DNA from: Thermodesulfobacteriota bacterium
GTDB taxonomy: Bacteria > Desulfobacterota > Desulfobacteria > Desulfobacterales > JAUWMJ01
Assembly: GCA_034189135.1 (NCBI GenBank)
Contig: JAXHVO010000088.1
Span: 1 to 43,186 of the forward strand
DNA: 43,186 bases
Direction of reading: 5' to 3'
A program made the position numbers and the translations under genes. The notes under the pieces were generated by a model that was given only the letters and a program-made list of their open reading frames with translations, ran no database searches and was not told the DNA's origin. Position 1 is the first letter of the stretch. Each line of letters starts with the position of its first letter. Positions 1 through 43,186 of this stretch are shown piece after piece.

Positions 1-118
1 CCTACTATAACTCCATTCGGCTGCATTCGACACTCGGTTATAAAACTCCGTTCGCCTATGAAAAAGAACAATGCCGCAAAGCGGCTTAACAAAAAGTGTC
101 CGGTTTTACTTGACCACA
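1..118 (+). mobile_element. Right-end remnant of an IS3-family insertion sequence
   Basis: The window opens inside the last codons of an IS3-family OrfB (integrase-type) transposase, followed by an end typical of IS3-group inverted repeats (positions 97-118, finishing ...TTGACCACA). The abrupt switch after 118 to IS5-type transposase sequence marks the insertion boundary. Only this end is in the window; the rest of the element lies to the left. The family call rests on the tail motif and on the look of the terminal repeat. Confidence 0.75.
3..89 (+). CDS. IS3-family transposase OrfB, C-terminal end (cut by window edge)
   Basis: Frame 3 reads YYNSIRLHSTLGYKTPF and then ends at TAA (87-89). 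The motif YN..R.H..LGY.TP is the diagnostic C-terminal signature of IS3-family OrfB (rve-type DDE integrase). Only about 28 residues are visible, so whether the upstream gene is intact cannot be judged. Its stop overlaps the stop of the oppositely oriented IS5-type remnant, because that remnant's reading frame runs into this element's end. Confidence 0.75.
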   Translation, partial: YYNSIRLHSTLGYKTPFAYEKEQCRKAA

Positions 119-505
119 ACATTTTAACAGCTCTTCGGCTCCGGCTTCACCTATCCGTTTCCTCCAACGGGTCATACTCGAAGGATTGATCGGAAGCTCA
201 TGTTCAAACCATTTCATGCCGCTGAAGTATTGCCAGTATGGGTTTTCTATCCAGGTGGCCACCACATCCTCATCACTGAGATTATGCGTGTACTTCAGAT
301 AATGCAGGGCTACCATCAAGCGGGTGCTAACGCCAGGCCGTCCATTATCCGGACAATAGGTTGATCCGAACAATTCATCTAAGCGATCCCATTCCACCAC
401 TTTGGCTAATTTGACTAGCCCGTGGCTTGGATTAATGATGTTGGATAATGCCGACCGAAACAAATCCCTTTGCCGATTTTTCTGGGGTGTTTTCTTTGGT
501 TTCAT
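86..505 (-). pseudogene. IS5-family transposase, N-terminal part only, interrupted by the IS3 element
   Basis: The 139-codon frame begins MKPKKTPQKNRQ and carries the N-terminal InsH/DUF772-type domain of IS5-family transposases (motifs RLMVALHYLKYTHNLSDE, WIENPYWQYFSG and ELPINPSSMTRWRKRIG). Family members run to roughly 300-450 residues and carry a DDE catalytic domain downstream; here the homologous part stops at about residue 128 (..AEELLK). The last 11 residues are translated from the IS3 terminal repeat (positions 86-121). The gene is therefore split by insertion and cannot encode an active transposase by itself. The remainder may lie beyond the left edge, on the far side of the IS3 element. 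Confidence 0.85.
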
Positions 506-833
506 GCTTTATAATTTGCAAGGTTTTGGGGTTAAATGTCTGAAAGCTTGCAAATTCTATAGCATATTTTGATAACTATTTCCAGTTATTTCAAATAGAA
601 ATATACTTTTTCAGTGCCGACTAATTATCATTTCGCTTAGGGCTGATGGTACCACCCTTCTGTCTGATAAAAGTTACCAGATGGCCCGTCATCAGCAATG
701 CTTTGCCGGACAGATAGATCATTCTTTCCTGAGAAAATGAGGCGCAGACCTACAATGTACGCGATAGTGCCCTGTATAATATACCGAGTCAGATTCCTCA
801 TGGATTTTTCTTGCTGGGAGGTTTGCCTGCCTG
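506..833. other. Intergenic region between the IS remnant and the FHA-protease gene
   Basis: The AT-rich half nearest the IS5 transposase start (506-620) presumably contains that element's left end, but I cannot define its inverted repeat because the partner end is missing. The other half holds a possible 54-residue ORF (637-801, minus), listed separately. No RNA gene is evident. Confidence 0.4.
637..801 (-). CDS. Possible small membrane protein, 54 aa (unrecognised)
   Basis: An ATG at 801 opens a 54-codon frame (MRNLTRYIIQGTIAYIVG...) ending at TAA 637-639. The N-terminal half contains one hydrophobic stretch (about residues 7-24) that could span a membrane; the C-terminal half is polar. 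It lies 32 nt downstream of the FHA-protease stop on the same strand, so it could be co-transcribed. No convincing Shine-Dalgarno sequence precedes the ATG, and the frame could be chance. I do not recognise a family. Confidence 0.22.
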   Translation of the reverse strand: MRNLTRYIIQGTIAYIVGLRLIFSGKNDLSVRQSIADDGPSGNFYQTEGWYHQP

Positions 834-3470
834 TTACCTGCCTTCCAAAAGCTGATAAGTAATCTTAAAGGGTTTCCTGGAATAAAAGTCAATATTCATC
901 AACCGGTCTGACTCGCCGTGTTTGATAATGGGAGCGCTGTAGCCAAACAATACCACCTCAATACCACCTCTTTTGGTTTTGATATCCTCCCGCCAAATAA
1001 GAGCGTTTTTTTCTCGTTTAGCCAAGTTCCCCTTGCCCAGCTTATCCGTCAATTCCTTCTTCGATTTTAACTCATCTCGAATACGGCTTAAAATGCCGGA
1101 CGCATTTGAACCCTTCGGCTCGACACCGACACCTTTAATTTTCCATTTCTTTTTGTCCGGATAAATTCCTTCGAATCCCAGGGCGATCCATTTTTTATCC
1201 CCGCCGTTATAATACATTCCGGCGGTAAAACGAAGGGATTGCGGGAGTTCTGATTCAGGAATGGAAAATTCAATGCCGAGCGTTTTAAAGGTGATCATCA
1301 TACCCCCATTTTTCTGTTTCTCAAAGCCCACATCTTTCATAAGCGGTAAATTCTCGGCCAAACCTTTTTGGTAATAGTCCTGCAGCGCATCTACACTCCA
1401 GTAGTTTGGAGCAACAAGAATGGAAGATAGGACATATTTGCTGTAGTTTTCTCTTAGCACGCTAAGCAAAACATCTGAAACAGTATAGTAAGGAACACTC
1501 AAACATAGGGTACCCTGCGGAAGCATGATGCAGTAGTTATCAACGGTCGTGTTTCCAAACAGCTTAAAGGAAAAAACGTTCCAGGATCTTCCCAAAATGT
1601 CTTTAAAACTGCTTTCAACAATTTCTTCTTCGAAATTCTTAATTTTAAATTCCCTTTTGGCATTTGGGCGCAGATAGTAAGAATCGTAGGAACTGCACAG
1701 TAATCCTTTTCTGGCCAAAACCTTCATGACGGTCCTGGCTGAAGCCTGCCTGGCAGCCTTCCAGTTTGCATCATCTGCCTTATGCGTTCCCAGGTATTGG
1801 GAAACCGGTCTTCGGGAAAAACGCTCCAGGCGTTCTTTGGAATTTGAAGAGCCGGAACGATAAAGAACGGAACAGGTAGGGTCACCCAGTTCTAAATCCG
1901 TATTTAAGGTCAACACCTGGGCATTGGCTTTATAACTATACCTGTTTTTCGTTTTAAGTTTCTTTTTAAATTTATTATAGCCATATGACTTCATGGGGGT
2001 AAGAATTGCCATTTTTTCTATAATAAGCTGATGGCCTTCTTCAGGTCTATAATACAGTGCATCTATATTGGTTTGATAGGGGATAATTACCGGGGTGGCT
2101 TCAGTGACCTGCGATGCCCAATCCTCTGTCACAAGTCCATCTTCTTTGATTTTTGCCTGTACTTCCTGAAATTTATCTAAAGTGGCAGTGTTGAATTTAG
2201 AGATTAATGCCTCATAGTGGTCGGGAAGACCGGCAGGAACATCTACCTGGGCAACAATATTTTTCAGGGGCAGAATTAAGTCAGGGTTTTCAAACCATGT
2301 GTTCGATATGGGCAAATACAGCAAATAGGCCAGATTATTGGGATGATAATTCAGCAGATTGCGGGTTTCAATTTTAACTTTTTTTGTATCCAGATTGTCA
2401 ACGAACCGGTCTCTTCCTTGAAGAAGATTTTCCGAACCCGTACCTAAATTGTAATTTTCAGCCATGGTACTGGCAAAGACCAATGCAGTGACCTTTCCGT
2501 ACTCATCAACAAGCGGTCCTCCGCTGTTACCGGGACTGGCGGCCGCAGAGTAGCGAATAAATTCGACCTCCGGATCGTCGGGATCTTTGGTTTTGCTGGC
2601 CATGATTCCATCTCGGATGGCAATTCCCTCTCCAGCCACGTTACCAATGGTATAAACCTTTTCTCCAACCTTGGCTTCTTTCGGGCTTATTTCCAGATAA
2701 CCATACTCCTTTAGGCTGGGTGCCTGCAGATAAAGGAAATCTCTTTTAATATCAAACCCCAGCACCCTTTCCACCTGATGAAGCTTTCCGTCATGGGTTT
2801 TCAATTTGAATTTAATATCACTGTCCACCAAAGCCAATCCGTGGAGACAATGGTTGGCGGTCAATACAATTCCCGGCCCCACAATAAATCCGGTACAGTA
2901 GCCGATTTCATCTTTAAAATCTTTATCATCTACTCCGGCATATTTCTTAAGATCCCTTATGGCTTTAGGATCTTTTACTTTGATAAATTCTACAATTTTC
3001 GGTCTGACAAACTTAAAAAGGGTATTTGCATCCATGGGACGTTCAGAGATGGTGTAGTAGTAAATCGCACCCCCTGCAATCAGCAAAAGTATAATGGTGG
3101 TAACCATTGCAATCAAAGGGCGATGCGATTTTTTCCTCTCCTTACGACCGGCTGAAATATCTGCAGTTTCATAGAGCACCGTTTCGCTATAATCCACGTA
3201 ATCTTCCGTGACCAGCTCGACTTGATTTTCAATTTCAATTTTACTTTCGTTGGTGATTGAAATGGGGTCTATTTTGTAATGGATATGACCGACCCGCAAA
3301 TCCTGATACCACCATTGACCATCTGCAAAAAAAATTTTTGCATGCGTTCGGCTGATAAAATCATGGGAGATCTGGATATCATTACCCTTGGCTCGCCCAA
3401 TGGTATATTCACCCGGCTTAAGGTCTTTTTGAATGATTGACATTCCAAGGTAACGAATGATGATTTTCAT
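834..3470 (-). CDS. Membrane-anchored FHA-domain trypsin-like serine protease
   Basis: 878 residues. Residues 1-90 form a forkhead-associated domain (Gly25-Arg26, Ser40-Arg41 and His43 in ISRTHAKI are the classic phosphothreonine-binding positions). A basic stretch and one transmembrane helix (about 119-140) follow, then a trypsin/HtrA-like domain with His207 (TANHC), Asp244 (KRDFLYL) and Ser316 (SPGNSGGPL). Residues from about 380 to the end (some 500) match nothing I recognise. With no signal peptide ahead of the FHA domain, the likely topology is FHA in the cytoplasm and protease plus large C-terminal region in the periplasm. A GGGGG Shine-Dalgarno sequence precedes the ATG. The arrangement suggests a protease that responds to cytoplasmic Ser/Thr phosphorylation; its partner kinase is not in the window. 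The domain calls are firm; the role is inference. Confidence 0.85.
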   Translation of the reverse strand: MKIIIRYLGMSIIQKDLKPGEYTIGRAKGNDIQISHDFISRTHAKIFFADGQWWYQDLRVGHIHYKIDPISITNESKIEIENQVELVTEDYVDYSETVLYETADISAGRKERKKSHRPLIAMVTTIILLLIAGGAIYYYTISERPMDANTLFKFVRPKIVEFIKVKDPKAIRDLKKYAGVDDKDFKDEIGYCTGFIVGPGIVLTANHCLHGLALVDSDIKFKLKTHDGKLHQVERVLGFDIKRDFLYLQAPSLKEYGYLEISPKEAKVGEKVYTIGNVAGEGIAIRDGIMASKTKDPDDPEVEFIRYSAAASPGNSGGPLVDEYGKVTALVFASTMAENYNLGTGSENLLQGRDRFVDNLDTKKVKIETRNLLNYHPNNLAYLLYLPISNTWFENPDLILPLKNIVAQVDVPAGLPDHYEALISKFNTATLDKFQEVQAKIKEDGLVTEDWASQVTEATPVIIPYQTNIDALYYRPEEGHQLIIEKMAILTPMKSYGYNKFKKKLKTKNRYSYKANAQVLTLNTDLELGDPTCSVLYRSGSSNSKERLERFSRRPVSQYLGTHKADDANWKAARQASARTVMKVLARKGLLCSSYDSYYLRPNAKREFKIKNFEEEIVESSFKDILGRSWNVFSFKLFGNTTVDNYCIMLPQGTLCLSVPYYTVSDVLLSVLRENYSKYVLSSILVAPNYWSVDALQDYYQKGLAENLPLMKDVGFEKQKNGGMMITFKTLGIEFSIPESELPQSLRFTAGMYYNGGDKKWIALGFEGIYPDKKKWKIKGVGVEPKGSNASGILSRIRDELKSKKELTDKLGKGNLAKREKNALIWREDIKTKRGGIEVVLFGYSAPIIKHGESDRLMNIDFYSRKPFKITYQLLEGR

Positions 3471-3579
3471 ATTTTCCCCCTTTTGAGTATTTTTGCAAAA
3501 ATCAAATCATTGTCAAACACAGCATTGTCTTTTACAATATATTCAATAGAAACAAACAGTCATTTTTCAATCTTAGCCC

Positions 3580-3823
3580 GGTTCGACCAGGGAATCGCCT
3601 ATTGCCCGTTACCAGACTTAACAAATGAGATCGGTATGTGACATGCCCCCTATCTTCTCAGTTAAACCCATTCAGACAGAGACGATCATCGTCGCCGTGG
3701 GATTCTGTCCCTTGGGGCTGGCTCAAATCTAATTGAAGTCCGCCTCAGGCGGACCGTACGTCCATTTCTATAAAAAATTGCTATGTATGGTAACGGGCCA
3801 ATAGGCGATTCCCCGGTCGAACC
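3580..3823 (+). repeat. Long-armed palindromic element, copy A
   Basis: The left arm 3580-3614 (35 nt) and right arm 3788-3823 (36 nt) are inverted copies differing by one substitution and one 1-nt indel. The conserved core (about 3643-3735) reads in plus orientation and matches copies B and C (shared motif GGCAGAGACGATCA, here with one change). A perfect hairpin sits inside at 3738-3754 (GTCCGCC, TCA loop, GGCGGAC). The left flank shares ATTTTTCAATCTT with the flank of copy B; the right flank is unlike the others. The reading frames are broken and not conserved, so the element looks non-coding. I do not recognise the family. Confidence 0.8.
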
Positions 3824-4009
3824 TTAGGTTTCATGCTTCGATGTGCCCAACCGGAAATGAATATTTATGGGAAACAGTATAGATGTAAAGAAATGATATA
3901 AAAATGTCAAACAGAGACTTGTGTTAACATGGGAAATTCAGGAGACAGGCAGGGTTCAGGAAATGGTGCCACACTGCGGTGTAAGCAAAATCAGTGTATC
4001 ATTTTGAGT

Positions 4010-4037
4010 TTGACATAACAGTCGTGTTTTATATAGG
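4010..4037 (+). promoter_or_regulatory. Candidate sigma-70 promoter of the dehydratase operon
   Basis: TTGACA at 4010-4015 is followed after 16 nt by TATAGG at 4032-4037, about 60 nt ahead of the likely first start codon (4096). The -35 box is a consensus match and the -10 is moderate; the overlapping TATATA (4030-4035) is an alternative at shorter spacing. Confidence 0.4.
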
Positions 4038-4095
4038 CTAACGGCGCGCGATAATACGGGAAAAACCTATGCTGTTCGCTAAAGGAGTTTGGTCA

Positions 4096-5214
4096 ATGGC
4101 AAAATTTGATCTTTTTTATGACATTATGAACCATCCGGGTCAGTATGCCCTGAGCTGGAAAAAAAAAACCGGTAATAAAGTAATCGGCTATTTCTGTTCA
4201 TATGCACCTGAAGAAATTATAACGGCAGCCGGCGCTCTGCCATTTAGAATCCTGCCCGGATCAACAAGCATTTCAAAAGCGGATGCGCATCTGCAGTCTT
4301 ACAGTTGCAGTCTTGTTCGCGGAGCACTGGAAGATGCCTTGAACGGAAGGCTTGATTTTCTTGATGGGACTGTCTTCCCCCATACCTGCGATTCGATCCA
4401 ACGGCTTTCCGACATATGGCGCATGAATGCCGGTTTCAAGTTCCATGCAGATGTGTTGGTACCGGCAAAGCTGAACACCCCAAGTGCGGTGGAATATATG
4501 ATAAGTATTCTCGCCCGGTTTAAAAAACAACTGGAAAAACTGACGGGTACCGAGATTACTGTAGAAAAAATGAAAGAAGCCATAAACATATACAATGGCA
4601 TAAAGACACATCTTTCTCAGCTTTATGCCATAAGAGGGGATGCACCCGGCGTGATCAAAAGCAGCGATATCCATGCCGTATTCAAGGCCGCAATGGTTAT
4701 GGATCGAAAACAGCTGCTGGAAGAACTTGAAAGGCTGACCACCGACCTTGAGGGAAAAAACCATGCCCCTGAACCGGCCCAAAAAAGAATCGTCCTGAGC
4801 GGCGGGCTGTGCAGTATGCCTGATATATATAAGACCATAGAGGAATCAGGCGGTGTGGTGGTGTGGGATGACTTATGTACAGGATCAAGATATTTTGCAG
4901 GAGAGATTAACTCCCAGGAAGAACCTTTAAAAGCCATTTCCACCCGATACATGGAAAGAGTCGTGTGCCCGGCAAAACACAAAGGCATATTCAGCCGCGG
5001 CGAGTATCTGATTGATGCGGTCAAAAGTAACAGGGCCGACGGGGTCATATTTTTCTTGTTAAAGTTTTGTGATCCCCATGCCTTTGACTACCCCTACATG
5101 AAGGAGATGCTGGAAAAAGAGAACATTCCGTGTGTGCTTTTGGAAGTAGAAGACCCGCTTCCTTCGGAAGGGCAGATCAATACAAGGTGTGAAGCGTTTA
5201 TGGAAATGCTGTAA
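4096..5214 (+). CDS. 2-hydroxyacyl-CoA dehydratase / benzoyl-CoA reductase family subunit (HgdB/BcrC-like)
   Basis: About 372 residues from ATG 4096, chosen because TAAAGGAG lies just upstream; an in-frame ATG at 4069 has no such site. The protein belongs to the HgdA/HgdB-BcrB/BcrC superfamily, whose subunits each hold a [4Fe-4S] cluster and together perform ketyl-radical chemistry on an acyl-CoA. Likely cluster cysteines are in SYSCSLVRG, FPHTCDSIQ and FFLLKFCDPHAFD, with the conserved family ending (LLEVEDPLPSEGQINTRCEAF). It is the first gene of a tight plus-strand operon with a second subunit and an activase. Sequence reading alone does not settle whether the substrate is a 2-hydroxyacyl-CoA or an aromatic acyl-CoA. 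Confidence 0.85.
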   Translation: MAKFDLFYDIMNHPGQYALSWKKKTGNKVIGYFCSYAPEEIITAAGALPFRILPGSTSISKADAHLQSYSCSLVRGALEDALNGRLDFLDGTVFPHTCDSIQRLSDIWRMNAGFKFHADVLVPAKLNTPSAVEYMISILARFKKQLEKLTGTEITVEKMKEAINIYNGIKTHLSQLYAIRGDAPGVIKSSDIHAVFKAAMVMDRKQLLEELERLTTDLEGKNHAPEPAQKRIVLSGGLCSMPDIYKTIEESGGVVVWDDLCTGSRYFAGEINSQEEPLKAISTRYMERVVCPAKHKGIFSRGEYLIDAVKSNRADGVIFFLLKFCDPHAFDYPYMKEMLEKENIPCVLLEVEDPLPSEGQINTRCEAFMEML

Positions 5215-5227
5215 AAAGGAGACCCCT

Positions 5228-6466
5228 ATGCCGGATCCGAATAAAGCGATAGATCCTGAAGTGGAAAAAAGAAAAATAAAGTCAGTCAAGCGTATGAAAG
5301 AGATCATGACTGAATATTATATTGAAGCCAAGACACCCAAAGAACAGACCGGCAAAAAAATCGCCTGGATTACCAGCGGCGGACCTGTTGAACCCTTGAT
5401 TGCCATGGAAGTGATACCCGTATATCCGGAAAATTATGGAGCAATGATCGGTGCAAGTAAAATGGGAACCGATCTTTGCCAAAAAGCCGAATCAATGGGA
5501 TATGCCGGTGATCTGTGTTCCTATGCAAGGGCTGATATCGCCAGCGCGACGGTCAACGGTGGCCCCATCGGAGGACTTCCAGAACCCGATATGCTGATTT
5601 GCTGTAACAATATCTGCGGAACCGTCCTTAAATGGTACGAAGTGCAGGCCCGATACTATCATGTGCCGCTTTTCATTCTGGATACCCCTGTCTGCCATAC
5701 GGAATTTTCTGCTGAAATCAGGCAGTACGTGGAAAAACAGGTAAGGGAATACATACGCTTTCTAGAAGACGTGTGCGAAAAAAAGTTTGATTATGACAAA
5801 ATGGCTCAAGTCGGTGAACTTTCCGTCAGAGGGCAGGAACTCTGGCAGAAGGTTCTCGACACGACCATGAACCGGCCATCACCCATGACCTGCTTTGATG
5901 CGTTTTTTCATCTTGCCCTGATTGTTACCTTGAGGGGCACGCAAACGGTGGTCGATTATTATGAAATGCTTCTGGCCGAGATGAAGCAGCGGATAAAGGA
6001 CGGTATCAGCATGGTCCCGGATGAAAAGTACAGGCTGCTGTGGGACAATCTGCCCATCTGGTACAGGACCCGCTGGATGTCTGACAAATTTGCCGCCCAT
6101 GGCGCCTGTCTGGTGGCGGACACCTATACTTCAGGATGGTGCAGTTCCCTGAAATATATGGACAGAGCCGATTTCCTGGGATCTCTGGCCGAAGGGTACA
6201 CCCGAATTTTTCTTAACACCGGCACCGATCAAATGGCAGACAATATCCTGGAAATGGCAAAAAAATATAGTGCGGACGGGCTGGTGATGCATTCAAACAG
6301 AAGCTGCAAGCCTTATTCTTTCGGGCAGTATGATATTCAAAAAATAGTGCAGGAAAAGATGCACATACCCACCTTGGTGATTGAAGCAGATATGGTTGAT
6401 GAGAGAATTTTTACTGAAAGTCAGATTGAAACCAGAATAGATGCATTCATCGAAATGCTGAAATAA
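5228..6466 (+). CDS. 2-hydroxyacyl-CoA dehydratase / benzoyl-CoA reductase family subunit (HgdA/BcrB-like)
   Basis: 412 residues from ATG 5228, preceded by AAAAGGAGA and 13 nt after the stop of the previous subunit; an in-frame upstream extension overlaps that gene and is unlikely. It is the second subunit of the same superfamily. Cysteines in position to bind a cluster include those in GDLCSYARADI, LICCNNICGTV and HSNRSCKPYSFGQYD; the last motif is typical of BcrB/BzdO and HadB-type chains. It ends with the same TESQIETRIDAFIEML signature as its partner, consistent with a heterodimer built from paralogous chains. It acts in the cytoplasm and needs one-electron reduction by the activase encoded next. 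Confidence 0.85.
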   Translation: MPDPNKAIDPEVEKRKIKSVKRMKEIMTEYYIEAKTPKEQTGKKIAWITSGGPVEPLIAMEVIPVYPENYGAMIGASKMGTDLCQKAESMGYAGDLCSYARADIASATVNGGPIGGLPEPDMLICCNNICGTVLKWYEVQARYYHVPLFILDTPVCHTEFSAEIRQYVEKQVREYIRFLEDVCEKKFDYDKMAQVGELSVRGQELWQKVLDTTMNRPSPMTCFDAFFHLALIVTLRGTQTVVDYYEMLLAEMKQRIKDGISMVPDEKYRLLWDNLPIWYRTRWMSDKFAAHGACLVADTYTSGWCSSLKYMDRADFLGSLAEGYTRIFLNTGTDQMADNILEMAKKYSADGLVMHSNRSCKPYSFGQYDIQKIVQEKMHIPTLVIEADMVDERIFTESQIETRIDAFIEMLK

Positions 6467-6481
6467 TTTATAGGGGTGGAA

Positions 6482-7270
6482 ATGATAACTGTTGGTGTAG
6501 ATATAGGGTCCATCACTGCCAAAGCGGCGATAATAAAAGATGAAAGTATAGCAGCCACAAAAGTTATTTTAACCGGCTATAACGCACAAACTGCAGGGAC
6601 CCAGGTGTTGGAAGCTGTTTTGGCTGATGCAGGCATCGATTCTTCACAGGTGGATTGTATGATTGCAACAGGCTATGGAAGACACCGCGTGACTTTCGCC
6701 GATAAGGCGGTCACCGAGATTACCTGCCATGCAGCAGGGGCTCATTTTCTTGATCACGATGTTCGTTCCATCATCGATATCGGCGGGCAGGACAGCAAGG
6801 TGATCGTCATCAATGAAAACGGCAAAGTGATCGATTTCGCCATGAACGATAAATGTGCCGCCGGAACAGGTCGTTTCCTGGAAGTCATGGCAAGGGCCCT
6901 TGAAGTCGACCTGGATGAATTCGGCCACATGTCTCTTAAGGCGGACAATACGGCGGCCATCAGCAGCCTGTGCACCGTGTTTGCTGAATCTGAGGTTATT
7001 TCATTGATTTCAAAAGGTGAAAACCGGCCAAACATTATTGCCAGCATACATGAATCGATTGCATCGCGGGTGGTGGCCATGGGAAACCGAATCGGTCTGC
7101 GTGAACCGGTGATGATGACAGGTGGTGTGGCAAAAAATATCGGCGTGGTCAGGGCCCTGGAAAAAAAGATCAACACCACCATAAAAGTATCCAAAAATGC
7201 CCAGGTCACCGGCGCTATCGGAGCCGGGCTGATTGCAGCCACGCAGAAGGGAAAAGGCGGTGAGGAATAA
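6482..7270 (+). CDS. Acyl-CoA dehydratase activase (BadF/BadG/BcrA/BcrD ATPase family, HgdC-like)
   Basis: ATG 6482 (262 aa) is preferred because TAGGGG sits at the right distance; a GTG at 6476 would overlap that site. It is an ASKHA-fold ATPase: phosphate loop GVDIGSITAKAA at the N-terminus, DIGGQDSKVI in the middle and a MTGGVAKN loop near the end. The two cysteines that bridge one [4Fe-4S] cluster between monomers are present in NDKCAAGTGRF and SSLCTVFAESE. Proteins of this kind use ATP hydrolysis to push a low-potential electron into the dehydratase or reductase. Only one activase gene is present, as in HgdC or HadI systems, whereas classic class I benzoyl-CoA reductases carry two different ATPase subunits. 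Confidence 0.9.
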   Translation: MITVGVDIGSITAKAAIIKDESIAATKVILTGYNAQTAGTQVLEAVLADAGIDSSQVDCMIATGYGRHRVTFADKAVTEITCHAAGAHFLDHDVRSIIDIGGQDSKVIVINENGKVIDFAMNDKCAAGTGRFLEVMARALEVDLDEFGHMSLKADNTAAISSLCTVFAESEVISLISKGENRPNIIASIHESIASRVVAMGNRIGLREPVMMTGGVAKNIGVVRALEKKINTTIKVSKNAQVTGAIGAGLIAATQKGKGGEE

Positions 7271-7284
7271 AAACTGCGAAATCA

Positions 7285-8202
7285 TCAACACAGGGCGATT
7301 GTCCGAATCAAAGCGGGTTTCCTCCCTGTCACATGGATATACTTCTCATCCGGATAACCCACCGCAATCACTGCATACACGCGTTCATCTTCCGGCAGCT
7401 TGATAAGGTCACAAATTTTCCTGTCCCTGTTCATGGCACTCACTGCAAATCCGATCAGGCATGTTCCCAACCCCAAGGCATGAGCACCGAGCAGGATGTT
7501 TTGCGTTGCCAACAGGGAGTCTTCCGACGGACAACTCGCCTCTTTTTTTGCTGCAACCAAGATAGCCGCCGGAGCCCCGTGAAACAGGAGATCTTTTCCC
7601 TTCTCATCCCAATCGGCCAATCCCTCTTTTATCCTCTGGTAATAATTTTCATAGTACCAGCTCAACTCGGGTTTTCCGGCACATTTAAGTAGAAATCTCA
7701 GCCAGAAATTTTCAGACAACCGGTTCAGTTTCTCATAAAATCGCTTTATTTTAACACCCAATGCTTCAACCGACGAACGGTTCGGGAGAATACTGAACGA
7801 CCACATCTGACAGTTCGATCCGGAAGGCGCGGTAATTCCGATCTTTACCAGATCGTTCAGCAGTGTTCCCTCTACCGGTTTTTCCAGATAATTCCTGCAG
7901 GACCGCCTGGATTGCATCAGGTTAACCAATCCCACAATGTCATATTTACCGTGGGGCAGCCATTTCCTTTCCGCCTGAAAACCTTCAAAAACAGACAATG
8001 ACTCATCAATCCCGTCTACGGTAACCGCTCCGGATACACAAGCCGCCCTGCAATGATCGCACACCAGGGAATTATCCCCGGTAATGCAGGCTTTGTTGTT
8101 CTGCAAGGAGATGGTATCCTGCGGGCAAACTTTGACACACTCCCCACAACCGATACAGATTTCCCTGTCGATAGCGGTGGTCACTGTTCTATCCAATGTC
8201 AT
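7285..8202 (-). CDS. Nitroreductase-family flavoprotein with N-terminal ferredoxin domain
   Basis: 305 residues. Residues about 12-65 form a 2[4Fe-4S] ferredoxin-like domain: the first motif CIGCGECVKVCP is complete, while the second (CDHCRAACVSGAV) has only three cysteines, so the second cluster may have an unusual ligand or be absent. From about residue 90 on it is an FMN nitroreductase fold (SRRSCRNYLEKPV, APSGSNCQMWSF, GAPAAILVAA, GLGTCLIGFA). Such fusions in anaerobes are thought to pass ferredoxin electrons to FMN; the substrate is unknown. The gene is convergent with the dehydratase operon, with only 14 nt between the stops. Confidence 0.85.
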   Translation of the reverse strand: MTLDRTVTTAIDREICIGCGECVKVCPQDTISLQNNKACITGDNSLVCDHCRAACVSGAVTVDGIDESLSVFEGFQAERKWLPHGKYDIVGLVNLMQSRRSCRNYLEKPVEGTLLNDLVKIGITAPSGSNCQMWSFSILPNRSSVEALGVKIKRFYEKLNRLSENFWLRFLLKCAGKPELSWYYENYYQRIKEGLADWDEKGKDLLFHGAPAAILVAAKKEASCPSEDSLLATQNILLGAHALGLGTCLIGFAVSAMNRDRKICDLIKLPEDERVYAVIAVGYPDEKYIHVTGRKPALIRTIALC

Positions 8203-8386
8203 ATGTAGTCACTCCGTTTTTTATCCTATAGTAATTGTCATAAATTTTTATACCCGACTGGGCACAACGATGCAAACCCTAAGGCTCTTCCGGGCAAACA
8301 GCCGATTTCCCGGATGAATCGAACTGATATTAAAAAACAAATATTTATTTCTAATAAACATATTCCGTTCTAAATGAGGAAACTGC

Positions 8387-9055
8387 CTATATAAACTTAA
8401 ACCAAAATTCTTCGACCTGTCTGAAATTTTCCTTTACCTCCCCGGCTCCTGAAACGATTTCTTCATGTCCGGGCAATAACCAATCCACGTCGAGGCATGA
8501 AAGCCGTTTAATGCTTTCTTTAAGCAGTTTGCCGTCACCGCCTGGAAGGTCGGTGCGTCCGACGGCATCATTAAAAATCAGGTCACCGGTAAATAGTACT
8601 TTTGATTGCGGCAAATAAAGGGAAACGGAACCGGGAGAGTGGCCGGGAGTATGAATAACCTGAAGTTCAATTCCACTTACCGGCCGGTCGCCTTCCTTGA
8701 GAAATAAATCAGGTGAAATGGAGTCAAGATCAATACCCATGGTACCCGCCTGCTTTTCCATCGATTTGACAAAATCCCATTCCTTTTCATGCAGGGCAAA
8801 AAGTGCCGACGTATTTTTAAATAGTTCAACCGCTTCGATGTGATCCGGGTGGGCATGGGTGCATAGGATAAGGCCTATATCTTCAATTCCCAGACCCAGC
8901 TCGGCAAGTCCATTTTCCACATGACCGAACATGCTCTTATGTCCCGGGTCAATGAGCACACGGGTCGGGCCATCAATTAAATAGGTGTTGCAATTATTCG
9001 CCGTCATTGATTGCCAGAGAAAGGCATGGATATTGTCTAATACCTGCATAGTCAT
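8387..9055 (-). CDS. MBL-fold metallo-hydrolase (glyoxalase II-like)
   Basis: 222 residues with the full metallo-beta-lactamase metal-binding set: THAHPDH (dinuclear site), HTPGHSPGS, TGDLIF and LPGHE near the C-terminus. Members of this branch include glyoxalase II-type thioesterases and many uncharacterised hydrolases; nothing here identifies the substrate. It stands alone, with element B upstream of its start. A weak AGGAATATG context precedes the start. Cytoplasmic, with no signal peptide. Confidence 0.85.
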   Translation of the reverse strand: MTMQVLDNIHAFLWQSMTANNCNTYLIDGPTRVLIDPGHKSMFGHVENGLAELGLGIEDIGLILCTHAHPDHIEAVELFKNTSALFALHEKEWDFVKSMEKQAGTMGIDLDSISPDLFLKEGDRPVSGIELQVIHTPGHSPGSVSLYLPQSKVLFTGDLIFNDAVGRTDLPGGDGKLLKESIKRLSCLDVDWLLPGHEEIVSGAGEVKENFRQVEEFWFKFI

Positions 9056-9526
9056 ATTCCTTTAGGCTCATTGGAGATATAGGTCATATCACTGATCGGG
9101 GAGTTTCTTATCAATGGCCTTTTTGGTAAACCGATTGATCTTTAATGATTGCTATTTGTTCGTCCGGAGAAGCGCCCATTTGCCCGTATCCGCCTTAACA
9201 AATAAGTCCAGCGCTCTGTACACGCCCCCTGTCTTCTCAGTTAAATCCATACAGGCAGAGACGATCAACGCTGCCGTGGGGTTCTGTCCCTTGTGGCTGG
9301 TTTAAATCGATCCTCAGCGAGATTGCTGCCGTCGTTAGTTTCTCGAAATTGTTGTTCAGGCGGATACGGACAAATGGGCGCTTCTCCGGACGAACTGAGT
9401 AGAAGATTGAAAAATTCCCCGACCCATATAACTCATGATATAATTTGAGCCTGTCGAAGTGAAACATAGATCCCGGTCATCGGGGAGACAGAAATCGGGG
9501 GAAAGTGCCGTTTGGAAAAGGCCTCA
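9056..9526. other. Intergenic region holding palindromic element B
   Basis: The stretch lies between the MBL-hydrolase start and the stop of the NifS-like gene. Nearly all of 9098-9420 is element B and its homologous flanks. The remaining 9421-9526 shows no gene. A short plus-strand open frame across 9114-9305 lies inside the repeat and is not conserved in the other copies. Confidence 0.55.
9158..9395 (+). repeat. Long-armed palindromic element, copy B
   Basis: Arms 9158-9201 and 9352-9395 (44 nt each) are inverted copies with two mismatches. The core (about 9223-9310) is in plus orientation, like copy A. Homology with copy C extends outward: the left flank 9098-9157 (GGGGAGTTTCT..., CTTTAATGATTG at 9140-9151) and the right flank 9396-9420 (AGATTGA...TCCCC) both match copy C on the same strand, although C's core is reversed. 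The outer ends are themselves roughly inverted (GGGGAGTTTC at the left, AATTCCCC at the right). Compared with A and C, the outer arm sequence is different but still self-complementary. Confidence 0.8.
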
Positions 9527-10705
9527 CTATGTTGCCCGGTTAATCTTGTTATATAAAGGTGAAATATCCCTTAAGGTGGTGACCGCATTTTTCAGGGCAG
9601 CTAAAAAACGGTCCACATCTTCTCTGGTATTATCCACTCCTAAAGAAACAACCAGCGTGCCCTGGGCATCCGCGTGATTGAGACCCAGGGACATCAGGAC
9701 ATGAGACGCTCGAAGGGAACCGGTGGCACAGGCGGATCGGGTGGATACGGCAATATTTTCATCATCCAGCATCAGCATCACACTTTCACCTTCAATGTAC
9801 TTTAAGGAAATTGAAATCAGATGGGGAAGGCTGAACTCAGAATGGGTATTGATAATGTACTCATCAATATAATCCGGAAGCTGGGTTAAAATCTTTTGTT
9901 TTATCCCTTTGAGATGGGCCATTCTTTTCTCCATATCCTGCCTGGCAAGCTGCGCCGCCTTGCCCATACCGATAATCCCGATCAGGTTTTCCGCCCCTGC
10001 CCGCTTGTTGTGCTCCTGGACACCGCCGTCTAAGAGCGGAAATACACGGGTACCTCGGCGGATGTATAATCCCCCGGCCCCTGACGGCCCGTAAAACGTA
10101 TTGGAGGCAAAACTGAGCAAATCGACCCCCAGTTTTTGCACGTCAACCGGCACGATACCCACGGAATCGACCGCATCGGTATGAAAAATAATCTTCTTCT
10201 CCCGGGTAATTTTTCCTATTTCTTCAATGGGCTGGATGGTTCCGGTTTCATTATTGCTGTGCATGATTGAAACCAGAATGGTTTCATCACTAATGGCTTC
10301 AGCCACATCCTGAGGGTTAACCCGGCCTTGATGGTCCACGGAAATGGAAGTCACCTTGTAGCCATTAGATTTCAGCCTGCGAATACTGCGGATAACCGCA
10401 TTATGCTCAATGTTTGACGTAATAATATGTTTACCCTTATCTGCATTGGCAAGGGCGACACCCTTTATGGCATGATTGATGGATTCCGTACCTCCTGAGG
10501 TAAAAACGATTTCTTTGGACAAAGCACAGTTGATCAATTCTGCCACAGACTTGCGGGCCTTTGCCAGAGCATCCGCAGCCTGTTCGCCGCCTTTATGCTG
10601 GCTGGAAGGGTTGGCATAATCCTGTTGAATGGCCTCTATCATCACCTCTTTAATTTCCGGCAAAATCGGGTTTGCCGAAATATGATCCAGATTAATGATT
10701 TTCAT
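9527..10705 (-). CDS. NifS/IscS-like cysteine desulfurase homologue lacking the PLP lysine
   Basis: 392 residues, a full-length class V aminotransferase-fold NifS/IscS homologue (TSGGTESINHAIKG, SNNETGTIQPIEEIG, HTDAVDSVGIVPVDV). The catalytic cysteine loop is intact (STRSACATGSLRASHVL). The motif that normally reads SxSAHKxxGPKG reads SFASNTFYGPSG, so the PLP-binding Lys is Thr and the preceding His is Asn; the codons at about 10095-10125 confirm this with no frameshift. The usual DAVQ is DAVD and EHKAV is EHNAV, so several PLP contacts have changed. It probably cannot form the internal aldimine and may instead serve as an IscU partner or persulfide/sulfide docking protein. It lies downstream of iscU in the same orientation. 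Confidence 0.85.
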   Translation of the reverse strand: MKIINLDHISANPILPEIKEVMIEAIQQDYANPSSQHKGGEQAADALAKARKSVAELINCALSKEIVFTSGGTESINHAIKGVALANADKGKHIITSNIEHNAVIRSIRRLKSNGYKVTSISVDHQGRVNPQDVAEAISDETILVSIMHSNNETGTIQPIEEIGKITREKKIIFHTDAVDSVGIVPVDVQKLGVDLLSFASNTFYGPSGAGGLYIRRGTRVFPLLDGGVQEHNKRAGAENLIGIIGMGKAAQLARQDMEKRMAHLKGIKQKILTQLPDYIDEYIINTHSEFSLPHLISISLKYIEGESVMLMLDDENIAVSTRSACATGSLRASHVLMSLGLNHADAQGTLVVSLGVDNTREDVDRFLAALKNAVTTLRDISPLYNKINRAT

Positions 10706-10803
10706 ATTTATGACTCCTGAACAGGAAAAGGCCGGGAGGATAGAAGGCTTTTGGGTTGATCGCCTCCCGTTTTCCGGCCTTCCAGCTTCCAGGCCTCTTG
10801 ATT
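10706..10803. repeat. GC-rich imperfect inverted repeat between iscU and the NifS-like gene
   Basis: Within this 98-nt gap, GGGAGG on the left (about 10735) can pair with CCTCCC on the right (about 10763), and GGCCGG/CCGGCC-type blocks recur on both sides. It may form a hairpin in the iscU transcript ahead of the NifS-like start, or be a remnant of a short dispersed repeat. The alignment is imperfect and no T-tract follows. Confidence 0.35.
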
Positions 10804-11319
10804 CTAATGATGGTGTTCCTCAAGATTTGACTGGCAGGCCTCACAAAATGTGACACCCTCCTGAATCTCGATATCACAGTAGGGACAGTAACATTTATCA
10901 CCATGGGTGTGTTCGTGTTTTTCCACACGGATAGGTGCAGGTTTTGTTATTCCGGCCCTTTTATCTTCATAGTCTTTGATGGCCAGTTGCAGTGCATCGG
11001 CTCCCAGGTTGGAACAGTGAAGTTTGTTGGTCGGCAGGCCCTCCAATGCTTCGGCCACATCCATGTTGGTAATGTTTTTAGCCTCTTTTAGGCTTTTCCC
11101 CTTGGCAATTTCCGTAAGCATGCTGGACACGGCAATGGCTGAGCCGCACCCGAAGGTCTGGAATTTGATATCCTCAATGCAATCGTCTTTTATTTTAAGA
11201 TATACGGTCATCATATCCCCGCAAATGGGATTTCCGACTTCCCCCACGCCGTCCGCATCTTCTAACACACCCACATTTCTCGGGTTTCTGAAGTGATCCA
11301 TCACCGTTTCATTATACAT
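10804..11319 (-). CDS. iscU: IscU/NifU-type Fe-S cluster scaffold with C-terminal zinc-ribbon-like tail
   Basis: 171 residues from ATG 11319, chosen because AAGGAGG lies 8 nt upstream; an ATG at 11337 is upstream of that site. The IscU domain (about residues 1-125) has the three cluster cysteines in NPICGD, FGCGSAIAVS and HCSNLGADA, plus the conserved Asp of CGD. The protein then continues with a linker (KHEHTHGD), a CPYC...CEAC zinc-ribbon-like module and a terminal HHH, which typical IscU (about 128 aa) lacks and which does not look like the NifU C-terminal Nfu domain. It is the first gene of a two-gene unit with the NifS-like protein. It builds [2Fe-2S]/[4Fe-4S] clusters for transfer to apoproteins. 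Confidence 0.9.
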   Translation of the reverse strand: MYNETVMDHFRNPRNVGVLEDADGVGEVGNPICGDMMTVYLKIKDDCIEDIKFQTFGCGSAIAVSSMLTEIAKGKSLKEAKNITNMDVAEALEGLPTNKLHCSNLGADALQLAIKDYEDKRAGITKPAPIRVEKHEHTHGDKCYCPYCDIEIQEGVTFCEACQSNLEEHHH

Positions 11320-11357
11320 TAAGAGTGCCTCCTTCAAATCACGTTTTTATCTGCAAT

Positions 11358-11385
11358 ATTATAATCATTTTTCCCTCATAGTAAA
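11358..11385 (-). promoter_or_regulatory. Candidate promoter of iscU
   Basis: On the minus strand TTTACT (11385-11380) and TATAAT (11363-11358) are 16 nt apart, about 39 nt ahead of the iscU start. The -10 is a consensus match and the -35 is weak. No obvious IscR-type palindrome is seen. Confidence 0.35.
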
Positions 11386-11479
11386 GAAAAGGAATTCATT
11401 TGTCCTTGGCGGGAGACTGATAGGAAAGGGCTTCGAGAGGGAAAGCTGATCGGCAAGCAGATAAAAACGACTTTATAAT

Positions 11480-11553
11480 TGGCTGAGGGACCAGGATTCG
11501 AACCTGGGTTAACGGGGCCAGAACCCGTCGTCCTGCCGCTAGACGATCCCTCA
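11480..11553 (-). tRNA. tRNA-Gln (anticodon CTG)
   Basis: Read on the minus strand, the acceptor stem TGAGGGA pairs with TCCCTCA, followed by discriminator G and an encoded CCA. The D-arm (GTCTAGCGGCAGGAC), an anticodon stem ACGGG/CCCGT around the loop TTCTGGC (anticodon CTG, codon CAG), and the T-arm with GGTTCGAATCC are all present. The U1-A72 first pair is typical of bacterial tRNA-Gln. It stands alone between iscU and pcm. Confidence 0.93.
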
Positions 11554-11780
11554 GCAGATAAGAATAAACACATACACAAATGCATAATACCAGTCAAGAC
11601 AATTTCTATGTTTTGAACATAATTTACCGCTGACGGCCAAGGGTTCATTTGTCTAAGATGAAAAATCTATATTGTTGACCGAAACCCTCTTATTTGATAG
11701 AAAAACAGGGAACGATTACAGGCCGGAAATTGCACAAACTTCTCTTTCTAATCGGGGTGAATAGATACGAAAAACCGGAT

Positions 11781-12440
11781 ATGATAGACGATTCCATAAA
11801 ACATAAACGTCAACGAAAAGAAATGGTAAAAAGACAGATTGTCGCACGTGGAATAACGGATGAAAAAGTGATCACCGCCATGAGCAATGTACCCAGACAT
11901 CTTTTTGTCAGCGAAGCGCTCACAGATCAGGCGTATGGTGATTTCCCTCTTCCCATCGGAGAACAGCAAACCATATCCCAACCTTATATTGTTGCCGAGA
12001 TGACCCAGGCGCTGCAACTTGGTAAAGAAGATCGCGTCCTGGAGATTGGAACCGGCTCAGGATATCAGGCGGCCATTATTGCCCAAATCGCCTATCGTGT
12101 TTATACCATTGAAAGGATACACTCACTTCTACTAAAGGCACGCAGTCTTTTTGACAAACTTTTATACCATAATATCATCACCCGGTATTCCGACGGAACC
12201 AGCGGATGGGCAGACGAAAGCCCTTTTGACGCCATCATCATTACTGCAGGAGCTCCGTCCATTCCGCAAACACTGGTTAATCAGCTCGCCGTGGGAGGAC
12301 GTATGGTGATACCTGTGGGGGATCGGTACTCTCAGGAATTGATTAAACTTCATCGGGAAAAGAACGGAATCCATAAAACCAACCTGGGCGGATGCCGGTT
12401 TGTCAAACTCATTGGTGAACACGGCTGGAGAGAAAAATAA
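11781..12440 (+). CDS. pcm: Protein-L-isoaspartate O-methyltransferase
   Basis: About 219 residues from ATG 11781. The frame is open back to a TTG at 11694, but those extra residues are not family-like, and an ATG at 11823 (MVKRQIVARGI) is a credible alternative; none has a strong ribosome site. The conserved PCMT start (MVKRQIVARGITDEKVITAM), the VPRHLFV and QTISQPYIVA substrate-site motifs, the SAM-binding loop VLEIGTGSGYQAA and the C-terminal FVKLIGEHGW are all present. It repairs isoaspartyl residues in damaged proteins, using SAM. Its stop is adjacent to the start of the downstream YqaA-type gene, so the two are probably co-transcribed. Confidence 0.92.
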   Translation: MIDDSIKHKRQRKEMVKRQIVARGITDEKVITAMSNVPRHLFVSEALTDQAYGDFPLPIGEQQTISQPYIVAEMTQALQLGKEDRVLEIGTGSGYQAAIIAQIAYRVYTIERIHSLLLKARSLFDKLLYHNIITRYSDGTSGWADESPFDAIIITAGAPSIPQTLVNQLAVGGRMVIPVGDRYSQELIKLHREKNGIHKTNLGGCRFVKLIGEHGWREK

Positions 12441-13022
12441 ATGCTTCGCCGTCTTTATGAGTGGGTACTGCACTGGGCTGAAACACCTTATGGATCATGG
12501 GCGCTATTTTTTTTGGCCTTTTGCGAATCCTCTTTTTTCCCTATCCCTCCGGATATACTTCTTATCGCTCTTGCTGTTTCCATTCCAAAAAAATCATTTA
12601 AATATGCCTTGATATGTTCCGTGGGATCACTTTTAGGGGGGTGTCTGGGTTATTTGATCGGGTGGCAGTTTATGGCCGGCATCGGGGATAGAATTATTTC
12701 TTTTTACGGCCTGGGTCAAAAATTTGAATACATTAAAGAGTTGTATATTGCCTATGATGCATGGGCAATTGGTATTGCAGGATTTACTCCCATCCCTTAT
12801 AAGGTGTTCACTATTTCCGCCGGTGCTTTTAATATCAATTTTGCGGTATTTGTTGTGGCATCCCTGGTTTCCAGATCTGCCCGCTTTTTTCTTGTCGGAG
12901 GGCTTATTTACTTATTCGGGCCAGGGATTCAATCCTTTATTGATAAATACTTCAACATTCTGGTGGTGGTATTTACCATCCTTCTGGTAGCTGGTTTTAT
13001 CATAATCAAGTACTTTTTTTAA
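12441..13022 (+). CDS. YqaA-type VTT/DedA-superfamily membrane protein
   Basis: 193 residues, mostly hydrophobic, with about five predicted membrane segments. The N-terminal ESSFFPIPPDILLIAL and the GFTPIPYKVFTISAGAF re-entrant-loop motif are typical of the SNARE-associated/VTT (DedA-like) YqaA family. DedA-superfamily proteins are linked to lipid flipping and envelope homeostasis, but this branch has no assigned substrate. It starts directly after the pcm stop. Palindromic element C begins about 10 nt after its stop. Confidence 0.85.
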   Translation: MLRRLYEWVLHWAETPYGSWALFFLAFCESSFFPIPPDILLIALAVSIPKKSFKYALICSVGSLLGGCLGYLIGWQFMAGIGDRIISFYGLGQKFEYIKELYIAYDAWAIGIAGFTPIPYKVFTISAGAFNINFAVFVVASLVSRSARFFLVGGLIYLFGPGIQSFIDKYFNILVVVFTILLVAGFIIIKYFF

Positions 13023-13370
13023 ATGAGGGGGCGGGGAGTTTCTCTTCAAAGGTTTTTTGGCGAACCGTTTGCGCTTTAATGATTGTCAGCGGTTTGTCAT
13101 GCAATCGCCTATTTGCCCGTACAAGTCTTAACAATAATTTCAAGAAACCGGCGTTCGGTCCGCCTCACTGAGGCGGACTGAGATTAGATTTGAACCAGCC
13201 CCAGAAAAAAGATTCCCACGATAGCGATGATCGTCTCTGCCTGTATGGACTTAACTTAGAAGATAGGGGGCAGTTGAAGGGGGCTATAATTATTTGTTAA
13301 GGCTTGTACGGGCAAATAGGCGATTGCCTGACAAACAGAGCAAAGATTGAGAAACTCCACGGTTTCTCAG
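13023..13370. other. Convergent intergenic region filled by palindromic element C
   Basis: Between the convergent yqaA-like and nrdJ stops, 13033-13358 is element C plus flanks that match copy B. Only about 10 nt on each side lie outside it. No gene is present. Confidence 0.6.
13093..13335 (-). repeat. Long-armed palindromic element, copy C (core reversed)
   Basis: Arms 13093-13134 and 13294-13335 (42 nt each) are inverted copies with two differences, one of which would be a G-U pair in RNA. The core (about 13183-13272) reads on the minus strand, opposite to A and B. It carries a perfect hairpin with a 1-nt loop at about 13158-13178 (GTCCGCCTCA / TGAGGCGGAC), a longer version of the hairpin in copy A. 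The flanks 13033-13092 and 13336-13358 match those of copy B in the plus orientation. Its inner arm sequence CGCCTATTTGCCCGTA is almost shared with copy A. Confidence 0.8.
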
Positions 13371-15542
13371 TTAACTGCACCTGGAAAACCCGCACGAATG
13401 GCAAACCAGGCAGCCTTCTTCATGAGACAATACGCTGCTGCATTCAGGGCAAACGCCCATCATCGGTTTGTTTTTTTCTACAAAATTAGAATCGGTGATA
13501 TGATTCAGGATCTGGGCAATGGCATCCGGGCAGGACAGCACCTGCTTTCCATTTTGCCATGCGGAATGCGGGCATCGGATGCCGATCAGCTGTTTGACTA
13601 TGGCATCAACTTTTACTCCTGACCGCAAAGCAAGAGATATCAGCCTTCCTGCAGCTTCAATTTGAGAAGAAGCACATCCCCCGGTCTTTCCCATCTGGGC
13701 AAAAACTTCGCACATTCCTTCCTGGTCGGAATTAACAGTCACATACAGCTTTCCGCATCCGGTAGAAATGCGTTCAGTGACCCCGCTGGTACGTTCCGGT
13801 CTGGGCCGAGGCAGGATTTTTTCAGCTTCGTCCTTCTCCCTGCCGATATTCAAGACCTGCCTAAGCCGGCTTCCGTACCTGTAAATGGTAACACCTTTAC
13901 ACCCGTGGCTGTGGGCAAGAAGATATACTTGTTGGACATCTTCCCTGGTCGCGTCCGCAGGAAAATTAACGGTCTTTGAAACCGCATTATCGGTATATTT
14001 TTGAAATGCGGCCTGGATTTTTACATGCCACTCGGGCGAAATATCATGGGATACCCTGAAAAGTTTTTTTATATGCTCCGGAACCTGGTCAATATTCTGC
14101 AGGGAACCGGCGCTTGCCACCTCACCGGCAAGAGAATTGCTGTAAAATTTTTCTTTTTTGGCCATTTTAACAAACAAAGGGTGCATTTCATATAAAGAAG
14201 TTCCGTCAAGCACATGCTTTTCATGGGAAACGGCAAAGACAGGTTCTATGCCACCTGACGCGCCAGCGATTATACTGAGAGTGCCGGTTGGGGCAATGGT
14301 GGTGGTGGTCGCATTTCTCATATAGGGTGTGGAAGGGTGATCAAATATACTTTTTTTGTACGCGGGAAAATTCCCCCTCTTTTTCCCCAGCGCAGCAGAT
14401 GCATTCTTCGATTCCTGTGAAATGGTCGACATCACTTTTTCTGCCATGGAAACTGCCTCAGCGGAATCGTAGGAGATTCCCAGTTTCAAAAGCATATCTG
14501 CAAATCCCATTACACCCAGACCGATTTTTCGGGTTTTTTTGGTTAATTCCTCAATACTGGGCAGAGGGTACTTATTAACTTCGATCACATTATCGAGAAA
14601 ATGGACGGCATCGAAAACTGTTTTTTTAAGCCGCTTAAGATTAAGCTGATTGCTGGTGATCATTTTTGCAAGGTTAATGGAACCAAGGGTGCAGGATTCA
14701 TAAGGCAACAGAGGTTGTTCCCCGCAGGGATTGGTTGCTTCAATATTTCCCATCTCCGGTGTCGGGTTATTTTGGTTGATGCTATCAAGGCAAATAATAC
14801 CGGGCTCACCGGTTCGCCATGCAGAATCTACAATTAATTCAAATATCTTACTTGCGGAGACACGTCTGGCAACTTTTCCTGTTCTTGGGTTGATAAGCTC
14901 GTAGTCGGCACCATTCTTAAGTGCCTCCATGAAAACATCGGTCAGGGCAACCGATATATTAAAATTATTCAATTGGTCATGGTCATTTTTTGACATAATG
15001 AATGCTTCTATGTCAGGATGATCCACGCGCAGTACCCCCATATTGGCACCTCTGCGGGTCCCCCCCTGTTTGACGGTTTCAGTCGCCACGTCAAAAACAG
15101 CCATAAATGAGAGCGGGCCGCTTGAAACACCTGCTGTTGATAAAACCACATCCTTGGCAGGACGAATTCGGGAAAAGGAAAATCCGGTTCCTCCCCCGCT
15201 TTTATGTATCATTGCGGTGTGTTTCAATGTCTGGAAAATACTTTCCATAGAGTCTTCAATGGGAAGCACGAAACATGCGGCAAGTTGTCCCAATCGTCGC
15301 CCGGCATTCATCAGGGTGGGTGAATTTGGCAAGAACCACATGTCACCTAACATTTTAAGAAACTTTTTTTCTGTTTTTTCCACATTCGCACCGCTTTCAA
15401 ATATTGCATCTGCTCCGGCGATACTTTTTGCCACCCTGGTAAACAGTCCCTCGATCGTTTCTTTAATATTACCGCTGCTGTCCTTTTTTAGATAGCGCTT
15501 TTTAATTACAACTTCGGCATTTTTTGAAAGTGATATTTTCAT
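13371..15542 (-). CDS. nrdJ: Adenosylcobalamin-dependent (class II) ribonucleoside-diphosphate reductase
   Basis: 723 residues. The catalytic barrel shows the NSPTLMNAG start, the redox cysteine in LAACFVLP, the [16 protein letters not shown] loop, and the active-site block [21 protein letters not shown] holding the Cys-Glu-Cys set. A TSCPD domain follows ([13 protein letters not shown]...[14 protein letters not shown]), then a C-terminal zinc-ribbon-like CPEC...CHSC tail that probably carries the reducing thiols. It makes deoxyribonucleotides without oxygen, using B12 radical chemistry, which fits an anaerobe. No cobalamin riboswitch is visible in the 58 nt upstream. Element C ends about 12 nt beyond its stop. 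Confidence 0.95.
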
Positions 15543-15600
15543 GGTTGCTGTATGTGGGAAACCCTGAGTTTTAAAACCAGGTGTTTCAGCTGTGGATTCT

Positions 15601-16092
15601 TTATTTGTCTTTTATACCGTACTTTTCTTTTAATTTCCGGTTGACCAGAGGAGGGACCATGCCGCTCACGTCACCGCCAAACCGTGCGGCTTCCTTTATT
15701 ATTGACGAACTGGTGAAAATCCAGCGAAGGCCGGTCATCAGGAAAACGGTTTGAACTTCTCTATTCAGGCGGCGATTCATCAGTGCCATTTGAAACTCAT
15801 ATTCGAAATCAGATACAGCTCTCATGCCGCGGAGTAATGCACAGGATTTCTTTTGAGCCGCATAATTTACCAAAAGCCCGTCAGAGGTGTCCAACTCAAC
15901 ATTGGAAAAATTTTGCAGGCTTTTTTCCAGCATATCAATTCTCTCTTTAATGCTAAAAAGATAATCTTTACCGGGGTTGTATAAAATGGCAACAATGATC
16001 TTATCAAAAATCTTTAGTCCCCGTTTAAGAATATCAAGATGTCCGTTTGTCACCGGATCAAATGAACCAGGATATATGGCAACTTTTTTCAT
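15601..16092 (-). CDS. coaD: Pantetheine-phosphate adenylyltransferase
   Basis: 163 residues from ATG 16092 (MKKVAIYPGSFDPVTNGHLDIL); an in-frame ATG at 16137 would add residues with no family match. The nucleotidyltransferase motif TNGH, the LLRGMRAVSDFEYEFQMA substrate region and the C-terminal ISSS-type motif (FTSSSIIKEAARFGGDVSGMVP) are all present. It transfers AMP to 4'-phosphopantetheine in the penultimate step of coenzyme A synthesis. It follows rsmD on the same strand, a pairing found in many bacteria. Confidence 0.95.
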   Translation of the reverse strand: MKKVAIYPGSFDPVTNGHLDILKRGLKIFDKIIVAILYNPGKDYLFSIKERIDMLEKSLQNFSNVELDTSDGLLVNYAAQKKSCALLRGMRAVSDFEYEFQMALMNRRLNREVQTVFLMTGLRWIFTSSSIIKEAARFGGDVSGMVPPLVNRKLKEKYGIKDK

Positions 16093-16181
16093 GTAGTGAC
16101 GGTCCTTTAAATATTCATGTGATTTGACTGCAGCCATCGGTAGTACTGTTTATGAATAAGCACCGAATGGCAACACAAAAA

Positions 16182-16736
16182 CTATATCACATAATTTAAA
16201 AATGATACAAGCGTTTTTCCGTATTTCCTCTGATCGATGATTTGAAAAACCGGCGGTTCTGTTGGAATCGGCTCACGTACAGAATGCTCGATAATGATTA
16301 AGCAACCCTTTTCCATGCAGCCGCTAAGGTGAAGGTTGAGAAAAGATGTTTTTAAGAAATTTTTATCATAGGGCGGATCCATAAACACAAGATTAAAAGG
16401 GGGATTTGAGCGTTCAAGGCAGGTTAAATTATTGATAATGTCCCATTTAATCACTTTTGCTCTGTCGCCAAGGTGGCATGATTTAATGTTTTCTCTTATG
16501 GTAAATACAGCGCTGTTAGAGATATCAATCAATACGGCAAACTTTGCTCCCCGGCTTAACGCTTCAATGGCAAAAGCGCCGGTTCCGGCAAAAAGATCCA
16601 ATACGCAATTATACTGTGCTTTAAAGGCAATGATATTAAATATTGCTTCGCGAATCCGATCAGATGTCGGCCTTGTTTTTACCCCTCTAACCGAAAGTAG
16701 TTTTCTGCCTTTTAAATCGCCACTGACAACTCTCAA
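16182..16736 (-). CDS. rsmD: 16S rRNA (guanine(966)-N(2))-methyltransferase
   Basis: 184 residues, normal for the family. It has the N-terminal RVVSGDLKGRKL and TRPTSDRIREAIFNII motifs, the SAM site DLFAGTGAFAIEALSRGA and the catalytic DPPY (FMDPPYDK). It methylates G966 of 16S rRNA during small-subunit assembly. Its neighbour downstream is coaD. Confidence 0.94.
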   Translation of the reverse strand: MRVVSGDLKGRKLLSVRGVKTRPTSDRIREAIFNIIAFKAQYNCVLDLFAGTGAFAIEALSRGAKFAVLIDISNSAVFTIRENIKSCHLGDRAKVIKWDIINNLTCLERSNPPFNLVFMDPPYDKNFLKTSFLNLHLSGCMEKGCLIIIEHSVREPIPTEPPVFQIIDQRKYGKTLVSFLNYVI

Positions 16737-16764
16737 ATCCTTATCCTTAAGAAATGTTGTAACT

Positions 16765-16907
16765 CAGGTGTTTAGGTTAAAGACTGAAGGCTGAAAGGGT
16801 CAGAAAAGAACGATTGCCGTACTTCGGCAGAATGTGACTCATGTATCTAACATGGCTTTAAAATGCGCTTTTTCCTAAAAGTCTTCAGCCTTCAGCCTAT
16901 CCACCTG
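16765..16907. repeat. Inverted repeat with GACTGAAGGCTGAA arms
   Basis: The left arm 16765-16795 (CAGGTG...GACTGAAGGCTGAA) and right arm 16884-16907 are inverted copies, apart from a gap of about 7 nt in the right arm. The repeat occupies the gap between the sigma-54 regulator stop and the rsmD start. The direct doubling CTGAAG/GCTGAAG inside the arms suggests a simple dispersed intergenic repeat; a related doubling (GGCAGAAGGCAGAAG) lies at about 29244-29258. Confidence 0.55.
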
Positions 16908-16918
16908 TGCTACCTTTA

Positions 16919-18274
16919 TTATTTGAATTTTTTAATTTTTTTATGAAGATAACTCCTCCCCACTCCGATTGCTTTTGCTGTTTTGGTGATATTGCTATTA
17001 TTAAGCTGGAGTTTTTTAAGTATAAATTCTTTTTCAAAAGCTTGTTTGGCTTCCTTAAAATCATCCATCATTAAAAGCTGCGGTTCAAGCAAATCCGACT
17101 GTTTGATCCCGCCGGGGTGATAGGAATCAGGCAAATCGCTTTCTTCTATTATCTCCTTTTTTACCATAATGGTCATCCGTTCTAAAAGATTTTTCAGCTC
17201 CCTGACATTTCCCGGCCACGGATAAGCGCACAACAGGTCCAAGGCTTTGGGCGCTAATTTTTTTTGGGAGGTTTGATTCTGCTTGGCAGATTCGGCAAGA
17301 AAAATATCCACCAAAAGGGGAATGTCGTCACATCGCTGCCGCAAAGCGGGAACATTGATCGGTATCACATTCAGGCGGTGGTAAAGATCCTCTCGGAAAC
17401 TTCCCTTTTCAATTTCTTCTTCAAGCCCTTTGTTGCTTGCAGCAATGACCCTGACGTTTACACTTAGTGTTCTGCTCCCACCCACTCGGTGAAATTTCTG
17501 CTCCTGAAGCACACGCAAAATCTTAGACTGTGTTTTTAAAGTCATGTCACCGATTTCATCCAGAAAGATAGTTCCGTTATTGGCCATTTCAAATCGACCG
17601 ATTTTTTTTGAGGTTGCTCCTGAAAAAGCGCCTTTTTCATGACCGAACAACTCGCTTTCTATTGATTCATCGGGTATTGCCGCACAGTTGACGGCAATAA
17701 GCGGCTGATTTGCCCTTGGGCTTAACTGGTGTATGGTTCGCGCGACCAGTTCTTTACCTGTTCCGTTTTCGCCTGTGATCAGGATGTATGTCTCGGTGGG
17801 AGCGGCTGTTTCTATTTGTTTCCTAAGCAATTCGGTCGGTGTGCTTTTTCCGCTTATGGAGTTTTTTTCGATCGTTTTTTTTCTAAGGTATCTGTTTTCT
17901 TCTTCCAGTCGCCTGAAATCCAGGGCATTGTTAATTGAGACAATGACCTTGTCGATGGAAAGCGGTTTTTCAATCAAATCGAATGCCCCGAGTTTGGTCG
18001 CTTTTACAGCGGTTTCAATATTTCCATGACCGGTGATAATGATGACCTGGATATAAGGATTGCCTTTTTTTATTTCTTTTAACGTTTCTATGCCATCAAT
18101 GCCGGGCATCCATATGTCTAACAAAACCAGGTCCGGGGATTGACTATCGATGATCTTCAATGCTTCATATCCATTTGAAGCGGTTATCACTTCAAACCCT
18201 TCATCAGAAAGTAGCCCCCCTAGAGATTGCAGAATGGACGGTTCGTCATCAACAATTAAAACAGATGGAAACAT
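16919..18274 (-). CDS. Sigma-54-dependent response regulator (NtrX/NtrC-like)
   Basis: 451 residues in three parts: a receiver domain (Asp53 in LLDIWMPG, preceded by the acidic pair in IVDDEP), an AAA+ sigma-54 activation domain (Walker A GENGTGKE, Walker B-type GTIFLDEIGDM) and a C-terminal Fis-type helix-turn-helix (TKTAKAIGVGRSYLHKKIKK). The sigma-54 contact loop reads GAFSGA rather than the usual GAFTGA. It is encoded 25 nt after the kinase stop, on the same strand, so the two form a two-component pair resembling NtrYX. The regulon is not known. Confidence 0.9.
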   Translation of the reverse strand: MFPSVLIVDDEPSILQSLGGLLSDEGFEVITASNGYEALKIIDSQSPDLVLLDIWMPGIDGIETLKEIKKGNPYIQVIIITGHGNIETAVKATKLGAFDLIEKPLSIDKVIVSINNALDFRRLEEENRYLRKKTIEKNSISGKSTPTELLRKQIETAAPTETYILITGENGTGKELVARTIHQLSPRANQPLIAVNCAAIPDESIESELFGHEKGAFSGATSKKIGRFEMANNGTIFLDEIGDMTLKTQSKILRVLQEQKFHRVGGSRTLSVNVRVIAASNKGLEEEIEKGSFREDLYHRLNVIPINVPALRQRCDDIPLLVDIFLAESAKQNQTSQKKLAPKALDLLCAYPWPGNVRELKNLLERMTIMVKKEIIEESDLPDSYHPGGIKQSDLLEPQLLMMDDFKEAKQAFEKEFILKKLQLNNSNITKTAKAIGVGRSYLHKKIKKFK

Positions 18275-18299
18275 ATTTTTTTCTCCTTGTCTCTGGCCG

Positions 18300-20522
18300 T
18301 TACACGGGCAGTTCTATCACAAATTTAGCGCCGTGGGGAATGTTATCCCTGGCGCTTATCATTCCGCCATGGTCAGCAATAATTGAATTTACAATGGTAA
18401 GCCCCAGACCCATACCGGTTTTTTTGGTTGAAAAATTTGGCTCAAACAGACGCGTTTTATCTTCATCGGAAATGCCAACACCATTATCTGCGATTTCCAA
18501 ACGCACTTTTTTTAAGATGGGATCATGGGCCAAAGAAATAACGATGTTCCCTTTATCTTTTATCGCGGAAACGGCATTGTCAACAAGATTAATCATCGCC
18601 TGCTTGATCTGCTGGCGATCAAGGTTCAGAGCGGGAATTTTTTTGGGGAAGTTCGTTTTAAACGTAATATTTTGATATCCTTCTTTATAAAGTGCGATTG
18701 TTTCTTTGATAATCGGAAGTAATTTGCAGGGTTTCGGATCTGCTGTGGGAAATCTGGCAAATGAGGAAAATTCGTTTACCAGATTTCGAATCAATTCGGA
18801 ATTGTCAATGATCATTCGGATGCACTCATTAAAAACCGGTGCGGAAAGCTGCTCGGAATATTTCCGTTTAAGACGTTGAGCCGAAAGCGTAATGGGCGTT
18901 AAGGGATTTTTTACTTCATGTGCAATCCTGCGAGCCACTTCACGCCATGCCGCCATCCGCTGCCCTTTTTCCAACTCTGTAAGGTCATCAAATAACATCA
19001 CAATGCCCACATGACTCCCGGTATCGTCCTTAAGTGCATTGGCATTAATCAAGAAGCTCCGTGACCTCCCTTCGATAGATACCCGTAAAGGCAATTCGAC
19101 GGCATCTTTCTTGGAGCTGGTAATATCTTCCATGACTTCTTCCACCAGTTGAAGAGGTTGTCCGCGCAGCAGATTTTTATAACTCTTTTTCAAGATATCT
19201 TCGGATTTAAGATTTAACATCTTTTCCGCCGATTTGTTTGCCGTGGTAACGTATCCTTTCGAGTCAAGCGTGACCACGCCGGCAGAAATGTTTTCCAACA
19301 CGATCTCCATGTATTGTCGCCGTTCTTCATTTTCAACATTCTGCTGCTGAAGCATCAGAGCGGAAAGTTCCAGTTGCTCGCGGCCAATACGTAAATCTTT
19401 GGTCATCTTGTTAAAGGCTTCGACCAGGCTACCTATTTCATCGTCAGCCACAGGATCGATACTAAAACCAAGCTCTCCTTCGGCCACCTTTCTGGCGCCT
19501 TCAGCAAGCTCTTTTATGGGAATGCTGATTGATTTGGCCATGTAAAACCCGAACCATATGGCGCAAAACAGCACCAGAAATGCGACTATGGACAGCGATA
19601 TATAGTAGGTAATCTGAATCGGTTTTTTTAGCAGTTTAATCTGCTGGTACTCTTCGAAACCTCGCGAAATCGATTTCAGGTTCTGAGAAATATAAGGAGG
19701 GATCATAGATGTCACCACCACAAAAGCCGGTTTATCATCAGGCTTTGCGCCAAAAGGAATGGTCCCGATGGTTTTGACAAGTTCTCCTGTTGTAATTTTT
19801 TCGGTGATGGACCAGGCGTCTTGGGGGATAATTTTTTTAATAAGATCATCGGCAGGCACCTCCTTGAAAGGGTTTTCCCCCAACTCCGGTGAAAAAGCGA
19901 GCATGAGACGCTTTGAGTTTGCGGAATAAATCTCCACGGCATCAAAATTGAATGCTCGCTGGACCACCTGAACGTAATTGGAAAGGGCTTTTTTTTTATC
20001 CGGGTTTAAAAGTTTTTTGGCCTTTATCTGGTATGCGATTCTTTCCAGGAAAAACCGGTTGTTGTCTTCTATCCTAGTATACATACTTCTGCCCACGGAT
20101 AGTGATTTTTCCAGGGATTGCTCCACCGGAACTTTAAACCAAAACTCCATGCTGGCTGTAATAAAATTGATGGAAAATAAAAAAAGTACAATGGTTGGCA
20201 AAAGGGTGAGGGAGATAAAGGCCACCACCAGCCTGGTGCGGAGCTTTGCTCCAATTACCTTTCGCTTTCTGTCATACAGCAGTTTTACCAGATTTCTGAA
20301 AACAAGATATATTAACAAAATTGCCAACAGCAGATTGATATTAATCAAAATAAACATCAAAACGGTGTTGGAAACAGGAAAGTCGGCACCAAAATGTATG
20401 ATTCTGCTTTCGGCAAAAGCCAGCAGGGAGACGATGACAATAATAATACCAATCAGCATGACTTCACGCTTTCGCCGTTTGCGATCCTGGTCGATACTGA
20501 ATGGCTTTATATTTTCGTTCAT
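18300..20522 (-). CDS. NtrY-like membrane sensor histidine kinase
   Basis: 740 residues. Three membrane helices lie in the first 125 residues, then a sensor region of about 180 residues, another helix at about 305-325, a HAMP domain (MAKSISIPIKELAEGARKVA), a PAS domain (ENISAGVVTLDSKGYVTTANKS), a HisKA domain with the phospho-acceptor His in ARRIAHEVKNPLTPI, and an HATPase_c domain (NLVDNAVSAI, DNGVGI, TGMGLGLTIV). The order matches NtrY. It is probably co-transcribed with the regulator downstream and the DUF4390 gene upstream. The signal sensed cannot be read from the sequence. Confidence 0.9.
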   Translation of the reverse strand: MNENIKPFSIDQDRKRRKREVMLIGIIIVIVSLLAFAESRIIHFGADFPVSNTVLMFILININLLLAILLIYLVFRNLVKLLYDRKRKVIGAKLRTRLVVAFISLTLLPTIVLFLFSINFITASMEFWFKVPVEQSLEKSLSVGRSMYTRIEDNNRFFLERIAYQIKAKKLLNPDKKKALSNYVQVVQRAFNFDAVEIYSANSKRLMLAFSPELGENPFKEVPADDLIKKIIPQDAWSITEKITTGELVKTIGTIPFGAKPDDKPAFVVVTSMIPPYISQNLKSISRGFEEYQQIKLLKKPIQITYYISLSIVAFLVLFCAIWFGFYMAKSISIPIKELAEGARKVAEGELGFSIDPVADDEIGSLVEAFNKMTKDLRIGREQLELSALMLQQQNVENEERRQYMEIVLENISAGVVTLDSKGYVTTANKSAEKMLNLKSEDILKKSYKNLLRGQPLQLVEEVMEDITSSKKDAVELPLRVSIEGRSRSFLINANALKDDTGSHVGIVMLFDDLTELEKGQRMAAWREVARRIAHEVKNPLTPITLSAQRLKRKYSEQLSAPVFNECIRMIIDNSELIRNLVNEFSSFARFPTADPKPCKLLPIIKETIALYKEGYQNITFKTNFPKKIPALNLDRQQIKQAMINLVDNAVSAIKDKGNIVISLAHDPILKKVRLEIADNGVGISDEDKTRLFEPNFSTKKTGMGLGLTIVNSIIADHGGMISARDNIPHGAKFVIELPV

Positions 20523-20572
20523 AATGTTGCGGTGAGAGAGTAACGGCAGTTTGGTATACTATCGGATGCCTT

Positions 20573-21130
20573 TTAGTATATAAAATCTATGGTATACCAA
20601 TCGGTTTCAAAATCCCATAGAGAAACAAAAAACAGGACATAATGCAGATAAAACGGAAGGGTTAGTTTGCTAACCTCAGCCTTGGCTCTGGTTTGATACC
20701 GGCTTCCTTTTTCGAGCTTGCTTAATAAGACAACCTCCAGGCTGTCAATCTCAGTCATCAGCTTTTGGGCTTGCTGAAAAGATTTGGTTACCACAGGTTT
20801 GCTGTTTTTCCACGGTCTGTCAACGGTAAATTCCTTTTTCAAAGTATCGTATTTTACCGTATGGGTGACTTTTATGTCGGCGATACTCTTATCCGGCCAG
20901 AAATTTCGAACTCTGTATAAATTCACATAAAATGAAAAAGTCGCCGGTGCTCCACTTAAAATAGCCTTCTTCAGTTTTTCTCTGAAGGCGCCTTCCACAT
21001 TGAAATATATGAGGAGATCGTCACGTGTATTTGAGATATTTATATTTACCAGTTTTGCATCCTGGGCAAAAGCAGGCGTCTGAAAAAGAAAGAGCGAGCT
21101 AAGAAGTATGATAAATATTTTTCGATTCAT
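20573..21130 (-). CDS. DUF4390 domain protein, exported
   Basis: 185 residues with a clear N-terminal signal peptide (MNRKIFIILLSSLFLFQTPAFA). The rest fits the DUF4390 family, commonly found just upstream of NtrY-type kinases. Its function is unknown; location and export suggest an envelope component linked to the NtrYX-like system. The C-terminus has a hydrophobic stretch (LPFYLHYVLFFVSLW) that may associate with the membrane. It is followed by the kinase start after about 50 nt. Confidence 0.75.
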   Translation of the reverse strand: MNRKIFIILLSSLFLFQTPAFAQDAKLVNINISNTRDDLLIYFNVEGAFREKLKKAILSGAPATFSFYVNLYRVRNFWPDKSIADIKVTHTVKYDTLKKEFTVDRPWKNSKPVVTKSFQQAQKLMTEIDSLEVVLLSKLEKGSRYQTRAKAEVSKLTLPFYLHYVLFFVSLWDFETDWYTIDFIY

Positions 21131-21208
21131 TAGATGTGTTATATCAACATATAAAAGATAGAGAAGGACTACAAAAATATTCCATCCGAATTTATATCGA
21201 AAACTCTC

Positions 21209-22114
21209 TTAAATTGCAAGAGATTTTGGTCGCAATTGTTCAAGTTCCGCAGAATCGTTGATTGTGCAGGTTTCCCATGATTTTTTCTGGGAAAAGAATT
21301 TTTCAAGAAAGGCATGGTTAAAGGCGTGTCCTGACTTAACCACAATCAAATGGCCTAAGACCGGCATTCCAAGCAGGGAAAAATCTCCGAGGCAGTCAAG
21401 AATTTTGTGTCGTACGAATTCATTTTCGAATCGCAAACCATCTTCATTCACTATGCTGTCCTTATCGATCACCACTGCATTTTCCAGGGAGCCTCCAAGG
21501 GCAAGGCCATAACGTTTCATATATTCTACTTCATGCAAAAAACCAAAGGTTCTGGCCCTGGAAATGGTGCTTTCAAAGATTTTATCCGACAAATCTATGG
21601 AATAGGTTTGTTTCTTTATCAGGGGATGATTAAACTCAATGGTGTAGGTAATTTTAAAAGTATTGGAAGGATATACGCAAACCGACTTATCCCCTTCTTC
21701 GAGCGCAATCGGTTTTTTTATCAAAAAAAAATGCCTGGGTGCAGACTGCTTTTTTATTCCCGCCTTTTTTATCAGATCGATAAAAGGCGCGGCACTGCCA
21801 TCCATGACAGGAACTTCGTAGGCGTCAAGTTCAACCAAGGCATTATCTATTGAAAGACCTGCAAAACTGGCCATCAGATGCTCTATGGTTGACACAATAC
21901 ACCCGTCACTCCCTATAACGGTTGCAAGGCTGGTATCCACCACCTGGTTAAAATGTGCGGTGATTCCGGGATTGTTAAGAAGATCTGTCCTAATAAATTT
22001 TATGCCATGGTTCACTGGCGCCGGTTTAATCACTAAATTCACCTTCTTGCCTGAATGAAGGCCAATGCCTGTGCAATTTACCGGCTGTTTAATGGTTCTT
22101 TGGCTAAAATACAT
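21209..22114 (-). CDS. lpxC: UDP-3-O-acyl-N-acetylglucosamine deacetylase
   Basis: 301 residues, the usual LpxC length. The motif GIGLHSGKKV, the zinc-binding His in TIEHLMASFAG, the His/Asp pair in HKILDCLGDFSLLG and the late His in GHAFNHAFL are all in place. It catalyses the committed, Zn-dependent step of lipid A synthesis, showing the organism builds an LPS-type outer membrane. It is encoded upstream of the DUF4390-kinase-regulator run on the same strand. Confidence 0.95.
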   Translation of the reverse strand: MYFSQRTIKQPVNCTGIGLHSGKKVNLVIKPAPVNHGIKFIRTDLLNNPGITAHFNQVVDTSLATVIGSDGCIVSTIEHLMASFAGLSIDNALVELDAYEVPVMDGSAAPFIDLIKKAGIKKQSAPRHFFLIKKPIALEEGDKSVCVYPSNTFKITYTIEFNHPLIKKQTYSIDLSDKIFESTISRARTFGFLHEVEYMKRYGLALGGSLENAVVIDKDSIVNEDGLRFENEFVRHKILDCLGDFSLLGMPVLGHLIVVKSGHAFNHAFLEKFFSQKKSWETCTINDSAELEQLRPKSLAI

Positions 22115-22423
22115 TGTTACGGTATATAATATGAATAAATTCTTAAAAAGCCGAATCCATCAGCTTTCAGCTTTTGGATTCGCTCTATTGTTTAAAGGAT
22201 AAATAAAGATTGTCCTATATAATATGATCTGTTATAAATTTCAACCAATAAAATAGTGGCCCGTTTGCGGTTACCGATGGTACAATTTGTGGCTGAAACA
22301 GGCAAAAAGCAGATGAGCCTAATGGACGCTTGGGAAAATTTTGCTGCAACAAAATTAACTCAAAAATTGAGATGAGTTCATGGTGAAAGCAGTAAATACG
22401 AAACAGTTGCTAAAGGAGGCGGC
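22115..22423. other. Divergent intergenic region between lpxC and the comM-like gene
   Basis: It presumably contains the promoters for both directions. A short inverted repeat at 22152-22159 / 2275-22182 region (CGAATCCA at 22152-22159, TGGATTCG at 22175-22182, 15-nt loop) is the only structure I see. No small gene or RNA gene is evident. Confidence 0.4.
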
Positions 22424-23959
22424 TTGCTGGCAAAATTATTAAGCAGCGCGGTGATTGGAATTGATGCATATTTTGTGGAAGTGGAAGTGGATATCACCTC
22501 AGGGCTTCCAACCTTTGCCACTGTCGGGCTTCCGGAAGCTTCGGTAAAGGAAAGCAAGGAACGGGTTAAGTCTGCCATTAAAAATTCAGGTTACAGTTTC
22601 CCTGATGACAGAATTACGGTAAATTTAGCCCCGGCCAACATAAAAAAAGAGGGAACCGGTTTTGATCTGCCCATTGCAGTGGGAATTTTAGCTGCAACCG
22701 GAATCGTTCCTCAAAACAGCATTAATCCATATCTTGTATTGGGTGAACTTTCTTTAGACGGTCGAATCAAACCGGTAAACGGCTCCCTTCCCATGGCTCT
22801 GGCAGCAAAAAAGGCGGGGTATGCAGGTATCGTTGTTCCGTATGACAACAGACGGGAAGCGTCCGTGGTAAAAGACATTTCTGTTTTCCCGGTAAAAACG
22901 CTGCACCAGGTGGTGGACTTTTTTCGCGGTTTTAAACTGATCAAGCCTGAAAAGGTTGATATTTCCGGTATATTTAAACATAACACCCAACCAGAGATTG
23001 ATTTTTGCGAGGTCATGGGCCAGGAGCATGTGAAGCGGGCCATGGAAATTGCCGCCGCCGGTGGCCACAACCTGATCATGGTGGGTCCGCCAGGCTCAGG
23101 AAAAACCATGCTGGCCCGACGCCTCCCCACCATACTTCCTCCGATTACATTTGATGAGGCCATAGAAACCACTAAAATTTTCAGCGTGGTTGGAATGCTC
23201 AAGAAAAGCCAGGCCCTGGTTACCGAAAGACCTTTCAGATCACCCCATCATACCATATCAGATGCCGGCTTAATCGGTGGCGGGCATATTCCGAGACCCG
23301 GTGAGGTCAGCCTGGCCCATAATGGGGTTTTATTTTTAGATGAACTTCCCGAATACAAAAAGCACGTGCTGGAGGTGTTACGTCAGCCTTTGGAGGATCT
23401 TCAAGTCACCATTTCCAGGGCAGCCTCAACCATTACCTATCCATCCAGTTTTATGCTTGTCGCCGCCATGAACCCTTGCCCCTGTGGATATTTATCTGAT
23501 CCGAAACATGAATGCAGGTGCACTTATAGCCAGATTCACAAATACCGGTCAAAGATTTCCGGTCCGCTGCTCGACAGAATAGACATTCATGTGGAAGTGC
23601 CTGCAGTCCCCTACAAGGACCTGATGGGAGACTCGGATGCTGAGCCGTCGGAAGAAATAAGAAAACGGGTGGAATCGGCTCGAACCATTCAATCCGCAAG
23701 ATTTTCGCGCACAAAAATTTACTGCAACGCCCAGATGAGCAGCCGCCATATAAAAAAATACTGCGGAATCGATGAGGCCTCTGCCGACCTCCTTGAATCC
23801 GCAATTGACAAACTCGGTCTTTCCGCCCGTGCATACAACCGTATCCTTAAGATTGCACGAACCATTGCAGACCTCGAACGTCAGGCAGATATCCAGGTTG
23901 ACCATATCTCAGAGGCAATACAGTACCGCAGCCTGGACAGGAAGAAACGAATTTCGTAA
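22424..23959 (+). CDS. YifB/ComM family Mg-chelatase-like AAA ATPase
   Basis: 511 residues from a TTG at 22424, chosen because TAAAGGAGG is just upstream and family homology ([20 protein letters not shown]) starts at once. It has an N-terminal ChlI-type domain, Walker [11 protein letters not shown], the [17 protein letters not shown] motif, Walker B-like [12 protein letters not shown] and the typical MNPCPCG...C.C cysteine-bearing segment followed by [16 protein letters not shown]-type sequence. ComM-type proteins are hexameric helicases that aid branch migration in natural transformation; many non-competent bacteria also carry them. A strong hairpin follows the stop. Confidence 0.92.
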
Positions 23960-23991
23960 GGCTCTTCTCCAAATTATTGGAGAAGAGCCTT
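23958..23991 (+). terminator. Strong hairpin after the comM-like gene
   Basis: A perfect 13-bp stem (23958-23970 with 23979-23991; arm AAGGCTCTTCTCC) encloses an 8-nt AT-rich loop, overlapping the stop codon. There is no immediate T-tract, so it may end transcription weakly or protect the 3' end. Confidence 0.6.
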
Positions 23992-24138
23992 CCAGGAGTC
24001 AGGTTTTTCCCGTATGTCTTTGTTTTTTGATTGTTTTCACTCGAACCCCTGACCCCTATGAATCCTTGAACCCTGATCAATCGACCAACTCTTTGGGAGA
24101 TGATCCTATCGTAATAACATCAATAGGAGGGTAACACA

Positions 24139-24927
24139 GTGAAAAGCCATAAAGTCGATTACAAGGTGATGGGCGACGATATCCAAATCGTTGAAGTTGA
24201 GCTTGACCCGGGCGAAACCGTAATAGCTGAGGCCGGAGTAATGAATTACATGGATGATGGAATCACCTTCGAAGCCAAAATGGGTGACGGGTCCAAACCG
24301 GATGGCGGTCTTTTTGGCAAGCTGATGGATGCAGGCAAACGCGCGATTACAGGCGAGTCCATCTTTTTAACCCATTTTACCAATTCGGGCACTGGGAAAA
24401 AGAGTGTGGCCTTTGCCGCACCCTATCCTGGTAAAATTATACCCATTGACATGACCAAGGTCAATGGAGAACTGCTGTGCCAGAAAGATGCCTTTCTTTG
24501 CGCCGCCCTTGGCACTGAAGTCGGTATTGCCTTTACAAAACGACTCGGGGTTGGTTTTTTTGGCGGAGAGGGATTCATTCTCCAGCGTCTCAGGGGAGAT
24601 GGCATGGCTTTTGTGCATGCAGGCGGCACCGTAATCAAAAAAAAACTGAACAACGACACCATTCGGGTCGACACCGGTTGCATCGTGGCATTTACCTCGG
24701 GAATAAATTACGATATCGAGCGTGCAGGCAGCCTTAAGTCCATGTTTTTCGGGGGAGAAGGTTTGTTCCTGGCAACACTTAGCGGGACAGGGGTTGTGCT
24801 GTTACAAAGTCTTCCTTTTTCGCGAATGGCGGACCGTATTTTCCAGCATGCGCCATCTGCAGGTGGAAGCCGCAAGGGTGAAGGATCTATTTTGGGCGGT
24901 ATCGGGGACCTGATAGGCGGCAAATAG
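24139..24927 (+). CDS. AIM24/TIGR00266 family protein
   Basis: 262 residues from GTG 24139, preceded by AATAGGAGGGTAA. The repeated Gly-rich beta-strand pattern ([47 protein letters not shown]) is characteristic of AIM24-type proteins, which fold as a beta-helix-like trimer. Bacterial members have no settled biochemical role; the mitochondrial relative affects inner-membrane organisation. The C-terminus is a Gly/Ser-rich tail. No signal peptide is seen. It is the last gene of the plus-strand stretch and is probably expressed from its own promoter after the hairpin at 23958. Confidence 0.85.
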
Positions 24928-25034
24928 GATTAAGGATTCGTAAAAAGCAATAATATTCCGCTTCGCTGTAATGCAACCGAAATTAAATTATCAATTGTAT
25001 CAATAGGTTAAAATTTAGTTGGTTGAAAGATTTT

Positions 25035-25157
25035 CTTGAACGTCGAACGCTGAACATTGAACATCGAATGATGAAATCGCTTCGCTCCGCCGGTTTATAA
25101 ATTGGTAGAATACCTTATTCAAAATTCGACGTTGGGCGTTCGATGTTCGACGTTCAT
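25035..25157. repeat. Imperfect inverted repeat built from GAAC(G/A)TCGAAC units
   Basis: Left arm 25035-25069 and right arm 25124-25157 are inverted, sharing TGAACGTCGAAC exactly and most other bases. Each arm is a string of 7-nt units of the type GAACRTC. It fills the gap after the glpK stop. Similar short-unit strings occur in intergenic DNA of many deltaproteobacteria; I see no coding or CRISPR character (no unique spacers). Confidence 0.55.
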
Positions 25158-25173
25158 AGTTTTTTTGGTACCA

Positions 25174-26700
<1,527 letters not shown>

Positions 26701-27522
26701 TCAAGCCTTGTTATTTCCCGGCTTCATTCTGCCGTCCGCTGCCTGCTTCTGCGGGTCGGTTTGTTTAAAGAGGATTCCCTTCAGCCATTCAACCCCAAAT
26801 TGCAGCAGTTCTATTTCATCATTTTGTATTTTTTCCAGGATTTTTTCATCTATATCAAATCGCTTAAGGAACGAACTCTCAAAAACAAACTCCCTGAATT
26901 TATCGATGTTATAGCTTACCATGAAAAACATCTGCTTGGCCTGGTCCGTAAGCTTGATATTCGGAGGAAATGATCGTTTTCTTACCACCAGGTCCGTCCA
27001 CTGTGCATTGATATCATCGTGGATATCCACCCCCTGGTCCTTTCGCCATTTATTAACCGTCCACTCTTTATCCTCTTCAAATCCAAGGCAATGGGGCTCA
27101 TTAACAAAAAAATAGAATCCGTCATCGTCTGAACCTTCCTTATGGCTTAAAGTCGCCACACCTAAAGGATAATACCGACATGTGGTGGGTCTGTCTTCAT
27201 ATATGATGCATCCATCCTCCCTTACAAATGGGCAGGCTTTCCTGTCTGAATCAGATGTTTCGCCATCTATCAGCTTAAGTGTTACAATAGGAAGATCGGT
27301 CTTTTCTAAAATATGTGGCTCGGTATAAATGGCTAAAAATTCTTCGGAGGAAAGGCCAAGACGATTTTTGAGCCTGATAATGTCATAGGGAGTGAGGGTA
27401 ATACTGATTCCTTTGCAGCATTGGGTAAAACATTTAACATCTTTATGGCATTTAAACTTAAACCTGCTTTCAGGCCCCAGCCTGACCGGTTCGATATTTG
27501 CTTTTTTACCTGGTATATCCAT
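26701..27522 (-). CDS. YkgJ-family cysteine-cluster protein
   Basis: 273 residues from ATG 27522 (MDIPGKKANIEP), preceded by AAAGGAA; the upstream extension in frame is not protein-like. The family's cysteine cluster is evident: FKCHKDVKCFTQCCKGISI near the N-terminus and ACPFVREDGCIIYEDRPTTCRYYPLG in the middle, a CxxxC..CC/C..C..C arrangement thought to bind a metal or Fe-S centre. The biochemical role is unknown. It sits upstream of glpK and divergent from glpAB, so it may be part of the glycerol regulon. Confidence 0.8.
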   Translation of the reverse strand: MDIPGKKANIEPVRLGPESRFKFKCHKDVKCFTQCCKGISITLTPYDIIRLKNRLGLSSEEFLAIYTEPHILEKTDLPIVTLKLIDGETSDSDRKACPFVREDGCIIYEDRPTTCRYYPLGVATLSHKEGSDDDGFYFFVNEPHCLGFEEDKEWTVNKWRKDQGVDIHDDINAQWTDLVVRKRSFPPNIKLTDQAKQMFFMVSYNIDKFREFVFESSFLKRFDIDEKILEKIQNDEIELLQFGVEWLKGILFKQTDPQKQAADGRMKPGNNKA

Positions 27523-27691
27523 ATGTATTCCTTTCTTTTTTTGATGATTTGTTGAACTTTTCTTAACCAAGTCGCATCGTATTGTCAAATGGTTAAAAGA
27601 AAACCAAGCAATTAAAATGTTGTGATAATACATTGAACATGACACATGGTTATGTTAAATAAAATTTAATTCTATATCATTTAAGGAAACC

Positions 27692-29236
27692 ATGCTGAAA
27701 ACACAGGTGCTGATTATTGGAGGAGGAATCACCGGCGCCGGTATTGTCCGAGACCTTACTCTTCGTGGGATTGAATGCATTCTTGCGGAGAAGAGTGATA
27801 TCAACGCAGGAGCATCCGGTGCCAATCACGGACTGTTACACAGCGGTGCGCGTTATGTGGCAGGTGATTTGGTAAATGCCAAGGAGTGCCGGGAAGAGGG
27901 AAATATTTTAAAGAAACTGGCCCCCCATTGCGTAGAGGATACCGGCGGGCTGTTTGTGGCGGTTGAAGGAGATGATGAAAAGTATGTCGCCGATTTTCCC
28001 GGTTTATGTTCCAAGTGCGGTATTCCGACCAAGGATTTAGACATCAAAGAAGTGCTTGAAATGGAGCCTTCCCTTTCCGATAAACTAATCGCCGCATACC
28101 AGGTGCCGGATGCAGCCGTTGACCCTTTTAAACTCTCTTTGGACAACATTTACCAGGCTCTGGATCTTGGCTCCACCCTGCTTCGCCATTCAAAAGTCAC
28201 CGGGTTTACCATAAAGAAAAATCGTATTCTGGTCACAAAGCTGCAAAACATGCTGACCGGTGAACAGTTTAACATTGAGGCCGTGCAGGTGGTTAACGCC
28301 GCCGGAGCATGGGCAAAGGAAGTGGCTGCCCTTGCCGGTTGCACCATCAACCTCCTGTATTCTAAAGGGAGTCTCCTAGTGACACACAACCGGATTGCGC
28401 AGCGGGTGATCAATCGCCTGAGGCCTTCCTCTAACGCTGATATCCTGGTTCCCGGCGGAACGGTCTCCATTTTAGGCACCACTTCCGTTACCATAGACAC
28501 ATTGGACCAGGTTTTTCCCACTGTTGAGGAAACCGATTATATTGTAAGTGAAGCCACCGCCATGATTCCCCAACTGGAAAGAACACGGTTTATTCGCGCA
28601 TATGCAGGTGTCCGACCCCTGTTAGGAACAAAGGCCGGGGCCGATGACCGCAGCGTCAGTCGTGGGTTTTCTTTGATTGATCATCTAGAAGACGGTTTGG
28701 AAAATTTTGCTTCAATCACCGGTGGCAAACTTTCCACCTACCGGTTAATGGCGGAAAAAACGGCGAATCTTATCTGCAATCGGCTGGGTGTTTCCCGTCC
28801 CTGTCTGACCCGAACAGATCCCCTTACGCCGGCCGGAGCCGCCCGGTGGACAAAACCCGGTCTGGCTCCAAAGGTGTGGATGAAACAACATGACCCGGAA
28901 GATATCATGCTGTGTGAATGCGAAATGGTGCCCAAAAGTGTGGTGGACAGCATCGTGGAATCTATCCATAAACAAAACGGAAAACCGGACCTGAAGGCCA
29001 TCGGGCTTCGCAGCAGGATTGGCAAGGGGGCCTGTCAGGGTACTTTCTGCGGTCTCAGAACTTGTGCGTATCTTTACGATACAGATGAACTGCAAGCAGA
29101 TGAGGGCTTAACCAGTCTAAGGGAATTTGTCAATGAACGATGGCGTGGTGTGCGGCCTTTGCTCTGGGATACGCCGCTTATCCAGGCGGAATTACAGGAA
29201 GCCCTTTACTGCGGCCTGATGGGAATTGAATTGTAG
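27692..29236 (+). CDS. glpA: Anaerobic glycerol-3-phosphate dehydrogenase subunit A
   Basis: 514 residues. N-terminal FAD-binding Rossmann motif VLIIGGGITGAGIVRDLTLRG, the GlpA/GlpD-type GANHGLLHSGARYV motif, and a C-terminal BFD-like [2Fe-2S] domain with cysteines in MLCECEMVP and KGACQGTFCGLRT. It oxidises sn-glycerol-3-phosphate to dihydroxyacetone phosphate, passing electrons to GlpB and normally to a membrane GlpC. It is the first gene of a plus-strand unit with glpB and a HAD hydrolase, divergent from ykgJ-glpK across a region of about 170 nt that must hold both promoters. Confidence 0.93.
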   Translation: MLKTQVLIIGGGITGAGIVRDLTLRGIECILAEKSDINAGASGANHGLLHSGARYVAGDLVNAKECREEGNILKKLAPHCVEDTGGLFVAVEGDDEKYVADFPGLCSKCGIPTKDLDIKEVLEMEPSLSDKLIAAYQVPDAAVDPFKLSLDNIYQALDLGSTLLRHSKVTGFTIKKNRILVTKLQNMLTGEQFNIEAVQVVNAAGAWAKEVAALAGCTINLLYSKGSLLVTHNRIAQRVINRLRPSSNADILVPGGTVSILGTTSVTIDTLDQVFPTVEETDYIVSEATAMIPQLERTRFIRAYAGVRPLLGTKAGADDRSVSRGFSLIDHLEDGLENFASITGGKLSTYRLMAEKTANLICNRLGVSRPCLTRTDPLTPAGAARWTKPGLAPKVWMKQHDPEDIMLCECEMVPKSVVDSIVESIHKQNGKPDLKAIGLRSRIGKGACQGTFCGLRTCAYLYDTDELQADEGLTSLREFVNERWRGVRPLLWDTPLIQAELQEALYCGLMGIEL

Positions 29237-29311
29237 TGTTTAAGGCAGAAGGCAGAAGTAAAAAAAAGATGGAACAAAGCGACACCCTACGGTAGAAAGA
29301 AATACTTGACA

Positions 29312-30604
29312 ATGGATACGATGAGCAACGATAACCGGGAAATAAACTGTGACCTGGCAGTTATCGGCGCTGGTATGGCCGGAATGGCGTCGGCCCTGTT
29401 TGCTTCCAGCCGCGGAGTCTCCACGGTACTGGCAGGATTGACCAGTGAAATTATTTTTGCCAGCGGGCTGATTGATCTGATGGGGGTGCATCCAATAGGT
29501 GACGGCAAAGTCTGGGAAAACCCGTGGGAGGCGATTCAGGCGTTAATCAGTGATATCCCCAACCATCCTTTTGCAAAAATAAACAAAAATGACATCCATG
29601 GGGCTTTGGAAGAATTTCTATCCTTTATGAGTGATGCAGGCCTCCCCTATGACCGGCATGAAAATCGTAACGCAAAAATAATGACTCCGGCGGGAACCGT
29701 TAAGCATACCTATGGTGTACCTCAAACCATGTGGAACGGTGTCCTGGCCCTGGAACAAAAATGCCCCTGCCTTATCATTGATATCAGAGGACTGAGAGGA
29801 TTCAGCGCCCGACAGATCACAGAAACCTTAAAATCTTCCTGGCCGGATTTGCGTCATGCACGTATTTCATTTCCCCATACCGATCATCTGGAAGAAGTAT
29901 ACCTGGAACCTGTGGCCAGATCCCTGGCACTTGCTGAAAATCGCAAAGCCCTGGCACGGATTATCCACCTCCATGTAAAAGATTCAGCAATGATAGGATT
30001 TCCGACCATTTTTGGCATTAACCATTCGGTTGAAATTTTTCACGATTTGCAGGAGATGATCGGTGTTCCGATTTTCGAAATTCCCACCATGCCGCCATCT
30101 ATTACAGGTCTTCGCATCAAGGAGGCTTTTGAAACGCAACTTCCCAACCAAGGTGTTCAGCTTCTGTTGCAAAAAAAGGTTTTGAAGGTCCACCATAACA
30201 AAGGTGGCTTCATACTCGACGCCGGAGGTCCTGAAACAGAATATACCTTAAAGGCAAAGGGAATCATACTGGCAAGCGGCCGGTTTTTAGGCAGAGGGCT
30301 GCGGGCAGAAAGAAAACAAATCAGGGAATCCATTTTTGATCTCCCGGTTTTTCAGGAGGGTGAGAGAAAAAACTGGCACAGTCATGATTTTCTGGACCCC
30401 AAGGGGCATTTGATCAATACGGCTGGACTGGAAATTGATGATAAGTTTCGCCCCCTGGACAGCTCCGGCAAACCGGCCTTTAATAAACTTTTTGCCGCAG
30501 GGTCCATATTGGCACATCAGGACTGGATGCGGATGAAGTGCGGGTCCGGACTGGCCATCGCTTCAGCCTATGCCGCAGTAAATGCTTTTAAAGAACAAAA
30601 ATAA
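29312..30604 (+). CDS. glpB: Anaerobic glycerol-3-phosphate dehydrogenase subunit B
   Basis: About 430 residues from ATG 29312; a TTG at 29306 and an ATG at 29321 are also possible, and no start has a strong ribosome site. An N-terminal dinucleotide-binding motif (CDLAVIGAGMAGMASALFAS) and the GlpB-type sequence ending (FAAGSILAHQDWMRMKCGSGLAIASAYAA) identify it. It is an FMN/FAD protein working with GlpA to move electrons from glycerol-3-phosphate. No glpC (the Fe-S membrane subunit) follows, so another electron carrier or a distant glpC is needed. Confidence 0.9.
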   Translation: MDTMSNDNREINCDLAVIGAGMAGMASALFASSRGVSTVLAGLTSEIIFASGLIDLMGVHPIGDGKVWENPWEAIQALISDIPNHPFAKINKNDIHGALEEFLSFMSDAGLPYDRHENRNAKIMTPAGTVKHTYGVPQTMWNGVLALEQKCPCLIIDIRGLRGFSARQITETLKSSWPDLRHARISFPHTDHLEEVYLEPVARSLALAENRKALARIIHLHVKDSAMIGFPTIFGINHSVEIFHDLQEMIGVPIFEIPTMPPSITGLRIKEAFETQLPNQGVQLLLQKKVLKVHHNKGGFILDAGGPETEYTLKAKGIILASGRFLGRGLRAERKQIRESIFDLPVFQEGERKNWHSHDFLDPKGHLINTAGLEIDDKFRPLDSSGKPAFNKLFAAGSILAHQDWMRMKCGSGLAIASAYAAVNAFKEQK

Positions 30605-30610
30605 TAAAAT

Positions 30611-31399
30611 ATGAATCCTTTTAATGAGTTTCCCAAGCACTTAAAATCAACCATTCGTTTTGTTCTAACCGACATTGACGATACCCTTACCATAAAGGGT
30701 CGACTTCCTGCGGTGGTATTTACCGCCATGGAAAATCTTCACCAAGCAGGCATTCAAGTCCTCCCGATTACCGGACGCCCTGCCGGATGGTGCGATCATA
30801 TTGCCAGAATGTGGCCGGTGGATGGTGTTATTGGAGAAAACGGCGCTTTCTATTTCAGATATGAAGACACCCAAAAAAAAATGATTCGACGATACTTCAA
30901 ACCTGAAAAAGAAAGAAAACAGGACTGGAAAAAGCTGGAAAAGCTAAAACAGGAAATCTTGGAAAAAATTCCGGGCTGTCGGGTTTCCGCTGATCAGGCC
31001 TATCGTGAAGCAGATCTTGCCATCGATTTTTGCGAAGATGTTCCACCGCTTCCTGTAAAAGATATTGACCGGATTGTACGACTATTTAACCAGGCAGGTG
31101 CCCAGGCAAAGATAAGCTCCATTCATGTAAACGGCTGGTTCGGAAATTATGACAAACTTTCCATGACCCGGTTCCTTTTTGAAGAAGTTTTTCAAGTGCA
31201 TCTTGAAGCAATTAAAAACAAAGTTATTTTTACCGGGGACTCCCCCAACGATTCTCCCATGTTTGCTTATTTTCCTCATTCCGTGGGTGTTGCCAATGTG
31301 ATGCATTTTAAAGGAAGAATGGAATGTAACCCTGCCTGGGTAACGGAAAAGGAAGGTGGATACGGTTTTGCCGAGATGGTGGACTTTCTCCTTTTGTGA
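30611..31399 (+). CDS. HAD-superfamily hydrolase, subclass IIB
   Basis: 262 residues starting 7 nt after the glpB stop. HAD motif I is DIDDTLT (about residues 21-27), motif II is in the ITGRPAGW segment, and the last motif is TGDSPNDSPMF; the long alpha/beta cap between them places it with Cof/mannosyl-3-phosphoglycerate phosphatase-like proteins. It is probably a phosphatase on a sugar- or polyol-phosphate; being in one unit with glpAB it may act on a glycerol-phosphate-related compound, but this is inference. Convergent with the ABC importer genes, with 24 nt between the stops. Confidence 0.8.
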   Translation: MNPFNEFPKHLKSTIRFVLTDIDDTLTIKGRLPAVVFTAMENLHQAGIQVLPITGRPAGWCDHIARMWPVDGVIGENGAFYFRYEDTQKKMIRRYFKPEKERKQDWKKLEKLKQEILEKIPGCRVSADQAYREADLAIDFCEDVPPLPVKDIDRIVRLFNQAGAQAKISSIHVNGWFGNYDKLSMTRFLFEEVFQVHLEAIKNKVIFTGDSPNDSPMFAYFPHSVGVANVMHFKGRMECNPAWVTEKEGGYGFAEMVDFLLL

Positions 31400-31423
31400 A
31401 AGAAAACTGTGAAACCTTGGCAA

Positions 31424-32506
31424 TTAGACAAGGATCATACATTTTTTTGGATTTAGAAACAAATGGAGTTCCTGCCCTTCTTCCTGTGGAAGGTAATGGG
31501 GAACCTGCACCCTGATCATCGTGTCATTTACGCTTACGAAAAAATACAGGAAGTTACCCAGATATGCCCTGTGGGCAATCGTCCCCTTGAACAGATTTTC
31601 CCCCGTTTGGGGAGGTTCCGTAACTATTTCCACATCCTCCGGACGTATGGATGCGTAAACTTTTTCGCCGGTTTTCATTGCCCTGCTGTCCGGCATGGAG
31701 CACAGCATTTTTTCGCTGAATTCAGTACGTACGTAAACCTTATTAGAATTCGGTACCACCTCAACAGTTTCTCCGGAAATAAAATTCATGGTACCGATGA
31801 AATCGGCAACAAACCGGTTGGCAGGCTTTTCATAGATCTCCTCCGGAGGGCCGATTTGTATTATGTTCCCTGATTCCATAACGGCCACACGGTCAGAGAT
31901 CACCATCGCTTCGGCTTGATCGTGAGTCACATAGACTGAAGTGATGCCCATTCGCCTGACCAGACTCTTTATCTCAAATCTCAATTCTTCTCTGAGCTTG
32001 GCATCCAGATTACTCAGCGGCTCATCTAAAAGCAGCACTTTGGGATTGCCCACGAGAGCCCGCGCCAGCGCGACCCGTTGCTGTTGGCCACCGCTTAATT
32101 GGGACGGATATCTGTCTTCCAAACCATCCAAACCCACCAACTCCAAAACTTTTTGCGCTTTTTCCTTAATGCTCTGCCTGGACAACTTTTGAAGTTTCAA
32201 GCCATAGACAATGTTATTGTATACCTTCATATGGGGCCACACGGCATAGTTTTGGAACACCATACCGATGCCCCTTTTAGAGGGCTGGACAAATCCCTGT
32301 GAAAGCATCGGCTTACCGTCAATAACGATATCTCCCTCGTCCGGCCTTTCCAACCCGGCAATGCAGCGCAGGGTGGTTGTTTTGCCGCAACCGCTGGGCC
32401 CGAGCAGTGTCAACATTTCGCCCTTCTTCACTTCCAGCTGAATGTGATTAATGGCCACCACTTTCTTAAAGTGTTTAAAAAGGTTTTGAATCTCTATGAA
32501 TGCCAT
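31424..32506 (-). CDS. ABC transporter ATP-binding protein (FbpC/AfuC/PotA-like)
   Basis: 360 residues. Walker A GPSGCGKTTTLRCIAG, the Q-loop region FQNYAVWPHMKV, the signature LSGGQQQRVALARAL, Walker B VLLLDEPLSNLDA and the switch His in YVTHDQAEA are complete, followed by a C-terminal TOBE-type regulatory domain. It powers import through the permease encoded upstream on the same strand. The CUT1/Fe/spermidine group shares this layout, so the substrate is not fixed by this subunit. Confidence 0.92.
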   Translation of the reverse strand: MAFIEIQNLFKHFKKVVAINHIQLEVKKGEMLTLLGPSGCGKTTTLRCIAGLERPDEGDIVIDGKPMLSQGFVQPSKRGIGMVFQNYAVWPHMKVYNNIVYGLKLQKLSRQSIKEKAQKVLELVGLDGLEDRYPSQLSGGQQQRVALARALVGNPKVLLLDEPLSNLDAKLREELRFEIKSLVRRMGITSVYVTHDQAEAMVISDRVAVMESGNIIQIGPPEEIYEKPANRFVADFIGTMNFISGETVEVVPNSNKVYVRTEFSEKMLCSMPDSRAMKTGEKVYASIRPEDVEIVTEPPQTGENLFKGTIAHRAYLGNFLYFFVSVNDTMIRVQVPHYLPQEEGQELHLFLNPKKCMILV

Positions 32507-32572
32507 TAAAATTGTCTCCTTAATGTCGGTTCAGCGTTTATTGGCAGTTAAACCTGAACCTTTGATCTGTAA

Positions 32573-34246
32573 CTATCCTTCTGCACCCCAGGCGGCTTTG
32601 AGAACACCCCCGCTGATTCTTGATATGATCAGCAGAAGAATGAAGGTGATCACAATCATCAGAAAAGCCATGGCAGCGGCGATCCCAAATTCCATTCCAC
32701 GATGCCAGTTCAGGTAGATCCCAATGGGCAGGGTTTCCCATCCTCCCTTATAAAGGAATACCGCGGTGGAAATTTCCTGAAACGCCATGATGAAGAACAT
32801 CACCACGCCGACAAGTACTCCTTTAAGCAGCAACGGCAATGAAATAAGGAAAAAAGTTCTGAGTTTACCGGCGCCCGATACCTCGGAGGCTTCCTCCAGG
32901 GAAGGATCCAGCTGTAAATAGGAGGAGTGCGCCATGCGCAAAAAATACGGAAGTCGCCTGGCAAACAGAGCGATGGGCATGATAATCCAATAATGGGCCA
33001 AAGGTATGGCTTTCCAAAATGCCAAAATATAACTCACACCAATGGCGATACCCGGAAACGCCAGCATCAATGTGATGACAAAATCGAGGGCATCTTTTCC
33101 CGGCACCCGGGTACGGACGATAAGGTAAGCCACCGGAAGCCCGAAAGCAATTCCGAAGATCAGCGCAATTCCACTGAAAAGGAAGGAGTTTTTTATCAAA
33201 AGCGGACTTTCCAGCAGGATGAGCCGGAAATTTTCCAGCGTCCAATAGGTGGGGAATATCTCAAAGGTCCATCTTCGGGAAAATGCGGCTAAACCCAACA
33301 CAACCGGAATGAGCAAAACCAGAACGGCAATAAAAATCATGTACATATACGCACCTGATTTCACCCACCTGTTGGGCTCGATCACACGGCCTTCGGACGT
33401 TGTCCCTTTTGAGAGTCCGGTATACTTTTTCTTTTCGACCCAATACCGGGCGAGCAAAAAGAGAGAAATGCAAACGATGGAAGAAACCACCACCGCCACG
33501 ATCCCCATATGCTTGCGGTGCATATCGGTAAAGTGATAGGAGATGTTGATATACGAAACCGATGGCAGAAGGTCCACCTGTCCCAGAATCAATGGGGTGA
33601 GCCAGTCGGTAAAGGGCCACAGGAATACGAGAACGGCGCCCGCCAGATAACTTGGGGTACACAGCGGCAAGGTGACGGTAAAAAATCTCCGAAAACTGCT
33701 CGCTCCCTCGACTTCGGCGGCTTCTTCAAAGGAAGGATCTATGTTGGTAAAACCTGCCGAAAGACCCAGAACGATAAAAGGGAGCATATGCAGGGATTGA
33801 ATGAATACCAGTCCGTGTAAGCCATAGATGAAATTCAGCGGTTTGTCTATCAGGCCAATTTCCATCAAAAGCAGATTTACAGTTCCATATTTTCCGAAAA
33901 AGATGATGAAGGCAAACACGCCGGCGAAAGCGGGCAAAACAATCGGCAACAGAATCAATGCGGTGAAAACGGTTTTTCCCCGGTGCCTGTATCTGGCCAA
34001 AATGTATGCCAGGGGCACCCCGAATACGGTGGTGGTCAGAAGTACCATCGTACTTAGCAGCAGGGTATTTCCAAAGGTTTTGAGATAATACGCGTCCTGA
34101 AAAAATTCCAGGTAATTGCCCATACCCCAGCCACCGGTTTCGGCAATTTTGAAGCTTTCCAATACTAAAATGGAAAGCGGATAAATTACCAGGAAGGCAA
34201 CGATCAACCACAGGAGTGCTGCCAGAGAAATACTGCCGCGTGACAT
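32573..34246 (-). CDS. ABC transporter permease, two fused membrane domains (FbpB/AfuB-like)
   Basis: 557 residues with about 12 membrane helices in two homologous halves. Each half has the EAA loop that docks to the ATPase: EEAAEVEGASSFRRFFTVTLPL-type near residue 180 and EEASEVSGAGKLRTFFLISLPL-type near residue 465. Such duplicated permeases are typical of iron(III), 2-aminoethylphosphonate and hexose-phosphate (AfuABC) importers. It lies between the binding-protein and ATPase genes on the same strand. Confidence 0.92.
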   Translation of the reverse strand: MSRGSISLAALLWLIVAFLVIYPLSILVLESFKIAETGGWGMGNYLEFFQDAYYLKTFGNTLLLSTMVLLTTTVFGVPLAYILARYRHRGKTVFTALILLPIVLPAFAGVFAFIIFFGKYGTVNLLLMEIGLIDKPLNFIYGLHGLVFIQSLHMLPFIVLGLSAGFTNIDPSFEEAAEVEGASSFRRFFTVTLPLCTPSYLAGAVLVFLWPFTDWLTPLILGQVDLLPSVSYINISYHFTDMHRKHMGIVAVVVSSIVCISLFLLARYWVEKKKYTGLSKGTTSEGRVIEPNRWVKSGAYMYMIFIAVLVLLIPVVLGLAAFSRRWTFEIFPTYWTLENFRLILLESPLLIKNSFLFSGIALIFGIAFGLPVAYLIVRTRVPGKDALDFVITLMLAFPGIAIGVSYILAFWKAIPLAHYWIIMPIALFARRLPYFLRMAHSSYLQLDPSLEEASEVSGAGKLRTFFLISLPLLLKGVLVGVVMFFIMAFQEISTAVFLYKGGWETLPIGIYLNWHRGMEFGIAAAMAFLMIVITFILLLIISRISGGVLKAAWGAEG

Positions 34247-34425
34247 ATCAGATCCTTTATTTTACTCAATTTCAAGCCTACTTCCTTTAGGGTATCGTTA
34301 TGCAACAGGCTTGATCAACAATGCTCGGAGTAAGTTGGAGTGTAGCATTCCAGCAAGGAGGGTAATCCGAAAAACACCCATTGGGTTAAACACCAACTCC
34401 TATAATTCCAAATCCCAATAATTAT

Positions 34426-34449
34426 ACGGGCGAGCGTTTGCTCGCCCGT
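34426..34449 (-). terminator. Hairpin terminator after the binding-protein gene
   Basis: A perfect 10-bp GC-rich stem (34426-34435 with 34440-34449; arm ACGGGCGAGC) has a 4-nt loop. It lies about 40 nt beyond the binding-protein stop. On the minus strand it is followed by ATAATTATT, a weak U-tract. It may limit read-through into the permease, a common way to give excess binding protein. Confidence 0.65.
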
Positions 34450-34488
34450 TTATCAGACCCAAAAGTGCAGACTGACTTTACAGCACTG

Positions 34489-35790
34489 TTACGGCGCGAC
34501 CAGCAAAGCGCGTGCTTTTGCTGCGGCCAGGCGGGCTGCGGCATACTTGCCATCGACCTCGAATAGCTTTCTGGCTTCTTTTATCTTTGCATCGGCCTTT
34601 TTCACGTTCATCTTCTCGGCTTTGGCCGCAGCAATTTCCCCCTCAACTTCCTCAATCAGGAAAAGACTGCTTTTCAATTCGCCCCATTTTCTATATATCT
34701 CATACTCGTATTTCTTGTTGACTGCGTCCCATCTTTTTGTGGCCAGATCCAGGTCGTACTCGATAAAATCGACCTTCAAATCCCAAAACGAATCAACCCC
34801 CAATGCCTTCGTTGCGTGCTTGGCCATTTCAACACCCTGTTTTTGCCAGGCGGAGAATTTAATGTCCGTATTGGCGGCAAAATATCGACCCTCAAGCACA
34901 TATTTTTGCCCGTCCATACTGAACAGCCAGTCCAGAAAAATCTTCCCCACCTTTTTATTGGGCGCGCCTTTCAGTAGTGCCACTGCCTCGGGAACAAGGA
35001 TGGTTTTTTCCGGAAGCAAGTCGCGTACAGGGAAACCATCTTTACGTGCAGCCATGGCGTTCATCTGCGGCTGTGCAATCCCGATGGGGACTTCACCGCG
35101 GGCCACCAGTTGGGTCGTGTCCGTACTACCGTTGGAGAAACGGGCGAGTTGAGCTGCCAGCAATCTGAGATATCTCCAGGCCTCCTTTTCTCCAAATGCC
35201 TGTAACAGGATTTCAATGGTTTCATGCATGGTGCCGGATGCATACGGCAATGTATGCACGATGTTTCCCCGGTAGATGGGATTGAGCAGATCGTGCCAAG
35301 TTTTTGGCGGCGGCAGCCTCAGTTTTTTCAAAACTTTCTCGTTGTATAGATTGGTGACAATCCAGGGCGCAAAACAGGTCCATAAATCACCCTTATCCTT
35401 TACCTTCATACCGTGCCACTTGGCAGGAACCTTGGCCCAGCCTTTTGGCCGATAAGGGATGATTAATCCTTCTTTCTTTAAAACTTCATGTGCCGGAGCG
35501 CCTGCACCCAGAAAAATGTCAGCATCCGGTTTTCCGCCCCATGCTCTGACTTTGTCCAGACAGACCGGCCATCCGCCGGGTCTTACGAAGGTAATGTCCA
35601 CATCCTTCCCATAGGTCTTTTTATAGTACGTCTTAAAGCCCTTAGTCAGGCTGGCGGACAATTCCTTATAAACGGGGCCGACCCAGCCGATTTTGTCTGC
35701 AGCCTGTGCCTCCGCCATAAAAATGGGCGTGAGGACCAGTGCCATTGACAGGACGATGAAGATTGTTGTGGCCAAAATTCTTCTTTTCAT
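34489..35790 (-). CDS. ABC transporter periplasmic substrate-binding protein (Fbp/AfuA-like) with helical C-terminal extension
   Basis: 433 residues with a signal peptide (cut near AEAQAADK). Residues about 30-340 are a type-1/Fbp-like extracellular binding protein (FVRPGGWPVCLDKVRAWGGKPDADIFLGAGAP, YASGTMHETIEILLQAFG). About the last 80 residues are Ala/Lys/Glu-rich helix (AKAEKMNVKKADAKIKEARKL...KYAAARLAAAKARAL) that normal family members lack, perhaps a coiled-coil for surface or partner binding. The ligand could be ferric iron or a phosphorylated compound; I cannot tell. First gene of the importer unit, with a strong AGGAGG ahead of the ATG and a hairpin after the stop. Confidence 0.85.
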   Translation of the reverse strand: MKRRILATTIFIVLSMALVLTPIFMAEAQAADKIGWVGPVYKELSASLTKGFKTYYKKTYGKDVDITFVRPGGWPVCLDKVRAWGGKPDADIFLGAGAPAHEVLKKEGLIIPYRPKGWAKVPAKWHGMKVKDKGDLWTCFAPWIVTNLYNEKVLKKLRLPPPKTWHDLLNPIYRGNIVHTLPYASGTMHETIEILLQAFGEKEAWRYLRLLAAQLARFSNGSTDTTQLVARGEVPIGIAQPQMNAMAARKDGFPVRDLLPEKTILVPEAVALLKGAPNKKVGKIFLDWLFSMDGQKYVLEGRYFAANTDIKFSAWQKQGVEMAKHATKALGVDSFWDLKVDFIEYDLDLATKRWDAVNKKYEYEIYRKWGELKSSLFLIEEVEGEIAAAKAEKMNVKKADAKIKEARKLFEVDGKYAAARLAAAKARALLVAP

Positions 35791-36257
35791 TTGAACCTCC
35801 TTTCTTGTGATAGTGTCACATTTTTAAAAAGAAAACAGATTTTGCCGAAACCCATTCCTGGGAAAAAGAACTTGTCCATAGATGCAAATGCAAATCATAT
35901 TTTTTAATAAAAACCAATTGGTTAAGCGCAGGATAAGTGAATGTTTGAATTGTATATTATGTTTCAGATCAGACTCATTTATCAGGAAATTCAATCAACA
36001 AATGAACCGGTATTTATGTACCAAAGACGGATTCAGCTGTCAAGGTTGATTCTTATCATGTTGATTCTTATCACTGTTGATTCTTATCGCAGACATTCAC
36101 GTTTTTTGTAAATTAATAGGCATACTCTTTTAATAGCATTGATTTTAATTCTAAATGTGCTATGTAGTATCCAAATTAAACTTTTGGTTCTGTTTAAAAA
36201 TCTGGAGTGCTTGTCGCTTTAAATAAACGAAATATATATTATTTCAGGAGGCTTAAC
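35791..36257. other. Divergent intergenic region between the importer and ilvE
   Basis: AT-rich, about 470 nt. It contains the three-unit direct repeat at 36045-36090 (separate entry) and presumably promoters for both sides. No RNA gene or leader-peptide ORF rich in branched-chain residues stands out. Confidence 0.45.
36045..36090 (+). repeat. Three tandem copies of GTTGATTCTTATC(A/G)
   Basis: Units start at 36045, 36060 and 36076, so the period is 15-16 nt. GTTGATTCTTATC is identical in all three. They lie about 170 nt ahead of the ilvE start. They could be iterated binding sites for a regulator or a simple slippage product. Confidence 0.7.
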
Positions 36258-37319
36258 ATGAAATTAACCATTACCAAAACAGATACTTTAAAACCGAAAC
36301 CGGATGAATCCAATTTGGGGTTCGGAACGATCTTTACTGACCATATGTTCAACATGGATTACAGTCAGGAAAAAGGATGGCACCATCCGCGCATAGAGCC
36401 CTATGGTTCTCTTGACATGGATCCTTCAATCATGGTTCTTCACTACGGCCAGGGTGTTTTTGAGGGTCTTAAGGCGTACAGAACTGCGTCAGGAGATGTC
36501 CAGCTTTTCCGACCTGCAGAAAATTTCAAACGGCTGAATCGTTCTTCTAAAATTATTTGTATCCCGGAAATGGATGAGGACTTTGCCCTTGATGCCTTGA
36601 AGCAGTTAATCACCGTGGAAAAAGACTGGGTTCCAAGTGTTCCTGGGACCTCACTTTATATAAGGCCCACCATTATAGCGACAGATCCTTTTATTGGGGT
36701 GCGGGCGTCATTTACCTACCGTTTCTTTATTATCATGTCTCCGGTAGGGGCATATTATGCGGAAGGCTTTAATCCCGTAAAAATATGGGTTACCAGAGAA
36801 CATGTCCGGGCCGTCCGGGGTGGTGTGGGAGAGGCCAAAACACCGGGAAATTATGCGGCCAGCCTGTACGCCGGTGAAAAAGCGCATAAAGAGGGCTATA
36901 CGCAGGTGCTTTGGCTGGATGGCGTCGAACAGCAGTATATTGAAGAAGTCGGGGCAATGAATATATTTTTCCTTATCGATGACGAACTCATCACCCCCAT
37001 GTTAAACGGCAGTATCCTTCCCGGAATTACCAGAGATTCCGTCCTTGCCCTTGCAAAATCCTGGAATATAAAGGTGACTGAGCGGAAGATAGGTATAGAC
37101 GAGGTGGTAGCGGCACATGAGTCCGGAAAATTGCAGGAAATATTCGGATCGGGAACCGCCGCGGTGATTTCGCCGGTGGGGGAACTGAAATACGGAGATA
37201 AAGTTCTGACCATCGGTGACGGCAGCGTCGGCCCCATGGCCAGCAAACTGTTCAACACCATTCAAGACATCCAGTACGGAAAATCGGAAGACCCTTTTGG
37301 CTGGATTGAACCGCTGTAA
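36258..37319 (+). CDS. ilvE: Branched-chain amino acid aminotransferase
   Basis: 353 residues from ATG 36258, chosen because TCAGGAGG is just upstream; the open frame back to 36207 has no such site. Class IV aminotransferase fold with the PLP lysine in VGEAKTPGNYAASLYA, the GQGVFEGLKAYR motif and the late GSGTAAVISPVGEL motif. The length and order fit the IlvE/BCAT type II branch. It makes and degrades valine, leucine and isoleucine using glutamate/2-oxoglutarate. It is followed by a convergent glycosyltransferase gene. Confidence 0.94.
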   Translation: MKLTITKTDTLKPKPDESNLGFGTIFTDHMFNMDYSQEKGWHHPRIEPYGSLDMDPSIMVLHYGQGVFEGLKAYRTASGDVQLFRPAENFKRLNRSSKIICIPEMDEDFALDALKQLITVEKDWVPSVPGTSLYIRPTIIATDPFIGVRASFTYRFFIIMSPVGAYYAEGFNPVKIWVTREHVRAVRGGVGEAKTPGNYAASLYAGEKAHKEGYTQVLWLDGVEQQYIEEVGAMNIFFLIDDELITPMLNGSILPGITRDSVLALAKSWNIKVTERKIGIDEVVAAHESGKLQEIFGSGTAAVISPVGELKYGDKVLTIGDGSVGPMASKLFNTIQDIQYGKSEDPFGWIEPL

Positions 37320-37341
37320 GCTATTTAGCGCCTGAATGAAA

Positions 37342-37376
37342 CACTCAGTGGCGACGTTCAGCCGTCCACTGAAGTG
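37342..37376. terminator. Hairpin between convergent ilvE and GT2 genes
   Basis: CACTCAGTGG (37342-37351) pairs with CCACTGAAGTG (37366-37376) apart from one bulged base. It lies 23 nt after the ilvE stop and overlaps the last codons of the facing gene, so it could act in both directions. The U-tract is weak (TCTCTTTC on plus). Confidence 0.45.
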
Positions 37377-38095
37377 TCTCTTTCGGTAGTATTCGATCTG
37401 GCGTCATAATAAAACTGATCCGCCTGTTTTGGATCTCTTTTAAACACCCGATAAACAACCATTGGGTTTTTAACAAAATACCAATCGCCAAACTGGTCAA
37501 ATTTCCTGCATGATGTGACAATGCGGGCCTTGCGTATGGTGCCGTAGCGTTTTCCAACACGTTTCCCATATCTTTTTAAACGTTTGCCAAAATCAAGGTC
37601 TTCAACGCAGCACAGCTCTTCATCAAAGCCTCCAATGGCCTCATAATCTTTCCTCAAACACCAAAACATCCCTGCACTCACGCCATGCCACAAAATATAG
37701 GGGGCCACCACCAACAGGCTGCAAAGTATCCCCGGTGATATTCTTTCCGGGACGATCTTAACCCCGCCACCGATATATTTTCCCGAATCGAGTTTTCTCA
37801 ATACCTCCAGCAGCATATTAGAGGTCATTTGGCTGTCCGCATCTATGGTAACGATGATATCCCCTTTGCATGCCTCAGCCCCCTTGTTTCGAATACGGCT
37901 CAAATTTCGCGAGTCTTCAGTAATCACCCTTGCACCCAATTGGGCGGTAATCTCCCCGGTGTTATCCGTGCAACGGTTCATCACCACAACATGCTCAACC
38001 ACTTCGGACACCTGTTTTGCAGCGGCTTTAACTGAGCATAGGCAGCTTTCTATCAAACGTTCTTCATTATAAGCCGGAGTGATTACTGAAATCAT
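37358..38095 (-). CDS. Family 2 glycosyltransferase
   Basis: 245 residues of GT-A fold: SVITPAYNEERLIESCL at the N-terminus, the metal-binding DXD in TIDADSQM and the ED motif in CCVEDLDFGKRLKRYG. A hydrophobic stretch near residues 130-150 (SLLVVAPYILWHGVSAG) may rest on the membrane. Donor and acceptor are unknown; no polysaccharide cluster surrounds it, so it may be a lone enzyme acting on a lipid or protein. It is not followed by related genes. Confidence 0.85.
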   Translation of the reverse strand: MISVITPAYNEERLIESCLCSVKAAAKQVSEVVEHVVVMNRCTDNTGEITAQLGARVITEDSRNLSRIRNKGAEACKGDIIVTIDADSQMTSNMLLEVLRKLDSGKYIGGGVKIVPERISPGILCSLLVVAPYILWHGVSAGMFWCLRKDYEAIGGFDEELCCVEDLDFGKRLKRYGKRVGKRYGTIRKARIVTSCRKFDQFGDWYFVKNPMVVYRVFKRDPKQADQFYYDARSNTTERDTSVDG

Positions 38096-38194
38096 TTTCC
38101 TCCCTCCGAACGCCTGTTTTAGAGGGATTGCCCCTATCTCTCTTTTTTGTAATACTTTTAGTATTATTCAGACAGAGTTTTTGCACCAATCTTT

Positions 38195-39139
38195 TCATGG
38201 GCTTAAGATCGTTATCATGGTGGCGGAATCAATGTTGCCGCCACTGATTATGATTCCAACCCGGCCTTCTGCGATCACAGCGCGACTCAGCAATGCCGCC
38301 AACCCAAGAGCACCGGAAGGTTCAACGACCAGTTTCATGCGGTAAAACAGAAATTTGACCGCCTCTATAATATCTTCTTCGGAAACCGTTTTCATATCAT
38401 CCACAAACTCCAACACCAGCGGAAATGTGATTCTACCTAACGAGGGCGTACGGGTTCCGTCAGCAATGGTCGGTGGATTCTTTACCCGGTGCAGCTTTTT
38501 GGTTTGGAAAGATTTGGTGGCATCGTCGGCCAGTTCCGGTTCGATACCGATTACCCGGCAATTCGGTGACATTCCCTTGGCCGCAATCGCCGAACCGCTC
38601 AACAGCCCACCTCCGCCACAGGGAACCAGCAACATATCAAGATTGCCGATCTCCTCGAACATCTCCAGCGCGGCAGTCCCCTGTCCTGCAATTACCTCCG
38701 CATGGTCATACGGCGGAATCATGGTATAGCCGTTACTGGCTTCAAGTTCTTTGGCAATATCCTCACGGCTTCCTTTGTCGGGATCGTACTCAACAAAAGT
38801 GGCCCCGTACTCCTTGGTGGCAGCCCGCTTGGTTGCAGGAGCGTCGTTCGGCATGACGATTGTGGTTTGAACATTCAGCATTTGACCGACCAAAGCCACT
38901 GCCTGGGCATGATTCCCTGAAGAATAAGTAACCACACCTCGCGCTTTCTCTGCTTTCGAAAGTTGAGAGATGCTGTTGAATGCCCCGCGAAACTTAAATG
39001 CCCCAATTTTTTGGAAATTCTCGCACTTGAAATACACTTTTGCCCCAACCAACCGGTTGAGTGTCCGGGAAGTCATAATCGGCGTTACATTGGCATAACC
39101 TTTCAATCTTTTTTTAGCGGCTTGAACTTGTTCAAACAT
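38195..39139 (-). CDS. Threonine/serine dehydratase (PLP-dependent, fold type II)
   Basis: 314 residues, the catalytic domain only, without the C-terminal ACT-like regulatory part of biosynthetic IlvA. The PLP lysine is in ENFQKIGAFKFRGAFN, the glycine loop is CGGGGLLSGSA, and SSGNHAQAVA binds substrate. This length matches catabolic threonine dehydratases and serine racemase-like enzymes. It deaminates threonine to 2-oxobutanoate (or serine to pyruvate). It is near ilvE but in the opposite orientation; a link to isoleucine synthesis is possible but not shown. Confidence 0.9.
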   Translation of the reverse strand: MFEQVQAAKKRLKGYANVTPIMTSRTLNRLVGAKVYFKCENFQKIGAFKFRGAFNSISQLSKAEKARGVVTYSSGNHAQAVALVGQMLNVQTTIVMPNDAPATKRAATKEYGATFVEYDPDKGSREDIAKELEASNGYTMIPPYDHAEVIAGQGTAALEMFEEIGNLDMLLVPCGGGGLLSGSAIAAKGMSPNCRVIGIEPELADDATKSFQTKKLHRVKNPPTIADGTRTPSLGRITFPLVLEFVDDMKTVSEEDIIEAVKFLFYRMKLVVEPSGALGLAALLSRAVIAEGRVGIIISGGNIDSATMITILSP

Positions 39140-39273
39140 AGTCTCTCCGGTTCATTTCAATGTCATGTATTAGGGTTTTTAATCAAATAAAGTCAAAACG
39201 AATCAATTCCACCGACCCATTCTGGTCAATGAGGTAAACCCAATCTTACTGTTCTGAAGAATTATATTATGGG

Positions 39274-40086
39274 TTAAGCGAAATTGAAAGGGTCATTTTG
39301 TGTGAGCAAACCATACTCTTCCGGCCTGCGATCTGATAGAATATGATTTCTTCGGGTAATCATTTTATCTCTGGCCAAATTCAGATCAACTTCCTTTACC
39401 CGGACCTCTTCTGCTGTCTGCGAAGCTTGAACAAGTACTTCGCCCTTGGGGTTCGCAATGGTGGAAAGGCCGGTAAACGATAGGTCGCGTTCAGTACCGA
39501 TTCTGTTGGCGGTAACCACGTAAACGTGATTTAGTAAGGCATGGATGGGAATTGCTTTTTGAGCGAAACCGGGTAATACCAGGTTCGAGGGATGACAGAT
39601 GATGTCGGCGCCTTTGAGAGCCAATATTCTCCAAACTTCAGGAAATATCCAATCAAAGCAAACCAGCAATCCGATTTTGCACAGCCCGAGGTTGAAAATC
39701 GGCAATCCCGCATCACCGGCCGCAAAATAATCCTTTTCATTCATGAATAAATGAAGTTTACGATATTTTCCCATATAGCCTTCCGGGCCAATAAGCACAG
39801 CTGAATTGAACAACAGGTTTTTAAATCTTTCATTAAAACCGGACACCATGTAAAAACCATATTGTTTGCATTTAGATTCCAAAAATCTTATAAACAAGCT
39901 ATTGGCGATTTCTTCAGACCCTTCCCATGCCATCTCCCTTGATGCGAAATGATAACCGGAATTGCACAATTCAGGCAATACCACCAGGTCGGCCTCTTTA
40001 CACTGAACAATAAGTCTGTCTATGGTGCGTATGGTCGTTTCAACATGACAAAGTGCCGGAGCAAACTGTATAAAGCCTATTTTCAT
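39274..40086 (-). CDS. Carbon-nitrogen hydrolase (nitrilase superfamily)
   Basis: 270 residues from ATG 40086, chosen because GGAGG lies just upstream; a TTG at 40098 would overlap that site. The Glu-Lys-Cys catalytic triad is visible: Glu in LVVLPELCNSGYHF, Lys in GKYRKLHLF and Cys in GLLVCFDWIFPE. Members hydrolyse amides or carbamoyl compounds (omega-amidase, N-carbamoylputrescine-type and others); the substrate here is unknown. Cytoplasmic and monocistronic as far as the window shows. Confidence 0.9.
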   Translation of the reverse strand: MKIGFIQFAPALCHVETTIRTIDRLIVQCKEADLVVLPELCNSGYHFASREMAWEGSEEIANSLFIRFLESKCKQYGFYMVSGFNERFKNLLFNSAVLIGPEGYMGKYRKLHLFMNEKDYFAAGDAGLPIFNLGLCKIGLLVCFDWIFPEVWRILALKGADIICHPSNLVLPGFAQKAIPIHALLNHVYVVTANRIGTERDLSFTGLSTIANPKGEVLVQASQTAEEVRVKEVDLNLARDKMITRRNHILSDRRPEEYGLLTQNDPFNFA

Positions 40087-40205
40087 AACATCCTCCAAAA
40101 GGCCTTGGTAAAGCGTTATTTTTCAAAGGTTTCTTTCAATCGTCACTGTTCATCGAAAACTTCAAACGTCTGGTAAAAAGTAGTCTTTTACTTTTTATGT
40201 AACCA

Positions 40206-42185
40206 TTAATGATGAATGAATTCCATCAGATTGGCAATTTTATCAGGGCGTCCGAGGACCACCAGGGTATCATCAGCAAGAAACTGTGTATTGGCCTGTG
40301 GATTGGATAATGTTTGTGCATTCCTGCGTATTGCCAATACAGTCACCTCAAATCTTTTCCTTAGATTTATCTGGGCGATGCTTTTCCCCACCAATGATGA
40401 TTTTTCCGCAATTTTTAAAGTACTGATTTCAACATCGGGAAGTTGAAGTTTTAACTCCGATACGGATAACGACTTTTCAGAAAAGCTTCGAAACATTTCG
40501 TAACCATCTGATCGTATTTCGGCAACCCGCTTTTCGATTTCATCTCTGGGTATAAGATATTTGGCCAACACCCGGGTAAAAATTTCCACCGATGTTTCAA
40601 ATTCTTCCGGAATGACTTCGTTGGCCCCTAATTCATACAGCGGTTTCATCTCCTGGAGATAACGTGTTCGAACGATCAAATGAATTTTCGGATTAAGTCT
40701 TCGAATCATTTCGGTAATGCGACGGGTTGCTGCAGGATCATTAATTGCAGTCACCGCAATTCGCGCATCTTTGATGTTTGCGTGCTGGAGTACGACCTCC
40801 TGGGTTGAATCCCCGTAAAAAATCGGTTCACCATGTGTTTGTTCGGTCCTCACTGTATCAGGGTTCATCTCAATAACAGCATAGGGGATACCCGATAGCC
40901 TGGCAGCTCTAGCCACATTTCGGCCATTAATTCCAAAGCCGATAATAATGAGATGGTCTTTTTCCCCCTTCGCCTCTGCCTCGGGAACAGGGAAAAATCC
41001 CGATATTAGCCTTTTCGGCAGGGGCAGTCGCAGGATAATGTCTGATAAACGCGGTGCCAGAGTTATAATAAATGGTGTCGCCGCCATGGTAAGCACGGAA
41101 AAAGATAAAAACAGTTGATAAATATCCCCTGAAAGCAAACCATGTTCCACCCCGGTTTTGGATAGGATAAAAGAAAATTCACCCACCTGGCTCAGTGCAA
41201 GGCCGACCAGAATTGAAGTACGTAAAGGAAATCCCAATAAAATTGTGGCAATACCGGCAATGATGGATTTTAAAAATAAAATTCCCACAGCGATCACTAT
41301 AATGGTCCCCGGATTGTGAAAAAGAAAGCCGACATCGAGCAGCATACCGATGGAGACGAAAAAGAAACTGGTGAAGACATCACGAAAGGGTAAAATACTT
41401 CCCAGGGCCCGATGACTGTATTCAGATTCGGAAATGATCAAACCTGCCAAAAATGCACCCAAAGCAAGTGAAAGGCCTGCGCTGGAAGTTAACCACGCAA
41501 CAGCCAGGCAAATGACAACCACGCTCAACAAAAAAAGCTCCTGGCTTCTCGTCCGGGCGATTTGATACAATACCCCGGGTACAATCCATTTGGCACTAAC
41601 GATGACCAGCAAGATAATTCCGGCTCCCTTGGCGATAAGAACAGGGACGGATACGCCGGTTTCCCCGGCGGCCCCGGCCAGCAGAGGGGTAATCAATATC
41701 ATGGGAACAATGATGATGTCCTGGAAAATCAGGATACCAAGGGTTGTACGCCCGTGGGGGCTATCAACTTCAGCCCTGTCCTGGATCAGTTTTAGCACAA
41801 TGGCCGTGCTGGAAAGGGAAATAAGAAATCCGACAAAAATTGAGTTGCCGATTGGTTGCCCCAGTTGCCTCGCTATCACAGCAGTAATTAAAAAGGTAAG
41901 CAACACCTGAATCGAGCCCCCCACCAATACCGATTTTTTGATTTGCAGCAGTTTTTCTAAAGAGAGTTCGATTCCGATGGTAAAAAGCAACAACACCACA
42001 CCGACTTCAGCCAAGATTTCAACCTCATGAACCGCCTTTATCAGGCCAAGTCCGTATGGTCCGGCCAATACCCCGGCAAGAAGAAAGCCCACAATCCCCG
42101 GAACATGAAGGCGATGGCAGATATAGAGGATGCCGATGGACAGCCCAAAAATGATAATAAGGTCATTCAGCAGCGGTATTTCCAT
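40206..42185 (-). CDS. CPA2-family monovalent cation:proton antiporter with TrkA domains (Kef/YbaL-like)
   Basis: 659 residues. The first 385 or so form a Na+/H+-exchanger membrane domain of about 12-13 helices (ELSLEKLLQIKKSVLVGG, LSLALGAFLAGLIISESEYS, ALSQVGEFSFILSK). An NAD-binding TrkA-N domain follows (HLIIIGFGINGRNVARAARLSG), then a TrkA-C domain (VEISTLKIAEKSSLVGKSIAQINLRKRF). This arrangement is typical of Kef/YbaL potassium or sodium antiporters gated by nucleotides or thiol adducts. It is single on its strand, with the DsrE gene upstream. Confidence 0.92.
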   Translation of the reverse strand: MEIPLLNDLIIIFGLSIGILYICHRLHVPGIVGFLLAGVLAGPYGLGLIKAVHEVEILAEVGVVLLLFTIGIELSLEKLLQIKKSVLVGGSIQVLLTFLITAVIARQLGQPIGNSIFVGFLISLSSTAIVLKLIQDRAEVDSPHGRTTLGILIFQDIIIVPMILITPLLAGAAGETGVSVPVLIAKGAGIILLVIVSAKWIVPGVLYQIARTRSQELFLLSVVVICLAVAWLTSSAGLSLALGAFLAGLIISESEYSHRALGSILPFRDVFTSFFFVSIGMLLDVGFLFHNPGTIIVIAVGILFLKSIIAGIATILLGFPLRTSILVGLALSQVGEFSFILSKTGVEHGLLSGDIYQLFLSFSVLTMAATPFIITLAPRLSDIILRLPLPKRLISGFFPVPEAEAKGEKDHLIIIGFGINGRNVARAARLSGIPYAVIEMNPDTVRTEQTHGEPIFYGDSTQEVVLQHANIKDARIAVTAINDPAATRRITEMIRRLNPKIHLIVRTRYLQEMKPLYELGANEVIPEEFETSVEIFTRVLAKYLIPRDEIEKRVAEIRSDGYEMFRSFSEKSLSVSELKLQLPDVEISTLKIAEKSSLVGKSIAQINLRKRFEVTVLAIRRNAQTLSNPQANTQFLADDTLVVLGRPDKIANLMEFIHH

Positions 42186-42277
42186 ATTTATATTTTCCTT
42201 AAGAGCTAATGAAGATTGTTGCTAAAGGTTTCCCCAATGCAAAATGCGATGTATTGGCATGGTTATCGTCTTGGTGG

Positions 42278-42622
42278 TCATATGGTTAAAAGTGTATCCT
42301 TATTCTTTAAAATTTGAGTCAGCGGGTCTCCCCAGTATTTAACTTCTATATTCATTTTTTCTAATATTTCAGTCACTTTTAATTGATCGGCACACGCCTT
42401 GCAGGCGGTTATGTGGACACCTGCATTCAATGCTTCTTCAATTTTTTGTTGGATATTGATGTCTTCGCTCACCAGTTTAGTTGTGGCGCCCCAGATAATA
42501 AGGGTTACTTTATCCCACCAGCCATGAATCAAAGAGTTTACCGTGTACATAAAAACCATCTTTTCTGCTGTAAGCGGATTATCATTGGTCCATAGTACAT
42601 AAAGATGTGTCTTGGTATTCAT
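42278..42622 (-). CDS. DsrE-family small protein
   Basis: 114 residues with the DsrE/DsrF-like fold pattern: HLYVLWTNDNPLTAEKMVFMY at the N-terminus, a beta strand VTLIIWGATTKL and the conserved cysteine region GVHITACKACADQL. DsrE-type proteins carry sulfur as a persulfide on such a cysteine; single-chain homologues are widespread in sulfur-metabolising anaerobes and have varied, mostly unproven roles. It is encoded about 90 nt upstream of the antiporter start on the same strand. Confidence 0.8.
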   Translation of the reverse strand: MNTKTHLYVLWTNDNPLTAEKMVFMYTVNSLIHGWWDKVTLIIWGATTKLVSEDINIQQKIEEALNAGVHITACKACADQLKVTEILEKMNIEVKYWGDPLTQILKNKDTLLTI

Positions 42623-42774
42623 TGATTAACTCCTTTTAACTTTCGGTTAACGCCTGCATTATTCAAATTAAAGTGTTGTGAAGCGGAGCTTTATTCTAAA
42701 TTCTCCAGCCGCTTTGCATTTCCCTATGCAATTACGTGAGAAGTGCTTCTTGCTTTTCTATATCAATTTACCTT

Positions 42775-43101
42775 CTATCCTCCTCCCCGTGAAAGTTCTT
42801 CAATGGTTCCGAACCATAAGAGGGGGATACTGATGACGGCAAAAATTGATAAAATTATCAAAACAATGTTAATAATTATCGTAAAATTATCTGTCACTTT
42901 GATAGATACTTTATGACTATTTTTTAGATAGGAAGATTTGGTAACTTCACTGCATGCAAATAAAAGCAAAATGGGTGTAACAATCCAGACGGAACCAAGG
43001 TTTGGGTGAATGAGTTGCCATTTTTTTAGTATTTCGGCCACAATTATACCCAACCCTGAAAGTCCAACCCCAATTGAGCGAAAAAAAGTAGTAATAACCA
43101 T
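42775..43101 (-). CDS. Small membrane protein of unknown function
   Basis: 108 residues with about three hydrophobic segments (residues about 8-24, 38-52 and 73-97) separated by a polar loop (SEVTKSSYLKNSHKVSIKV). I do not recognise a family. The ATG at 43101 follows a poor ribosome site, so the exact start is uncertain. The hydrophobic layout favours a real gene over chance. It is 152 nt upstream of the DsrE gene on the same strand. Confidence 0.6.
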   Translation of the reverse strand: MVITTFFRSIGVGLSGLGIIVAEILKKWQLIHPNLGSVWIVTPILLLFACSEVTKSSYLKNSHKVSIKVTDNFTIIINIVLIILSIFAVISIPLLWFGTIEELSRGGG

Positions 43102-43186
43102 CTAAAAAAGCTGGAAAAGCCTTTAGAATAAGGGTATACAGATGGTGACGAAACCAAAAACCCAAATTCTGAAAGGCTTTCATAGA

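Follow-up and report, generated by a model that had tools for sequence, protein, structure and literature searches.

Genes and features at the locus

The window analysed here, a stretch of 43,186 nucleotides from a sulfate-reducing Thermodesulfobacteriota bacterium, carries a homologue of the cysteine desulfurases IscS and NifS in which the PLP-binding lysine is absent and its position is taken by Thr203. The gene lies beside iscU (Table 1), and its frame, described as unbroken in an earlier note on this DNA, is indeed open. The protein has the aminotransferase class V fold (fold type I), as indicated by its Pfam match and by Z scores of 50-54 to IscS/Nfs1 structures, while its best NCBIfam model, NifS (TIGR03402), scores 433 bits, below its cut-off of 531, and the IscS model 364 bits, below its cut-off of 643. 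An AlphaFold2 model (pLDDT 91) adopts the IscS fold and superposes on Archaeoglobus fulgidus IscS, chain 4EB5_A, with a Z score of 50.5 and an rmsd of 1.5 Å over 370 residues (1.3-1.5 Å across the A. fulgidus IscS structures). The same archaeal protein has the highest sequence identity among the structure matches, 42%. The single long low-confidence loop of the model, residues 226-237, occupies the position that contacts the PLP phosphate in normal enzymes of the family. The nearest relative, from another genome, is 90-91% identical and reads SFASNTFYGPAG at the catalytic motif.

Table 1. Coordinates of the lysine-less IscS gene, its active-site positions and the adjoining iscU
Feature	Position	Strand	Basis or remark
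Lys-less IscS/NifS homologue, 392 aa	9527..10705	-	open frame; Pfam Aminotran_5 E 3e-75
Motif SFASNTFYGPSG, residues 198-209: Asn202-Thr203 at catalytic His-Lys, Ser208 at Lys of GPKG	10079..10114	-	alignment
Asp180 at PLP-contacting Gln of DAVQ	10166..10168	-	Gln in 42/42 canonical, 0/99 Lys-less
Val352 at Arg of VRxSLG	9650..9652	-	Arg in 42/42 canonical, 0/99 Lys-less
Cys326, mobile-loop cysteine, kept	9728..9730	-	Cys in 99/99 Lys-less
Arg323, clade-specific, three residues ahead of Cys326 and a Gly in normal enzymes	9737..9739	-	alignment
iscU, start MYNETV (listed ORF begins 11337)	10804..11319	-	directly upstream of the Lys-less IscS gene; NCBIfam NifU_clost TIGR03419 above cut-off
IscU C-terminal CYCPYC...CEAC zinc-ribbon-like tail	10834..10893	-	pattern match

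The IscU of the window keeps all of its active-site residues (Cys, Asp, Cys, His, Cys), and among solved structures A. fulgidus IscU (4EB5_C) is its best match. The intergenic RNA between iscU and iscS (10706-10803) folds into a long hairpin of -36.8 kcal/mol (z -2.5), which is stronger still in the locus of a 90% relative (L009). As a conserved element this hairpin was discarded, being strong in these two loci and not common to further relatives. Elsewhere in the window (4069-7270), two genes resembling the D component of 2-hydroxyglutaryl-CoA dehydratase are followed by a BadF/BcrA-type ATPase, likely a system of the benzoyl-CoA reductase/dehydratase type.

Active-site residues and descent of the lysine-less proteins

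Relatives were drawn both from named genomes and from genomes sampled in the order and the phylum. The resulting alignment holds 99 Lys-less sequences, which include the window protein and A. fulgidus IscS (the latter entered as the letters of its PDB chain), and 42 canonical, Lys-bearing relatives; the row of Escherichia coli IscS was compared with the other canonical rows at its catalytic sites, where it matches them. When the window protein is aligned with IscS of E. coli and of A. fulgidus and with the loci of other genomes, its Asn202-Thr203 line up with the His-Lys of SxSxHKxxGPKG, just as the earlier note had read them, and about 100 relatives likewise lack the lysine. The loss does not come alone: His202, Lys203, Gln180 and Arg352 are jointly absent from 99/99 Lys-less sequences, all of which keep Cys326, and every one of the 42 canonical relatives has all five residues. 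The change of DAVQ to DAVD, also pointed out before, is therefore a real loss. That of the Arg of VRxSLG, which binds the substrate carboxylate in enzymes of the family, had been missed, as had that of the second Lys of GPKG. On the other hand, a change of EHKAV to EHNAV had been counted among the altered PLP contacts, and this does not stand: normal enzymes may have K, P, H or D at this position, and His101, which stacks on PLP, is retained throughout. With four catalytic residues gone, the substrate Arg among them, the view that these proteins probably cannot desulfurate cysteine by the normal route is well supported at the level of sequence.

The loop that carries the catalytic cysteine had been called intact, which holds for Cys326 but not for its surroundings. 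The window protein reads STRSAC where normal enzymes have SSGSAC, so that Arg323 replaces a near-invariant glycine; this position is R or K in 86/89 members of the window's clade and G in 41/42 canonical proteins and in A. fulgidus IscS. At the catalytic motif itself the Lys position varies freely among the Lys-less proteins (T, Q, P, S, A). The His position, by contrast, almost always holds Asn, a sign that this Asn has a role.

The contacts that hold the PLP ring and phosphate in normal enzymes have largely been spared: His101, Asp177 and Arg235 are kept in 99/99 Lys-less sequences and Thr73 in 98/99. PLP may therefore still bind non-covalently, and some chemistry would be possible. These contacts are what speaks for a PLP enzyme of changed chemistry, which would hold PLP or PMP without an internal aldimine and act on another substrate. 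We regard this as very unlikely, given the loss of both the Lys and the Arg for the substrate carboxylate, the freedom of the Lys position to vary, and the low confidence at which the phosphate-binding loop is predicted. Nor does the pocket offer a clade-specific lysine, no substitute having been found in the active site among the 99 Lys-less sequences. K81, the sole invariant lysine of the clade, was considered as a substitute near PLP and rejected, since many normal enzymes have it too.

Within the order, 74/291 sampled genomes gave a match to the Lys-less protein. One of them (G021, locus L109, 47% identity) proved to encode a normal His-Lys enzyme and was removed, leaving 73/291. The clade also occurs elsewhere in the phylum, where all of the proteins fetched and aligned were Lys-less. 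Over 41 pairs dN/dS had a median of 0.077 and a maximum of 0.18, pointing to purifying selection. A decaying pseudogene or a sequencing error is effectively ruled out by the intact frames of about 100 relatives, the dN/dS of 0.08 and the conserved operon.

A tree built from all columns places the Lys-less proteins, that of A. fulgidus among them, on one side of a branch with an SH-aLRT of 91. When the trait columns were masked, the window's clade remained at 100/100, while the wider grouping was weak and had the Lys-bearing PDB 9WEP inside it. One or two events of lysine loss fit the data, and a loss shared by ancestry with A. fulgidus IscS is plausible, although weakly supported. The earlier note had spoken of a recurring 'desulfurase-dead' scaffold. 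With the Lys-less proteins gathered in a single region of the tree, one origin is possible, and 'recurring' perhaps says too much.

The partner IscU and the other desulfurases of the genomes

The note had also judged a bacterial example next to iscU worth a look, and the arrangement turned out to be general: in 93 of the 97 informative loci, that is, those with room to see it, iscU and the Lys-less gene are neighbours on one strand (two more loci end at a contig edge). We found no other conserved neighbour, be it a rhodanese/TusA, carrier or chaperone gene. The cysteine-rich C-terminal tail of the window IscU is a mark of these partners, since CxCPYC...CxxC occurs in 89/94 IscU proteins paired with Lys-less IscS and in 0/10 paired with canonical IscS; two of these ten rows stand for one NifU of the window genome, which appears in two loci. 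A. fulgidus IscU is without this tail. On the IscS side, a C-terminal LRxxSPL motif is found in 99/101 Lys-less proteins and in 9/42 canonical ones, mostly those partnered with IscU; E. coli IscS, itself an IscU-partnered protein, has it as well. We presume that this C-terminal region is where IscS binds IscU.

The earlier note had proposed checking whether the genome encodes a second, normal desulfurase, and it does. Besides a normal NifS, the window genome (95.5% complete) encodes one other Lys-bearing IscS-like protein. Its NifS belongs to a normal operon, NifU-NifS-CysE-CysK (G000:C103, L162:6353-10311), so that the cysteine-fed NifU-NifS is linked to cysE and cysK whereas the Lys-less pair has no such linkage. 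SufB/D was not found in this genome by a search that was positive in 14/14 control genomes. Normal desulfurases coexist with Lys-less IscS in most of the genomes examined.

Three related genomes differ in this respect: G061 and G133 (each 99% complete) and G099 (93%). All candidates were scored in them, and the strong PF00266 matches are Lys-less IscS and SerC, the rest having E values above 1e-11. The second protein is SerC by sequence in G133 and G099; in G061, where the printed frame is on the opposite strand, it is taken to be SerC because the matching position and the score are the same. The pattern HK...[GA]PKG was not found in G061 or G133. In these three draft genomes we thus recognised no cysteine desulfurase, and found no SufB/D. 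Matches to NifU_N are limited to the paired IscU in G133 and G099, G061 having one further, unlisted match, and dsrA is present in all three. In a fourth genome (G050, 97% complete), a contig-edge fragment beside a tailed iscU was found together with SerC and nothing else. Our survey of NifS was kept out of these claims of absence, which rest on the other searches, because it scored six candidates per genome.

These genomes bear on two other roles for the protein. One is that of a sulfur-relay subunit, in which another donor (the genome's NifS, a rhodanese or polysulfide) would load Cys326 of the dead IscS with sulfane sulfur, to be handed on to IscU. The invariance of Cys326 agrees with this, as do the normal NifS and the other Lys-bearing enzyme of the window genome, which could be sources of the sulfur; but G061, G133 and G099 keep the pair without a recognisable desulfurase, and no rhodanese/TusA gene is conserved beside the Lys-less gene. 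We hold a relay to be unlikely, if less so than the remaining alternative, a regulatory pseudoenzyme that would compete or heterodimerise with normal NifS and so limit desulfuration or cluster assembly. To the latter, in spite of the coexistence with normal desulfurases in most genomes, we give little credence: Lys-less IscS is kept in genomes with no recognisable normal desulfurase, it is nearly always paired with a tailed IscU of its own, and the window protein, with 36-38% identity to the NifS of the same genome, is far from it in sequence.

In the order sample, SufB/D is rarer in genomes with the Lys-less gene (12/73) than in those without it (114/218; Fisher p 5.5e-8, uncorrected for kinship). 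A link to dsrA within the order was considered and dropped: dsrA is present in 247/291 genomes, about 63/73 of those with the gene as against 84% of the others. Since dsrA is near-universal in the order, possession of the Lys-less gene shows no tie to sulfite reduction in itself. Two further Lys-less IscS-like proteins, L191 (G351) and L172 (G538), carry the motifs SSQMLHGPVG and SGPALGGPKG and each have an adjacent iscU, so that some genomes would carry two dead IscS-IscU pairs. In G046, a genome of the order sample (100% complete), the searches for Lys-less IscS, for NifS (at E 1e-60, six candidates scored per genome) and for SufB/D gave nothing.

Proposed function of the IscS-IscU pair

The best guide to function is A. 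fulgidus IscS, which the earlier note had rightly named as a Lys-less protein: chain 4EB5_A reads SSNDIYGPKG at the catalytic site. Structures are available (PDB 4EB5, 4EB7 and 4HVK, and the crystallised D199K mutant, 4R5F). PMC7585200 reports, at second hand, that this IscS has no desulfurase activity and that one of its cysteines serves as a ligand of the cluster on IscU; the structure, with the Cys ligand, is described in PMC5176006. The archaeal protein has lost the same four sites (Asn-Asp at His-Lys, Ala for Gln, Leu for Arg), has kept the Cys, and is paired with IscU. It differs from the window protein in being archaeal, in having kept both the Lys of GPKG and the glycine of the Cys loop, and in having a tailless IscU. 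Methanosarcina acetivorans IscS1, also archaeal, is reported to be without the catalytic lysine too, and a mode of action like that of A. fulgidus IscS has been suggested for it (PMC7585200).

We consider it probable that the desulfurase-dead IscS is a structural, cysteine-donating partner of the neighbouring IscU, on which clusters are built from sulfide. In favour are the joint loss of the four residues with Cys326 and the C-terminal motif kept, the purifying selection, the near-constant pairing with a tailed IscU, the relatives in which no other desulfurase was recognised, the scarcity of SufB/D in genomes with the gene, and the archaeal precedent. The IscS dimer would dock IscU and bring the mobile-loop Cys326 to its assembly site as an extra cluster ligand (or as a carrier of outside sulfur), and iron and free sulfide would then form the cluster on IscU. 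Sulfide should be abundant in a cell that reduces sulfite to it, so that cysteine desulfuration would not be needed. The inactivity of the Lys-less protein, its binding of IscU, the use of its Cys as a cluster ligand and sulfide as the sulfur source are what we infer here, and the dead IscS would contribute docking, a fourth ligand or protection of the nascent cluster. A mechanism like that of A. fulgidus IscS appears to be the most economical account. In E. coli without iscS, clusters can be assembled with H2S, and this depends on IscU (PMC13015791).

Since the window genome retains a normal NifS and the Lys-bearing IscS-like enzyme, the pair may be auxiliary in this organism, where sulfur could come from those enzymes, and it probably works beside the cysteine-fed NIF system. 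The lineages of G061 and G133 may instead use it alone as their assembly system; the few genomes without a recognisable working desulfurase suggest that clusters are there built directly from the cell's own sulfide. Going further, a whole bacterial lineage might dispense with cysteine desulfurase, the dead IscS and tailed IscU forming a sulfide-fed two-protein machine in which the zinc-ribbon-like tail and Arg323 replace desulfurase function, for example by docking iron, sulfide or a target. We put this forward tentatively, as possible but short of likely.

Lys-less IscS is already known from archaea. For the bacterial clade, its four-site signature, the tailed IscU and the genomes with the pair only, we found no report in the open-access literature, which is weak evidence of novelty since only such literature was covered. 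The textbook ISC, NIF and SUF systems draw their sulfur from cysteine; assembly from sulfide has been shown for the SufBC-like SMS, and both A. fulgidus IscS and E. coli without iscS are suggested cases of it. The family described here is large, conserved and bacterial, and its IscS partner, by its residues, would be without cysteine chemistry, and in some genomes this partner forms with IscU the only recognisable assembly pair. What IscS gives to cluster assembly besides sulfur thus becomes testable.

Canonical IscS and NifS, such as E. coli IscS and the NifS of the window genome, share with the window protein the fold, the mobile-loop Cys and an IscU partner, but keep the His-Lys, the Gln and the Arg. 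The MIS system resembles the window pair as a two-gene IscS-IscU module in an operon without carriers or chaperones; it is, however, defined by a working cysteine desulfurase, a definition that the window IscS would fail on its catalytic residues. Sulfide-fed cluster assembly, presumed for the window pair, has been shown for SMS (SmsCB; PMC12192291), which, unlike the pair, uses SufB/C homologues. Many genomes of the order sample encode a short SufB/D-like protein (PF01458, about 319 aa, E about 1e-22) that is distinct from full-length SufB and is possibly an SmsB of the SMS type.
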